DNA from: an uncultured Eubacteriales bacterium
Lineage (GTDB): Bacteria; Bacillota; Clostridia; Oscillospirales; Acutalibacteraceae
Length of the DNA stretch: 52,564 nt
NCBI GenBank assembly: GCA_900317085.1
Contig: ONFJ01000003.1
Location: 1-52,564 of the forward strand
Reading direction: 5' to 3'
Of this stretch, positions 1 through 52,564 are shown piece by piece (position 1 is the stretch's first letter; each line of letters begins with the position of its first letter). A model generated the notes under the pieces. That model was not told where the DNA came from, did no database searches, and saw only the letters and a list, made by a program, of their open reading frames with translations. The position numbers were made by a program, and so were the translations under genes.

Positions 1-657
1 TACGGCGTCGAACCCGGTGCGGGCCCGAGCCTCATCTTCATCACCATCCCGAACCTCTTCACCCAGATGCCCGGCGGACGCTGGTGGGGCGCGGTCTTCT
101 TCATCTTCCTGACCTTCGCCGCCATGTCCACCGTCGTCGCCGTCTTCGAGGGCATCATCGCCTTCTTCATGGACCGCTTCGACTGGGAGCGCAAGAAGAG
201 CACCATCATCAGCGGCATCGCCATCACCCTGCTCAGCATGCCCTGCGTCTTCGGCTTCAACCTCTGGTCGAAGATCCAGTTCCTCGGGGAAGGCTCTTCC
301 GTCCTCGACTTCGAAGACTTCATCGTCTCGAACAACCTGCTGCCGCTCGGCTCTCTGGCCTTCGTCCTCTTCTGCACCAGCAAGAACGGCTGGGGCTTTG
401 AGAACTTCATCGCCGAAGTCAATGCCGGCAAAGGCCTTAAGATGCCTTCGAACGGCGTGGCGAAGTTCTACATGACCTGGATCCTGCCCCTCGTCATCAT
501 CGCCGTCTACCTCAAGGGCTACTGGGACATGTTCAAACCGGAAGTCGGCTTCGACGGCCGCTTCTTCGGCTGGATGGCCTTCGCCCTCCTCTTCCTCGCG
601 TTCATCATGTTCGTCGCCATCTGGGGCGGCCACAAGCGAGCGGAAAAACAGCAGTAA
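1..657 (+). CDS. Sodium:neurotransmitter symporter family (NSS/SNF) transporter, C-terminal part
   Basis: The reading frame is open from the first base of the window, so the N-terminal half of this gene lies outside. The visible 218 residues are strongly hydrophobic with about five membrane segments and charged loops. They match the C-terminal half of Na+-coupled NSS-family amino acid or amine transporters (LeuT-like), including a segment reading AAMSTVVAVFEGII where the family has its TM8 region. The protein ends in a short basic tail (HKRAEKQQ). It is an inner-membrane secondary transporter; the substrate cannot be told from this part. A hairpin terminator follows the stop by about 14 bases. 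Start and promoter are not in view. Confidence 0.85.
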   Translation, partial: YGVEPGAGPSLIFITIPNLFTQMPGGRWWGAVFFIFLTFAAMSTVVAVFEGIIAFFMDRFDWERKKSTIISGIAITLLSMPCVFGFNLWSKIQFLGEGSSVLDFEDFIVSNNLLPLGSLAFVLFCTSKNGWGFENFIAEVNAGKGLKMPSNGVAKFYMTWILPLVIIAVYLKGYWDMFKPEVGFDGRFFGWMAFALLFLAFIMFVAIWGGHKRAEKQQ

Positions 658-671
658 CTCTGACAAATAAG

Positions 672-706
672 AATCGCCCTCGAGCTTCGAGCCCGGGGGC
701 GATTTT
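672..706. terminator. Bidirectional terminator between NSS transporter and HTH gene; copy 1 of a duplicated element
   Basis: Arms AATCGCCC and GGGCGATT enclose a CTCGAG-containing inner hairpin. T-rich sequence follows on the plus strand and A-rich sequence precedes it, so it can end both the transporter and the minus-strand HTH gene that stops at 710. Nearly the same sequence recurs at 2098-2131. Confidence 0.75.
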
Positions 707-709
707 GGT

Positions 710-1372
710 TTACAGGTCTGATGATTCCATCGGGAGATCCAGCAAGTCTTCCATGTGACAATGCAGCGTTCTGGAGAGCGCATAGAGCGTTCCGGCAGAG
801 GCCTGTTCGATTCGTTTGGCACCCTGCTCATACTGCTGGATGGCCCTGAGCCCGACACCGGAGCGTTCCGAAAGCTGCCGCTGTGAAAAACCGGAGTCTT
901 CCCGAAGCCGTTTGAGTCGCGCACCACGACGAAACGTTGTTCTGCGCAGGTTTTCTGCCGTTTCCACAAACTTATTCTCCGGTGCTTCATGGAGCGGATG
1001 ATACATCATGACGATATCCTCCAGCGGAAGAAACTCCCGGATCCGGGAAAACGGAAGCCCGCTTTCCCACTGATAGTACGCAAGGATCCAGCCGGCCCAG
1101 TACCAGGAACTGTAAGACTCAGAGTCCAGGGGACTTTGCGACGGAAGATCCAGTCCGCACTCCATCAGGATATGGTCAACTAATTCACTTCCGGACATAC
1201 CGAACAGGACCCGTGGATCGCCCTGTTCAAACAGTTCCGCGTACCCGCTTCGAATCATTTGTTTTAAAAAGAAATCGCCTTCCATGCCAATTGCATTGAC
1301 CGCATAGTCCACTGCTTCGCCAAGACTGTCCTGGGCGATTTCAAGGTATTTCTTGTCATAGAGACGGTTCAT
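710..1372 (-). CDS. Helix-turn-helix (Xre/Cro-type) protein, probable antitoxin partner of the DUF3990 gene
   Basis: The 220-residue protein has an N-terminal region of about 140 residues rich in acidic and aromatic residues, and a C-terminal HTH_3 DNA-binding domain (about 150-210, with the pattern LKRLREDSGFSQRQLSERSG). Its ATG overlaps the stop of the upstream gene by four bases (ATGA), so the two are translationally coupled. A two-gene cassette of a DUF3990 protein followed by an HTH protein fits a toxin-antitoxin module, with this one as antitoxin and autorepressor; that role is inferred. Base composition is clearly more AT-rich than the neighbours, suggesting transfer. A palindrome over the module's promoter is a likely binding site. 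Confidence 0.75.
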   Translation of the reverse strand: MNRLYDKKYLEIAQDSLGEAVDYAVNAIGMEGDFFLKQMIRSGYAELFEQGDPRVLFGMSGSELVDHILMECGLDLPSQSPLDSESYSSWYWAGWILAYYQWESGLPFSRIREFLPLEDIVMMYHPLHEAPENKFVETAENLRRTTFRRGARLKRLREDSGFSQRQLSERSGVGLRAIQQYEQGAKRIEQASAGTLYALSRTLHCHMEDLLDLPMESSDL

Positions 1373-2016
1373 TTCAGGGTCACCTCCCCGCGTAACAAGT
1401 CGATTAGATAGATGCCTTTATGTTCCTGCTCTCTTTGAATGACATCAAACTGTTCTCTGGCAGTCTGATCGCGATTTAGCCTGCGTTGATAATAAAGGGG
1501 GCCTTCCACAGGATCTGCAGACTGAAACTGAAGCTGATGGAACACTGTTTCGCTTTTCAAAACGACCTGTATTCCTAAATCGCCCAAATACATCGCACGT
1601 TCCAGCGCCTCCAGCGAGAGACTGTTTTGCAAAAAGGCTCTGGCAAAGCGAAAATAAGAGTCATCAGCCCGATACCCCGTAATTAAATCATAGGGACTAA
1701 CGTCCAGGAGGTAACGCTCCTCCAGCCAATCTCTGCCCTCTGCCATCAGAGCTCCGGTCATTCGAAACTTCCGATAATGGACCAGAAGTGCCAGCCAGTG
1801 AAGGATCGTATAGTCGCTCAGAGAGAGTATCTTCAAACCTGCAGTATCCAACTCGTAGGAGTTCACATATCCGCCGGAAGCATCCTTACAGGCCCACTCT
1901 TTGGCCAGCTCAACATGCTCCGTGCAATAAAAGCCGAGACCATAATCGTTATAAGGGTTCCCTTTCCCATATTCCGGTCTTTCTAAAATCGTTTCCGAAC
2001 CATGATACAGCTGCAT
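1369..2016 (-). CDS. DUF3990 family protein, putative ADP-ribosyltransferase-like toxin
   Basis: The start is placed at 2016, giving 215 residues that begin MQLYHGSE, because AGGAGG lies five bases before that ATG; an ATG 21 bases further up is in frame but would put the ribosome binding site inside the gene. The N-terminus shows the DUF3990 signature: LYHGS, then NDYGLGFYCT, then a region reading AKEWAC. These resemble the NAD-binding core of ADP-ribosyltransferase-fold proteins (His in YHGS, aromatic in GFY). Enzyme activity and target are inference. The gene is first in a two-gene unit with the HTH protein. Its lower GC content sets it apart from both flanks. Confidence 0.7.
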   Translation of the reverse strand: MQLYHGSETILERPEYGKGNPYNDYGLGFYCTEHVELAKEWACKDASGGYVNSYELDTAGLKILSLSDYTILHWLALLVHYRKFRMTGALMAEGRDWLEERYLLDVSPYDLITGYRADDSYFRFARAFLQNSLSLEALERAMYLGDLGIQVVLKSETVFHQLQFQSADPVEGPLYYQRRLNRDQTAREQFDVIQREQEHKGIYLIDLLRGEVTLK

Positions 2017-2028
2017 TCTATCCTCCTG

Positions 2029-2088
2029 TGACTCCATAGAGTTATATGCTTCTCTATAGATTATAACTCTACAGAGTCATAGATGCAA
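2029..2088 (-). promoter_or_regulatory. Promoter and 18-bp inverted-repeat operator of the DUF3990/HTH module
   Basis: On the minus strand a -35 TTGCAT (2088-2083) and -10 TATAAT (2065-2060) are separated by 17 bases. The -10 lies in an interrupted palindrome with 18-base arms (2029-2046 and 2062-2079; 16 of 18 positions complementary, 15-base spacer). An operator covering the promoter is typical of antitoxin autorepression. The sequence is directly visible; the regulator is inferred. Confidence 0.7.
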
Positions 2089-2097
2089 ACATAAAGT

Positions 2098-2131
2098 AAT
2101 CGCCCTCGAGCTTCGAGCCCCGGGGCGATTT
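2098..2131. terminator. Terminator of the DUF2804 gene; copy 2 of the duplicated element
   Basis: AATCGCCC and GGGGCGATT arms enclose the same CTCGAG-type inner hairpin as copy 1 at 672-706, with only about one base differing in the shared core. It lies 12 bases beyond the DUF2804 stop. Together the two copies bracket the toxin-antitoxin-like pair as direct repeats. Confidence 0.7.
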
Positions 2132-2142
2132 GTTTTGTGTCT

Positions 2143-3330
2143 TTACAGGAGTTTCATGCTGCGGTCTTCGCCGATGCCGACATCGTCGATCTCGTACTTC
2201 GTTCCGTCCTCACCGATGATGAAGCCTTTGAGGTCGCCAAAGGTGATAGAGTAGTCAGAGCAGGCGATACCGAGGTTGAACTTGACGAGGTTGCGGTCAT
2301 GGACCTGGTAGTCGAGGTCGATGGTGCCGTACTCGTCGTAGATGCGCCAGTGGTCATAGTCATAGTGTTTGAAGTAGACCGGCGGCAGACGGTCGTTCTT
2401 CTCGCCGAGCCACAGGATGTTCTCGTTGTAGTCGTCCTGGTCGATCGACTGGTTGCGGGTCAGGTTGAAACCGAACTTCACGGGCTTGCCCTTGACAGTG
2501 CAGTACCCCATGTTCGTGATCCAGTCATAGTGAGCTTTCTTCGGGTAATAGCCGCGGTGGTCGTCGATGATCGCCATGGTGGCGTCATTCGCCTTGTACT
2601 CTTTGCCGTTGAAGACGACGGACCCTTCGACCGTAAAAATGTCTTTCTGGGAGTAGAGACTGATGTTCCCGCCAAAAGGCATGGAACCGACGGCCGGGTC
2701 GGACCAGCGGGTCAGCTGCAGGTCATAGGAGACCTTGTTTTTGCCCTTTTTCCCCTGTCCGTAGACATGGGCTTTGCCCTGGTTCTGGCAGTTCTCGAAC
2801 GTGATGCTGTTGAGTTTGCTCTTTGCCACCGTCGCGCTGCCGTCCATCAGGTTTTCGGACATGTAACCGTTCTTCGCGAGCATCGGAGCCATGAACGAGA
2901 TCATTTCCCCGGTCTTCTTGTCGTAGACGAGCGTCAGAGCGATGGTGACCGCCCCACCCATGACGGACATGGCCGTCAGGAAGGAGATGTCATCGAAGTT
3001 CACTTCGAGTGCTTCCCAGAGAGTGACTTTCGCCCTGGTCAGAAACTTCGGCACCCCGACATCCTTCGCGTCGAGCAGGTTGATGATCGGGAACTCTTTG
3101 TCAAAGGTTCCCACGGCCACACGGCCTTTGTCATCGACCATTTTCTCCGGGGTCGGGACCGGATAACGAAGTTTCGAGAGCGGGACCCCGTTCTTCGCCT
3201 TCTTCAGTTTCGGGTCCGCCTCCAGTTTTGCGCCTTTCAGAGCCTTTGCCTGCGCCCTGGCGGCTGCTTTTTTCTGCTTTTTCTTTTTTGGCGGTACTTC
3301 CTGTAACTGCCATTTCGGTTTTCCAAACAT
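2143..3330 (-). CDS. DUF2804 domain-containing protein
   Basis: The start is placed at the ATG preceded by AAGGAG (395 residues, beginning MFGKPKWQ); an upstream in-frame ATG lacks a binding site and overlaps the promoter. A Lys/Ala-rich N-terminal stretch (about 15-45) precedes a long beta-rich region. The pattern DDHRGYYPKKAHYDWI around the middle and repeated Trp/Tyr/Asp motifs match DUF2804, a family whose fold is related to lipocalin/AttH-type barrels and whose biochemical role is unknown to me. There is no signal peptide or membrane segment. It is transcribed alone. Its position next to the lipase/oleate hydratase block fits handling of a hydrophobic ligand, but that is only suggestive. 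Confidence 0.75.
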   Translation of the reverse strand: MFGKPKWQLQEVPPKKKKQKKAAARAQAKALKGAKLEADPKLKKAKNGVPLSKLRYPVPTPEKMVDDKGRVAVGTFDKEFPIINLLDAKDVGVPKFLTRAKVTLWEALEVNFDDISFLTAMSVMGGAVTIALTLVYDKKTGEMISFMAPMLAKNGYMSENLMDGSATVAKSKLNSITFENCQNQGKAHVYGQGKKGKNKVSYDLQLTRWSDPAVGSMPFGGNISLYSQKDIFTVEGSVVFNGKEYKANDATMAIIDDHRGYYPKKAHYDWITNMGYCTVKGKPVKFGFNLTRNQSIDQDDYNENILWLGEKNDRLPPVYFKHYDYDHWRIYDEYGTIDLDYQVHDRNLVKFNLGIACSDYSITFGDLKGFIIGEDGTKYEIDDVGIGEDRSMKLL

Positions 3331-3347
3331 AACGATTCTCCTTACAC

Positions 3348-3403
3348 TTGTTCGAACAATTCTCCCTGCCTTTATTGTACTAATATTCGCAAACAATCGT
3401 CAA
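3348..3403 (-). promoter_or_regulatory. Promoter of the DUF2804 gene with a 12-bp palindrome downstream
   Basis: On the minus strand -35 TTGACG (3403-3398) and -10 TACAAT (3379-3374) are 18 bases apart. A perfect palindrome TTGTTCGAACAA (3348-3359) follows the -10 at about the transcription start, a typical repressor-operator position. The regulator is unknown. Confidence 0.65.
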
Positions 3404-3470
3404 TACTTTGCACGTGTACAGGTTTCACAAAATTTGTGCCTTCTTTTTGGCGATTTGCGAATTATGTCGA

Positions 3471-3501
3471 AAAAAGCCCCGGGACCGATCGGTTCCGGGG
3501 C
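3471..3501 (-). terminator. Intrinsic terminator of the lipase gene
   Basis: A GC-rich stem (GCCCCGG paired with CCGGGGC, with inner ACCGATCGGT) is followed on the minus strand by a run of T. It lies about 27 bases past the lipase stop. Confidence 0.85.
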
Positions 3502-3527
3502 GCTTGTTTTTGGTTTTGTCTGGCGAT

Positions 3528-4703
3528 TTACGGAAGTTTCGCGAACTTCTCGAGGAGGGCTTCGTAGTAGTCGTACATGTCTTTCTTCGACTCTTTGAGG
3601 CCATTCCAGGACACGTGGTCCTTCTTCTCAACAGGCATGTTGTACCAGTGGCCGGGGGTCACCTGCATGCCGGGCTGCCACTCGGTGGCCTCCTCCGTAA
3701 GAGGAGCTCCGGTCGCGATGGTATTGACGTAGCCGTCGGTCCGCAGCCACTCCTTCGTGATGCCGAAGCGGCGCATCTTTGGCGTGATGATGTGGCTCGT
3801 CACGTAGCCCGCGTCTTTACAGAACAGGGACATGGCGCGGTCCGGAGTCTGCAGTCCGAAGAGGCTCTTGTGGGAACGGCAGGCTCTGTGGGCGAAGTAG
3901 TAGGTGCCTTCATGGGCGTGGATGTCCTTGTTGATCTCCGCCATCACGTAAAGGCCCAGCTCGAACGCGCTGTTATCGAAGCGGTTCTGGGCGAAGCGGT
4001 ACATCTTCAGCCACTCGTAGGTCGGGATGCGGAAGCGTCTGACCTTCACCTTTTCGGGGTTCTTCATGACGCCCCACTGCTCCATGTGCGGGTCGTAGTA
4101 CTTCCCGAGGAAGCTGTTTCCGATCAGGGTGACCAGGTTCAGGACATAGTAGCACAGGAACTTGTTGACGAGGATGCCGTGGAAGGACGCGTAGGTCGTG
4201 CCGTTGTTGACGCCGGACAGCGTGGTGACCGTGTGGATGCAATCCCCTTTGCCGCCCTTGAACAGACCGGAAAGCTCGTCTGCCGGTGTGCCGTTGCGCT
4301 CTTCCTCCGAGCCGTAGGCCATGAGGTAGTCGAACATGCGGGCGGTCGGGCCGCCGAAGCTGTGGCCGACGAGGTTGATCTTCTCGTGGTCCCCGGGCGT
4401 GCCGAGGTCTTTCAGGATGCCGGGATAGGTGCGGCCGTAACGTTCATGACCGTACTTCTCGCTGTGGACCTTGCCGTAGTCGACGCGGCCGCCGTAAAGC
4501 TGCGCGTACAGGACACAGCAGCGGTCCCAGAGGCTGTTGAAGGGGCCGACGGCCGGTGTGTACACCTCAAAGCCTTTGCTTCTCAGATAGTCCTGAAGAC
4601 CGTGCTTCAGGCCGAAGTAATCGATGCCCAGTTTGCTCGTGAGTCCGTCCTCTTCACCCCAGCCGATGAATCCGTGGACGAATACAGTAGGATAGTTGTT
4701 CAT
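3528..4703 (-). CDS. Triacylglycerol lipase of the staphylococcal/Geobacillus (family I.5/I.6-like) type
   Basis: The start is the ATG with an upstream GAGGAG, giving 391 residues beginning MNNYPTVFVHGF. The N-terminal VHGFIGWGEED and the nucleophile elbow GHSFGGP (Ser115) match the large Bacillota lipases; Asp323 (in TDGYVNT) and His363 (in DHVSWNG) complete a likely catalytic triad. The family hydrolyses acylglycerols. These lipases are normally secreted, yet no signal peptide is visible here: the catalytic region begins almost at residue 1, so the enzyme is probably cytoplasmic. It lies beside and on the same strand as oleate hydratase, although a terminator separates them, suggesting successive use of lipid and unsaturated fatty acid. 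The sequence following the stop is TAAATCGCC, the recurrent motif of this window. Confidence 0.85.
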   Translation of the reverse strand: MNNYPTVFVHGFIGWGEEDGLTSKLGIDYFGLKHGLQDYLRSKGFEVYTPAVGPFNSLWDRCCVLYAQLYGGRVDYGKVHSEKYGHERYGRTYPGILKDLGTPGDHEKINLVGHSFGGPTARMFDYLMAYGSEEERNGTPADELSGLFKGGKGDCIHTVTTLSGVNNGTTYASFHGILVNKFLCYYVLNLVTLIGNSFLGKYYDPHMEQWGVMKNPEKVKVRRFRIPTYEWLKMYRFAQNRFDNSAFELGLYVMAEINKDIHAHEGTYYFAHRACRSHKSLFGLQTPDRAMSLFCKDAGYVTSHIITPKMRRFGITKEWLRTDGYVNTIATGAPLTEEATEWQPGMQVTPGHWYNMPVEKKDHVSWNGLKESKKDMYDYYEALLEKFAKLP

Positions 4704-4761
4704 TTCGCTGTTCTCCTCTCTGTGGCGATTGACGCTAAGAAAAGTATATACCACTTACAAC

Positions 4762-4792
4762 AAAAAGCTACCTAAAAACTAGATAGCTTTTC
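4762..4792 (-). terminator. Intrinsic terminator of oleate hydratase
   Basis: On the minus strand AAAGCTATCTA pairs with TAGGTAGCTTT around a short loop, followed by further T residues. It lies just after the oleate hydratase stop and before the lipase start. Confidence 0.75.
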
Positions 4793-4821
4793 GTTGTGTT
4801 TATAAAGAGTTTTTCTCCGAT

Positions 4822-6729
4822 TTATTTGGATTTGACGCCGGAGAAGTCGAAGACCTTCAGTCTGCGAAGCAGGACGCCGATGTCAGTCTTGTCGACTGCG
4901 GGCAGGATGACCTTGTCGAGAAGGAGCTTCTGGCCCATGGCCACCGGCTTCTCGAGGAAGGACGGGACTTCGAACATCTTGGTGTCGTTCAGCGGCTTGC
5001 CGTCACGCATGTCGACGAATGCCTTGAGGACCCAGCGGATGTCGTAGATGGAACCGTAGACTTCCGGAATGGCTCTGTTGACCTTCGCGAACTTGTAGAC
5101 AGCCATCATCGCGGAACGGATGGACTTCTCAGTCGTGAAGGAGCAGTCACGCTCGACATGGACGTGGTTACCGAGGAACGCGAAGTTGGTGACGCCGGCC
5201 GGAACGACTTCCGGATAGGTGCCCTTGCTTCTGGAGACGAAGTAAGTGGTGACACGGGGCATCATGCAGGGGATGCAGTTACAGCCCTTCGCTGCCAGCT
5301 CATCGATGCGGTCGATCGGGCAGCCGATGTGGTACAGCCACTCTTTGGCGATCTCCTCACCGGTGCAGTCTCTCATGCGTTTCTTGACATAGTTACCGAC
5401 GTTGGACGTGTACAGACCGTAGATCCAGACGATGGTGTTCTTCTCGGTATCCTGGTCGAGGAAATGCTTCTGACGGTTGATGGTCCAGGACATGACCCAG
5501 CCGGAGTCTTTGACGGTGACGATACCGCCGGTGACGACTTTTCCGTCTCTCGGATCACGGCCGGTGATGTTGGTGATGTACTTGAGGATCTCGTTGTCCA
5601 TGGTGGTCAGGGTCGCGGACTCCCACTGAGTGATCTCGGGGTCAGCCAGCAGCTCGTCGGGGTTACCGAAGGACGGATCCTGTTTGGCGATGTTCTGCCA
5701 GGTCTTCCAGGAACCATAGACAGAAGTGTCCCATGCGGGAGCAGTGTGGTGGTCACCAAGTTTGATGTTCGCGGTGTTGGAACCGTTGGTGAAGAAGACG
5801 AAGGTGTTCTCATCGATGTCGATGCTCTTCTCTTTGCCTTCGATGGTGACTTCGACCTTGGTCGCGGTCTTCTTGCCGCCTTCTTTGGTGAAGAGGACGT
5901 TCGTGACCATGGCATGGTAGACGAAGTTGACGCCGTGGTCCTTCAGCCAGTTTTCCATGGGAAGGATGATGGAGTCATAGTTGTTGTATTTGCAGAAACG
6001 AAGAGAGGAAAGGTCGGTGAAACCTTCAAGGTGATGGATGAATCTCTGCAGGTAAAGCTTGACTTCGAGAGCAGAGTGCTCGTTCTTGAAGGCAAACATG
6101 GTCTTGAAGTAATACCAGAAGTTGGAGTTGAAGGTCTCGTCGGTGAAGAACTGGTCGATGGACTTGCCATAGAGGTCCTCGTCCTTCATGAGCATGACTT
6201 TCAGGACTTCCATCTGGGCCTTGTCGGACATGTTGAACTTTTTGTCCGGAGCGGCGTTCTGACCGCGGTTGCAGGAAACACGGCAGTTGGAGAAGTTCGG
6301 GTCAGCCTCGTTCAGGCGCTTGTAGGCGTCGAGGATGGAGACGTTCTTGTCGTCACAGGAGGGGATGTCCTTGAAGAGGTCCCACATGCACTCGAAGTGG
6401 TCGTCCATTTCACGGCCGCCGGAGATGACGTAGCCTTTGCCGGGGATGAACATACCGTCGCAGGAACCGCCGGAGACGGAACGAGCTTCGTAAACGGTGA
6501 TGTTTTTGCCGGGCATTTTCGCGTCACGGACCAGGAAGCAGGCCGCTGCAAGGCCGGCGATACCGGAACCGATGACGATGGCATGTTTGTTTTCGATGTC
6601 TTCGGCCGGAACGGTGGTGCAGCCGGACTCGTAGTTACCGTTGCTGTGATAGAAGCCCTGCTCCTCGATGTCGTGCCAGTTGAAGATCAGGTTCTTGCGT
6701 TCCAGGCCGTTGTAAAATCCGTTATCCAT
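4822..6729 (-). CDS. ohyA: Oleate hydratase (myosin-cross-reactive antigen family)
   Basis: The 635-residue flavoenzyme has the usual length for the family. The FAD-binding Rossmann motif GSGIAGLAAA lies at about 54-63. GGREMDDHFECMWDLF (about 104-119), with the conserved Glu of the active-site region, is characteristic. The N-terminus carries the family-typical YHSNGNYE. The enzyme adds water to the cis-9 double bond of oleate and related fatty acids to give 10-hydroxy fatty acids at the membrane face, which can detoxify unsaturated fatty acids. GGAGG precedes the ATG. A Crp/Fnr regulator gene lies 62 bases upstream on the same strand, with little room for a separate promoter, so cotranscription is possible. 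Confidence 0.95.
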   Translation of the reverse strand: MDNGFYNGLERKNLIFNWHDIEEQGFYHSNGNYESGCTTVPAEDIENKHAIVIGSGIAGLAAACFLVRDAKMPGKNITVYEARSVSGGSCDGMFIPGKGYVISGGREMDDHFECMWDLFKDIPSCDDKNVSILDAYKRLNEADPNFSNCRVSCNRGQNAAPDKKFNMSDKAQMEVLKVMLMKDEDLYGKSIDQFFTDETFNSNFWYYFKTMFAFKNEHSALEVKLYLQRFIHHLEGFTDLSSLRFCKYNNYDSIILPMENWLKDHGVNFVYHAMVTNVLFTKEGGKKTATKVEVTIEGKEKSIDIDENTFVFFTNGSNTANIKLGDHHTAPAWDTSVYGSWKTWQNIAKQDPSFGNPDELLADPEITQWESATLTTMDNEILKYITNITGRDPRDGKVVTGGIVTVKDSGWVMSWTINRQKHFLDQDTEKNTIVWIYGLYTSNVGNYVKKRMRDCTGEEIAKEWLYHIGCPIDRIDELAAKGCNCIPCMMPRVTTYFVSRSKGTYPEVVPAGVTNFAFLGNHVHVERDCSFTTEKSIRSAMMAVYKFAKVNRAIPEVYGSIYDIRWVLKAFVDMRDGKPLNDTKMFEVPSFLEKPVAMGQKLLLDKVILPAVDKTDIGVLLRRLKVFDFSGVKSK

Positions 6730-6791
6730 AGTGTACTTTCCTCCATAAAATGTTCGTTGTCTCGGATTAACTCTCTTTGTTGACGTGGGTC

Positions 6792-7442
6792 TTATTCACT
6801 GAGTTCCCGGAGGCCGTCCCGGTAGAGGACTTCGATCTCTCCCCTGCCGAGCTTGATGAGTCCGAACTCTTCCATCTTCTTGAGTTCCCGGCTGATGACG
6901 ACCCGGGTCGTGCCCAGTTCGTTCGCCAGTTCCTCGTGGGTCAGCCGGACCTTGCCCTTCAGCACACTGCGTTCCAGCAGGGTCCGGGCGAGGTTGCCGC
7001 GAACGGTGACGAACGCGGAATAGGACAGGCTGTCCGTCAGACGGCGGATGAGCAGTTCCTCGATGGAAAGCACATACTCGAGTGCTTCGGGGCACCGTCC
7101 CATGACCTCGACCATGACGTTTTTCGGCAGGAAGGCGTATTCGCAGTCTTCCGATGTCTCATAACGCAGCTGGCCTTTACGGTTGTGGGATGCGTCGCCC
7201 GGGTGGACGAGGAAGTTCTCGCCCGCTTTCATGGACATGGCGGTGATCTCTCTCCCCTCGTCGGAGGACAGGAAGATCCGCAGGTTGCCGCTCAAAAGGA
7301 ACACGATGCCGCCACGCATGAAGCGCTTGCTGGAGAAGAAACCGCTGCCGGGGTTGGCCGCCGTCTGCAGGTTGTCTTCGATGAGCTTGCGGTCTTTGGT
7401 GGTCAAAGCATTCCAGAACGGGATGAACTGCTCGGGAGTCAT
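6792..7442 (-). CDS. Crp/Fnr family transcriptional regulator
   Basis: The 216 residues divide into an N-terminal cyclic-nucleotide-binding-fold sensor (about 10-115) and a C-terminal winged helix (about 140-216) with the recognition pattern LTHEELANELGTTRVVISRELKKM. No cysteine cluster for an iron-sulfur centre is seen at the N-terminus, so it is not a classical Fnr. The ligand is unknown. AAAGGAG precedes the ATG. It lies directly upstream of oleate hydratase and divergent from an alpha/beta hydrolase, so these are its most plausible targets. Two tandem TCGTGAACA repeats lie just upstream of its start (7463-7482), and an 11-base word is shared with the oleate hydratase leader. Confidence 0.9.
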   Translation of the reverse strand: MTPEQFIPFWNALTTKDRKLIEDNLQTAANPGSGFFSSKRFMRGGIVFLLSGNLRIFLSSDEGREITAMSMKAGENFLVHPGDASHNRKGQLRYETSEDCEYAFLPKNVMVEVMGRCPEALEYVLSIEELLIRRLTDSLSYSAFVTVRGNLARTLLERSVLKGKVRLTHEELANELGTTRVVISRELKKMEEFGLIKLGRGEIEVLYRDGLRELSE

Positions 7443-7462
7443 TTGGGTGGTCTCCTTTCAAC

Positions 7463-7500
7463 TCGTGAACAAGTCGTGAACATTTTATAGCTAAATTATA
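7463..7500. promoter_or_regulatory. Tandem repeats and promoter-like -10 upstream of the Crp/Fnr gene
   Basis: TCGTGAACA occurs at 7463-7471 and 7474-7482, an 11-base period equal to one helical turn. On the minus strand TATAAT-like hexamers lie at 7500-7495 and 7489-7484; no good -35 is seen, as often at activator-dependent or autoregulated promoters. The repeats could bind the Crp/Fnr protein itself. This is inference from placement. Confidence 0.4.
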
Positions 7501-7673
7501 CACCAGTCAGTTACAAAAGATACACAAAAAAGAAAAACAATGAAAAGATTATACACATGTAAGATTTTGATGTGTTGGAAATTCTTTACGGAAGAAAATC
7601 CCTTTTTAACAAATCGCCTCTCATGTATAATAAAAAAGAAGTTCGATCGATTTGAAAAAGGAGAGAATAGATC

Positions 7674-8591
7674 ATGAAATTCATCGCTAAACCGTTCCCG
7701 TTCCAGACCGTGTCCGGCGATCCGTTCCCGAACAGCGAGTACTATGAGTACGGAGACTACAAGATCCACTACCGCATCGACCCCGCCAAAACGGTGACTC
7801 CGGTAGCAAAGGCCTTCCTCATCCACGGCTTTGCCTGCAATACCCGGTTCTATGACGAGATGGTCGAGCACCTGACGGCGGCCGGCATCTCCTGCCTCCG
7901 TGTGGACCTCCCCGACTTCGGGTTCTCGACGAGAGAATACAAAGGCATCCACTACATCCCCCAGACCGAGATCCTCGCGAAGATGATGAAAGACTTCGAT
8001 GAGGACGGCAGCGGCTGGATCCTCTTCGGCCACTCCATGGGCGGTTCCGTCGCCACCCAGATGGCCATCGCCGAAGCCGGCAGGGAAGACCCCGAGATCG
8101 CATCCCTGGTCCTCTACGCGCCCCTGATGATGGCAGACTCTCCGAAGTTCCTGCGGGATTTCATGCTGAACGCCCCGGTCGGGCCGCTCCTCGATCTCAT
8201 CCTGCCGCTCATCACCCCGTATGACGCCCTCTGGAAAGCCGTCGGGTTCCTCATGACCTTCGATTGGGAGTACACGAAAAAGATGCCTGCCGGCGTCTAT
8301 CGCGATGCACTCCAGGTCAAACACATGGGTCGCGGTGCCGCCTATATGACTGCGGTCGCCTCGAAGCCTGACATCAACGAGCTCGAAAAAGTCACGGTCC
8401 CCATCCAGCTCATCTTCGGCGGCAGAGACCTCTTTGTCATGCCGAACGTCGCATTAAAGATGTGGAAAAAGATGCCCGCCCAGGCGGATAAACACGTGTT
8501 CCTGAGCGGTGCCCACTGCTTCCTGCAGAACCAGGCCGACCGCACCTGGAAGACCACGAAGAAGTTCCTCCAGAAGAACGGCCAGATCTAA
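7674..8591 (+). CDS. Alpha/beta hydrolase (paralogue of the gene at 48847)
   Basis: The 305-residue protein has the alpha/beta-hydrolase landmarks LIHGFACN (oxyanion region), GHSMGGS with Ser121 as nucleophile, GGRDLFV with the acidic residue and GAHCF with the catalytic His. No signal peptide is seen. It starts at an ATG after GGAGAG. A close paralogue lies at 48847-49746, with shared blocks such as YGDY-HYRIDPA, RVDLPDFG-STRE and HCFLQN. The substrate is not evident; a carboxylesterase or monoacylglycerol-lipase-like role fits the neighbouring lipase and oleate hydratase, but that is inferred. A TATAAT at 7626-7631 serves as -10, with the AAATCGCC motif just upstream at 7611-7618. Confidence 0.85.
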   Translation: MKFIAKPFPFQTVSGDPFPNSEYYEYGDYKIHYRIDPAKTVTPVAKAFLIHGFACNTRFYDEMVEHLTAAGISCLRVDLPDFGFSTREYKGIHYIPQTEILAKMMKDFDEDGSGWILFGHSMGGSVATQMAIAEAGREDPEIASLVLYAPLMMADSPKFLRDFMLNAPVGPLLDLILPLITPYDALWKAVGFLMTFDWEYTKKMPAGVYRDALQVKHMGRGAAYMTAVASKPDINELEKVTVPIQLIFGGRDLFVMPNVALKMWKKMPAQADKHVFLSGAHCFLQNQADRTWKTTKKFLQKNGQI

Positions 8592-8607
8592 TTATCCTGA
8601 AAACAAA

Positions 8608-8644
8608 AAAATCGCCTCTGCTCCGCATGGAACAGGGGCGATTT
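8608..8644. terminator. Bidirectional terminator between hydrolase and C_GCAxxG_C_C gene
   Basis: AAATCGCC-CTG pairs with CAG-GGCGATTT around a central loop, with A-rich sequence before it and T-rich sequence after it. Both arms are copies of the recurrent AAATCGCC motif, in inverted orientation. Confidence 0.75.
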
Positions 8645-8670
8645 ACTGTTTCTGTCTGATAACTGCCGGT

Positions 8671-9093
8671 TTATTTTCCGAAGACGTCCGGGAACAGGAC
8701 TTCCTCCACGATGGCGGCCGCGTCGGTGATGCAATCCGGGCAGGAGTGGAGCATGACGCCGGTCTCGACGCCCTTCAGGTCCTTGCAGATGGTGGCGCCG
8801 GCTCTCTGCTGGAAGCGGGCGACGATCTCCCGGGACAGCTGGTAGGTCTGGCCCTTGGTGGTCGGGTTCTGCAGGTCTCCGCCGGAGTTCTTCATACCGG
8901 CCAGCACACAGGCGCCGGAGAGCGCGCCGCAGGTGCCCTGCATGCCTCCCATGCCGAGGCCGAGGCCTTCGGTCATCTTGAACATGGTCTCTTCGTCACA
9001 GCCTACGAGGTCCGCGTAAGTGCAGGCCACGGACTGGGCGCAGTTGAAGCCCATGTTGTGTCTCATCGTACAGTCGTTGATTCTGCTTTCCAT
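8671..9093 (-). CDS. C_GCAxxG_C_C family protein
   Basis: The 140 residues carry the pattern that names this family: an early Cys in NCAQSV, then GMQGTCGALSGA (GCAxxG-like block), then ICKDLKG, then HSCPDCITDAA. The conserved cysteines suggest a redox-active or metal-binding role; the family is often found with oxidoreductases or transporters and its function is not established. There is no signal peptide. GGGAGAA precedes the ATG. It stands 23 bases downstream of the DUF4003 gene on the same strand, so the two probably form an operon. Confidence 0.85.
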   Translation of the reverse strand: MESRINDCTMRHNMGFNCAQSVACTYADLVGCDEETMFKMTEGLGLGMGGMQGTCGALSGACVLAGMKNSGGDLQNPTTKGQTYQLSREIVARFQQRAGATICKDLKGVETGVMLHSCPDCITDAAAIVEEVLFPDVFGK

Positions 9094-9116
9094 AGTAGTT
9101 CTCCCAAGAAATAGAT

Positions 9117-10061
9117 TTAATAGGCCGACAACGCGTCTGCCAGGATGATGATGAGTGCGGCCCGGTAGGCGATGTCGAAATTGGTGTTTTTGTGGTCTCT
9201 CTTGCGGGCCCGGCAGGCCACCAGGATGGCGGCATGGATGAGCCGGCGCTTCCGCCCGACCGCGAACAGACCGTGGTACCCGCTCTGTTGTGCGAGGGCC
9301 ATGTCGGCTTCCCGCATCCGTTCGAGGAACCGTTTCGTGTCGTACTTCGAGAAGCTCAGGGCACCGAGGAGTCCCATCGAATGGTTTCCGCCCAGTTTCA
9401 TGCCGGCCGTGTGGAGCGCTGAAGTGAAGCGCTCGATGTGCCGCAGGTTCTGGTCGTTGGAGCCGCCGGCGATGGACAGGGTGACGCTGACCGCCCGGGC
9501 GGAAGATCGCAGCGGGAACAGCGGTTTGATCCGCTGCCGGAGTTCTTCCAGTTCGAACACGGCCCGCTCCGGCGGTTTGTCCGTCATGGCGAGCAGTGCG
9601 GCCACCAGCGCTTCACCGTCGTGGTCGAGCAGTTCCCGCTGCTCCATCAGAGTATAGATGCGGGCGGTCTTGTCGATGTACCGCTTCCACTCGGTCTTCG
9701 GGATGACGTCCACAACGCCGAGGATGGTCATCGCGAGGAACGCGCTGCGGGGGACTTTCTCCGTCATCTGACGGTAGAGGTCCGGCGCGAGGAGCGTCAG
9801 TTCCTCCGGATGGTCCGAAGCTGCCAGCATACACGCAATGGGCACGACGGCGGGGCCCTTGAAGTCTCCGGTAAAGTCGTCATCCATGCGGATGTGGTCC
9901 CGGAGGCCCTTCAGTTCCTCCGCGGTGATGGGCCGTTCCCGCTCGAGCAGGATGGCAGCGCAGACCGGGTACAGCATGCCCTCTTCTCTGCCGTAGGCGT
10001 CCCGCAGAGCCGTCACGTTGTGGACGAAGTATTCCGCGAGGTCTGTATACCGTTCGACCAT
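9117..10061 (-). CDS. DUF4003 family protein
   Basis: The start is set at the ATG preceded by GGGGTGAG (314 residues); a GTG nine bases upstream is in frame but lacks a binding site. The sequence is largely alpha-helical and soluble, with the recognisable blocks YPVCAAILL, FLAMTILGVV, TLSIAGG and GNHSMGLLGALS that I associate with DUF4003. No catalytic motif is clear to me and the function is unknown. It is first in a two-gene minus-strand unit with the C_GCAxxG_C_C gene and divergent from the aromatic amino acid operon. Confidence 0.65.
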   Translation of the reverse strand: MVERYTDLAEYFVHNVTALRDAYGREEGMLYPVCAAILLERERPITAEELKGLRDHIRMDDDFTGDFKGPAVVPIACMLAASDHPEELTLLAPDLYRQMTEKVPRSAFLAMTILGVVDVIPKTEWKRYIDKTARIYTLMEQRELLDHDGEALVAALLAMTDKPPERAVFELEELRQRIKPLFPLRSSARAVSVTLSIAGGSNDQNLRHIERFTSALHTAGMKLGGNHSMGLLGALSFSKYDTKRFLERMREADMALAQQSGYHGLFAVGRKRRLIHAAILVACRARKRDHKNTNFDIAYRAALIIILADALSAY

Positions 10062-10155
10062 GGATCTCACCCCGTTTTTCTCATTTCACAAATCTTCTCC
10101 CACTATAGCACGTTTTCCCCAAAACCGCTATTCTATTTGTAAACAGAGTCCTTCG

Positions 10156-10184
10156 TTGACATGGAAAGGGCTTTGTGATACTAT
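10156..10184 (+). promoter_or_regulatory. Promoter of the aromatic amino acid operon
   Basis: A consensus -35 TTGACA (10156-10161) and -10 TACTAT (10179-10184) are exactly 17 bases apart. They lie 52 bases upstream of the leader peptide start. This is the strongest-looking promoter in the window. Confidence 0.8.
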
Positions 10185-10236
10185 TCTTTCAGCATTTTTG
10201 CAAGTACGAAACCGAATTTCTGTTGGAGGGACCGTC

Positions 10237-10320
10237 ATGAACACCGTTCTCCTCACAGCTGAATACCGCTTTTACGGCTTTACCTATTACTTTGGTAAGG
10301 CTTTCGACCGGTGCGGCTGA
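10237..10320 (+). CDS. Tyr/Phe-rich leader peptide of the aromatic operon attenuator
   Basis: A 27-codon reading frame starts at an ATG six bases after GGAGGG and ends at TGA. The middle reads EYRFYGFTYYFGKAF: four Tyr and four Phe in fifteen residues, the composition expected of a leader that senses charged tRNA-Tyr and tRNA-Phe. It sits between the promoter and the DAHP synthase gene and is followed by an intrinsic terminator (10357-10388). By analogy with pheL-type leaders of other bacteria, ribosome stalling at the Tyr/Phe codons would favour read-through. The alternative RNA pairing is not fully resolved: a six-base candidate is 10298-10303 with 10357-10362, and an ACAAAAT/ATTTTGT hairpin spans 10323-10348. 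Confidence 0.8.
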   Translation: MNTVLLTAEYRFYGFTYYFGKAFDRCG

Positions 10321-10356
10321 ACACAAAATCGCGTTTCCAGAATTTTGTAGAGTATC

Positions 10357-10388
10357 AGGCCTGTAGCGGTTGCTGCGGGCCTTTCTTT
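10357..10388 (+). terminator. Attenuator terminator in the aromatic operon leader
   Basis: An 11-base-pair stem (10357-10367 with 10372-10382, including G-U pairs) with a GGTT loop is followed by TTTCTTT. It precedes the first structural gene by 37 bases and follows a Tyr/Phe-rich leader peptide, so it is an attenuator rather than an operon end. Confidence 0.8.
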
Positions 10389-10425
10389 ATGAAGAAATAT
10401 TCAGCACTTTAAAGGAGAAAAGAAC

Positions 10426-11433
10426 ATGGTCGTCATTCTGAAAAACAATCCGGACGAAGCACAGCTGCAGAGCCTCATCCACTGGCTGGAGACCAAGAAC
10501 ATCCAGGTCACCCAGTCCCTCGGAGAGTCCAACCACATCCTCGGCCTCATCGGCGATACATCGCGCATCGACATGGACCTCATCGGAGCCCTCGACATCG
10601 TCGAATCGGTGCGGCGCATCCAGGAGCCGTATAAGAAGGCCAACCGGAAGTTCCACCCGGATGACACCGTCATCTCCGTGAAGGGCACCACCATCGGCAA
10701 CGGAGAACTGGCCCTCATCGCCGGTCCCGGCGCGGTGGAGAATGAAGAGCAGATGCTGCTCATCGCCCAGGAGGTCAAGGCGGCGGGTGCCACCATCCTT
10801 CGGGGCGGCGCGTTCATCGGCCGTTCCTCCCCCTACTCCTTCCAGGGCCTCGGCAAGGAAGGTCTCGACGCGCTGGTCAAGGCAGGCGACGCCACCGGCA
10901 TGCCGGTCATCTCGGAGATCATGCGCATCTCCCAGCTCGACTACTTCAAGGACGTCGACATCATCCAGGTCGGCGCCCGCAACATGAAGAACTTCGACCT
11001 TCTGAAGGAACTCGGCAAGTCCGACAAGCCGATCCTCCTGAAGCGCGGCCTCTCCGCCACTTACGAAGAACTCCTGATGAGTGCCGAATACGTCATGTCC
11101 CAGGGCAACACGAACGTCATCCTCTGCGAGCGGGGCATCCGGACCTTCGAGACCTACACGACCAACACCTTCGACGTCTCGACCATCCCGGTCTTGAAGA
11201 GCCTCTCCCACCTGCCGGTCGTCGCGGACCCCTGCCACGCCTCCGGACGCTCCATGCTGGTGGCTCCCCTGGCAGCCGCTTCGGTCGCCGCCGGCGCCGA
11301 CGGCCTCATGATCGAAGTCCATCCGGACCCGAGCCACGCCCTGTCCGACGCCAAACAGCAGATCTCCCCCGCCGCCTTTGCGGAACTGGCGGAGACCCTG
11401 AAGACCATCCGTAACACCGTAAAACCACAGTAA
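10426..11433 (+). CDS. aroF: 3-deoxy-7-phosphoheptulonate (DAHP) synthase, type I-beta with N-terminal regulatory domain
   Basis: It condenses phosphoenolpyruvate and erythrose 4-phosphate, the first step of the shikimate pathway. The 335 residues match the Thermotoga-type enzyme: a ferredoxin-like regulatory domain (about 1-70) then a TIM barrel. Visible barrel motifs include GRSSPYSFQGLG, GARNMKNF, LLKRGLSAT, DPCHASGR (metal-ligand His), MIEVHPDP (Glu ligand) and LSDAKQQ (Asp ligand). The usual first metal-ligand Cys, in GPC-VE, is replaced: the segment reads AGPGAVEN with Gly102. The N-terminal domain suggests feedback control by Tyr or Phe. AAAGGAG precedes the ATG. It is first in a seven-gene operon. 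Confidence 0.93.
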   Translation: MVVILKNNPDEAQLQSLIHWLETKNIQVTQSLGESNHILGLIGDTSRIDMDLIGALDIVESVRRIQEPYKKANRKFHPDDTVISVKGTTIGNGELALIAGPGAVENEEQMLLIAQEVKAAGATILRGGAFIGRSSPYSFQGLGKEGLDALVKAGDATGMPVISEIMRISQLDYFKDVDIIQVGARNMKNFDLLKELGKSDKPILLKRGLSATYEELLMSAEYVMSQGNTNVILCERGIRTFETYTTNTFDVSTIPVLKSLSHLPVVADPCHASGRSMLVAPLAAASVAAGADGLMIEVHPDPSHALSDAKQQISPAAFAELAETLKTIRNTVKPQ

Positions 11434-11447
11434 AGAAGGAACGCACT

Positions 11448-12302
11448 ATGAAAACCATCCGTACCGTCGGCATCGTCGGCCTCGGCCTCATCGGAGGCTC
11501 CATGGCCCGCTCCGTGCGCAAGCACACCATCGCCAAAGTCTACGGCTACGACCTGAGCCCGGACGCCATGTCCCTCGCGGAACTCTCCGGCGCCATCGAC
11601 GGGCCCCTCACGAAGGAGACCCTGAAGGAGTGCGACCTTCTGATGATCGCCATCTTCCCGAAAGCCCTCGTTCAGTGGGTCAAAGACCACGCCGATGACA
11701 TCCCGAAGGAGACCATCTTGGTGGACCTTTGCGGCGTAAAGCGTTATATTTATAATAATGTGTCGCCCATCGCCAGAGAAAAAGGTTTCCTCTATGTGGG
11801 CGGCCACCCCATGGCGGGCAAGGAGGTCTCCGGGTTCAAAAACTCGGATGCCGAGCTCTACAAGGACGCCTCCATGATCCTCTGCCCCGATGACACTGCG
11901 GACATCGACGACCTCGACACCCTCAAGGCGTTCTACCTGTCCCTCGGCTTCGGTGAAGTCGTCTTCTCGACGCCCGAAGAGCATGACCGGATCATCGCCT
12001 ACACGTCCCAGCTGGCCCACGCGGCCTCCAGTGCCTACATCAAGTCCCCGACCTCCCGTCAGCGGATGGGCTTCACGGCCGGCTCCTACAAGGACATGAC
12101 CCGTGTCGCCCGACTGGACCCCGAAATGTGGACCCAGCTCTTCATGGTGAACCGGGAAAACATGATCGAAGAGCTCCAGGAACTGGTCGACAACCTGACC
12201 GGATACCTCGACGCCCTGAAGGCGGACGACGCCGAACAGCTGAAGAAGCTCTTCGAAGAGGGCCGCGACCTCAAGGTCACCGAGCCCATTGAAAACTGCT
12301 GA
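11448..12302 (+). CDS. tyrA: Prephenate dehydrogenase
   Basis: It oxidatively decarboxylates prephenate to 4-hydroxyphenylpyruvate, the tyrosine branch. The 284 residues begin with an NAD-binding fold, GIVGLGLIGGSMA (about 8-20), with Asp after the second strand (YGYDLS), which favours NAD+. GGHPMAGKE and the active-site His in TSQLAHAASS are visible. No C-terminal ACT domain is present, so allosteric control by tyrosine is probably weak or absent, consistent with control at the leader. It starts 14 bases after the DAHP synthase stop, with AAGGAA upstream. Confidence 0.93.
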   Translation: MKTIRTVGIVGLGLIGGSMARSVRKHTIAKVYGYDLSPDAMSLAELSGAIDGPLTKETLKECDLLMIAIFPKALVQWVKDHADDIPKETILVDLCGVKRYIYNNVSPIAREKGFLYVGGHPMAGKEVSGFKNSDAELYKDASMILCPDDTADIDDLDTLKAFYLSLGFGEVVFSTPEEHDRIIAYTSQLAHAASSAYIKSPTSRQRMGFTAGSYKDMTRVARLDPEMWTQLFMVNRENMIEELQELVDNLTGYLDALKADDAEQLKKLFEEGRDLKVTEPIENC

Positions 12303-12330
12303 GAAAAAGAACTAGAAAGGGTGACCCGTC

Positions 12331-13407
12331 ATGAGCACCAAGACCATACACGTAACGGCCTCCCGGGACTACGATGTCCTCATCGGGAGACGCCTCATGG
12401 AAAACACCGGCAAGCTGGTGAAAGAAGTCCACGAGCCCTGTAAAGTCGCTGTCGTCTCGGACAGCAATGTGGCGCCCCTGTACATGAAGACCGTACGGGA
12501 GTCCCTCGAGAAGGAAGGCTTTGAGACCGTCCAGTTCGTCTTCCCCGCCGGAGAGTCCTCCAAGACCCTCGACGTCATGGGCGCCGTCCTGAATTTCTGC
12601 GCCGGGCAACGCCTCACCCGCACCGACCTGTTCGTCGCCCTCGGCGGCGGCGTCACCGGCGACCTGACCGGCTTCGCGGCGGCCTCCTTCCTGCGGGGCG
12701 TCGACTACGTCCAGATGCCGACCTCTCTGCTGGCAGCCGTGGACTCCTCCGTCGGCGGCAAGACCGCGGTGGACATCCCCTCGGGCAAGAACCTCGTCGG
12801 CGCGTTCAAGCAGCCCCTTCGGGTCATCTGCGACATCGACGCCTTCGAGACCCTGCCGGACGTCGTCTTCCATGACGGCTGTGCCGAGTGCATCAAGTAC
12901 GGAGTGCTCGAGAGCCCCCGCCTCCTTCAGATCTTCTCGGAGGGCTCGGACGCTGTCAGGGCGAACATCGCCGACGTGGTCGCCGAAAGCGTGCAGATCA
13001 AAGCGAACTATGTCGCGAACGATGAGTTCGACACCGGTGTCCGCCGCTACCTGAACCTCGGCCACACCATCGGCCACGCCATCGAGCGCAGCGCGAAGTA
13101 CCGTCTCATGCACGGCCACTGCGTCGCCATCGGCATGGTCATGATCAGCCGGGCCGGCGAAGCCCTCGGCATCACCGAGGCCGGCACCACGGAGAAACTC
13201 ATCGCCATCTGTGAACAGAACAGCCTCCCCGTCTCCTGCGACTTCTCCACGAAGACCCTGCTCGACGGCGCGCTGTCCGATAAAAAACGCATGGGCGGGC
13301 GCATCGCCCTCATCATCCCCGAGAAACTCGGGAAATGCATGACCCATACCGTTCCGGTCGACGAACTGGAACACATCATCGACCTCGGAAAGGAGACGTC
13401 CGTTTGA
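12331..13407 (+). CDS. aroB: 3-dehydroquinate synthase
   Basis: It converts DAHP to 3-dehydroquinate using NAD+ and a divalent metal. The 358 residues are full length. The family signatures are clear: GGGVTGDLTGFAAA, then LRGVDYVQMPTSLLAAVDSSVGG split across the nucleotide and substrate sites, KNLVGAF, and the metal-binding histidine segment LGHTIGHAIE. An AGAAAGGGTG segment precedes the ATG. The 3' end overlaps the aroA start by four bases (TTGA), indicating coupled translation. Confidence 0.96.
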   Translation: MSTKTIHVTASRDYDVLIGRRLMENTGKLVKEVHEPCKVAVVSDSNVAPLYMKTVRESLEKEGFETVQFVFPAGESSKTLDVMGAVLNFCAGQRLTRTDLFVALGGGVTGDLTGFAAASFLRGVDYVQMPTSLLAAVDSSVGGKTAVDIPSGKNLVGAFKQPLRVICDIDAFETLPDVVFHDGCAECIKYGVLESPRLLQIFSEGSDAVRANIADVVAESVQIKANYVANDEFDTGVRRYLNLGHTIGHAIERSAKYRLMHGHCVAIGMVMISRAGEALGITEAGTTEKLIAICEQNSLPVSCDFSTKTLLDGALSDKKRMGGRIALIIPEKLGKCMTHTVPVDELEHIIDLGKETSV

Positions 13408-14702
13408 ACGTCCGACTCAGTCCCGCGAGCCTCTCAGGCACCGTCCAAACCATCGCATCGAAAAGCGATGTCCACCGCCTCCTGTTCTGCGCAGCCCAGG
13501 CAGACGGCCCTGTCACCATCGAAATGAACAGCACATCGCCCCTCTCGGACGACATCTTAACGACGGCCTTCGTCATCAAGGCCCTCGGAGCCGATGTCCG
13601 GAAAGAGGACGGGCGATTCACGGTCACCCCCTCGAACGTCGCGCCGAAGGCACCCATCTTCGACTGCCGGGAGAGCGGTTCGACCCTGCGCTTCCTGCTG
13701 CCCGTCGCGGCGGCACACTGCGACGAGCCCTCCTTCACGGGCAGCGGCCGTCTGCCGGAGCGCCCCGTCGAAGACCTCCTGAACGTGCTGAAGGCCCGGG
13801 GCATCTCGGTCTCCGCGGACAAACTCCCCTTCTCCTTCACAGGACGCCTGCAAAGCGGCGCCTTCGAACTGCCCGGCAACGTGAGTTCCCAGTACATCAC
13901 GGGACTCCTGCTGGCGCTCCCGGCACTGGATGGTGACTCCGAGATCCGTCTCACGTCTCCCCTCCAGTCCGCTTCTTATGTGAACATCACGCTCCACGCG
14001 CTGAGCCGCTTCGGCATCCGCACGAGCATCCTGCCCCGGGGCTATCTCGTCCCCGGCAACCAGACCTTCCAGAGCCCCGGCACCATCGTGGCCGACGGCG
14101 ACTGGTCCAACGCGGGGTACTTCTTCGCGGCGGGCGCGCTGAGCGAGACCCCCGTCTCCATCGCCGGCCTCACCCCGGACTCTCCCCAGGGAGACAAGTC
14201 CATCGTCGGCATCCTGAACAACCGGATGGGCGCGCCCATCTCCAAAGTCCAGGAGGAAGACGGCACTTACACCTACACGGTCACCCCGGCCGAAACGCTT
14301 CGGGCCTGTGACCTCGACGTCACCAACATCCCGGACGCCTTCCCGGTGCTCGCGGTGCTCGCAGCCTTCGCGCAGGGCCGCACGAGTTTCATCGGGTGTG
14401 AACGGCTCCGGTTCAAGGAGAGCGACCGCATCGCCTCTGTCATCGCCATGCTGGAAGCCCTCGGCGGCAAGGCCGAGGAGGACGGCGACGGCGTCATCGT
14501 CTACGGCGCGGATGAGACCGGCGGTCTCACCGGCGGCACCGTCGACGCCTGCGGCGACCACCGGATCGTCATGGCGGCGGCCATCGCGGCCCTGCGCTGC
14601 ACCGGTGATGTGACCATCACCGGCGCGGAAGCCGTCCGGAAATCCTACCCGTCCTTTTTCGACGAATACAAAGCCTTAGGAGGAATCGTCAATGTCATCT
14701 AA
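13404..14702 (+). CDS. aroA: 3-phosphoshikimate 1-carboxyvinyltransferase (EPSP synthase)
   Basis: It transfers the enolpyruvyl group of PEP to shikimate 3-phosphate. The start is the TTG that overlaps the aroB stop, with GGAAAGGAGA upstream, giving 432 residues. Motifs seen are SKSDVHRLLF, RESGSTLRFLLP, GRLPERPVEDLL, SSQYITGLLLALP, DGDWSNAGYFF, RLRFKESDRI and GDHRIVMAAA, covering both inside-out barrel domains. The GSTLR form differs somewhat from the common GNSGTT-type motif. The 3' end overlaps aroC by 11 bases, with aroC's AGGAGG inside aroA. Confidence 0.95.
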   Translation: MNVRLSPASLSGTVQTIASKSDVHRLLFCAAQADGPVTIEMNSTSPLSDDILTTAFVIKALGADVRKEDGRFTVTPSNVAPKAPIFDCRESGSTLRFLLPVAAAHCDEPSFTGSGRLPERPVEDLLNVLKARGISVSADKLPFSFTGRLQSGAFELPGNVSSQYITGLLLALPALDGDSEIRLTSPLQSASYVNITLHALSRFGIRTSILPRGYLVPGNQTFQSPGTIVADGDWSNAGYFFAAGALSETPVSIAGLTPDSPQGDKSIVGILNNRMGAPISKVQEEDGTYTYTVTPAETLRACDLDVTNIPDAFPVLAVLAAFAQGRTSFIGCERLRFKESDRIASVIAMLEALGGKAEEDGDGVIVYGADETGGLTGGTVDACGDHRIVMAAAIAALRCTGDVTITGAEAVRKSYPSFFDEYKALGGIVNVI

Positions 14703-15792
14703 TATCGGAAACGCGCTGAACATTTCGGTCTTCGGCCAGTCCCACGGCAAAGCGATCGGTGTCACCATCGACGGACTGCCCGCCGGAGAACATATCGATG
14801 TGAACGAACTCCAGGCCTTTCTGGACCGCCGTCGTCCCGGCACCAGTGAGCTCACGACCGCCCGCAACGAGACGGACTGTCCGGACTTCCTCGCCGGTGT
14901 CACCGAAGACGAAGACGGGAACCTCACGACCTGCGGCTTCCCTCTGGCAGCCGTCATCAAGAACAAAGACCAGCACTCTTCGGACTACTCCGAACTCTTA
15001 ACGAAACCCCGTCCCTCCCACGCGGACTACACCGCGTTCCTCAAGTACGGCGAGGCCCGGGACATGCGGGGCGGCGGGCACTTCTCCGGCCGTCTCACGG
15101 CACCGCTGTGCGTCGCCGGCGGCATCTGCCTGCAGATGCTCGAGCGCCGTGGCATCCTCATCGGTGCCCACCTCGAACGGGTCGGTGAAGTCCAGGACGA
15201 GCCCTTCCCGCTCTACCCGGACAAAGCCCTCTTCGAGGACATCCGCAGCCGCAACCCCGCCACCATCGACCCCTCCGCGAGCCTCAAGATGATCGATGAG
15301 ATCACCAACGCGAAGTTCGACAACGACTCCGTCGGCGGCATCGTCGAGTGCGCCGTCACCGGCTTCCCGGCCGGCGTGGGCGGTCCCCTCTTCGACGGCA
15401 TCGAGAGCGAACTGGCGAAAGCCCTCTTTGGCATCCCCGCCGTCAAGGGCGTCGAGTTCGGCAACGGGTTCACCTGTGCGGAACTGCGCGGTTCCCAGAA
15501 CAACGACGCGTTCATCGCCGAAGACGGCACGGTCAAGACCGAGACGAACCGCTCCGGCGGCATCCAGGGAGGCATCTCCAACGGCATGCCCCTCCTGTTC
15601 CGGGTCGCTGTGAAACCCACACCGTCCATCGCCAAAACCCAGAAGACCGTCGACCTCGAGACCATGGAGGAGACCGAACTCTCCATCCACGGGCGCCACG
15701 ACCCCTGCATCGCCGTACGGGCGGTCCCCGTCGTGGAAGCGGTCGCCGCCATCGCGCTCACGGACCTTCTGCTGAGCGAGAACAAACTGTAA
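14692..15792 (+). CDS. aroC: Chorismate synthase
   Basis: It eliminates phosphate from EPSP to give chorismate, using reduced FMN. The 366 residues show the family signatures FGQSHGKAIGVT, RRRPGTSELTTARNETD, GGGHFSGRLTA, SVGGIVECAV and SGGIQGGISNG. AGGAGG precedes the ATG, which lies inside the end of aroA, so translation is coupled. It stands 30 bases before pheA in the same operon. Confidence 0.96.
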   Translation: MSSNIGNALNISVFGQSHGKAIGVTIDGLPAGEHIDVNELQAFLDRRRPGTSELTTARNETDCPDFLAGVTEDEDGNLTTCGFPLAAVIKNKDQHSSDYSELLTKPRPSHADYTAFLKYGEARDMRGGGHFSGRLTAPLCVAGGICLQMLERRGILIGAHLERVGEVQDEPFPLYPDKALFEDIRSRNPATIDPSASLKMIDEITNAKFDNDSVGGIVECAVTGFPAGVGGPLFDGIESELAKALFGIPAVKGVEFGNGFTCAELRGSQNNDAFIAEDGTVKTETNRSGGIQGGISNGMPLLFRVAVKPTPSIAKTQKTVDLETMEETELSIHGRHDPCIAVRAVPVVEAVAAIALTDLLLSENKL

Positions 15793-15822
15793 GAACAATC
15801 CTTTAGGAATCGGGTGAGTCCC

Positions 15823-16980
15823 ATGAGCACAGACAAGAAAGACCTCGCGGCACTGCGGGAAGAGATCAACGGCATCAACGACGAGATGCTGCAGCTGTTC
15901 CTGCGCCGTATGCAGGTGTCCGGCGAGATCGCCGACTATAAAAAAGAACACGACATGCCCATCATGCACAAGGACCGCGAACGGGAGATCCTCGCGGAAG
16001 TCGAGGCGAAGTCCGGAGACATGGAACTCTATGCCCACCGCTTCTTCTCGAACATCATGGAGCTGTCCCGCGCTTACCAGAACAGTCTGACGGCCCGGCA
16101 CACGCCCCTCATCGACATGATCAAGGAGTCCCGCCTCCCCGCCGACGCCACGTTCCCCCAGAACGGCATCATCGGGGTCTCCGGCGTGGAGGGTGCCTAT
16201 GCCCAGCAGGCGGCGGACACCATGTTCCCGAGAGGCACGGTCATGTTCATGAAGAACTTCGAAGCCGTCTTCGATGCCCTCGAGAACGGCCTCTGCCAGT
16301 ACGGCATCGTCCCGGTCGAGAACTCCTCCTACGGTTCCGTCAAGGACGTCTACAAGCTCCTGCAGGAACGGGACGTGTACATCACCCGCAGCATCCGGAT
16401 CAACGTCCGTCATGAGCTGCTGGCGAACCCCGGTACGAAATTGTCCCAGATTAAGGAGATCTACTCCCACGAACAGGCCATCGGCCAGTGCGAGCAGTTC
16501 CTGAAGAGCCTGCCCGACAGCGTGAAGATCATCCCGGTCACCAACACCGCGGCCGCCGCCAAAATGGTCGCGAACTCCGACCGCAACGACGTCGCCGCCA
16601 TCGCCTCCCACGAGGCGGGCCAGCTCTACAACCTGAAAACGGTCCGGGACAACATCATGGACAGCGCCAACAACTACACCCGCTTCATCTCCATCCGGAC
16701 GAAGCCCGCCGTGTACCCCGGCGCCAACCGCATCTCCCTCATCTTCACGACCGAGCACAAGCCCGGCGCCCTTTATGACATCATCTCCATGGTGTCCGCG
16801 CTGGACCTCAACATGGTCAAGCTGGAAAGTGCCCCGCTGGTGGGTTCCGACTTCGAGTTCGCGTTCTACATGGACCTCCACGCCTCCGTCTGGGACGACG
16901 GCGTCCTCGCCATGCTCGCCTACCTCGAGCGGACCTGCGACAGCTTCAAGTACCTTGGAAACTACCCGGAGGTCAGCTGA
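15823..16980 (+). CDS. pheA: Bifunctional chorismate mutase / prephenate dehydratase (P-protein)
   Basis: It converts chorismate to prephenate and then to phenylpyruvate, the phenylalanine branch. The start is the ATG after GGGTGAG; a GTG nine bases upstream is in frame but less likely. The 385 residues contain an AroQ-type mutase domain (about 1-90, LREEINGINDEMLQLFLRRM), a dehydratase domain (about 110-290) with the catalytic NNYTRFISI, and a C-terminal ACT domain (about 298-375). In the ACT domain the usual ESRP motif reads ESAP (residues 335-338), losing the Arg associated with Phe binding, so feedback may differ. Its stop lies one base before the next start. Confidence 0.95.
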   Translation: MSTDKKDLAALREEINGINDEMLQLFLRRMQVSGEIADYKKEHDMPIMHKDREREILAEVEAKSGDMELYAHRFFSNIMELSRAYQNSLTARHTPLIDMIKESRLPADATFPQNGIIGVSGVEGAYAQQAADTMFPRGTVMFMKNFEAVFDALENGLCQYGIVPVENSSYGSVKDVYKLLQERDVYITRSIRINVRHELLANPGTKLSQIKEIYSHEQAIGQCEQFLKSLPDSVKIIPVTNTAAAAKMVANSDRNDVAAIASHEAGQLYNLKTVRDNIMDSANNYTRFISIRTKPAVYPGANRISLIFTTEHKPGALYDIISMVSALDLNMVKLESAPLVGSDFEFAFYMDLHASVWDDGVLAMLAYLERTCDSFKYLGNYPEVS

Positions 16981-16981
16981 C

Positions 16982-18223
16982 ATGAGCGACATCTACGGCC
17001 TTCTCGGGGAACACCTCGGCCACAGCTTCTCCCCCTTCCTGCACCACGCCCTCGGCGATGAAGCCTACGCGCTTTACGAACTGGCACCGCAGGAACTGGA
17101 AGCCTTCGTGCGTCAGGAGAACGTCCGGGGACTCAACGTGACCATCCCCTACAAACAGACCGTCCTGCCCTTCGTCGACGAACTCTCGCCGGCGGTGGAA
17201 GCCATCGGAGCGGCGAACACGCTGTACCGCAGAGACGGGAAGCTCATCGCCGAGAACACCGACGTCCTCGGGTTCCTGTACCTGCTCGAGTCTAACGGCA
17301 TCGACGTCACCGGCAAAAAGGTGCTGGTCTTCGGTAACGGAGGCGCCTGCAAAGCGGTCCTCGAGGCCCTGCGCCGCAAAGAAGCCGGTGAAGTCCTGGT
17401 CGTCAGCAGACGGGGTGGCGATCTGCCTCTCATCTCCTACGACGACCTGCCGCGCCATTACGACGCCGACGTCATCGTCAACACGACGCCCGTCGGCATG
17501 TACCCCGACAACCTCTCGTCCATCACGGACCTCACGCCCTTCGAGGGCCTGTCCGGTGTGGTGGACATCGTCTATAACCCCCTGCGCACCGGCCTGCTGC
17601 TGCAGGCGGAGGCGCTCGGCATCCCCCACGCCAACGGCCTCGGGATGCTCGTCGCCCAGGCGGTCCGCGCCCACGAGTTCTTCTTCGACACGAAGGTCGA
17701 TGACAAAGTCATCGAAGACCTGACCGCCGAACTCACCCGAAACGCCACGAACCTCGTCCTCATCGGCATGCCCGGCAGTGGCAAGTCCTCCGTCGCGAAA
17801 CTCCTCGCGGAGCAGACCGGCAGAGACGTCGTCGAACTCGACGGCGCCATCGCCGAAGCGGCCGGGAAATCCATTCCGGAGATCTTCGCGGAGGACGGCG
17901 AAGACGTGTTTCGCGACATCGAGTCGTCGTGCATCGCCAAAGCGGGTGCCCAAAACGGTGTCATCCTGTCCCTCGGCGGCGGTGCGGTCACGAAAGAGCG
18001 CAACTACCTGCCCCTGCACCAGAACGGGCGCATCTACTGCCTGAAACGGGACCTCTCCCTTCTCCCCATGGACGGACGGCCCCTGTCGAAGGACCTCGAC
18101 ACGCTGAAGGCCATGGAACAGACGAGGGACCCGATGTACGCTCGTTTCGCCGACGTCACCATCGAGAACGACGGCACACTGGAAGAGGCCGCCGGGAAGA
18201 TCCTGAGAGACTTTGGTCTTTAA
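16982..18223 (+). CDS. aroE-aroK: Fused shikimate dehydrogenase / shikimate kinase
   Basis: The 413-residue protein joins two shikimate steps. Residues 1 to about 255 are shikimate dehydrogenase: GHSFSPFLHHA, LNVTIPYKQTVLP (catalytic Lys), GAANTLYR, FGNGGACKA for NADP and NTTPVGM. Residues from about 257 on are shikimate kinase: Walker A GMPGSGKSS, LSLGGGAV, the lid Arg in DGRPLSK and TRDPMYARF. The usual DxD near the first Asp reads ELDGAI. The fusion is in frame with no internal start signal. It reduces 3-dehydroshikimate and phosphorylates shikimate in one polypeptide. It is last in the operon, and a terminator follows. Confidence 0.95.
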   Translation: MSDIYGLLGEHLGHSFSPFLHHALGDEAYALYELAPQELEAFVRQENVRGLNVTIPYKQTVLPFVDELSPAVEAIGAANTLYRRDGKLIAENTDVLGFLYLLESNGIDVTGKKVLVFGNGGACKAVLEALRRKEAGEVLVVSRRGGDLPLISYDDLPRHYDADVIVNTTPVGMYPDNLSSITDLTPFEGLSGVVDIVYNPLRTGLLLQAEALGIPHANGLGMLVAQAVRAHEFFFDTKVDDKVIEDLTAELTRNATNLVLIGMPGSGKSSVAKLLAEQTGRDVVELDGAIAEAAGKSIPEIFAEDGEDVFRDIESSCIAKAGAQNGVILSLGGGAVTKERNYLPLHQNGRIYCLKRDLSLLPMDGRPLSKDLDTLKAMEQTRDPMYARFADVTIENDGTLEEAAGKILRDFGL

Positions 18224-18247
18224 TTCCGCAAATTTTTGATGAAATCA

Positions 18248-18279
18248 AGCCTGCCGTCTTGACTCACGGCGGGCTTTTT
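18248..18279 (+). terminator. Terminator of the aromatic amino acid operon
   Basis: AGCCTGCCGT pairs with ACGGCGGGCT (one G-U) around an eight-base loop, followed by TTTTT. It lies 25 bases beyond the aroE-aroK stop. Confidence 0.85.
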
Positions 18280-18321
18280 AGTACCATTCTTACAGTTTTT
18301 ACGTAAAGGAGTTTTCACGAC

Positions 18322-18924
18322 ATGGATGTTGTCTGTTTAGATATGGAGGGCGTCGTCGTCCCGGAGATCTGGATCGCGTTCGCGGAGGCCACCGGCATCC
18401 CCGAGTTCAAGCGCACCACCCGCGATGAGCCGGACTACGACAAGCTCATGAAATACCGCATCGACCTGCTGAAACAGCACGGTCTCGGCCTGAAAGAGGT
18501 CCAGGAGGTCATCTCCACCATTGAGCCCCTCGAAGGCGCGAAGGAGTTTCTCGACACGCTCCGCAAAGAGACCCAGGTCGTCATCCTGTCCGACACCTTC
18601 ACCCAGTTCGCCGGTCCGCTGATCGCGAAACTCGGCTATCCGTCCCTCTTCTGCAACGAGCTCGTCGTCGCGGAGGACGGTGAGATCACCGGTTACAACA
18701 TGCGCTGTGAGAACTCCAAGCTCACGACGGTCAAGGCGCTGCAGTCCTGCGGCTTCGAGACCATCGCCGCCGGCGACAGCCACAACGACCTCGCGATGAT
18801 CCGCGCCTCCAAGGCCGGTTTCCTGTTCCGCTCCACCGAGCAGATCAAGAAGGACAACCCGGACCTCCCCGCGTTCGAGGAGTACGACGAATTCCTCGCA
18901 GCCATCGAAGGAGCCCTCTGCTGA
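18322..18924 (+). CDS. thrH: ThrH: phosphoserine phosphatase / homoserine phosphotransferase
   Basis: The 200-residue HAD-superfamily enzyme closely follows the Pseudomonas ThrH pattern: CLDMEGVVVPEIWIAFAE at the N-terminus (nucleophile Asp7 in DMEG), TTRDEPDYDKLMKYR, EVISTIEPLEGAKEFLD, VVILSDTF and IAAGDSHNDLAMI. ThrH can dephosphorylate phosphoserine and can transfer the phosphate to homoserine, linking serine and threonine synthesis. AAAGGAG precedes the ATG. It is transcribed alone, after the aromatic operon terminator; no serine or threonine genes are adjacent. Confidence 0.9.
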   Translation: MDVVCLDMEGVVVPEIWIAFAEATGIPEFKRTTRDEPDYDKLMKYRIDLLKQHGLGLKEVQEVISTIEPLEGAKEFLDTLRKETQVVILSDTFTQFAGPLIAKLGYPSLFCNELVVAEDGEITGYNMRCENSKLTTVKALQSCGFETIAAGDSHNDLAMIRASKAGFLFRSTEQIKKDNPDLPAFEEYDEFLAAIEGALC

Positions 18925-18971
18925 GTCTTCTGACGAGTCACATAAAAGTCACATAACAAATCTAAACTAAT

Positions 18972-19015
18972 ACCTGGAAATGATGCAGAGCCGCAACGTT
19001 TTCAGGTGTTTTTTC
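18972..19015 (+). terminator. Probable terminator of thrH
   Basis: ACCTGGAAATG pairs with CGTTTTCAGGT (two G-U pairs) around a 14-base loop, followed by a T-rich stretch. Upstream of it, AGTCACATAA is repeated in tandem (18936-18945 and 18947-18956). Confidence 0.6.
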
Positions 19016-19139
19016 GTCTTTTTTTCGACAAAGTCCGAACAACCGGAGGTCGCAGGTTTCCTGACCGGTCGGCACAGCGGTTTGTCACACTTTTACACAG
19101 AATGTGCCGCGAGGCGCGTAACTACTGAAAGTTGCATTC

Positions 19140-19324
19140 CGCTAACTTCGTCAGGTTGCACAACGGAGTTCGAAAAGTTAGCGCACGCTAACGAAAAAAG
19201 CCTCAGAATTTGGCATATCTATGCGAAATTCTGACTCCGAAAAAATGCCGAAAAACTCTTGAATTCTGAAAAAACTTTGCTATCATGAAATAGGAACAAG
19301 AATCCAAAACAAATTCTTAGGAGG
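19140..19324 (+). promoter_or_regulatory. Long control region and promoter of the ferredoxin gene
   Basis: Most of the 409-base gap before the ferredoxin gene is non-coding but structured. It contains CGCTAAC (19140-19146), the word CAGGTTGCACAA (19152-19163), a hairpin GTTAGCG-CA-CGCTAAC (19177-19192), and a 14-pair imperfect hairpin (19204-19233). The promoter follows: -35 TTGAAT (19259-19264) and -10 TATCAT (19281-19286), 16 bases apart. In the leader, AAGAAT/ATTCTT (19298-19318) forms a hairpin right before AGGAGG (19319-19324). The word and the block before the -35 recur at the orphan EIIB gene. Confidence 0.6.
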
Positions 19325-19333
19325 CATATTATT

Positions 19334-19501
19334 ATGGCATACAGAATTACTGATGAATGTGTAGCTTGTGGTTCCTGCAAAGACGGTTGCCCCGTCGAAG
19401 CAATCTCTGAGGGCGATATCTACAGCATCGACCAGGACGTCTGCATCGAATGCGGCGCTTGCGAAGCTACCTGCCCGATGGGTGCCATCGTCAACGAATA
19501 A
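19334..19501 (+). CDS. 2[4Fe-4S] ferredoxin (clostridial type)
   Basis: A 55-residue protein with two classical cluster-binding motifs, CVACGSCKDGCP (about 9-20) and CIECGACEATCP (about 37-48), each CxxCxxCxxxCP. Length and symmetry match the small clostridial electron carriers that serve pyruvate:ferredoxin oxidoreductase, hydrogenase and similar enzymes in the cytoplasm. An ideal AGGAGG precedes the ATG by nine bases. The codons (GAA, TGT, TCT, GAT) are less GC-rich than those of its neighbours, as often seen in very highly expressed genes. It is monocistronic, with its own promoter and terminator. Confidence 0.96.
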   Translation: MAYRITDECVACGSCKDGCPVEAISEGDIYSIDQDVCIECGACEATCPMGAIVNE

Positions 19502-19533
19502 GTTGACCATCACCACACGACAGTAAAAGAAAC

Positions 19534-19575
19534 ATTCCCGGAGCAGCCATGGGAAGCTGTTCCGGGAATTTCTTT
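19534..19575 (+). terminator. Terminator of the ferredoxin gene
   Basis: ATTCCCGGA-GCAGC pairs with GCTGT-TCCGGGAAT across an eight-base loop, followed by TTTCTTT, 33 bases after the stop. Confidence 0.85.
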
Positions 19576-19634
19576 ATGCCGCCATGGAAACGTGGTACAA
19601 TAGGAACACTTTTCAGGAAAGGAGACGAGACACT

Positions 19635-20390
19635 ATGAACACCCTGCGCGACGACGAACGCATTGAAGCCCTCGGCAGCGGCCTTTCGGTCCTCATCTCC
19701 CCTGACCACGGCTTCGGCACCGACGCGTTGCTCCTCGCCGAGTTCGCCGACCCGAAACGGAATGCCCTCTGCATGGACCTCGGCACCGGCTGCGGCATCA
19801 TCCCCATGCTCTGGAAGCGGAACGGGGTCACGGCCGACCTCTACGGCCTCGAACTCCAGGAAAAGGGGTACGACCAGTTCCGGCGGAGCATCGACCTCTG
19901 TGCAGAGCAGGGAGTCCCGATGGAAAACGTCCATGCCCTTTGTGGCGATCTGCGGGACCTCTCTTCCCTCGAACTTCCCCTCGGGAAGTTCAAAACGGTC
20001 ACCATGAACCCGCCCTACAAACCGGTGGACACCGGCATCCTGTCCGAGACGACCGCGGAGCAGATCGCCCGGCACGAGACGACGTGCACCATGGACGACG
20101 CCGCAGCCGCCGCAGAACGGCTTTTGAACTTCGGCGGGAACTTTGCCGTCTGTCACCGGCCGGAGCGTCTCCCGGACGTTCTGGAGGCGTTTCGGGCCCA
20201 TTCCATCGAGCCGAAGCGTCTGCGGTTCGTTCAGAAGAACGCCGGTGCATCGCCCTGGCTCTTCCTCTTAGAGGGCCGCAAAGGCGGCAAACCCTTCCTG
20301 AAGGTCCTGCCTCCTCTGCTCATGCAGAACGAGGACGGGTCCGACTCCGACGAATTATTACGCATCCTGGGAGAGTACCGAAATGACTGA
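19635..20390 (+). CDS. tRNA1(Val) A37 N6-methyltransferase-like (TrmN6/YfiC family) protein
   Basis: The start is the ATG after GGAAAGGAGA, giving 251 residues. An S-adenosylmethionine fold is shown by MDLGTGCGIIPML (motif I, about 48-60) and the N6-adenine methyltransferase motif NPPYKP (motif IV). The N-terminal SPDHGFGTDALLLAEF is typical of the TrmN6/YfiC family, which methylates adenine 37 of a tRNA or a similar base. Its last eight bases overlap the start of rsmI. This pairing of a YfiC-like gene with rsmI is common in Bacillota and supports the RNA-modification assignment; the exact substrate is inferred. Confidence 0.88.
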   Translation: MNTLRDDERIEALGSGLSVLISPDHGFGTDALLLAEFADPKRNALCMDLGTGCGIIPMLWKRNGVTADLYGLELQEKGYDQFRRSIDLCAEQGVPMENVHALCGDLRDLSSLELPLGKFKTVTMNPPYKPVDTGILSETTAEQIARHETTCTMDDAAAAAERLLNFGGNFAVCHRPERLPDVLEAFRAHSIEPKRLRFVQKNAGASPWLFLLEGRKGGKPFLKVLPPLLMQNEDGSDSDELLRILGEYRND

Positions 20391-21213
20391 CAACACCTGT
20401 GGAACACTGTTCGTGACCGGGACCCCCATCGGGAACCTCTCGGACTTCTCGCCCCGGGCCATCGAGGCACTGGAGTCCGCCGACTTCATCGCGGCCGAGG
20501 ACACCCGGGTCACCCTGAAACTGCTGAACCACTTCGACATCAAGACACCCATGGTGAGCTACCATGAGCACAATAAGAACCAGAAGGGTCCGGAGCTCCT
20601 CACACGCATCCTGAAGGGCGAAAACTGCGCGCTGGTCACCGACGCCGGCATGCCGGCCATCTCGGACCCGGGGCAGGACCTCGTCGACCTGTGCCTCGAG
20701 CACGGCGTCCCGGTCCACTCCGTCCCCGGCCCCACGGCCTTCGCGACGGCGCTGGCCCTCTCCGGCATGGACTCCCGCCGCTTCACCTTCGAAGGCTTTC
20801 TGGAAGTCGACAAGAAGAAACGGCGCGCGCAGCTCGAGTTCCTGAAGACCCAGCCCTGCACCCTCATCCTCTATGAGGCTCCCCACAAGCTTTCCGCCAC
20901 CCTGCGGGACCTGCTGGACACGCTGGGCGACCGGAAACTCTGCATCTGCCGGGAGATCACGAAAGTCCACGAGGAAGTCCTGCGCATGACGCTCTCGGAA
21001 GCGGTGGAAGCCTACCCGAAGAACGACCTCAAAGGCGAACTCGTCCTCATCCTGGAGGGCGCCTCGAAAGAGGAGAAGGTCTTCACCCTGGAAGACGCGG
21101 TCGCCATGGCACAGGACCTCATCGCCTCCGGCGCCTCGAAAAACGACGCCGCCAAAGAGACCGCGAAGACGACCGGCCTCAAGAAGGGCGACATCTACCG
21201 GGAACTCTTCTAA
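20383..21213 (+). CDS. rsmI: 16S rRNA (cytidine-1402-2'-O)-methyltransferase
   Basis: The 276-residue tetrapyrrole-methylase-fold enzyme begins with LFVTGTPIGNLSDFSPRAIEAL, including the family hallmark TPIGNL-D. AAEDTRVTLKLL, VTDAGMPAISDPG, VPGPTAFATALALSG and FEGFL follow in the usual order, and the C-terminus carries the helical tail (SGASKNDAAKETAKTTGLKKGDIYREL). RsmI methylates the ribose of C1402 in the decoding centre of 16S rRNA. It overlaps the upstream methyltransferase by eight bases, so the two form an operon that ends at a strong terminator. Confidence 0.95.
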   Translation: MTDNTCGTLFVTGTPIGNLSDFSPRAIEALESADFIAAEDTRVTLKLLNHFDIKTPMVSYHEHNKNQKGPELLTRILKGENCALVTDAGMPAISDPGQDLVDLCLEHGVPVHSVPGPTAFATALALSGMDSRRFTFEGFLEVDKKKRRAQLEFLKTQPCTLILYEAPHKLSATLRDLLDTLGDRKLCICREITKVHEEVLRMTLSEAVEAYPKNDLKGELVLILEGASKEEKVFTLEDAVAMAQDLIASGASKNDAAKETAKTTGLKKGDIYRELF

Positions 21214-21232
21214 AGCCATACACGCAAAAAGA

Positions 21233-21264
21233 AACAGGTGACTCGTGTGAGTCACCTGTTTTTC
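21233..21264 (+). terminator. Terminator of the trmN6-like/rsmI operon
   Basis: A perfect 12-pair stem (AACAGGTGACTC with GAGTCACCTGTT, GTGT loop) is followed by TTTT. It lies 19 bases after rsmI and also faces the convergent PNPOx gene. Confidence 0.9.
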
Positions 21265-21285
21265 GTTTGGTTACGGTTTGCTGTC

Positions 21286-21690
21286 TCAGACGTCGAACTC
21301 CTCGGTGTGGCCCTTCATGGAGCCGAGGACCGCGTGGCCGTTCTCGAGGTGGAACAGCTGGAACTTCGAGCCGGCGTCCGCGTTGATGAACGTGCTGATG
21401 GCCGGGTTCTCCGCGAGGATGGCGGCGGCGAGGTCCGCGTCATCGTCGAGGACGACGGTGCCGTCATAGCGCAGGAACTGGCCCTCCGCCACGGCGAGGA
21501 CTTCGACCTGCGGGTTGGCCGTGAACTCTTTGAACGTGCTCTTCTCGGTGCCGGTGCCGAAGTACAGGACATCATCTTTGAGCAGGTGGAAACTGAAGGG
21601 TCTCCCCTTCGGGCGTTCGCCGTTGGTGGTCAGGAAAAACCAGACCCCGGCTTTGTCTAAAAAAGCGTTGATTTTCTCTGCGTTCGTCAT
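21286..21690 (-). CDS. Pyridoxamine 5'-phosphate oxidase-fold flavin-binding protein
   Basis: The 134-residue single-domain protein has the split-barrel pattern of the PNPOx-like superfamily: FFLTTNGERPKGRPFSFHL, then DDVLYFGTGTEKSTFKEF, NPQVEVLAV and a C-terminal FQLFHLENGHAVL. Members bind FMN or F420 and are usually small reductases or ligand carriers; the reaction here is unknown. AGGGAGA precedes the ATG. It is transcribed alone towards rsmI and away from the EIIB-like gene. A minus-strand promoter TTGTCA (21763-21758) / TATGAT (21739-21734) with 18-base spacing is visible. Confidence 0.85.
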   Translation of the reverse strand: MTNAEKINAFLDKAGVWFFLTTNGERPKGRPFSFHLLKDDVLYFGTGTEKSTFKEFTANPQVEVLAVAEGQFLRYDGTVVLDDDADLAAAILAENPAISTFINADAGSKFQLFHLENGHAVLGSMKGHTEEFDV

Positions 21691-21814
21691 AATGAAGATC
21701 TCCCTTCAAAATCATAAGATATGCGCCATCTTCATCATACCCTGTTTTTTTGCGCCCTGACAACACTTATTAACTTTTTGTGCATTTTGTTATAATCTGC
21801 ACGTTATGATTCAG

Positions 21815-21950
21815 CAGGTTGCACAAATAGCATACAGAAACCATGAGCATTCGCTCACTTTTTTGGATAAGCCTACAGAAATGCCGAAAACCCCTTGCAA
21901 ATCGCCGAAAAAGGAGTAAACTGTGCGCAACAAGTCAACAGGGGCTTGTT
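21815..21950 (+). promoter_or_regulatory. Control region and promoter of the orphan EIIB gene
   Basis: -35 TTGCAA (21895-21900) and -10 TAAACT (21917-21922) are 16 bases apart. The AAATCGCC motif (21899-21906) lies between them. CAGGTTGCACAA (21815-21826) and a GAAATGCCGAAAAC block just before the -35 both have counterparts at the ferredoxin promoter. AACAAG/CTTGTT (21929-21950) can form a hairpin in the untranslated leader. Confidence 0.6.
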
Positions 21951-21986
21951 TATATACAAAGGCAATTTGCAAAGGAGGTAATCTTA

Positions 21987-22289
21987 ATGAGTAAACTGCC
22001 GAAGACCGATTCCATCTTTTTCGTATGCACCGAAGGTATGGTAACGAGCGTTGCCGGTGCCGAAGCCCTGAAAGGCCAGCTTGTCAAGAACGGCCTCTAT
22101 GACATCAAGATCCAGCACATCCAGCTCGAGTGGATCCCGAAAGACGCGCAGATCGTCGTCTGTCATGAGAACCTGAAAGGCCGGATCCAGGCCAGAGTCC
22201 CGCATGCCCACATCGTCACAGTCACCGATTTCCTGCATGCTCCGGAATACGCAAAGCTGTCCGAAGAACTGGCAGCCGTCGCTGCGTAA
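21987..22289 (+). CDS. Orphan mannitol-type PTS EIIB domain-like protein
   Basis: The 100-residue protein follows the MtlA/CmtA EIIB pattern from end to end: FFVCTEGMVTSVAGAEALKG at the phosphocysteine loop, then IKIQHIQLEWIPKDAQIVV, CHENLKGR, VPHAHIVTVTDFL and PEYAKL. The Cys at residue 14 or so corresponds to the phosphorylated Cys, but the usual DAGMGSSAMGA loop reads TEGMVTSVAGA. No EIIC membrane domain or EIIA lies nearby, and the gene stands alone with its own promoter, a strong AAAGGAGG and a terminator. It may be a phosphorylation-dependent regulatory domain or a subunit of a transporter encoded elsewhere; both are inference. Confidence 0.8.
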   Translation: MSKLPKTDSIFFVCTEGMVTSVAGAEALKGQLVKNGLYDIKIQHIQLEWIPKDAQIVVCHENLKGRIQARVPHAHIVTVTDFLHAPEYAKLSEELAAVAA

Positions 22290-22330
22290 GGCACACATCC
22301 AAAGCGACATTTTCTTCTATAGACATAAAC

Positions 22331-22363
22331 AGAGCCGAAGTCACGAAGACTTCGGCTCTTTTC
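22331..22363 (+). terminator. Terminator of the EIIB-like gene
   Basis: A perfect 12-pair stem (AGAGCCGAAGTC with GACTTCGGCTCT, five-base loop) runs into TTTTC. It also lies past the end of the convergent SGNH hydrolase gene. Confidence 0.9.
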
Positions 22364-22388
22364 TGTTATTCGGTTGAAAACGGTCCGC

Positions 22389-23372
22389 TTACAGTACGGC
22401 GAGGACCTGGTCTGCCATCTGCTTGTGGCCTCTTGCCGTCGGGTGGGCATCCATCAGGATGTCGGGGTTCGCGTCGAACTGACCGATGCCGACATAGGTT
22501 TCGATGTTCTCCATGTCCACATAGGTATATTCCTTTGAGAGCGGGCTCTGGAACTGCATGTAGTTGTTGAAGATGTCGAAGACCGGGGTGACGATCTGAC
22601 CGTACTGGATGTTCGTGAGCATGGTATCGATGGAAGCCACTTCCACCGGGTTGTACACGCCCATGACGACGATCTTCGCGTGGGAGTTCAGCTTGCGGAT
22701 CTCCCGGATGATGGTGTCGAAGTTCTCGGAGAAGCCGGTGAAGGCGTCTGCCTCGAGCTTCACGAGCCGTGCCGCGATGATGCTGTTACCGGTCAGCTGG
22801 ATGACATGGGCCAGCGTGTAACCGAGGTTCTCGAGGGGGTCGAGACCCATCTGGGCCTGTGCCTGAAGGATGGAGATGTCATCTTCCACCAGTTCCATCA
22901 GGACCGCAAAAGCCTGTGTAGCGTCGTTGGAGCCGATGTTGACCGTGATGAGGTCCGACTTCGCGATGTTGCCGCGGAACTCCTTCTGGAGCTTCTTCAT
23001 GGCCGTCCAGTCCACTTCCCTCGTCTTGCCGACGGAGGGCAGGCGTCTGCCGTTGATGAAGTCCCCTTCATAGGTGTCATCGAGGATGAGGCGGACGTCG
23101 GAGGTCCGATAGCCGCCGTGGGCCATCTGGTAAGTCTTCTTAGCCCCTACCGCTCTGGCGATGTACCACGGGTAGCTCCCCTCCTGGAGGTGCCACGCCG
23201 CTTTCTTCTTGCCGCCGAACTTGTAGCCGGGCAGCATGTAGCCCGCCGCGATGCTGTCTCCGATGACGGAATACGTGTTGTACTTCGCCGTGGCGGCGAA
23301 GGTCGGGACAACACAAAGCGCTGCCATCATTGCCGTCAGCAGCAGCGCTAAGATCTTCCTGGTCACGTTCAT
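22389..23372 (-). CDS. Secreted SGNH/GDSL-type hydrolase (paralogue 1)
   Basis: The start is taken at the ATG giving MNVTRKIL (327 residues), eight bases from GGGAGG; another ATG six bases upstream is too close to it. A signal peptide (basic NVTRK, hydrophobic core, cleavage near TFA-ATA, about residue 26) marks export. The esterase blocks are present: GDSIAAGY with the nucleophile Ser, the block II-like Gly in HGGYRTSD, GSND (block III) and DAHPTARGH (block V, Asp and His). Substrates of such enzymes are ester or acetyl groups on lipids or glycans; the one used here is unknown. Two paralogues lie at 23515-24477 and 32972-33910. Confidence 0.85.
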   Translation of the reverse strand: MNVTRKILALLLTAMMAALCVVPTFAATAKYNTYSVIGDSIAAGYMLPGYKFGGKKKAAWHLQEGSYPWYIARAVGAKKTYQMAHGGYRTSDVRLILDDTYEGDFINGRRLPSVGKTREVDWTAMKKLQKEFRGNIAKSDLITVNIGSNDATQAFAVLMELVEDDISILQAQAQMGLDPLENLGYTLAHVIQLTGNSIIAARLVKLEADAFTGFSENFDTIIREIRKLNSHAKIVVMGVYNPVEVASIDTMLTNIQYGQIVTPVFDIFNNYMQFQSPLSKEYTYVDMENIETYVGIGQFDANPDILMDAHPTARGHKQMADQVLAVL

Positions 23373-23472
23373 TTTCATTTCCTCCCAATACATACCAAAA
23401 GATAAAAAACCACAAGAAAGTATACGCTTCTTCCGGTTTTCCGTCAAATATTAAGCAATCTTCGACATATGT

Positions 23473-23505
23473 AAAAAGGCCCGCAGCCGGTGGCTGTGGG
23501 CCTTC
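23473..23505 (-). terminator. Terminator of SGNH paralogue 2
   Basis: On the minus strand AGGCCCACAGCC pairs with GGCTGCGGGCCT around ACC and runs into TTTTT. It separates SGNH paralogue 2 from paralogue 1, so the tandem genes are probably transcribed separately. Confidence 0.85.
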
Positions 23506-23514
23506 TGTGTGGAC

Positions 23515-24477
23515 TTATAAAACGGCGAGGACCTGCTCGGCGATCTGCTGATGGCCGCGTGCGGTCGGATGGACATCTCCGGGCAGTTCGGGGTTGGCGA
23601 ACAGCTGGCCGGTGCCCATGTAGTTCTCGATGTCTTCCAGCGGGCAGTAGGTGTAGTAATCGCTGTACTGGCTGCCGAAGGACATGTAGTCGTTGAAGCC
23701 CTGGATGAGGGGCTGGATCAGCGGAGCCGGAGAGATGCCGCCGATCTTCAGGACGTCCAGCGGGTTGTAAAGGCCCATGACGACGACCTTGGCATCGGGG
23801 TTGATCTCATGGATGCGGCGGATGATGACGTCGAAGTTGCTGCGGAAGCTCTGGACCGAGGCCAGCTCCATCTCGATGATGCGGAGCAGGGTCTCATTGT
23901 CCTGTGCGATCTTCTGCAGGGCTTTCGTGGTCACGTCGGGGTCCATCGCCCCTGCCGCCTGGAGTTCCTCCAGAAGAGCCTGGTTCTCTCTCAGCATCTC
24001 GAAGAGGATGACGATGACCTGGAAGGAGTCGTTCGCGCCGATCTGCAGCGTGATGAGGTCAGACTTCTTCAGGTACTTGATGACGCCCTTGCGAAGCTTC
24101 TCAAGACCGGCCTGGTCGACCGCATACTGGTCCGGCAGTTTCGGAAGACGACGGGCATTGAAGTAGTCTCCGGCGAAGTCCGGGTCGAGGACGCGGCGCA
24201 GGTCCGCGGTACGGTATCCGCTGTGGGCAAGCATGTAGGTGTTCTTTGCGCCGACGCCCTTCGCAACAAAGGTCGGATAGGAGTTCGGGACGATGGGCCA
24301 CAGGACCTTTTTCCGGCCGGCATACTGGTAGCCGGGCATCATGTAGCCGGTGGGGATGCTGTCACCAAGGACGGCATAGTTCTTGTACTGTTTGGATACT
24401 GCGAAGGTCGGGACACAGCAGAGCGCCACCATGAACACTGTCAGCAGGATCGCCAGCAATCGTTTGCCATGTTTCAT
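23515..24477 (-). CDS. Secreted SGNH/GDSL-type hydrolase (paralogue 2)
   Basis: The 320 residues start with a clear signal peptide (MKHGKRLLAILLTVFMVAL, cleavage near TFA-VS). The catalytic blocks GDSIPTGY, SGYRTADLR, IGANDS and DVHPTARGH match SGNH esterases, with Ser in the first and Asp/His in the last. About 50% of aligned positions look identical to its tandem neighbour by eye, including the endings (IAEQVLAVL here, MADQVLAVL there). AGGAGAAAG precedes the ATG. The protein is probably extracellular or wall-associated. No partner gene gives a substrate; a CDF-type transporter gene ends 60 bases upstream on the same strand. Confidence 0.85.
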   Translation of the reverse strand: MKHGKRLLAILLTVFMVALCCVPTFAVSKQYKNYAVLGDSIPTGYMMPGYQYAGRKKVLWPIVPNSYPTFVAKGVGAKNTYMLAHSGYRTADLRRVLDPDFAGDYFNARRLPKLPDQYAVDQAGLEKLRKGVIKYLKKSDLITLQIGANDSFQVIVILFEMLRENQALLEELQAAGAMDPDVTTKALQKIAQDNETLLRIIEMELASVQSFRSNFDVIIRRIHEINPDAKVVVMGLYNPLDVLKIGGISPAPLIQPLIQGFNDYMSFGSQYSDYYTYCPLEDIENYMGTGQLFANPELPGDVHPTARGHQQIAEQVLAVL

Positions 24478-24537
24478 TTTGCTTTCTCCTTTTCTTCTCT
24501 GTTCTTCTCTCTCATAACTATCTTCCGCTATGGGTTC

Positions 24538-25716
24538 TTACGCATCGGTCGCGCTGCGGGACAGGGTGTAGTCCTTGTCGGGCAGCATCTCGACCCGGTA
24601 ATCCGGGTACTGTTCCTTGAGGATGCGGCGCAGCTCCTGTTCGACTTTGTACTGGTCCTTGCAGTCGAAATCGAAGACGACGTCGAAGCTCATGAATTTG
24701 CGTTCCTTGTTGACATAGAACGCGTGGATCTGCAGGATGTCCTCCATGCAGAGCGCATGGCTGTAGAGGAACTCGCGCATGGCGACGATCTCGGGGTCTT
24801 TCGTGTTGACGGAGTAGAATCCGAAATACATGAAGACGCCGTACTCTTTCAGCAGTCGGACATTCAGGGGTTTTGTGATGACATAAGCGTCTTCGATGGT
24901 CATCGTGTCCTCGAGTTCAAGGTTCACATCGCCGATGAAGACGTTCGGTCCGTAGTTGTGGAGGATGAGGTCGTAGGCGCCGAGGACGCCGTCGGTGTTC
25001 AGGATCTCATCCATGAGTTTGTCCGCCAGTTCGATGCTCGGGCGCTCGCCCAGGAGCTTCGAGATGACGTCCAGCAGGATCTCGAGGCCTGCCTTGATGA
25101 CGAAGATGGAGACGACCGCGCCGACCCATCCGTCGATGTGGAGGTCCGGCCAGATGAGGCTGACGACTGCGGCGAGCAGCGTGACACCGGTGATGATGGC
25201 GTCGGACAGTGCGTCCTGACCGGAGGCGATGAGGTTCGGCGAGTTGAGTTTCGTGCCGGACCGTTTGGTGTAGAGTCCGAGGAGGATCTTCGCGACGATG
25301 GCGACGATGAGGAGCACCAGAGTGACCGGGGTGTACGCGGTGGCCTCCGGGTGCAGGATCTTTTTGACGGACTCGATGAGGAACTCTCCGCCGGTGATGA
25401 GGATGAGGACGGAGATGATCATGCTCGAGAAATACTCGATGCGGCCGAAGCCGAAGGGGTGTTTCCGGGTGGCGCCTCTCCCCGAGATGGCCATCGCGAT
25501 GATGGTGACGAGGGAGGACACACTGTCCGCGAAGTTGTTGACCGCGTCGGAGATGACTGCGACAGAGTTCGCGACGGTACCGACGATGATCTTGATGACA
25601 CCCAGCAGTACATTGACGAGGATGCCGATGACGCTGGTGATGATGATGTCCTTGAACCGGCCGTAGGTCTCACTGTGGGCGAGGTTCAGGATCTCTTTCA
25701 GCTTGTTGCCGGCCAT
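24538..25716 (-). CDS. Cation diffusion facilitator (CDF) family metal exporter
   Basis: The 392-residue protein has six predicted membrane segments (about 25-225) and a C-terminal cytoplasmic domain. Metal-site motifs are visible in TM2 (SDAVNNFADS) and TM5 (SGQDALSDAI), and HPFGFGRIEYFSS is the CDF loop signature. The DxxxN-D pattern resembles the manganese/iron group more than classical zinc exporters, but the ion is not certain. The C-terminal half (from about 235) is longer than the usual single cytoplasmic domain and holds an acidic segment (FDFDCKD). It is the last gene of a probable folA-ychF-CDF operon, 33 bases after ychF. The ribosome binding site is weak. Confidence 0.88.
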   Translation of the reverse strand: MAGNKLKEILNLAHSETYGRFKDIIITSVIGILVNVLLGVIKIIVGTVANSVAVISDAVNNFADSVSSLVTIIAMAISGRGATRKHPFGFGRIEYFSSMIISVLILITGGEFLIESVKKILHPEATAYTPVTLVLLIVAIVAKILLGLYTKRSGTKLNSPNLIASGQDALSDAIITGVTLLAAVVSLIWPDLHIDGWVGAVVSIFVIKAGLEILLDVISKLLGERPSIELADKLMDEILNTDGVLGAYDLILHNYGPNVFIGDVNLELEDTMTIEDAYVITKPLNVRLLKEYGVFMYFGFYSVNTKDPEIVAMREFLYSHALCMEDILQIHAFYVNKERKFMSFDVVFDFDCKDQYKVEQELRRILKEQYPDYRVEMLPDKDYTLSRSATDA

Positions 25717-25749
25717 GGCTGTTTCACGCTTTCCGGGGCGATGTACCCC

Positions 25750-26844
25750 TTATACATTGAATCGGAACAGAACGACATCGCCGTCCTGCATGATGTACTC
25801 TTTTCCTTCGGAGCGGATGAGGCCCTTCTCACGGGCCGCGGCGGTGGAGCCGCACTCGAGGAGGAGTTTGTAGTTGATGACTTCCGCGCGGATGAAGCCT
25901 CGCTCGATGTCGGAGTGGATCTTACCGGCGGCCTGGGGGGCTTTCGTGCCCTTCTTGATGGTCCAGGCTCTGACTTCCGGTTCGCCGGCGGTCAGGAAGG
26001 ACATGAGGCCGAGGAGGTCATAGGAGCGCTGGATGAGGAGGTCGAGGCCGCCCTGCTCGATGCCGAGGTCGGAGAGGAACTCGGTCTTCTCTTCCTTCGA
26101 CAGGGAGGCGATCTCCGCTTCCATCTCGGCACAGATGGGCAGCACCTGGCTCCCCTCTTCCGCCGCGATCTCCTTGACCGCGTTGTAACGGACGTTCGTG
26201 TCGATGCCGTCGACGAAGTCCTCTTCGCTCATGTTGCAGGCGTAGATGACCGGCTTCGCGGTGAGGAGGGTCAGTTCGTCGAGCAGGGGCTGCTCGTCTT
26301 CGGAGATTTCGACGGTGCGGGCGCAGAGGCCGTTGTCGAGGGCTTCCTTGATGCGCTCGTAGAGCGCCACGTTTTTGGCGAGAGACTTGTCGGCCTTCAT
26401 CGCCTTGCGGGTCTTTTCGAGTCGGCGGTCGAGGACTTCGGCATCCGCGAGGATGAGTTCGAGGTTGATGGTCTCGATGTCTCTCGCCGGGTCGATGGAA
26501 CCTTCGACGTGGACGATGTCGTCGTTTTCAAAGCAGCGGACGACATGGATGATGGCGTCGACTTCACGGACGTGGGACAGGAACTTGTTGCCGAGGCCCT
26601 CGCCCTTGGACGCGCCTTTAACGAGACCGGCGATGTCCACGAATTCGATGGACGCCGGCACGACGGATTTCGGATGGTAGAGTTCTGCGAGCAGGTCGAG
26701 GCGCTCATCGGGGACCGCAACGACGCCGACGTTGGGCTCGATGGTGCAGAACGGGTAGTTCGCGGACTGGGCGCCCGCGTCGGTGATGGCATTGAAGAGC
26801 GTACTTTTCCCGACGTTGGGAAGCCCGACGATACCAAGTTTCAT
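25750..26844 (-). CDS. ychF: Redox-regulated ATPase YchF (OLA1 family)
   Basis: The 364 residues are full length for this Obg-related P-loop NTPase. [15 protein letters not shown] is the Walker A region, [20 protein letters not shown] the G3/switch block and [11 protein letters not shown] the family signature. The usual guanine-specifying NKxD reads NMSE, which explains ATP rather than GTP preference in this family. A coiled-coil insertion (about 130-200) and a C-terminal TGS domain ([21 protein letters not shown]) follow. YchF binds ribosomes and acts in stress and redox responses. It lies 29 bases after folA on the same strand. Confidence 0.95.
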
Positions 26845-26873
26845 GAGTGATCAGATCCTTTTTTTGTGTTCGG

Positions 26874-27359
26874 TTATTTCTTGCGGATGTACTCCCGGAT
26901 GACGGCCTGGTGTCCGTCCTCGTCGATCTCCTGAAGGTCGCGGACGTCCCAGTTGCGGGCGTCGATCTCCGGGAAGAAGGTGTCAGCGTTGAAGTAGATC
27001 TCGTTGACCTGGGTCAGGTACATCTTCTCCGCATACGAGAAGAACAGCCGGTAGATCTCTCCGCCGCCGATGATGAACACGTCTTCGTCGACGTCACGAT
27101 ACTTCGTGTAGACCTCGGCAAAGGAATGCACCACTTCCACTTCTTCCGGGAAGTAACTGTCATCGGCATGGGTCAGGACCACGTGGTGACGGTTCGGCAG
27201 GACCCTGCCGAGGGAGTCGAAGGTCTTGCGGCCCATGATGATGGTGTGGCCGGACGTGGTCTCCCGGAAAAACTTCATGTCGGACGGCAGGTGCCAGATG
27301 AGGTCTCCGTCCTTTCCGAGTTCGTTGGAACGGCCGATGGCCGCGATGATGGTGAACAT
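26874..27359 (-). CDS. folA: Dihydrofolate reductase
   Basis: It reduces dihydrofolate to tetrahydrofolate with NADPH. The start is the ATG after AAGGAGG; the 161 residues are the standard bacterial length. Signatures include MFTIIAAIGRSNELGKDGDLIWHLPSDMKFF (catalytic Asp in the LPSDMKFF segment), TIIMGRKTFDSLG (NADPH binding), VFIIGGGEIY and the C-terminal TFFPEID. The loop WHLPSD takes the place of the common WHLPED. It is the first gene of a probable folA-ychF-CDF operon and divergent from a hydrolase gene. No thymidylate synthase is adjacent. Confidence 0.95.
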   Translation of the reverse strand: MFTIIAAIGRSNELGKDGDLIWHLPSDMKFFRETTSGHTIIMGRKTFDSLGRVLPNRHHVVLTHADDSYFPEEVEVVHSFAEVYTKYRDVDEDVFIIGGGEIYRLFFSYAEKMYLTQVNEIYFNADTFFPEIDARNWDVRDLQEIDEDGHQAVIREYIRKK

Positions 27360-27417
27360 AGACAGTCCTCCTTCGATATTCCCGAGTAGTATACCATAAA
27401 AGCGTGACACAAAAAAG

Positions 27418-27469
27418 TTGTTTCTTTTTATGCATGATACTATAATAGACTGCAACACAGTAAATCGCC
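27418..27469 (+). promoter_or_regulatory. Promoter of the 27483 hydrolase, with AAATCGCC motif in the leader
   Basis: -35 TTGTTT (27418-27423) and -10 TATAAT (27441-27446) are 17 bases apart. TAAATCGCC (27461-27469) lies between the expected transcription start and the ribosome binding site, an operator-like position. Confidence 0.7.
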
Positions 27470-27482
27470 CAAGGAGGCACCC

Positions 27483-28295
27483 ATGTATTACACCGAACAC
27501 ACCGTGAAAAGCTTTGACGGAACGCCCCTCTATGTGCGGGAGTCCGGCGACAAAGACCGTCCCCTGCTCCTGCTCATCCACGGCGGCAGCACCGACGCGG
27601 ACTTCTATGTGAACTGCGGTGAAGCCATGTCCCGCCAGTTCCACGTCATCGCCTACGACCGCAGAGGCCACGTGCGCAGCGGACTCACCGCCACCACGAA
27701 GGCGCCCGGCGAAGCCACGAAGGCGGACAAGGAGTACCTGAAGGACATCTGCGACATCCACACGAGAGATGCCGCGTTCCTCATCGAATACTATTCGAAT
27801 GAGATCGACAAAGCCATGGGCGCCTATGTCATCACCCATTCCCTCGGCGGCCCCGTCGGGTTCGAGCTCATCACGAAGTACCCGCAGCTGGTGCGCCGCA
27901 TGCTCAGCTACGAGCCGGCCTGGGAGGGCAAACGCACCCTGTCCCGCGGCATCCGTGCCATCCTGCCGCCCATCATCTTTGCCGACGAGCGCGGTCCCAT
28001 CCCGGAACCGGAGGTCATCGAGAACATCGCACCGGACAAGGAGATGATGACGAAGTTCGACTGGAAACTCATCGCTTTCTACAAACGTCCGGTCGAAGCA
28101 TTGCGCGATAAACCGCTCCTGTTCGCCGTCGGTGAACAGAGCAAGGGACGCATCATCTATGAAGAGACCGTCGCCCTCGCGAAGGAACTGGGCAAGCCCC
28201 TCTTCTACCACCCCGGTGTCCACAACACCGGCTTCAACCTGCCGAAGGAATTCGCGTACCTCTGTGTCGGCGCGCTGCTGGACCCTGAGGCATGA
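27483..28295 (+). CDS. Alpha/beta hydrolase
   Basis: The 270-residue protein has the fold's landmarks: LLLLIHGGSTDADFY (oxyanion region), AYDRRGHVRSG, a nucleophile elbow THSLGGP with Ser120, and a late His in GVHNTGF. The elbow begins with Thr instead of the common Gly, which is unusual for this group. There is no signal peptide. It is not closely similar to the hydrolases at 7674 and 48847. AAGGAGG precedes the ATG. Its stop overlaps the birA start by four bases (ATGA), so it is cotranscribed with biotin ligase; the functional link, if any, is not obvious. Confidence 0.85.
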   Translation: MYYTEHTVKSFDGTPLYVRESGDKDRPLLLLIHGGSTDADFYVNCGEAMSRQFHVIAYDRRGHVRSGLTATTKAPGEATKADKEYLKDICDIHTRDAAFLIEYYSNEIDKAMGAYVITHSLGGPVGFELITKYPQLVRRMLSYEPAWEGKRTLSRGIRAILPPIIFADERGPIPEPEVIENIAPDKEMMTKFDWKLIAFYKRPVEALRDKPLLFAVGEQSKGRIIYEETVALAKELGKPLFYHPGVHNTGFNLPKEFAYLCVGALLDPEA

Positions 28296-29134
28296 GCATG
28301 ACAGAACTTTCCTTTGACGCCATCGACGCCATGCTCCTTCCGGACCGGCCGCTCATGGAGGACGTCGTCGACCTGCACCACAAAATCATGGTCTTCGACG
28401 ACATCGACTCCACGAACGACGAAGCGAAACGCATGCTGGAACAGGAGACCGTCGACGACGGCATGTACCTCATCGCGAACCATCAGACCGCCGGAAGAGG
28501 ACGGCAGGGACATTCCTTCTACTCCCCCGCCGACACCGGCCTTTACGTCTCCATGGTCCGCACGGACCACGATGTGCTCCACCCCGCCACGCTCTCGAAG
28601 CTGACCCTGGCCGCGGCCGTCGCCACGGCGGAGGCCATCGAGGAAGCGGTGGGCGTCAGCCCGAAGATCAAATGGGTCAACGACCTCTACTACCGGGACC
28701 GCAAAGTCTGCGGCATCCTGACCGAGAGCGTCGGCTGGCTCGACGACCGCCCCCGGGCCGTCGTCATCGGCATCGGCATCAACTGCTCCACGACCCTCTT
28801 CCCTGAGGACCTCATGGAGACCGCCGGCGCCCTCACCACCGGAGACATCGACTTCATCGACCGCAACCGGCTGGCCGTCGCGCTGCGCAGCCGGCTCCTC
28901 TACTGGACCGAACACCTCGCCGACCCGCAGCTCCTGAAAGAGTACCGGAACCGCTCCTACCTCACGGGCAAAGAGATCATGTTCGAGCGGGACCACACCC
29001 GTTACCGGGGCATCGTCAAAGACATCGACGACGCCGGCCGCCTGCTGGTCGAACTGACCAGCGCCATCATCCCCGAGTCCCGGGACCAGCTCCTGGCCCT
29101 CGACTCCGGCGAAGTTACTCTGGTAGAATATTGA
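28292..29134 (+). CDS. birA: Biotin--[acetyl-CoA-carboxylase] ligase, class I (no DNA-binding domain)
   Basis: The enzyme activates biotin with ATP and attaches it to a lysine of biotin-dependent carboxylases. The 280 residues begin with a short N-terminal helix and go straight into the catalytic domain: DDIDSTNDEAKRM, the biotin/AMP loop TAGRGRQGHSF, KIKWVNDLYYRDRKVCGIL and IGIGINC, followed by the small C-terminal SH3-like domain. A winged helix is missing, so it is not the biotin-operon repressor type. The gene directly downstream is pyruvate carboxylase, its likely substrate. A second in-frame ATG six bases in could also serve as start. Confidence 0.93.
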   Translation: MSMTELSFDAIDAMLLPDRPLMEDVVDLHHKIMVFDDIDSTNDEAKRMLEQETVDDGMYLIANHQTAGRGRQGHSFYSPADTGLYVSMVRTDHDVLHPATLSKLTLAAAVATAEAIEEAVGVSPKIKWVNDLYYRDRKVCGILTESVGWLDDRPRAVVIGIGINCSTTLFPEDLMETAGALTTGDIDFIDRNRLAVALRSRLLYWTEHLADPQLLKEYRNRSYLTGKEIMFERDHTRYRGIVKDIDDAGRLLVELTSAIIPESRDQLLALDSGEVTLVEY

Positions 29135-29147
29135 CATAAAAAAGTTT

Positions 29148-29177
29148 CACCGTTCGTAAAGCGAACGGTGACTTTTT
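29148..29177 (+). terminator. Terminator after birA
   Basis: CACCGTTCG pairs with CGAACGGTG around TAAAG, followed by ACTTTTT. It separates the hydrolase-birA unit from pyruvate carboxylase. Confidence 0.85.
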
Positions 29178-29253
29178 ATGTTTTTCCTCATCGTTTTCCA
29201 CAAAAGTTATCGACATTGAGACAAACAAGTAGATAATTTGTCAATGCTAACCA

Positions 29254-29282
29254 TTGTTTCACAGAGGATTTCCCTTTAAAAT
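29254..29282 (+). promoter_or_regulatory. Promoter of pyruvate carboxylase
   Basis: -35 TTGTTT (29254-29259) and -10 TAAAAT (29277-29282) are 17 bases apart, about 50 bases before the start codon. Confidence 0.6.
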
Positions 29283-29334
29283 AGAAGTGGAAAAATGATT
29301 TGGCCACGTATAAGAAATTACAGGAGATGAATCC

Positions 29335-32300
29335 ATGCAGACAACACAGTTCAAGAAAGTTCTGGCTGCCAACCGCGGTGAGATCGCCATCCGCATCTTC
29401 CGCGCCTGTCACGATCTCAGCCTGCGTACGGTAGCCATGTACTCGTCCGAAGACACCAACGCCCTCTTCCGCATCAAGGCGGACGAGGCCTACCTCATCG
29501 GCAAAAACAAGAGCCCCCTGCAGGCTTACCTCGACATCCCGTCGGTCATCGAACTCGCGAAGCACCACGGAGTGGACGCCATCCACCCCGGCTACGGCTT
29601 CCTGTCCGAGAACGCGGAGTTCGCGAAAGCCTGTGAGGACAACGACATCACCTTCATCGGACCGCCTTCTTCCGTCCTTGCCAAAATGGGCGACAAACTG
29701 GAGGCGAAGCAGATCGCCCTCGCGGCCAAAGTCCCCACCATCCCCGGCACTACGGAACCGGTCAAGAGCGCGGACGACGCCGTCAAGATCGCCGAATCCT
29801 TCGGCTTCCCGGTCATCCTGAAAGCGGCGGCCGGCGGCGGCGGACGCGGCATGCGCCGCTGCGACTCCGTCGCGGAAGTGCGCGACGCCTTCCGTCTCGT
29901 CAAGGGCGAAGCCAAGAAGGCATTCAACAATGACGACATCTTCATCGAAAAGTTCCTCGTGAATCCGAAACACATCGAGGTGCAGATCCTCGCGGACAAG
30001 TACGGCAACATCGTCCACCTCGGCGAGCGCGACTGCTCCCTGCAGCGCCGCTTCCAGAAGGTCGTCGAGTATGCCCCGGCCTTCTCCGTTCCGGAAGAGA
30101 CCCGGGCAGCGCTCCAGGCCGACGCCGTTAAAATCGCCAAACAGGTCGGTTACATTTCCGCCGGCACCGTCGAGTTCCTCGTCGACAGTGAGGGCCACCA
30201 CTACTTCATCGAGATGAACCCCCGCATCCAGGTCGAGCACACCGTGTCCGAAATGGTCACCGGTGTCGACATCGTGCGCGCTCAGGTCCTCATCGCCGAA
30301 GGCCATCCCCTCTCCCACGACATGATCGGCATCACCTCCCAGGACGATGTCCATTTCAACGGCTACGCTATCCAGTGCCGTGTCACGACCGAGGATCCGA
30401 CCAACAACTTCGCGCCGGACACCGGCAAGATCTCCGCGTACCGCACCTGCGGCGGCTTCGGCGTCCGTGTGGACTCCGCCTGCTCCGGTGTCGGGTACGT
30501 CATTTCCCCGTACTACGACTCCCTGCTCGTGAAGATCACGACCTGGGACACCAGTTTCCCGGCGGTCGTCCGCAAGGCGCGCCGTGCGCTGGCCGAAGTC
30601 CACGTCCGGGGCGTCAAGACCAACATCCCCTTCATCGAGAAGATCCTCTACCACCCGACCTTCGAGGCCGGTCTCTGCTCGACGAAGTTCATCGATGAGA
30701 CTCCCGAGCTCTTCGAGATCCAGGAGTCGAGGGACCGTGCCACGAGAGTGCTGCGGTACATCGCCAACATCCAGGTGGCGGAGCCCGATCTCAAGAGGGA
30801 GATCCGCGACCTTCCCCGCTTCCCGGTCCCCACAGGAGAGCGTGGCCCCGGCCTCAAACCCATCCTCGACAAACAGGGTCCCGTCGCGCTGTCGAAGCAC
30901 GTCCTCGATGAGAAGAAGCTGCTCATTACGGACACCACGATGCGGGACGCCCACCAGTCCCTCCTCTCGACCCGCATGCGGACGAGAGACATGCTGAAAG
31001 CGGCAGAAGGGACTTCGGAGATCCTCGCCGATGCCTTCTCCCTCGAGATGTGGGGCGGCGCCACCTTCGACACCGCGTTCCGATTCCTCTATGAAGACCC
31101 CTGGGAGCGCCTCGAGAAACTGAGAGAGAAGATTCCGAACATCCCGTTCCAGATGCTCCTGCGTGGCGCCAATGCCGTCGGCTACACGAACTACCCCGAC
31201 AACGTCATCCGCAAGTTCGTCGAAGAGTCCGCCAAAGCGGGCATCGACATCTTCCGCGTCTTCGACTCCCTCAACTGGATCCCCGGCATGGAAGTGGCGA
31301 TGGACGAAGTCATCAAACAGGGCAAGTTCTGTGAGGCGACCATCTGCTACACGGGCGACATCCTCGACCCGAAGAACGACAAGTTCGACCTCAAGTACTA
31401 TGTCAACATGGCGAAGGAGCTTGAGAAACGCGGCGCTCACATGATCGCCATCAAGGACATGTCCGGTCTCCTGAAACCCTATGCCGGCAAGCAGCTGGTC
31501 ACGGCCCTCAAAAACGAGATCGGCCTGCCCATCCACCTTCATACGCACGACACCACATCGAACCAGATCGCCATGTACCTCATGGCCGCCGAGGCCGGTG
31601 TCGACGTCGTAGACGTCGCCATCTCGTCCCTGTCCGCACTCACGTCCCAGCCCTCCATGAACGCCCTCGTCGCGGCGCTCCAGGGCCAGGAACGGGACAC
31701 CGGACTGGACCTCGACCGCCTGCAGGAACTGACCGACTACTGGGAAGATGTCCGCCGCCGTTACAAGAAGTTCGACGCGGGCCTCAAGACGCCGGTCACC
31801 GACATCTACAAGTATGAGATCCCCGGCGGACAGTACACGAACCTCTACCCCCAGGTCCAGTCCATCGGCCTCGGCGACCGTTTCCAGGAAGTCAAGGAGA
31901 TGTACAAGACCGTCAACGACATGCTCGGCGGTATCGTCAAGGTCACCCCGTCCTCCAAGATGGTCGGCGACCTCGCCATCTTCATGGTCCAGAACGACCT
32001 GACCCCCGAGAACATCTGCACGAAGGGCGCGGACCTCAGCTATCCGGACTCCGTCGTCTCCTACTTCAAGGGCATGATGGGTCAGCCCTCCTGGGGCTTC
32101 CCGGAAGACCTGCAGAAAGTCGTCCTGAAGGGCGAAGAGCCCATCACCTGCCGTCCCGGCGAACTGCTCGAACCCGTCGACTTCGACTGGGCCCGCGAAC
32201 AGGTCGCGCAGTTCGAACCGGACCCCTCCGACCAGATGCTCATCTCCTGGTGCCTGTACCCGAAAGTCGTCGAAGACTACTGCAGGCACAAACAGGAGTA

Positions 32301-32760
32301 CGGCTACATCATGCGGATGGGCAGCCACGTCTTCTTCGACGGTCTGGCCCTCGGTGAGACGAACCAGATCAACATCGAAGACGGCAAGACCCTCGTCATC
32401 CGGTACCTCGGCCTCGGCGATCTCCACGACGACGGCACGAGAGACGTCCACTTCGAACTCAACGGCACCGCCCGGACCGTCACCGTTCCGGATCCGCACG
32501 CCTCCTCTTCCGTCAAGGCCGTCGTCCTGGCTGACCCGACTGACAAGAGTGAGGTCGGCGCCTCCATCCCGGGTCTCGTCTCGAAGATCCACGTGAAGCC
32601 CGGCGACAAGGTCACCGAGAACCAGGTCATCGCCATCGTCGAAGCCATGAAGATGGAGACCTCGGTCACCGCCCGCATGGATGGCATCGTCGACGAAGTC
32701 CTCGTTCAGGAGGGCGACAACGTCAAGGCCGGCGAGCTGATGATCAAACTCAAGCTCTGA
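29335..32760 (+). CDS. pyc: Pyruvate carboxylase
   Basis: It carboxylates pyruvate to oxaloacetate using ATP, bicarbonate and biotin. The 1141 residues are the full single-chain form. The biotin carboxylase domain (about 1-460) has LKAAAGGGGRGMRR and EMNPRIQVEHTVSEMVTG. The carboxyltransferase barrel (about 525-800) has TDTTMRDAHQSLLSTRMRT and the metal-ligand block LPIHLHTHDTTSN. The C-terminal biotinyl domain carries VEAMKMET with Lys1106 as the biotinylated residue. AGGAGA precedes the ATG. It is transcribed alone, just after birA. A long open antisense frame on the other strand is an artefact of codon bias. Confidence 0.97.
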   Translation: MQTTQFKKVLAANRGEIAIRIFRACHDLSLRTVAMYSSEDTNALFRIKADEAYLIGKNKSPLQAYLDIPSVIELAKHHGVDAIHPGYGFLSENAEFAKACEDNDITFIGPPSSVLAKMGDKLEAKQIALAAKVPTIPGTTEPVKSADDAVKIAESFGFPVILKAAAGGGGRGMRRCDSVAEVRDAFRLVKGEAKKAFNNDDIFIEKFLVNPKHIEVQILADKYGNIVHLGERDCSLQRRFQKVVEYAPAFSVPEETRAALQADAVKIAKQVGYISAGTVEFLVDSEGHHYFIEMNPRIQVEHTVSEMVTGVDIVRAQVLIAEGHPLSHDMIGITSQDDVHFNGYAIQCRVTTEDPTNNFAPDTGKISAYRTCGGFGVRVDSACSGVGYVISPYYDSLLVKITTWDTSFPAVVRKARRALAEVHVRGVKTNIPFIEKILYHPTFEAGLCSTKFIDETPELFEIQESRDRATRVLRYIANIQVAEPDLKREIRDLPRFPVPTGERGPGLKPILDKQGPVALSKHVLDEKKLLITDTTMRDAHQSLLSTRMRTRDMLKAAEGTSEILADAFSLEMWGGATFDTAFRFLYEDPWERLEKLREKIPNIPFQMLLRGANAVGYTNYPDNVIRKFVEESAKAGIDIFRVFDSLNWIPGMEVAMDEVIKQGKFCEATICYTGDILDPKNDKFDLKYYVNMAKELEKRGAHMIAIKDMSGLLKPYAGKQLVTALKNEIGLPIHLHTHDTTSNQIAMYLMAAEAGVDVVDVAISSLSALTSQPSMNALVAALQGQERDTGLDLDRLQELTDYWEDVRRRYKKFDAGLKTPVTDIYKYEIPGGQYTNLYPQVQSIGLGDRFQEVKEMYKTVNDMLGGIVKVTPSSKMVGDLAIFMVQNDLTPENICTKGADLSYPDSVVSYFKGMMGQPSWGFPEDLQKVVLKGEEPITCRPGELLEPVDFDWAREQVAQFEPDPSDQMLISWCLYPKVVEDYCRHKQEYGYIMRMGSHVFFDGLALGETNQINIEDGKTLVIRYLGLGDLHDDGTRDVHFELNGTARTVTVPDPHASSSVKAVVLADPTDKSEVGASIPGLVSKIHVKPGDKVTENQVIAIVEAMKMETSVTARMDGIVDEVLVQEGDNVKAGELMIKLKL

Positions 32761-32895
32761 TCGAAATTACAAGCTTTCAAGGATATTTACACTTATGGAT
32801 ACGAATACAAACAGAGGCGTCGACTCCAACCGGAGCCGACGGCTATTGACAAGTGTATTGCCTTTCGTCATTATGAACAAATTGTTAAAATGCTA

Positions 32896-32925
32896 TTTAC
32901 AATCCACCACAACATACGGTAGAAT
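32896..32925 (+). promoter_or_regulatory. Promoter of SGNH paralogue 3
   Basis: -35 TTTACA (32896-32901) and -10 TAGAAT (32920-32925) are 18 bases apart. A TTGACA further upstream (about 32848) could be an additional -35. An imperfect hairpin at 32819-32840 lies just after pyruvate carboxylase but lacks a T-run. Confidence 0.5.
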
Positions 32926-32971
32926 AGACGGGAACATTCGATCAAACATCTCAAGCAAAGGAGAAATCGAC

Positions 32972-33910
32972 ATGAAATTCGTCAAGAAAATGTTACTCGC
33001 TCTGACTGCCGTCGCCATGATGGTCGTCCTGCTGGCCACCTCGGCCTTCGCCGCCGGCAATAGCAGCAAACAGTACGTTTACACCTGCTTCGGCGACAGT
33101 GTCTCTGCCGGATACGGACTGAGTGGTTATGAAAACAACCCGCTCGACTACAGCCAGTTCAGATGGCCCACACAGAAGGGTTCCTTCCCCGCCATCATCC
33201 GGGACGCCAAGGGTGCCAGGCTCAATCAGTTTGCCCACAGCGCCTACCGCACCACCGACCTGCGCGTCCTGCTTGACCGCAGCTTCACCGGTGACAGCAT
33301 GGCCGGCTACCGTCTGCCCTCCGTCAACAATGACGAGCGCAACATCGACTGGAACAAAGTTGAAGCCTACCGCGACGAAGTCGAAAAAGCCGTCAGAGCG
33401 TCCAACCTCGTCACCGTCGAGATCGGTGTCAACGACGCTTCCATGCCCGCCCTCAACACCACCGAGACCTTCTCCGACAGCCTGACTTCCGCGCTGACGC
33501 TGAACATCCCGCGCGTGGTCAAGGACGTCACCTTCTACGGTGCTCTGGCCGAAGGCGAGATCAACGCGTTCCGTCTGTTCTCCCAGAACTTCGACGCCAT
33601 CATCCAGGGCATCCGCAATTACAACAAAACCTGCAAGATCGTCGTCATCGGCAACTTCAACCCGATGAAAGACTACAAGGTCCCGGCCGGCTTCGGTCTG
33701 CCCATCGGCCCGTTCGTCGACCCGATCTTCGCCAACCAGAACAACTACATGCAGAACCAGAGCCCGCTGAGAGATCAGTACACGTTCATCGACATCACCG
33801 ATGTCAAGACGCACATGAACGACCCTGAGTCCCCCATGTACGGCGCTGACTTCCACCCGACCTACAACGGTCATCGTCAGATCGCCAATCGCGTCCTGAA
33901 AGTGATCTAA
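32972..33910 (+). CDS. Secreted SGNH/GDSL-type hydrolase (paralogue 3)
   Basis: The start is the ATG after AAAGGAG (312 residues); longer in-frame starts upstream lack a binding site and overlap the promoter. A signal peptide (KFVKKMLLAL, cleavage near AFA-AG) is followed by GDSVSAGYG with the nucleophile Ser, SAYRTTDLR, IGVNDAS and DFHPTYNGHRQIANRVL with Asp/His. It shares the block order and C-terminal ending style of the tandem pair at 22.4-24.5 kb but is more distant. It is probably exported to the wall or medium. It stands alone between pyruvate carboxylase and the convergent gal genes. Confidence 0.85.
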   Translation: MKFVKKMLLALTAVAMMVVLLATSAFAAGNSSKQYVYTCFGDSVSAGYGLSGYENNPLDYSQFRWPTQKGSFPAIIRDAKGARLNQFAHSAYRTTDLRVLLDRSFTGDSMAGYRLPSVNNDERNIDWNKVEAYRDEVEKAVRASNLVTVEIGVNDASMPALNTTETFSDSLTSALTLNIPRVVKDVTFYGALAEGEINAFRLFSQNFDAIIQGIRNYNKTCKIVVIGNFNPMKDYKVPAGFGLPIGPFVDPIFANQNNYMQNQSPLRDQYTFIDITDVKTHMNDPESPMYGADFHPTYNGHRQIANRVLKVI

Positions 33911-33927
33911 ACTCCATCACAAACAAC

Positions 33928-33965
33928 AAACCCGTCTGACTTAAGTCAGGCGGGTTTCTTTTTGT
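33928..33965. terminator. Bidirectional terminator between SGNH paralogue 3 and galK
   Basis: AAACCCG-TCTGACTT pairs with AAGTCAGG-CGGGTTT, followed by T residues on both strands. On the minus strand its sequence and the leader after the galK stop align closely with the element after the FAD oxidoreductase gene (38107-38163). Confidence 0.8.
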
Positions 33966-33980
33966 ATTCTGTTTGGCGAT

Positions 33981-35267
33981 TCACCGAATGTGGTACCCGC
34001 CCACCGGGCGGACGAACAGGATGTGGCAGGAGCCTTCACCGAAGAGGCCGTCCATCGCCTTGCGGTAATCGTCGACGAGGTCATCCGGGACGAAGGCCTG
34101 GATGGTGCCGGCGAAGCCGCCGCCGTGGACACGGGAGGCGCCTCTGTCCTTCAGGACGAGGTCGCTGACCGCGAGGGCCACCGGAATGGCCTGGGCTTCG
34201 AGATGCCGCGGCGAGTAGACATTCTGAAGGTACTTGTAGGAGGAGTCGCCGGAGGCCCGGATGGCCATCAGGAACGCATCGAAGTCGCCGGACTCGAGAG
34301 CCGCCACCTGGGCTTCGACCCGCTTGTTCTCCTCAAACCAGTGGATGGCGCGGAGCACCGGGCGGTCGCCGTAAAGCTCCCGCAGTTCGGGAAGTTTCGA
34401 CAGGAATTCCGCTTCGGAGACTTCCTGCAGAACGTCTTTGCCGAAATGGCCGGCGATCTGTTTCATCTCGGCCGGGACCGCCGCGTAATCCGGGGTCAGG
34501 TCGGCGTGGGAGCCCTTGGTGTCCGTGATACAGAGGCTGTGGCCGAAGCTGCCGAAGTCCGCATCGACCTGACGGACCTTCGGGTCCGACGCATCGGCGA
34601 AGTCGATGGTCACGAGGTTGCCGACCGAGCAGGCCATCTGGTCGAGGAGGCCGCTGGGTTTTCCGAAGTATTGGTTCTCGGCCACCTGAGAGGCTTTTGC
34701 CACTTCGACGGGCGAGATCTCATCGCCATTGTAAAGACCGGAGAGGATGGTGCCGAGGAGCACTTCGAAGGCAGCCGACGAAGACATGCCGGATCCCTGC
34801 AGGACTTCGGAGGTCGTATAGGCGTCGAAGCCGCCGACCGTATAACCGGCTTTTGCCAGTGCGCCGGCCACGCCGCGGATGAGTGCTTTCGAGGTGCCCT
34901 CTTCCCCTGCGACAGGTTCGAGTTCTTTAAGGTCCACCGTGTCGAGCGGATACCCCTCCGACTGGACCGTGATGACACCGTCATCCCGTTTGCGGACGAC
35001 CGCGAGGACATCGAGGTTCAGAGAGCATGCCAGCACCTTGCCGCGCTGGTGGTCGGTATGGTTGCCGCCCACTTCACTGCGGCCGGGAGCACTGAAGAGT
35101 TCGACCGGTCCATCGCCAAAGAGCTTCTCGAACTCGTCGAGGGCATGGAGATAGCGGTCTCTCTGGGCCTCCAGTTTCGCCTCGTCGACATACAGAGGAC
35201 GGATGGCTTCCGGGAAGTCCGGGGTGGCGATAAAGCTGCGCCACTCAGAAATGGTTCGTGTCGTCAT
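33981..35267 (-). CDS. galK: Galactokinase
   Basis: It phosphorylates alpha-D-galactose to galactose 1-phosphate in the Leloir pathway. The start is set at the ATG seven bases after GGAG (428 residues); an ATG twelve bases upstream lies inside the end of galE. GHMP-kinase motifs are clear: FSAPGRSEVGGNHTDHQRG (galactokinase signature, with Ser in place of the usual Thr or Ile after GR), the ATP loop LQGSGMSSSAAFE, and the C-terminal RVHGGGFAGTIQAF. It directly follows galE on the same strand with a one-base gap. galT is not in the window. Confidence 0.96.
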   Translation of the reverse strand: MTTRTISEWRSFIATPDFPEAIRPLYVDEAKLEAQRDRYLHALDEFEKLFGDGPVELFSAPGRSEVGGNHTDHQRGKVLACSLNLDVLAVVRKRDDGVITVQSEGYPLDTVDLKELEPVAGEEGTSKALIRGVAGALAKAGYTVGGFDAYTTSEVLQGSGMSSSAAFEVLLGTILSGLYNGDEISPVEVAKASQVAENQYFGKPSGLLDQMACSVGNLVTIDFADASDPKVRQVDADFGSFGHSLCITDTKGSHADLTPDYAAVPAEMKQIAGHFGKDVLQEVSEAEFLSKLPELRELYGDRPVLRAIHWFEENKRVEAQVAALESGDFDAFLMAIRASGDSSYKYLQNVYSPRHLEAQAIPVALAVSDLVLKDRGASRVHGGGFAGTIQAFVPDDLVDDYRKAMDGLFGEGSCHILFVRPVGGYHIR

Positions 35268-35268
35268 G

Positions 35269-36258
35269 TTATTCTCCATATCCGTTCGGATGGTTCACAT
35301 GCCAGTTCCAGGCGGTCTCGATGATGGTCCCCAGGTCCGCGTACTGCGGATCCCATCCGAGGACCGTTCTGGCCTTCTCCGAGGACGCCACGAGCTGCGC
35401 CGGGTCGCCGGCTCTGCGCGGGCACTCGTCGGCGGGGATCGGGTGGCCGGTCACGTCTCTCGCCACGTCAATGACTTCCTTGACCGTGAAGCCGACACCG
35501 TTGCCGAGGTTGAAGACGTTGTTCTCGCCGCCCCTCAGGAGGTAGTCGAGGGCGAGGATGTGGGCACTCGCGAGGTCGCAGACATGGATGTAGTCGCGGA
35601 CACAGGTGCCGTCTTTGGTCGGGTAGTCCGTACCGAACATCGCGATGCTCTTCCGCTTCCCGTTCGGGACCTGCAGGATGAGCGGGATGAGATGGGTCTC
35701 CGGGTCATGTGCCTCGCCGATGGTGCCGTCCGGCTGCGCGCCGCAGGCATTGAAATAGCGAAGGGCCACATAGTGGAGGCCGTGGGCGACGCTCGTCCAC
35801 TTCATCATCTTTTCCATGGAGAGCTTGGTCTCACCGTAGCAGTTGGTGGGTTCCGTCTTGTCGGTCTCGAGGATCGGGACCCGCTCCGGCTCGCCGTAAG
35901 TGGCTGCTGTCGAGGAGAAGACGATCTTGTCGACCCCGTGGGCGACCATGGACGCCAGAAGGACCATCGTGCCGTGGAGGTTGTTGTCATAGTACTTGAG
36001 GGGGTCCTGCATAGACTCACCCACCTGGGACGAGGCCGCGAAGTGGATGACACCTTCAATGTCCTCTTTCTCGAAGAGATCATCGAGGGCCGCTCGGTCG
36101 CGGATGTCCAGCTCATAGAACTTTGCCTTCGGATGGACCGCCGCCTTGAAGCCGGTCAACAGGTTATCGGCGACGACGACATCTCTGCCGGCGTCGATGA
36201 GTGCGCGTACCGTATGGGAGCCGATGTAACCCGCTCCACCTAACACTAAAACTGACAT
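35269..36258 (-). CDS. galE: UDP-glucose 4-epimerase
   Basis: It interconverts UDP-galactose and UDP-glucose. The start ATG follows GAGAGGAG; 329 residues is the normal length. The extended short-chain dehydrogenase fold shows VLVLGGAGYIGSHTVRAL for NAD, HFAASSQVGES, SSTAATYGEP, the catalytic YGETK (Tyr and Lys), ALRYFNACGA, and DYIHVCDLASAH. It lies 22 bases after a short DUF1667-like gene and immediately before galK, forming a minus-strand unit. Confidence 0.96.
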   Translation of the reverse strand: MSVLVLGGAGYIGSHTVRALIDAGRDVVVADNLLTGFKAAVHPKAKFYELDIRDRAALDDLFEKEDIEGVIHFAASSQVGESMQDPLKYYDNNLHGTMVLLASMVAHGVDKIVFSSTAATYGEPERVPILETDKTEPTNCYGETKLSMEKMMKWTSVAHGLHYVALRYFNACGAQPDGTIGEAHDPETHLIPLILQVPNGKRKSIAMFGTDYPTKDGTCVRDYIHVCDLASAHILALDYLLRGGENNVFNLGNGVGFTVKEVIDVARDVTGHPIPADECPRRAGDPAQLVASSEKARTVLGWDPQYADLGTIIETAWNWHVNHPNGYGE

Positions 36259-36280
36259 ATGGAAACTCCTCTCTGGATTC

Positions 36281-36475
36281 TCAAACAATGGGTTGTCCGC
36301 CGATGTCACTGTCATCTTCACCCGGCTGGTCGTCAGCCAGTTGCGTTCTCATGAAAACGGGGCCCCGTTCACAATCGTTTCCGAAAATGACCCAGTCTTT
36401 GCCCGGCTCTTTCGTGGCTTCCAGGAAACAGCCCCGCGGACAGACCTGACAGGACATGGCGATGTGGTTCTGCAT
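36281..36475 (-). CDS. Short DUF1667-like cysteine protein
   Basis: A 64-residue frame starts at an ATG seven bases after AGAGGTG. Its first 45 residues carry the zinc- or metal-binding pattern of DUF1667: CQVCPRGCFLEA, then VIFGNDCERGPVF (Cys at about 9, 12, 16 and 35). Full-length DUF1667 proteins are about 120 residues and usually follow a GlpA-like FAD oxidoreductase and a second flavoprotein in one operon. Here the C-terminal half is missing, replaced by an acidic tail, and the FAD oxidoreductase lies divergently on the other strand. It precedes galE by 22 bases. It may be a shortened functional form or a decaying gene. Confidence 0.6.
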   Translation of the reverse strand: MQNHIAMSCQVCPRGCFLEATKEPGKDWVIFGNDCERGPVFMRTQLADDQPGEDDSDIGGQPIV

Positions 36476-36636
36476 TTCGATGCACCTCTGAAATAATGTC
36501 AAGAGCATTATAGCATATACTGGAACATTTGCACGAAGATTCTGTCCAATCCTCGTCAGGTTTGGCAAATGCATTTTTGCAACAAATCCGATATACTGAA
36601 AGTACCCCAATCTGAACTTTGAAGGAGGTACACCCT

Positions 36637-38109
36637 ATGTATGATGTCCTCATCATCGGTGCCGGTATCGAAGGCACCGCCATTGCCAGACGGCTTTCCC
36701 GTTACGCGCTGTCCATCGCCCTGGTGGAAGCGGCCAACGACGTCGCCATGGGCTCTACCAAAGCCAACAGCGCCATCGTCCACGGCGGGTATGCCGAAGC
36801 GAATGCCAAGCTCAAGGGCCGGGTCTGCTACAAGGGCCGCGTCCAGTTTGCGCAGCTCGACAAGGAGCTGAACTTCGGCTTCCGGGAGACCGGTTCTCTG
36901 GTCATCACCACGAACGAGGAAGACCTTCCGAAACTGGAAGCGCTCCTCGAGAACGGCAAACTCAACGGCCTCGACGACCTCTCGATCCTGAACCACGACG
37001 AGATCATGGAACTCGAGCCGAACATCAACCCGGAGGTCAAATACGCCCTCTACTGCAAAGGCGCCGGCGTCTGCTCTCCCTACGAGATGGCCATCGCCCT
37101 TGCGGAGAACGCCATCCATAACGGCGCGGAGCTTTTCCTGAACTCCCCCGTCACCGCCATCGAAAAAGTGGACGACCACTTCGTCGTTCACACGCCGGAT
37201 AAAGACTTTGAGGCGATGTACGTCATCAACGCTGCAGGCCTCAACTCGGACAAGGTCGACCAGATGGTCAATGAGCCCACCTTCAGCGTCCACCCCCGCT
37301 CCGGCGAATATGTCCTGTTCGCCGCCGGTACCGGCTCCGCGCTGAACACCGTCGTCTTCCAGATGCCCTCCAAAATGGGCAAAGGCATCCTCGTCACGAG
37401 CACCTACCACCGCAACCTGCTGCTGGGTCCCGACGCCATCGACGAACAGGCGGCCGACCTCGACCGCAGCACCCATGTCGAGCGGCTTTACAAGATCTAC
37501 AAAGAGGGTCTGAACACGACGACGGTCATGGACCCGTCAAAGTTCATCCGCTCCTTCACCGGTCTCCGCGCCGTCTCCAGCACCGACGACTTCGTCGTCG
37601 GCACGACACCCACAAAAGGCTTTATCAATGTCGCCGGCATCCAGTCCCCCGGTCTGACCTCCTCCCCCGCCATCGCGGACATGGTGACAGACCTCCTCGC
37701 GGAAGAGGGCCTGAGCCTCGTCGACGACCCGAACTACGACCCGTACCGCGCGCCCATCATCAAAAAAGACAAAGAGATGCTCCCGATGGCGGAAGTCAAT
37801 AAGCTTCTGAACCTCGAGTCCTGTCCCGAAAAGATGATCTGCCGCTGCGAGCAGGTCACCGAAGGCACTATCATCGACGCCATCACCCGGGGCATCCCCA
37901 TCAACACGGTCGATGCCGTCAAGCGCCGCACCCGCGCCTCCATGGGCTTCTGCCAGGGCGCCTTCTGCCGTCCCCGCTTCACGGAAGTCGTCGAACGGGA
38001 ACTGGGCATCAAGCTCGACACCCGCACCGACATCGAGACCGAAGGCGACACCCGTGTCACCCGCCAGGAATTCGTCGCTTACTGCAAAGCACAGGAAGCT
38101 GCGGAGTAA
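36637..38109 (+). CDS. NAD(P)/FAD-dependent oxidoreductase with BFD-like [2Fe-2S] domain (GlpA/LhgO-like)
   Basis: The start is the ATG after AAGGAGG (490 residues). The N-terminus is a DAO-type FAD fold (DVLIIGAGIEGTAIARRLS, then STKANSAIVHGGY), and residues from about 405 on contain a bacterioferritin-associated-ferredoxin-like cluster site, ICRCEQVTEG with a later CQGAFCRPRF. This arrangement occurs in anaerobic glycerol 3-phosphate dehydrogenase GlpA and L-2-hydroxyglutarate oxidase-like enzymes, often alongside a second NAD-linked flavoprotein and DUF1667. Only the DUF1667-like piece is nearby, divergently. The substrate is therefore unclear: glycerol 3-phosphate or a 2-hydroxyacid. The stop is followed by the TAAATCGCC element and a terminator. 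Confidence 0.88.
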   Translation: MYDVLIIGAGIEGTAIARRLSRYALSIALVEAANDVAMGSTKANSAIVHGGYAEANAKLKGRVCYKGRVQFAQLDKELNFGFRETGSLVITTNEEDLPKLEALLENGKLNGLDDLSILNHDEIMELEPNINPEVKYALYCKGAGVCSPYEMAIALAENAIHNGAELFLNSPVTAIEKVDDHFVVHTPDKDFEAMYVINAAGLNSDKVDQMVNEPTFSVHPRSGEYVLFAAGTGSALNTVVFQMPSKMGKGILVTSTYHRNLLLGPDAIDEQAADLDRSTHVERLYKIYKEGLNTTTVMDPSKFIRSFTGLRAVSSTDDFVVGTTPTKGFINVAGIQSPGLTSSPAIADMVTDLLAEEGLSLVDDPNYDPYRAPIIKKDKEMLPMAEVNKLLNLESCPEKMICRCEQVTEGTIIDAITRGIPINTVDAVKRRTRASMGFCQGAFCRPRFTEVVERELGIKLDTRTDIETEGDTRVTRQEFVAYCKAQEAAE

Positions 38110-38134
38110 ATCGCCCAACCGAATACACAAAAGA

Positions 38135-38163
38135 ACTCCCGCCTGACACCGTCAGACGGGAGT
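38135..38163. terminator. Bidirectional terminator between FAD oxidoreductase and glycosidase
   Basis: ACTCCCG-CCTGAC pairs with GTCAG-ACGGGAGT around ACC. The T-run is better on the minus strand, so it mainly serves the glycosidase gene. Confidence 0.75.
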
Positions 38164-38180
38164 AATTGTTTCTATGAGAT

Positions 38181-40814
38181 TCAGCCGTCGTGGCTCGCGA
38201 GAAGTTCGCTGAGCGTCACGAGGATCTGGTCCGTTGCGGAGGGCTCATAGTCGATCGCGTCGTCCGCGCTCAGGAGGACATCCGCGTTCGGGAGAGACGT
38301 GTCCTGACCCATCGTCTGTAACGCCGTCGTGTACAGCTTCATGACGCAGAGGTCGTAGACGCAGTCGCGGAGTGCCTGGCCGAAGCCGACCGGGTCTTTC
38401 GCGTACTGGGACCGCAGAGCCGTGGAAGTCTGGATCTCCTGCGTGAAGTACCAGAAGCTCGTCAGGACGCCGTCGTTGCGGGCGTAGACCGCGAGCACCG
38501 GATCGAGGTAACCGCTGCCGGTCCAGTTCGTGTAGGCGTCGGTGACGACGTAGCCTTCAAAGCCCCACTCGTCCCGGAGCAGGTCGACGAGCAGCGGACG
38601 GCTGGCGCCGCACCAGGTGGCGCCGATACGGTTGTAGGCGGACATGACGCCGTGGGCATCGCCTTCCTTGACCCCCAGTTCGAAGGGTTCGAGGTAGAGC
38701 TCGCGAAGCGCCTGTTCATTGACCCAGGTAAAGAGGCCGTTCGCCTGGCGATTTGTCTCCTGTTCATTGCAGACGAAATGTTTGAGCGTCACGACGATGC
38801 CCTGGGACTGCGCGCCCCGGGTGACCGCCGCGGACATCTTTCCGGACAGGTACGGGTCTTCGGAGAAGTACTCGAAATTCCGGCCGCCGAGCGGGCTGCG
38901 CCGCAGGTTGCAGCCGGGCGCGTACCAGACGTGGGTCCCGACCTGGCGGGCCTCCCTGCCAACGGAGCGGCCGAAGGTCTCGGCCAGGGCGTCGTTCCAG
39001 GTGCAGGCCAGGGTCGCTTCGACCGGGTACGCGAAGCCGATCTTTGTGTAGAGCAGGCCGCCGGGACCTTTGACCGCCGCAGGGCCGTCGTTGTCCGCGG
39101 TCGCCGGCACGCCGAGGCGCTTGATGCCCATGGTGCCGTAGCCGCTCTTCGAGACCATCTCGATCATCTCATCGAGGGTGAACTGGTCGAGGAACTTCTC
39201 CCAGAGAGAGTCGTCCTTCGCGACATCTGCGAGAAGGATGATCCCGTCTTCATAGGTGACGCCCTGTTTCGGGGCCTCGCCTTTGACTGCCGTCGTGGGA
39301 CGCTGGTCCGCGTTTGCGACGCTCTCCGGCATGGAGAAGTCGGTGGGTTTCTTCGGGAAGGTACCCTTCCTGTCGGCACGGGACAGGACTGTCAGGCCCT
39401 CGTCGGTGTCATCAAAGAGGTTTTGGATCTTCGTGCCGGTCTTGTCGTCATTCTTGATGACCTTTGTTTTTGGCACGGTATAGGAATACGTCTTCTCGAT
39501 GTCCCGGACGGAGTGGGCCACTTTGATCTTGTAAGTGCCCTTGTCGAGTACCCAGGCCTCTTTTCCGTCCGCATCGTACGACGCCATATCATCGGTTTTG
39601 TAAGTCAGTGTCAGGGTCTGGCTCTTGCCTGGCTGCAGCAGTCCGGTCTTGCCGTAGGCCGCCAGCTCGATCTTGCTCTTCTCGATGCCACCCTTCGTGT
39701 AAGGCGCGGAGAAGTAGACCTGAACCACGTCCTTGCCGGCCCGTTTGCCGGTGTTGGTGACCTTCACGTTCACGGTCACGGTATTGGCATTCGCCCGGAA
39801 GCCGGTGACCTTCCAGTCGAACGTCGTGTAGGACAGGCCGTAACCGAAGGGATACTGGACCTTGTCGGGTGCAAACGTCTCAAAGTAGCGGTATCCGAGG
39901 TAGATGCCCTCTTCATAGTCGACGAAGTACTTGCCGAGGATGCTCGGGAGCGTGCCGTCATACTGGTAGTTACCGAAGTTTCGGTTCGTCGGGTAGTCGC
40001 TGAGGCTCCAGGCAATGGTGTCGGTCAGTTTTCCGGAGGGGTTCACTTTGCCGGACAGTACATCGCCTAAGGACTCGGCACCGACCTGACCGGGAAGCCA
40101 CATGAGGAGTGCCGCCCGGATGTTGTCGTACTGCTCGACCCAGTCCATCTCCATGGTGTTCGACGTGTTGAAGACGACGATGACGTTCTCGAAGTTCGAG
40201 GTGACCGCGTCCAACATGGCCCGCTGGGTCTCATTGAGCCGCAGGTCCTTCTTCGACAGGTCCGAGAGTTCCGTGCCAGCGCTGCCGAACACGATGAGAG
40301 CCGTGTCGGAGTACGCTCTGGCAGAATCCATCTGCTCCTGCGGGATGTTCTCGATGGGCATCTCATCGACCCCGTCGCCCTGGACATAGCCGAGGAGCAT
40401 GTCGATGAGCCCGTTGCCGGTCTCCGGGAGCGAGTGGCTCGACTTCCAGTTCTGATAGACGGTCTTCAAATCCTTATTGTAGCGGATGCCGCCGTGTTTC
40501 AGGCCTTCATAGAAGTTGACCGATTCCGACGCCGTGACAGACCCGGACCCGCCGCCGCTGAGGAGCAGGTCGCAGGAGGCGATGCCGAAGACGTTCACTT
40601 TTTTGTTCTTGAGAGGCAGAAAGTCCCCGGTATTTTTGAGGAGCACGATGCCTTCGTCCTCCATCTGTCTGGCGATAGACGTCGCCGCTTTCAACTGCTC
40701 ATTCGAGATGCCGGTCGCGGCAAAGGCAGGCAGCAGCGTCGCCAGGATCAGGCAGAGGGTCAGGACGACCGACAGGACTGCTTTTCGATGGTACGTGCGG
40801 ACCGTGGCAGCCAT
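38181..40814 (-). CDS. Exported glycoside hydrolase family 3 protein with permuted domain order
   Basis: The start is the ATG after AAAAGGAGG (877 residues). A signal peptide (VRTYHRKAVLSVVLTLCLIL, cleavage near AFA-AT) indicates export. The (alpha/beta)6 domain, with TELSDLSKKDLRLNETQ and GKLTDTIAWSLSDYP, and a fibronectin-III-like domain come first. The catalytic barrel follows from about residue 560: GRNFEYFSEDPYLSGKM, LKHFVCNEQETNR and GYVVTDAYTNW, with Asp759 as the likely nucleophile. This reversed order is known from some ruminal bacterial beta-glucosidases. It probably removes beta-linked glucose or xylose residues outside the cell; specificity cannot be told. It is transcribed alone. 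Confidence 0.9.
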   Translation of the reverse strand: MAATVRTYHRKAVLSVVLTLCLILATLLPAFAATGISNEQLKAATSIARQMEDEGIVLLKNTGDFLPLKNKKVNVFGIASCDLLLSGGGSGSVTASESVNFYEGLKHGGIRYNKDLKTVYQNWKSSHSLPETGNGLIDMLLGYVQGDGVDEMPIENIPQEQMDSARAYSDTALIVFGSAGTELSDLSKKDLRLNETQRAMLDAVTSNFENVIVVFNTSNTMEMDWVEQYDNIRAALLMWLPGQVGAESLGDVLSGKVNPSGKLTDTIAWSLSDYPTNRNFGNYQYDGTLPSILGKYFVDYEEGIYLGYRYFETFAPDKVQYPFGYGLSYTTFDWKVTGFRANANTVTVNVKVTNTGKRAGKDVVQVYFSAPYTKGGIEKSKIELAAYGKTGLLQPGKSQTLTLTYKTDDMASYDADGKEAWVLDKGTYKIKVAHSVRDIEKTYSYTVPKTKVIKNDDKTGTKIQNLFDDTDEGLTVLSRADRKGTFPKKPTDFSMPESVANADQRPTTAVKGEAPKQGVTYEDGIILLADVAKDDSLWEKFLDQFTLDEMIEMVSKSGYGTMGIKRLGVPATADNDGPAAVKGPGGLLYTKIGFAYPVEATLACTWNDALAETFGRSVGREARQVGTHVWYAPGCNLRRSPLGGRNFEYFSEDPYLSGKMSAAVTRGAQSQGIVVTLKHFVCNEQETNRQANGLFTWVNEQALRELYLEPFELGVKEGDAHGVMSAYNRIGATWCGASRPLLVDLLRDEWGFEGYVVTDAYTNWTGSGYLDPVLAVYARNDGVLTSFWYFTQEIQTSTALRSQYAKDPVGFGQALRDCVYDLCVMKLYTTALQTMGQDTSLPNADVLLSADDAIDYEPSATDQILVTLSELLASHDG

Positions 40815-40931
40815 AGTGTTCCTCCTTTTCATGGTTCATTTTCCTATGGTCCGATTATAACATTTTCCGCCGTTGTTCGTATGTCCTGTTTCCATTTGCA
40901 TAACTGCAGTCAATAAAAAGACCCCGCCTGA

Positions 40932-41081
40932 GTTCACAAACCGCTCCCCGGTTATGTCCAGACTGACGACCCGCATGTCTGGGTCCCCGCAGAAGTCGCC
41001 GCCGGCAACTTCATCGCTCAGCAGGAAAAATATTCCGAAGAATTCATGGCCGGCATCAACGCCGCTCAGAACGACCGGTAA
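40932..41081 (+). pseudogene. C-terminal remnant of an unidentified gene
   Basis: In the 331-base gap before purC a frame of 49 codons with typical genomic codon use runs to TAA, but it has no start codon and is preceded in frame by TGA. It reads in part DDPHVWVPAEVAAGNFIAQQ and ends FMAGINAAQNDR. Just upstream, AAAGACCCCGCCTGA looks like half of one of the local terminator stems. The picture fits a deletion that joined a terminator fragment to the 3' end of a gene. I do not recognise the parent family. Confidence 0.5.
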
Positions 41082-41100
41082 CCATAGACTCATAAACGAA

Positions 41101-41134
41101 AAGGCTGCATCGTGCGATGCAGCCTTACTTTTTT
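41101..41134. terminator. Bidirectional terminator between the remnant and purC
   Basis: A perfect 12-pair stem (AAGGCTGCATCG with CGATGCAGCCTT, two-base loop) has T-rich sequence on both sides. It ends purC on the minus strand and the remnant gene on the plus strand. Confidence 0.85.
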
Positions 41135-41145
41135 GTTTTGGCGAT

Positions 41146-42018
41146 TTACGCAAGGTCCTCTCCGGTGAGGAGTTTGTAGGCCTCGAGGTACTTCGCGATG
41201 GTCTTGTCGATGACGTCCTGCGGGAGGTCATAGTTGCAGTCGGGGTTCGCCTTGAGGTAGTCGCGGACGAACTGCTTGTCGAAGGACGGCTGACCGTGGC
41301 CCGGCTCATAACCGTCGACCGGCCAGAAGCGGCTGGAGTCCGGAGTGAGCATTTCGTCGGCGACGACGATGTTGCCCTCTTCATCGAGACCGAACTCGAA
41401 CTTGGTGTCGGCGATGATGATGCCCTTGGTACGGGCGTAGTCCGCGCACTTGTTGTACAGCGCGAGGGTGCAGTCTCTCAGCTTCTGCGCATACTCTTCG
41501 CCCTTGCCCGGGAACTCCTTCTCGAGGACTTCGATGGACTGTTCATAGGAGATGTTCTCGTCATGGTCACCGATCTCCGCCTTGGTGGACGGGGTGTAGA
41601 TGGCTTCCGGCAGCTTGTCGGACTCCTTCAGGCCCTCCGGCAGTTTGATGCCGCAGACGGTGCCGTTCTCGCAGTAGCTCTTCCAGCCGGAACCGGTGAT
41701 GTAACCACGGACGATGGCTTCGATGGGAAGCATGGTGAGTTTCTTGCAGAGCATGCTGTTTCCGTCGAACTGCGGCTGACGGAAGTACTCCGGCATGTCG
41801 TTCACATCGACGCTGATCATATGGTTCGGAAGGATGTCTTTCGTCAGATCGAACCAGAATTTGGACATCTGGGTCAGGACGGTACCCTTCTTCGTGACTT
41901 CGTTCTTGAGGATGACATCGAACGCGGAGATGCGGTCGGTGGCAACGAGGACCAGTGCATCGCCCAGGTCATAGATCTCGCGGACTTTTCCTTCTTTGAC
42001 GGGTTTATACTCCTGCAT
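41146..42018 (-). CDS. purC: Phosphoribosylaminoimidazole-succinocarboxamide (SAICAR) synthase
   Basis: It ligates aspartate to CAIR in purine biosynthesis, using ATP. The 290 residues carry EYKPVKEGKVREIYDLGDALVLVATDRISAFD at the N-terminus, NHMISVDVNDMPEYF, VRGYITGSGWKSY, GIIIADTKFEFGLDE (metal-binding Asp/Glu) and LTPDSSRFWPV. It is the longer SAICAR synthase form of about 290 residues. AGGAGG precedes the ATG. It is transcribed alone, with no other pur genes nearby. Its promoter contains the AAATCGCC motif between the -35 and -10. The stop is followed directly by ATCGCC. Confidence 0.97.
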   Translation of the reverse strand: MQEYKPVKEGKVREIYDLGDALVLVATDRISAFDVILKNEVTKKGTVLTQMSKFWFDLTKDILPNHMISVDVNDMPEYFRQPQFDGNSMLCKKLTMLPIEAIVRGYITGSGWKSYCENGTVCGIKLPEGLKESDKLPEAIYTPSTKAEIGDHDENISYEQSIEVLEKEFPGKGEEYAQKLRDCTLALYNKCADYARTKGIIIADTKFEFGLDEEGNIVVADEMLTPDSSRFWPVDGYEPGHGQPSFDKQFVRDYLKANPDCNYDLPQDVIDKTIAKYLEAYKLLTGEDLA

Positions 42019-42070
42019 GGTGAGGACCTCCTAAATGGGGTTGAGATTAGTTGATATTAGAAACAAGAAT

Positions 42071-42098
42071 ATTGTACTAGGTTTGGGCGATTTATCAA
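42071..42098 (-). promoter_or_regulatory. Promoter of purC with AAATCGCC motif in the spacer
   Basis: On the minus strand -35 TTGATA (42098-42093) and -10 TACAAT (42076-42071) are 16 bases apart. TAAATCGCC (42094-42086) begins at the end of the -35 and fills half of the spacer, a position where a bound protein would block polymerase. Confidence 0.65.
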
Positions 42099-42105
42099 GA
42101 GGAAA

Positions 42106-42651
42106 TTACTGGATAAAGACACACTGATCGACATAGTCGTCATTGTCCGACTGCCAGGTCAGTTCGCCGTTGTTGTAAAGGAACTTGCCGGTGCCATTCC
42201 TGTAATGGACTTCGTCCGTCTCATTCCCTTCTTCATCAAAGGTGATGGTCGTGCGGGTGCAGTCTTGGTAAGTGAGTTCTCCGGTCGTGTCGTTGAAGGT
42301 GCCGGTCATGGTCCAGTCTTCGGACTCAAAGGCGGTGCTGCCCCAGTGGATGTGGATCCGATAAACGTTATTCTTGCCGCCGCGGACTTCCATCGTCGCG
42401 CGCTGGCTGTAACGGTCGTCCCAGGTGCCGACGAGGTTGACGTCGTTTTTGATGACGGTCTTGTCAGCGGTTTTGGACTCCTTTGCGGTGGTCGTTTTCG
42501 TTGCTTTGGTCGTCTTTGCCGTTGTGGTCTCCGTGGCCTCGGTCACAACAGGAGCGGTGGTGGTGACCTCCGCGGGCTCGGTCTTGTGGCAGGCCGAAAG
42601 TACCAGGACCATGGTCAGTGCAAGAACGATTGCAAAAAGCTTGTTTTTCAT
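42106..42651 (-). CDS. Putative lipoprotein with Thr/Lys-rich linker
   Basis: The 181 residues begin with a lipoprotein signal (KNKLFAIVLALTMVLVLSAC) whose lipobox LSAC puts the lipidated Cys at residue 21. A low-complexity linker of Thr, Ala and Lys (about 28-66) follows, and then a small beta-rich domain of about 110 residues (LVGTWDDRYSQRA, MTGTFNDTTGELTYQD, GTGKFLYNNGELTW). The C-terminal domain resembles small lipocalin-like 'how much differs from wild type' modules of the type LVGTW; its function is unknown. GGAGGG precedes the ATG. It would be anchored to the outer face of the membrane. It lies upstream of purC on the same strand, but purC has its own promoter. Confidence 0.75.
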   Translation of the reverse strand: MKNKLFAIVLALTMVLVLSACHKTEPAEVTTTAPVVTEATETTTAKTTKATKTTTAKESKTADKTVIKNDVNLVGTWDDRYSQRATMEVRGGKNNVYRIHIHWGSTAFESEDWTMTGTFNDTTGELTYQDCTRTTITFDEEGNETDEVHYRNGTGKFLYNNGELTWQSDNDDYVDQCVFIQ

Positions 42652-42726
42652 GATGAGTGCCCTCCATAAATGTTAATAACTCTCTTACTCAGTATAGGAT
42701 CCTTCGGTCGAAAAGTCTATCGGATG

Positions 42727-43614
42727 TCAGCAGGTTTTGTCCTGACTCTCCTTCAGGTTCTCGTAGTAGATAGACTCCAGTTTCTCATTGGCGGCGGTCC
42801 GGTCGAGGATGCCCTTGACGAGCAGGTCCATGTCGGAGCCTTCGGTGTAGTCCGCCGGCGCGAAGTACTTGATCCGGTTGTCCCGCATCATCTTGTGGAC
42901 TTTGGACCGGTCGTCGGTCTCGCCGTTGTAGACGCCGATGGAATATCCCCCGTAGGAATTGACGAGTTTCATGCAGGGAACGTCGGTGTCGCTGTCGCCG
43001 ATGTAGATCATGTTCCGGAAGGGCACGCGGATCTCATCCGGCGGGAAGTAGTCGTTGACGCCGGGGTCGTTCCAGTCGAGGACGCCCTTCGAGATACGGA
43101 ACAGGAACTGGGTCTTGTTCGTGTAGTTGACGACCTGCGCCGGCCAGATGGCCACCCCGTGGTCGTCATAGAGGAAGGAACTCGCGTAGATCTGCTCGAA
43201 GGCGCCGTTCTTCGCCACCTCGGTCCCCTCGATCATCTCTTTGAGTCCTGAGGAGATGATATAGTGCTCGACGATGACGCCATGCTCTTCCCCGTACTGA
43301 CGGATGCGTTCGAACCATGTGTCCGCGCCCGGGAACAGCTGGACTCTGGAACCATAATCCTCGAGGGCCTTGCGGTTGAAGACCAGCGTGCCCCTCGCCT
43401 CTTCCATCATGAGATACATGTAGGCGAGGTTCGAGTCCATGCCGTTCTGGCTGGCGAGCTCATTGCTCTTTTCCCAGAACTTGTCGACCTCATAGCCGAC
43501 CGACTGGATGTACCCCTGGGCCTGCATGTCGTCCGGGGACAGGGTCTTGTCGAAGTCGTAGCAGATGGCCACGACGGGTCGGTCTTCCTTGGTTTTTCTC
43601 ACATAATCGCTCAA
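42727..43614 (-). CDS. HAD-superfamily hydrolase (phosphatase-like)
   Basis: The start is a TTG (MSDYVRKT, 295 residues) after GGGAGAA. HAD motif I is CYDFDKTLSP (nucleophile Asp and acid/base Asp), motif II the Ser in YIISSG, motif III a Lys in the region NYTNKTQFLFRISKG, and motif IV GDSDTDVPCMK. The length and cap resemble phosphoserine-phosphatase-like or phosphoryl-transfer HAD enzymes with a helical cap (about 30-100). The substrate is unknown. A fragmentary DUF1848 frame ends 35 bases upstream on the same strand. Confidence 0.85.
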   Translation of the reverse strand: MSDYVRKTKEDRPVVAICYDFDKTLSPDDMQAQGYIQSVGYEVDKFWEKSNELASQNGMDSNLAYMYLMMEEARGTLVFNRKALEDYGSRVQLFPGADTWFERIRQYGEEHGVIVEHYIISSGLKEMIEGTEVAKNGAFEQIYASSFLYDDHGVAIWPAQVVNYTNKTQFLFRISKGVLDWNDPGVNDYFPPDEIRVPFRNMIYIGDSDTDVPCMKLVNSYGGYSIGVYNGETDDRSKVHKMMRDNRIKYFAPADYTEGSDMDLLVKGILDRTAANEKLESIYYENLKESQDKTC

Positions 43615-43649
43615 CAGAGTTCTCCCTTTCTACGTTCTGTCGCGGGGGT

Positions 43650-43961
43650 TCAGAAGAGGCTCGTCTGCAGGTCGAGCCAGCTCTCCTGGTCCGCGTCTTT
43701 GATGATATCGGCCGGGTGGGGCCCGCCGATGAGGAACGGGCTCTTCGGGTCATGGAGTTTCATATTCTGCTCCACGGTCGCCCGGTCGTAGTTGGCATAA
43801 CAGTAGCGGCAGAAATGCGCGCAGGTATTGTACATGCCGATGTCTCCGCCGAGGAGGCACGTGCACCCGTCACGGGTCTGCGCTTTTCCCGCCGGGATGC
43901 CGAGGGCATACAGGACCGCCGCCAGCAGCGCCAGCAGAATCCCTCTCACACTTCGCTTCAT
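43650..43961 (-). pseudogene. Chimeric remnant: membrane-segment N-terminus joined to the C-terminal end of a DUF1848 protein
   Basis: A 103-codon frame. Residues from about 32 on (GCTCLLGGDIGMYNTCAHFC, then RYCYANYDRATVEQNM, then HDPKSPFLIGG and ending ESWLDLQTSLF) match the C-terminal quarter of DUF1848 proteins, including the Cys-rich YNTC-HxCxYCYAN segment. A full DUF1848 protein is about 300 residues, so most is missing. The first 27 residues (VRGILLALLAAVLYALGIPAGK) instead look like the first membrane helix of an EamA/DMT transporter. The join suggests a deletion fusing two genes. Expression or function is doubtful. Confidence 0.55.
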
Positions 43962-43988
43962 ATATGGGCCTTCGCTTTCTATGGAGTG

Positions 43989-44684
43989 TTACTCCAGAAC
44001 ATCATAAGGGGTGAGGACACCGGTGACCTTCTCCTTCGGGTCCCCGTGCTTCGTGACGACCAGCATGGCGAGCCGTCTCCCCTGTTTGTCTCTGCCTTTG
44101 AAATAGTCGACCGCTTTCTCGGTCTCCACGTCTTCGGCGATGAACCGGAAGGAGTCCCGGACGTGGTCCCGGATGTCGAGGTACGCCTGGAAGTCTCCGA
44201 CGCAGTCCTGTTCGGTCAGAGCACTCATGCCCTCCTTCGCCACACGGGTGAAGATCGTGTTCTCGCTGAAGATGCCGAGGAGTTTTCCCTGGTCATCGAG
44301 GACCGGGATATGGGAGAAGGATGTGTCGAGCATACTGGCAAGGACCTCCCGGACCGGCGTCTCGAGGGTCGCGGTCACCAGGTCTCTCGTGCAGATGTCT
44401 CCGACGGTTTCCGGATGCTTCACGAGCGAGATGATCTCCCGCAGGGCGTCCATCAGGACCTCGTCGACGTAGATCGCCTCTTTCCCCTTCACCTCGACGT
44501 CCTTGTGCTGGATGAGGTTCCGCACTTCCCGGATGAGGTCAAGTTCCTTCGCGTACGGTTTGAACTCCGCCCGCCGCGACAGGAACACATAGGCGCTCTC
44601 CCCATGGCTCGTGCTGCCATAGCGAGCCTTCACCGCCGCTTCCAGTTCCTTGCACAGCGCAATGAATTTTCCGGTACCAGCCAT
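43989..44684 (-). CDS. CBS-domain protein with N-terminal HEPN-like helical domain
   Basis: The 231 residues have two parts. The N-terminal 85 are helical and end with LIREVRNLIQHKD, containing an RX4H pattern (RNLIQH) like that of HEPN domains. Residues from about 90 on form a CBS pair: VGDICTRDLVTATLETPVRE, FSHIPVLDDQGKLLGIFSE, then a longer second repeat with FRFIAEDVETEKAVDYF and LAMLVVTKHG. CBS pairs bind adenine nucleotides and act as sensors. Whether the HEPN-like part is an RNase or only a helical scaffold cannot be told. It is soluble and transcribed alone or with the downstream remnant. Confidence 0.75.
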   Translation of the reverse strand: MAGTGKFIALCKELEAAVKARYGSTSHGESAYVFLSRRAEFKPYAKELDLIREVRNLIQHKDVEVKGKEAIYVDEVLMDALREIISLVKHPETVGDICTRDLVTATLETPVREVLASMLDTSFSHIPVLDDQGKLLGIFSENTIFTRVAKEGMSALTEQDCVGDFQAYLDIRDHVRDSFRFIAEDVETEKAVDYFKGRDKQGRRLAMLVVTKHGDPKEKVTGVLTPYDVLE

Positions 44685-44750
44685 TCTCTCACTTCTTTCT
44701 TTTCAACTGCCTCCTATTATAACAAATCTGCCCCCAACCTCAAACCAAAG

Positions 44751-44780
44751 AAAAGCCCCTTGCTTCGGGAGCAAGAGGCT
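44751..44780 (-). terminator. Terminator of the amidohydrolase gene
   Basis: On the minus strand AGCCTCTTGCT pairs with AGCAAGGGGCT (with G-U pairs) around a short loop and runs into TTTCTTT. Confidence 0.8.
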
Positions 44781-44787
44781 GGAGGTG

Positions 44788-46089
44788 TCACAGCAGAGTG
44801 TCGAGGACTTCTTCGACGTACTTGTCTTTCTTGAATTTGAGGTTCGTGTGGCATTTGCCGCGGAAGATGACCATTTCGAGGTTCCGGAGGACCTTGACGT
44901 CGTCGAGGGGGTTCTGTTTGCAGACGATCATATCGGCGCTCTTGCCGGGCTCGATGGTGCCGGTGATGTCGTCGATGTGGACGAGTTCCGCGTTCCGCTT
45001 CGTGGCGGTATAGAGGGCAAACTGGTTGGAGACGCCGACGTACTTCGTGAAGTAGTAGAGCTCGCGCCACATGCCGTAGTTGTTGATGAAGGGACAGCCG
45101 GTGTCGGTGCCGAGGCCGACGGGGATGTCGTTCGCGAGGCACTCTTTCGCGCAGTCGATGATGCCGTCCATGACGACTTTACCGTTGATGCGGGCGTCGT
45201 CGCCGGCGTGGCTGATCTCCTCCGGGAACAGGCAGTACGGAGCCGCCGGAGAGATGGTGCAGATGTCGACCGCGCCCCGCTCCTTGAAGAGACGGAGGAT
45301 CTCGGCATCAGGCTTCGCGCCGTGTTCGATGCTGTCGACGCCGTTCTCGAGAGCGACACGGACGCCTTCCGGGCTCTCGACGTGGGCGGCGACCATCATG
45401 CCGTACTTGTGGGCTTCGTCGCAGGCCGCCTTGACGATCTCCGGAGGCATCTTCAGGATGCCGGGCTCGCCGACGACTTCCGCGTCCATGACACCGCCGG
45501 TGATCATCAGTTTGACGAGGTCGGGCTTCGTCTTCATGATCTTCCGAACATGCTTTCTTGCCATCTTCGGGGACTTCGCTTCGGTGGCGAGGACGCCGGC
45601 AAAGTGGCCGTCCGGGACGGAGACGCCGGTGTTCGCGACAAGGAGCCGCGGGCCGATGACCTTGCCCTTATTGATCTTCTTTTTCATGACGCCGTCGATG
45701 TCCGAAATGCCGCCGACCGTCCGCAGTGTGGTGACACCGCTGAACAGTTCCTGCTTGACGTGGGGCGTCTGGACTTTGACGAAAATGAACCGCAGCAGCG
45801 GGTTCCAGTCGACCATCTTGACGAGGGGCGACAGCGCTTTGTAGTTGGTCTTCTTGTCGCTCTTCGGTGCCTTGCCGGACGTCGGCAGATGCGCGTGCAG
45901 GTTGATGAGGCCGGGCATGATGTATGCGCCTTTGAGGTCCACGACCTTGTAGTCTTTCTTCCTGATGTCCTTCGCGGGCACGATGGCCTCGATGAGCTCG
46001 CCGTCAACGATGATGGCCTTCCCCTCCACCGGTTGCATGTCGATGCTGCCGTCGAGGATGTACCCGTTCACATAAGCAGTCTTTTTCAT
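44788..46089 (-). CDS. Metal-dependent amidohydrolase family protein
   Basis: The 433 residues show the amidohydrolase superfamily order: N-terminal small beta domain, metal ligands GLINLHAHLPT (HxH), a Lys in DLVKLMITGG, HVESPEG and EHGAKPD (His ligands), GTDTGCPF (Asp), and the C-terminal ITGTIEPGKSADMIVCKQNPLDD. This resembles imidazolonepropionase-like or prolidase-like amidohydrolases often annotated only by family. It lacks a signal peptide. GGAAGGAA precedes the ATG. The substrate is unknown, perhaps a dipeptide or cyclic amide. It is divergent from glgA. Confidence 0.88.
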   Translation of the reverse strand: MKKTAYVNGYILDGSIDMQPVEGKAIIVDGELIEAIVPAKDIRKKDYKVVDLKGAYIMPGLINLHAHLPTSGKAPKSDKKTNYKALSPLVKMVDWNPLLRFIFVKVQTPHVKQELFSGVTTLRTVGGISDIDGVMKKKINKGKVIGPRLLVANTGVSVPDGHFAGVLATEAKSPKMARKHVRKIMKTKPDLVKLMITGGVMDAEVVGEPGILKMPPEIVKAACDEAHKYGMMVAAHVESPEGVRVALENGVDSIEHGAKPDAEILRLFKERGAVDICTISPAAPYCLFPEEISHAGDDARINGKVVMDGIIDCAKECLANDIPVGLGTDTGCPFINNYGMWRELYYFTKYVGVSNQFALYTATKRNAELVHIDDITGTIEPGKSADMIVCKQNPLDDVKVLRNLEMVIFRGKCHTNLKFKKDKYVEEVLDTLL

Positions 46090-46143
46090 AGCTTTTTTCC
46101 TTCCTTTGGCGATGTACCTCGCCGCTTACGTACTTACCTTCTG

Positions 46144-46172
46144 ATTATAAATCGCCACACAACACATCGCAA
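46144..46172 (-). promoter_or_regulatory. Promoter of the amidohydrolase gene with AAATCGCC motif
   Basis: On the minus strand -35 TTGCGA (46172-46167) and -10 TATAAT (46149-46144) are 17 bases apart. GGCGATTTA (46156-46148) overlaps the end of the spacer and the first bases of the -10. A TATACT at 46228-46233 may be the -10 of divergent glgA, without a clear -35. Confidence 0.6.
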
Positions 46173-46279
46173 CTGACGACCTTTGAAAAAAGTCCGGACA
46201 GACCGTGTTTTTTTCGTTGTCACATGGTATACTGAAATCAGATTGTTTTGGAAAATAAGATGAAAAGGAGTTGTTTTCC

Positions 46280-47728
46280 ATGAAAGTATTATTTGTCGGT
46301 TCCGAATGTTACCCCTTCGCGAAAACGGGCGGCCTCGGAGACGTCATGAGCGCCCTGCCGAAAGCCCTGGCTGCGGAAGGCGTGGACGTCCGGGTCATGA
46401 TGCCGAAGTACGCGTGCATCCCGGACCAGTTCAAAGAGCGCATGGAGTATGTCTGCCACTTCGACATGGACATCACGAGCGCGAACATCATGAAGTATGT
46501 CGGCGTCATGAAACTCGAGCAGGACGGCGTCATCTACTACTTCATCGACAACGAGGAGTACTTCTCCAACGGCAACCCGTACACCAGCATGGCGGAAGAC
46601 CTCGGAAAGTTCATCTTCTTCGACAAGGCGGTCCTGGCCGCGCTCCCCGTCATCGGGTTCGAGCCGGACGTCATCCACTGCCACGACTGGCAGGCGGGCC
46701 TCGTTCCGGTCTACCTCCACACGCTGTTCCGCGACAGCTGGGTCGGCCAGAACTCCAAGACCATCATCACGGTCCACAACCTCAAGTTCCAGGGCCAGCA
46801 TGAGCTCGGCCTCATCAAATATCTCTCCGGCCTGCCGGACTATGTCTTCACGCCGGACCAGCTCGAGATCAACGACGACGCCAACATGCTGAAGGGCGCC
46901 CTCGTCTACTCCGACATCATCTCCACGGTCTCCAACACCTACGCGGGCGAAATCAAGACGGCGGAATACGGCGAGTACCTCGACCCGGTCATCCGGTATC
47001 ACCACATGAAACTCTGCGGTATCGTCAACGGCATCGACTACGACATCTGGAACCCGGCCACCGACGAGAAGATCGCGCAGAAGTTCGACGTGAACAGCGT
47101 CATCGAAGGCAAGAAGGCCAACAAGAGAGCCCTCCAGGAAGAGCTGGGCCTCGAAGTGGACGACTCCAAGTTCATGATCGCCCTCATCTCCCGTCTCACC
47201 GACCAGAAGGGCCTTGACCTCATCGCCCCCATCTTCGAGCAGTTCATCGACGGCAACACCCAGTTCGTGCTCATCGGCACCGGCGAGCCCCAGTACGAGG
47301 ACATGTTCCGGTACTTCGAGAACGAGCACAAGGGCACCGTCTCCTCGAACATCATGTATTCCGACGAGAGAGCCCACAAGGTCTATGCGGCGGCGGACGC
47401 GTTCCTCGTTCCCTCCCGGTTCGAACCCTGCGGCCTCACGCAGCTCATCTCCTTCCGCTACGGCTCCATCCCGATCGTCCGCGAGACCGGCGGCCTCAAG
47501 GACACCGTCCAGGCCTACAACTGGACCGACGGTTCCGGCAACGGCTTCTCCTTCGACCAGTACCGGGCCGACCTGCTCCTGAACGCGGTCAACTACGCGA
47601 AGACCCTCTACTTCACCGAGCGGGACAACTGGGACGCCATGGTCCGGCGTGCCATGGAGACCGACCACTCCTGGAACGCCTCGGCCAAAGACTACATTGC
47701 CCTCTACCACAGAGTCCTGGGCGATTAA
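46280..47728 (+). CDS. glgA: Glycogen synthase (ADP-glucose type)
   Basis: It extends alpha-1,4-glucan chains from ADP-glucose. The start is the ATG nine bases after AAAGGAGTTG-type sequence; a TTG nine bases upstream is in frame but overlaps the binding site. The 482 residues form a GT5 GT-B enzyme: KVLFVGSECYPFAKTGGLGDVMSALPKAL (KTGGL for ADP-glucose), HCHDWQAGLVPVYL, VNGIDYDIWNP, SRLTDQKGLDLI and the C-terminal PSRFEPCGLTQLISFRYGSIPIVRETGGL. No other glg genes are adjacent. It is transcribed alone, with a strong terminator. Confidence 0.96.
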   Translation: MKVLFVGSECYPFAKTGGLGDVMSALPKALAAEGVDVRVMMPKYACIPDQFKERMEYVCHFDMDITSANIMKYVGVMKLEQDGVIYYFIDNEEYFSNGNPYTSMAEDLGKFIFFDKAVLAALPVIGFEPDVIHCHDWQAGLVPVYLHTLFRDSWVGQNSKTIITVHNLKFQGQHELGLIKYLSGLPDYVFTPDQLEINDDANMLKGALVYSDIISTVSNTYAGEIKTAEYGEYLDPVIRYHHMKLCGIVNGIDYDIWNPATDEKIAQKFDVNSVIEGKKANKRALQEELGLEVDDSKFMIALISRLTDQKGLDLIAPIFEQFIDGNTQFVLIGTGEPQYEDMFRYFENEHKGTVSSNIMYSDERAHKVYAAADAFLVPSRFEPCGLTQLISFRYGSIPIVRETGGLKDTVQAYNWTDGSGNGFSFDQYRADLLLNAVNYAKTLYFTERDNWDAMVRRAMETDHSWNASAKDYIALYHRVLGD

Positions 47729-47748
47729 ATCATCACAAAACGCAAACG

Positions 47749-47782
47749 AACCTCCGGCATCATCCGATGCCGGAGGTTTTCT
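47749..47782. terminator. Bidirectional terminator between glgA and the flavin reductase
   Basis: A perfect 13-pair stem (AACCTCCGGCATC with GATGCCGGAGGTT, ATCC loop) runs into TTTT on the plus strand and lies just beyond the corrected flavin reductase stop on the minus strand. Confidence 0.9.
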
Positions 47783-47798
47783 GTTCTGGTTTCGCGAT

Positions 47799-48696
47799 TT
47801 ACTTTTTCTTCTTCGCGGCCTTTTCGGCGTTGCGCTTGTCGTTGATGATCTTGACGTGCTCGTCGGTGATCAGCGTGACGTTGTTCTCCTTCGCCCGGGA
47901 CCTTGACGAAGTTCATGAGGGCTTCATCGGTGAACTTGATGTCCGGGTCGCAGCGGTTGGCGGCATACTTGATGGAGTCGATGTCGATCTCCTTCGGGGC
48001 CGGGACAGGCTCGCTGATGGCCTTCTTGCCCTTGAACGGGGTGTACCAGAAGTTGGTGGAGTCACGGTAACCGTAGTCGACGGGGACCGGCGGGAAGTCT
48101 TTCGCCTTGACGCCGCCCACGATGGCATCGTAGTACTTCGGCTTCATGAGGATCTTCTCAACCTTCAGGATGAAGTGTGCGCCGAACTTGGAGGTGATAC
48201 CGTTGAAGTCGTTGTACGGGCCTTCGTAGCCGTCCATTTCGCCGGCTTTCCATTTGCCGCCGTTTTCGAGGGTGTCATCCCAGGTGCACTCCATGACCTG
48301 GAACGCAGTATTGATGACTTTCGGGCGATCCTTGTCGGAGGGGTCGGTGAGACCGTCTTCAAACTTGAACTTGCAGTCCTTCATCTTGTCCTCGGAGGGT
48401 CCGGGGAAGCCAAGACGAACGGCCTCTTTGAAGGTCTTCCTGTCGTCCGGGATGAAGTTGAGTGCGCACTTGCCGGTGCGAAGGATGTTCTGGCAGGTGT
48501 TGGAGTTGTTGCGGCACTCGAGGAGCATCGCGTAGTAGTCCTTACCGGCGATGTAGTACGGGAACACCAGAGAATAGGAGCCCACGTTGAGGCTGCCGTC
48601 CGGGTTCACCGTCGTGATGCACACGGTGGGCATCGGGTAGAATGCGGAAGTCTGATAGAAGTTGTCGACGATCCGAAGATCTTTGAATGAACTCAT
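47799..48696 (-). CDS. Flavin reductase family protein (FMN-binding split barrel), frameshifted near the 3' end
   Basis: The first 265 or so residues read as a flavin reductase-like split barrel: FYPMPTVCITTVNPDGSLNVGSYS, FPYYIAGKDYYAMLLECRNN, QNILRTGKCALNFIPDD, and AFQVMECTWDD. The original frame then runs on into unlikely Arg/Gln/His-rich sequence to a stop at 47725. Skipping one G in the CCCGGG at 47894-47899 restores a natural tail (KENNVTLITDEHVKIINDK, then NAEKAAKKKK) ending at TAA 47799-47801, followed by the familiar ATCGC sequence and the terminator. So there is one extra base, from either assembly error or mutation. The corrected protein is about 298 residues. AAGGAAGGTG precedes the ATG. 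Confidence 0.85.
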
Positions 48697-48766
48697 GAGA
48701 GTACACCTTCCTTTTTCATATCATTTTGTTTCGACAAGAATTATTATACCTTTTTCCAATTAATAT

Positions 48767-48795
48767 TTGTAGTCAAAACCGGAAAAATGTATAAT
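48767..48795 (+). promoter_or_regulatory. Promoter of the 48847 hydrolase
   Basis: -35 TTGTAG (48767-48772) and -10 TATAAT (48790-48795) are 17 bases apart. The ATGTATAAT context of the -10 is identical to that of the paralogous hydrolase at 7674. Confidence 0.7.
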
Positions 48796-48846
48796 CGAAT
48801 CATAGGAAAGAATCGTGAAAAAGTTAATAGGAAAGGTGGATACACA

Positions 48847-49746
48847 ATGGCAAAAACAGAACTCATGGAGCTGAAGTTTCAGGCAGGAGCCCCCTTCGCC
48901 AACAGTCAGTACTACAAGTATGGCGATTACGACCTCCATTACCGGATCGACCCCGCCCGAGGCAAAGAGAAAGCGAAGATGTTCATGATCCATGGCTTCG
49001 GCTGTGACACGACGTTCTTCGACGAGCTCGTCGAGCGGTACACGAAGGCCGGCATCAAATGCGTCCGTGTCGACCTCCCGGACTTCGGCTATTCGACCCG
49101 CGAGGACAAGAACATCCACTTCGTCCCGCAGATCCAGATGCTCTATGCGCTGATGGACGAACTGGACCCCGACAAGACCGGATGGATCCTCGTCGGCCAC
49201 TCCATGGGCGGTTCGGTCGCGCTCCAGATGGCCAATGAAGACTTCAGCCGCTTCAACGCGATCATCCTGAACGCGCCGCTTCTCATGTTCAATGTCCCGC
49301 CGTGGCTCTCGAAGTTCATCATGGTCAAACCCATGCGGGTCTTCATGGACAAGGCGCTCGTGCTCTTCGCCCCCTGTGACTGGCTCTTCAAGGTCATCGA
49401 GTTCACGATGACCATGGACCCGATCTACTCGCTGAAGTATGACGCGAAGAAGTTCAAAACTCCTTATCTCGTCAAGGACAGCGGCACCGGCCTCTGCTAC
49501 ATGACGTCGAAGACCACCTGTCCGTCCCTCGATGAGCTCCACAAGATCACCATTCCGGTCCAGCTCGTCACCGGCACCGCCGACATGTTCGTCTTCCCCA
49601 CCAAGTCCGCCGCTCTGCGCGCCGCACTTCCCGAAGGCTTCGACGACCACAGAGTCAAAATGGGCGGTCACTGCTTCCTGCAGAACCGTGACAAGGAGAC
49701 TGCGAAATACGCGCTCGACTTCCTGAAGAGCAAAGGCCTTCTGTAA
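48847..49746 (+). CDS. Alpha/beta hydrolase (paralogue of the gene at 7674)
   Basis: The start is the ATG after GGAAAGGTGG (299 residues); a longer in-frame start overlaps the -10. Landmarks: MIHGFGCDTTFFDELVE, VRVDLPDFGYSTRED, VGHSMGGSVALQMA with Ser119, TGTADMFVF with Asp, and GGHCFLQN with His. There is no signal peptide. Large blocks are shared with the hydrolase at 7674-8591, so the two are products of a duplication within the lineage. The substrate is unknown. It is transcribed alone and convergent with the MATE transporter gene. Confidence 0.85.
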   Translation: MAKTELMELKFQAGAPFANSQYYKYGDYDLHYRIDPARGKEKAKMFMIHGFGCDTTFFDELVERYTKAGIKCVRVDLPDFGYSTREDKNIHFVPQIQMLYALMDELDPDKTGWILVGHSMGGSVALQMANEDFSRFNAIILNAPLLMFNVPPWLSKFIMVKPMRVFMDKALVLFAPCDWLFKVIEFTMTMDPIYSLKYDAKKFKTPYLVKDSGTGLCYMTSKTTCPSLDELHKITIPVQLVTGTADMFVFPTKSAALRAALPEGFDDHRVKMGGHCFLQNRDKETAKYALDFLKSKGLL

Positions 49747-49766
49747 AACCAGATACCAGACACAAA

Positions 49767-49800
49767 ACCTCCGGCACAGTCGTGTCGGAGGTCATTTTTA
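49767..49800. terminator. Terminator between hydrolase and MATE gene
   Basis: ACCTCCGGCAC pairs with GTGTCGGAGGT (one G-U) around AGTC and is followed by ATTTTTA. The T-run overlaps the MATE stop codon on the minus strand. Confidence 0.8.
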
Positions 49801-51198
49801 TCGTGTTGGCATGTTCTGTTGTTTTTCCTGCTGACTCAGCTTCCGGAAGAAGTTCAACGCAAAAGGCATGCTGGTCAAAGCGGTCGCCATGTCGGACCAC
49901 ATGACGGCACTCTGGATGCCGAGGAGCCCGATGACGCGGGGCAGGATAAGCAGGAGCGGAACGTAGTAGAGTCCGCTGCGCAGCGAGGACAGGAAGGTCG
50001 CGATGCGCGCCTCGCCGATCGACTGGAACATCATGTTCGTGCAGACGGCCATCGGCTGGAAGAACGCGGCGATGCCGAAGAACTTCATGGCGCCGGCGCC
50101 GATGCGAACGACTTCGGGGTCATCCCGGAAGAACTGGACGATGGGCTCCGCGAAGATGATCGCAAGGACGGCCAGGATACCGACGACGACTTCCGAGGAA
50201 ATCAGCGTGAACCAGTACCCCTCCCGCACGCGGTCTTCTCTTCCGGCGCCGTGGTTGTACGCCGCGACGGGCTGGTAGCCCTGGCCGATGCCGAGGACAA
50301 AGGCGAAGAGGAACATGGAGACGCGTCCGTCGATGGTCATGGCCGCGATGGCTGCATCGCCGTAGGGACGGGCCCCGATGTTGAGGAACGTGGTGCCGAA
50401 CATGCCGAGGAGCTGGCGGACCAGACTCGGGAAACCGTTCTGCACGACACGCACAGTGGTCTCCTTGTGTTTCAAATCGATGTTTTTGACCGACAGTTTA
50501 CTGATGGTCTTCCCTCTCAGGTACATGGAGAGGAGCAGCAGGAACGAGATGGTCTGGGACAACGCCGTCGCGAGGCCCGCGCCCCGGATGCCCATGTTGA
50601 AGCCGAAGATGAACAGCGGGTCGAGGAAGATGTTGAGCACGCTGCCGGAGACGAGACCGATCATCGCGTTGAACGCGCGACCTTCATATCGCAGGACGTT
50701 GTTGAGGACGCAGCTCGAGCAGAAGAACGTGCCGGACAGGAAGATGCATCGCGCATACTCGACCGCGTACGGCAGGATGGTCTCGGTGCTGCCGAGGAGC
50801 CGCATGAGCGGGGTCACGAAGATGAGTCCGATGACGGAGATGAGGAAGCCTAGGACGACCGTCGCGAAGAATGCGGTTGATGTCGTCTTGCTTGCCGCTT
50901 CCTGTTCCCCTCTTCCCAGCTGACGGCTCATGACCGCCCCGGCGCCGTGGCCGAACAGGAACCCGAAGGCCTGGTACGTGGCGAGGACCGCCATGACGAT
51001 ACCGATGGACGCGCTGGCGCTGGTGCCGAGCTTTCCGACGAAGTATGAGTCCGCGAGGTTGTACAGCATGGTGATCATCATGCTGAGGACGGTGGGGACC
51101 GCGAGTTTCGGGATCAGCTTTGGAATGGGCGTGCCGACGAGCTTGTCATACTGCGCCTGCTCTTCTGCAGTCCGTTCGCGATGTACCGCGTCCGCCAT
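49798..51198 (-). CDS. MATE family efflux transporter
   Basis: The start is the ATG after AAGGAGGTGG (466 residues). About twelve membrane segments in two similar halves are visible, with MATE patterns LAVPTVLSMMITMLYNLADSYFVGKLG in the first half and NIGARPYGDAAIAAMTIDGRVSMF in the second, and QLGRGEQEAASKT in the loop after TM3. MATE proteins export cationic drugs or metabolites against H+ or Na+. An extended -10 (TGCTATAAT, minus strand, hexamer at 51237-51232) lies about 35 bases upstream of the start. The substrate is unknown. Confidence 0.93.
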   Translation of the reverse strand: MADAVHRERTAEEQAQYDKLVGTPIPKLIPKLAVPTVLSMMITMLYNLADSYFVGKLGTSASASIGIVMAVLATYQAFGFLFGHGAGAVMSRQLGRGEQEAASKTTSTAFFATVVLGFLISVIGLIFVTPLMRLLGSTETILPYAVEYARCIFLSGTFFCSSCVLNNVLRYEGRAFNAMIGLVSGSVLNIFLDPLFIFGFNMGIRGAGLATALSQTISFLLLLSMYLRGKTISKLSVKNIDLKHKETTVRVVQNGFPSLVRQLLGMFGTTFLNIGARPYGDAAIAAMTIDGRVSMFLFAFVLGIGQGYQPVAAYNHGAGREDRVREGYWFTLISSEVVVGILAVLAIIFAEPIVQFFRDDPEVVRIGAGAMKFFGIAAFFQPMAVCTNMMFQSIGEARIATFLSSLRSGLYYVPLLLILPRVIGLLGIQSAVMWSDMATALTSMPFALNFFRKLSQQEKQQNMPTR

Positions 51199-51248
51199 GG
51201 TTCCCCACCTCCTTTCTAAGTTACAGCAGGTATTATAGCATAAAACGA

Positions 51249-51277
51249 AAGGGTTGCACGGTCTGTGCAACCCTTTT
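51249..51277 (-). terminator. Terminator of the geranylgeranyl-reductase-like gene
   Basis: AAGGGTTGCAC pairs with GTGCAACCCTT around a five-base loop; T-rich sequence follows on both strands. It lies 12 bases after the minus-strand stop and before the MATE promoter. Confidence 0.75.
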
Positions 51278-51289
51278 TTGCATGTTTTC

Positions 51290-52564
51290 TTATGCCTTGC
51301 CCATCGCTTTCAGTCTGTGGGTGAAGATGGTGTCATAGCATTTTGCCCAGGCCTGGACGGCGGGGCGGGAATACTGCTTCGGCAGGAACTGCTCGACCGC
51401 GAGTGCTGCGACGACATCGAGGACGACACCGGCGCCCTTCTTCAGAAGGTCGGGGTCCTTGACGATGGCCACACCGCGCTTCGGCAGGTTCGGGTCGAAG
51501 TGCAGGAATTTCCAGAGGCTCGTATGGTTCGCCGTGATGGTGAGTTCGTGGTGGGTCAGGATGCCCTCGTTGAACGCGTAGTCCAGCTGGTCCTGAGAAA
51601 TGCGGGTCAGCAGGAGTTTGACGAGTGCCAGCGGGGCGATGTTCTTGCCCATCTTCTGGAAATACTCGTACTGGTACGGCCAGAGGGTCTCGGCGGAGTA
51701 GGTCTCGGTCTTGTCATTGATGATGGTCTCCGCGAGGATCTTCGAATTCTTGATGGCGTTGCCGATGCCGGAGCCGATGATCGGGACCGTCATGAAGGCG
51801 GAGTCGCCGATGGCCGCGTAGCCGTCGGCCACCATGATGGACAGGGGCTGGCGGACCGGGATGAGGACGAGCTGGCCGCCGCGGAGCTTCTTCGTGCCGA
51901 GCTGCGGGTTCGTCTTGCGGTACCGGTCGGCGATTTCTTCGGCTTCCGAGACCGAGAGCGGGTCCATGTGGCCGATGAGGAGGTCCGAGAAGGTGTCTTC
52001 GGTGGCGATCCACCCGATGCCGATGGATTCGCTGTCCGGGTAGAGGATGACCTTGTACTTGTCATCGACCGTGGCAGGGTCGACGGGCAGGTCATAGAAG
52101 GCACGGTAGACGTAGAACTTCTCGCCCCAGTTCGGATGTTTCTGGATGCCGAGGCAGTCCGGCAGTTTCGTACGGATGACCGACTCGGCACCGGCGGCAT
52201 CGATGACCATGTCCGCCAGGAAGTCGCCCTTGTCGGTGGAGATGCCGATGACGCGGTCGCCGGCCATGACGGGGCCGTTGATCTTTACGCCATACTCGAT
52301 CTTCGCGCCGTTGTTCACCGCAAAGTCGATGAGGAGTTTATAGATGTCGGAGCGCTCCATCTTGATCTCCATCTCGTTCGGATCGTTCGGGACACGCTGA
52401 CGGATCTTCTTGTCCGGTGTGGTGTTCGGGCCGTAGAACGTCATGTCGATCTTCCACTCCCAGGGCAGTCCCACTTCTTCGGGGCGCGGACAGCCGACGA
52501 CGTCGAGGGCCTTCGGGTCGAAGATGTCGGTCCAGTCATAACCGAGCTTCCCCTCTTCGTTCCG
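51290..52564 (-). CDS. FAD-dependent oxidoreductase, geranylgeranyl reductase-like (N-terminus outside the window)
   Basis: The frame is open to the window edge, giving 424 residues; a GTG at 52474 is internal, not the start. The N-terminal FAD-binding motif is therefore not visible. Seen are MERSDIYKLLIDFAVNNGAKIEYG, FLADMVIDAAGAESVIR, VADGYAAIGDSAFMTVPIIGSGIGNAIKN (the second FAD-contact block, GD...P..G.G), and a C-terminal helical region. This layout matches the geranylgeranyl reductase/digeranylgeranylglycerophospholipid reductase-like flavoproteins, which reduce isoprenoid or similar double bonds; other halogenase-like or dehydrogenase members are possible. The substrate is unknown. A terminator follows the stop. 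Confidence 0.75.
   Translation of the reverse strand, partial: RNEEGKLGYDWTDIFDPKALDVVGCPRPEEVGLPWEWKIDMTFYGPNTTPDKKIRQRVPNDPNEMEIKMERSDIYKLLIDFAVNNGAKIEYGVKINGPVMAGDRVIGISTDKGDFLADMVIDAAGAESVIRTKLPDCLGIQKHPNWGEKFYVYRAFYDLPVDPATVDDKYKVILYPDSESIGIGWIATEDTFSDLLIGHMDPLSVSEAEEIADRYRKTNPQLGTKKLRGGQLVLIPVRQPLSIMVADGYAAIGDSAFMTVPIIGSGIGNAIKNSKILAETIINDKTETYSAETLWPYQYEYFQKMGKNIAPLALVKLLLTRISQDQLDYAFNEGILTHHELTITANHTSLWKFLHFDPNLPKRGVAIVKDPDLLKKGAGVVLDVVAALAVEQFLPKQYSRPAVQAWAKCYDTIFTHRLKAMGKA

Follow-up and report, generated by a model that had tools for sequence, protein, structure and literature searches.

The stretch of DNA analysed here (the window, 52,564 nucleotides from an uncultured Eubacteriales bacterium) contains an operon for aromatic amino acid biosynthesis with the gene order aroF-tyrA-aroB-aroA-aroC-pheA-aroE/K (Table 1). 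As tyrA and pheA are both present, the operon includes the Tyr branch as well as the Phe branch. Its last frame joins a shikimate dehydrogenase and a shikimate kinase domain, and aroE-aroK protein matches come after pheA in many of 40 relatives.

Table 1. Features of the aromatic amino acid locus, in window positions
Feature	Position	Strand	Basis and remarks
Sigma-70-like promoter, TTGACA-17-TACTAT	10156..10184	+	10/12 consensus matches; extended -10 (TG)
Leader Shine-Dalgarno, GGAGGG	10225..10230	+	Sequence
Leader peptide gene, MNTVLLTAEYRFYGFTYYFGKAFDRCG	10237..10320	+	ATG 10237, TGA 10318-10320, 27 codons
Protector hairpin (1:2)	10256..10319	+	Predicted fold; 10256-10268 with about 10309-10319
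Antiterminator (2:3)	10306..10371	+	Predicted fold; arms 10306-10330 and 10340-10371, about -20 kcal/mol
Intrinsic terminator (3:4)	10357..10382	+	11 pairs, -20.0 kcal/mol; T-rich tail TTTCTTTATG from 10383
aroF Shine-Dalgarno, AAAGGAG	10411..10417	+	Sequence; outside the terminator hairpin
aroF, DAHP synthase, B. subtilis type, first gene of the operon	10426..11433	+	NF006421 and TIGR01361, over cut-off
tyrA, prephenate dehydrogenase family	11448..12302	+	Best NCBIfam matches below curated cut-off
aroB, 3-dehydroquinate synthase	12331..13407	+	NCBIfam
aroA, EPSP synthase	13335..14702	+	NCBIfam; longest frame, domain begins at residue 35
aroC, chorismate synthase	14692..15792	+	NCBIfam
pheA, chorismate mutase / prephenate dehydratase	15814..16980	+	Best NCBIfam matches below curated cut-off
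aroE-aroK fusion	16775..18223	+	NCBIfam matches below curated cut-offs; longest frame, first domain from about residue 72

The region ahead of aroF (10156-10426) has the anatomy of a leader-peptide attenuator. A short frame with a ribosome-binding site lies between the promoter and the first gene, codons for the products of the operon are clustered within it, and an intrinsic terminator separates it from aroF. The initial annotation had described a 27-codon leader with its own Shine-Dalgarno sequence, eight Tyr/Phe codons within fifteen, and an 11-pair terminator with a T-rich tail, and all of these were recovered, the codon cluster being slightly tighter than proposed: codons 10, 12, 13, 15, 17, 18, 19 and 23 fall within 14 codons, in a balanced mix of four Tyr and four Phe. 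The promoter that it had placed ahead of the leader is likewise present, and its match is weak by itself because 0.6 sites of this grade are expected by chance in an 801-base stretch, as judged by shuffling. The stop codon of the leader and the start of aroF are separated by 105 bases.

RNA folding predicts three alternative structures. When no ribosome is on the leader, the protector hairpin, which encloses an inner hairpin (10276-10284 paired with 10294-10302), is predicted to form. The predicted antiterminator captures 8 of the 11 paired positions of the terminator 5' arm and would thus be mutually exclusive with the terminator, an element that adds to the initial annotation. In folds that count the RNA as free once it is 15 bases past the start of the A-site codon, the antiterminator (10306-10371) forms when the A-site is at codon 10, 12, 13, 15, 17, 18 or 19, and the unoccupied RNA as far as the terminator loop then has energies of -19.9 to -24.5 kcal/mol. 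With the A-site on codon 23 the fold falls to -7.0 kcal/mol and the antiterminator hairpin is lost, so that this codon is probably an unproductive stall site. With the ribosome at the stop codon, the antiterminator is absent and the terminator forms. In these predictions, stalling at control codons releases a structure that is incompatible with the terminator. The recurring GKA codons (GGTAAGGCT) had been considered as an arm of the antiterminator; folding places that arm just downstream, at 10306-10330.

This arrangement is best accounted for by ribosome-mediated transcription attenuation, with Phe and Tyr both sensed through tRNA charging, a reading that we regard as very probable. When both amino acids are plentiful, the ribosome would reach the stop codon at 10318 and mask the antiterminator's 5' arm, which starts at 10306, so that the terminator at 10357-10382 would end transcription ahead of aroF. 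When either is short, the ribosome would stall on one of codons 10-19 and open the protector hairpin, leaving 10306-10371 free to fold as the antiterminator, and the operon would be transcribed. With the Tyr and Phe codons interleaved, a shortage of either amino acid would suffice, and such an OR gate fits an operon that makes both products. We infer from this scheme a starvation response and a coupling of transcription to translation. The RNA polymerase of Bacillus subtilis has been reported to outrun its ribosomes (PMC7858274), which, if it were valid here, would defeat such a switch.

Conservation was examined upstream of DAHP synthase genes in 156 loci of the same order (the window, 55 returned loci and 100 taken from the top of the match list downwards) and in 68 loci from other orders of the class (28 returned and 40 picked from the match list). 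A leader was defined as a frame with a Shine-Dalgarno sequence and at least 5 Tyr/Phe in 15 residues. By this definition leaders precede 113 of the 156 order loci, the window included, and 48 of the 68 class loci, the other 20 having none; picking from lists favours better-scoring matches in both samples. The controls for the order set gave 31 of 780 dinucleotide shuffles and 2 of 156 reverse complements. A stricter threshold of at least 6 Tyr/Phe in 15, again with a Shine-Dalgarno sequence, retains 107 of the 156 loci (controls 7/780 and 0/156), and the cluster holds Tyr and Phe together in 104 of these 107. Two further order loci (L010, L184) have a Tyr/Phe-rich open frame outside the definitions. 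Among the 43 order loci that are leaderless by definition, a T-box-like motif occurs in 13, and the other 30 show neither leader nor motif; 19 of the 43 follow shortly after another long frame, perhaps inside an operon.

Within the genus, a DAHP synthase gene was found in three of seven relatives. The leader of G003 is nearly identical and a like promoter is kept, and that of G006 is present but diverged; G001, the third, is described below. The initial annotation had named a lack of conservation of the leader frame or its Tyr/Phe codons in relatives as evidence against its reading, and the comparison, which also took in the terminator, found conservation instead. A side group of leaders (L174, L178, L181, L189, L022 and L032) has the form RFTGF-YPRYFMAWDF-AC, most of them with Trp codons, so that a Trp input is possible at these loci on sequence grounds. 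One of them, L022, has an apparent second terminator-like hairpin inside the leader frame, as seen by eye.

The terminator is conserved together with the frame. A U-tailed hairpin of -15 kcal/mol or stronger lies between leader and aroF in 102 of the 113 order loci with leaders and in 15 of 226 shuffles. Only strong hairpins were counted, since weak ones turn up in shuffles too; the terminator finder reports some hairpin behind all 113 leaders, the weakest being -6.8 kcal/mol (L191). Leader and hairpin, at these frequencies, support the Tyr/Phe-sensing attenuator that had been proposed for the window. Between the stalled ribosome and the terminator loop, the RNA tends to fold more stably than when its upstream part is shuffled (mean z -1.14 over the 113 loci, with 58 below -1 and one above +1), and the window itself, at -0.78, is weaker than this average. 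An action of the leader on the translation of aroF, by coupling or reinitiation and with an incidental hairpin, is very improbable. Leader genes near structural genes have been proposed to raise translation via reinitiation (PMC4833913), but here the 105 bases between the two frames, the strong hairpin that intervenes far more often than in shuffles, and an aroF Shine-Dalgarno site of its own outside that hairpin all speak against it.

T-box riboswitches (RF00230) resemble the proposed attenuator in that they sense tRNA charging and end in a terminator. They differ in reading the tRNA itself, with no ribosome involved and a single tRNA for each element; Bacillota are commonly described as T-box users. 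A scan of the window with Rfam 15 gave no family at its gathering score, T-box and amino acid leaders included. A permissive scan (E up to 10) gave five matches in the window, all far below gathering scores, and the sole amino acid leader among them was Thr_leader, with 14.8 bits against the 55 needed. Elsewhere in the genome there are five T-box matches, before ilvB, pheS, trpE, thrS and ileS, of which those at ilvB and pheS pass the curated cut-off and the other three are below it. From these matches Phe appears to be read in two ways in this genome: a T-box would serve pheS, and a leader peptide the biosynthetic operon. The roughly 600 bases upstream of hisG, inspected by eye, contain coding sequence only.

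In the order, the aroF copies of family f13 (L218, L223, L225, L227, L230, L232-L234 and L238-L240), most of them in two-copy genomes, have by motif match a T-box-like motif in place of the leader. This points to an apparent exchange of sensors, between leader and T-box, within one order. These observations also bear on the idea that another ligand or protein (a T-box, a riboswitch or an RNA-binding protein) controls the terminator and that the frame is a passenger. The T-box matches before other genes of this genome and the T-box-like motif at the 13 leaderless aroF copies would be in keeping with it, but the outcome of both Rfam scans of the window is against it, as is the fact that the leader frame itself makes up much of the RNA before the terminator. 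This alternative is less probable still than an effect on translation.

Constraint can also be seen at the codon level. In 17 non-overlapping pairs of similar leaders, 20 single-base changes fall in Tyr/Phe codons, of which 13 are silent, four are Tyr-Phe swaps and three give another residue; in the remaining codons of the same pairs, 22 of 56 single-base changes are silent. Eight more Tyr/Phe codons differ by two or three bases, three of them as Tyr-Phe swaps and five with other residues.

The mix of the two codons follows the genes downstream. The idea arose from the list of leaders and was tested on operons fetched afterwards. Operon content was checked for 61 loci (the window, 40 and 20), of which 57 could be classified; L358 and L364 were left out for want of a leader, and L362 and L366 because they have neither tyrA nor pheA. 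The mean Tyr share of the cluster, Tyr/(Tyr+Phe), is 0.74 where tyrA without pheA lies downstream (n=15, including L354 and L363, whose operons reach contig ends), 0.45 where both genes do (n=29) and 0.29 where pheA does without tyrA (n=13). The two single-gene groups differ over loci with p = 1.6e-5 (Mann-Whitney). Related loci are not independent, and a family-level test, which offsets kinship in part, gives p = 0.0013 for the same comparison with hand-assigned families; family means range over 0.56-0.89 for tyrA only (7 families), 0.33-0.62 for both (17) and 0.26-0.40 for pheA only (5). Paired leaders within one genome agree with this trend. In seven of seven such genomes (G116, G167, G088, G206, G196, G147 and G217, from three families), the aroF-tyrA leader is more Tyr-rich than the leader of the operon with pheA and without tyrA. 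At L341, where pheA directly follows aroF, the cluster consists of seven Phe and no Tyr.

There are exceptions. Three loci without tyrA are nevertheless Tyr-rich (L324, 0.57; L325, 0.50; L326, 0.62), L370 has tyrA only with a Tyr share of 0.40, and L322 has both genes with a share of 0.17. The L326 locus, in G193, contains tandem aroF genes, with a Tyr-rich leader on the first copy and a Phe-rich one on the second; aroB-aroA-aroC-pheA lie downstream of the tandem and no tyrA was seen in the stretch. The relation of Tyr share to tyrA and pheA content is the strongest evidence that the leader would read Tyr and Phe themselves, and the balanced mix in the window fits its double product. The least probable alternative is that the frame specifies a small peptide with a function of its own, such as a membrane peptide, and that the aromatic residues serve that role. 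This agrees with the mostly silent changes of Tyr/Phe codons between close relatives, but it is opposed by the wide variation in leader length and in the residues flanking the cluster, by a Tyr versus Phe share that tracks the downstream enzymes, and by the strong U-tailed hairpin that usually comes after the leader.

Common though it is in the sampled class, the leader is not universal in Bacillota. The initial annotation had regarded it as unusual in a probable Bacillota genome. This did not hold within the class, where 161 of the 224 sampled loci have leaders, though named Bacillota records whose enzymes are less similar are mostly leaderless. A scan of named genomes covered 80 loci, 79 of them with usable upstream sequence and 28 belonging by title to Bacillota or a subgroup. 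Only five of these 28 records (L036 and L038-L041) have a convincing leader, and their enzymes are more than 60% identical to that of the window; L036, L038 and L039 satisfy the definition of a leader, and L040 and L041 have the frame without a recognised Shine-Dalgarno sequence. L037, the deletion treated below, is a leaderless member of the 28. Upstream of the genes in 22 named Bacillota records among L042-L105, with enzymes less than 60% identical, no convincing leader was found. A T-box-like motif occurs in four of these 22, among them L098, which has a leader score of 5 and yet adjoins the motif. Five proteobacterial or deltaproteobacterial records (L065, L069, L073, L089 and L097) have Tyr/Phe-rich leaders of a different type, with Trp in four of the five and a Val-Cys-Pro motif near the end in four of the five.

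In the congener G001 (L037 / L008), leader and terminator are absent together, and the promoter and the aroF ribosome-binding site are kept. In an oriented alignment the gap runs from just past the promoter to just before the aroF Shine-Dalgarno sequence. From its extent this deletion would look like a derepressing mutation, although with a metagenome bin as the source an assembly fault is also possible.

Leader-peptide attenuation is a textbook mechanism, and attenuators for Phe, Trp and other amino acids are found in Proteobacteria. They share with the window a leader with control codons, alternative hairpins, and a biosynthetic or tRNA-charging operon downstream; phenylalanine attenuators and pheST are mentioned in the accessible part of one survey (PMC1262725). 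The window system differs from them in that two amino acids are addressed by interleaved codons, a whole shikimate-Phe-Tyr operon is led and there is no Rfam match at gathering score, and leaders of its type differ in that the codon mix shifts with operon content. A further related system is the uORFC-13-1 motif, with 24 representatives, confined to Acholeplasma aroF and environmental sequences according to the available text (PMC8632094). It also consists of a short Phe-codon frame and a terminator before DAHP synthase, and the same mechanism has been suggested for it; compared by description only, it is unlike the present leaders in being presented for phenylalanine, the accessible part of that account making no mention of Tyr codons (PMC8632094).

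In other Bacillota, His leader peptides are reported as known or predicted in bacilli, Eubacteriales and Erysipelotrichales (PMC2965389, PMC9413887), and the ilv-leu operon of Staphylococcus aureus has been described with a Leu-rich attenuator for Leu/Ile (PMC5794164). These too are cases of leader-peptide attenuation in Bacillota that in places replaces T-boxes, but as far as the excerpts consulted go they concern other amino acids and limited species groups (PMC2965389, PMC9413887, PMC5794164). A prediction from 2005 placed attenuators before tyrA/aro supraoperons, including the Thermoanaerobacter order pheA > aroA-I-beta > tyrA; these are alike in preceding aromatic operons, and the part of that report at hand gives no leader peptide or sensed amino acid (PMC1173090). 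In the accessible text of a survey of the same year, tyrosine genes were assigned to T-boxes (PMC1262725). In a literature search that covered few subscription journals, Tyr/Phe leaders ahead of DAHP synthase in Clostridia were not found described, and neither were the dual Phe/Tyr version and Tyr-biased leader peptides. The mechanism is therefore already known, and its breadth, double specificity and tuning to operon content look new.

It is proposed that ribosome-stalling leaders control aromatic biosynthesis in a large part of one Bacillota class and that their Tyr:Phe codon ratio has been evolutionarily tuned to the enzymes downstream, with Tyr-biased leaders before aroF-tyrA, Phe-biased leaders before pheA without tyrA, and balanced OR gates before both. 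On balance we favour this generalization, and hold it with less confidence than the reading of the window because of the named records that lack leaders. As a T-box reads one tRNA, a leader peptide may have gained an advantage once both branches were joined in a single operon. If the proposal is true, transcription and translation would be coupled on these leaders, contrary to the picture drawn for B. subtilis in the portion of the work available (PMC7858274), and classic attenuators this widespread in the class would point to a coupling sufficient for ribosomes to steer termination. The leaders also form a natural series, in which codon mixes can be set beside operon content, a single genome can offer paired leaders, and one congener supplies a natural deletion; through it, how sensor specificity evolves and how leader peptides and T-boxes replace one another would become directly testable.
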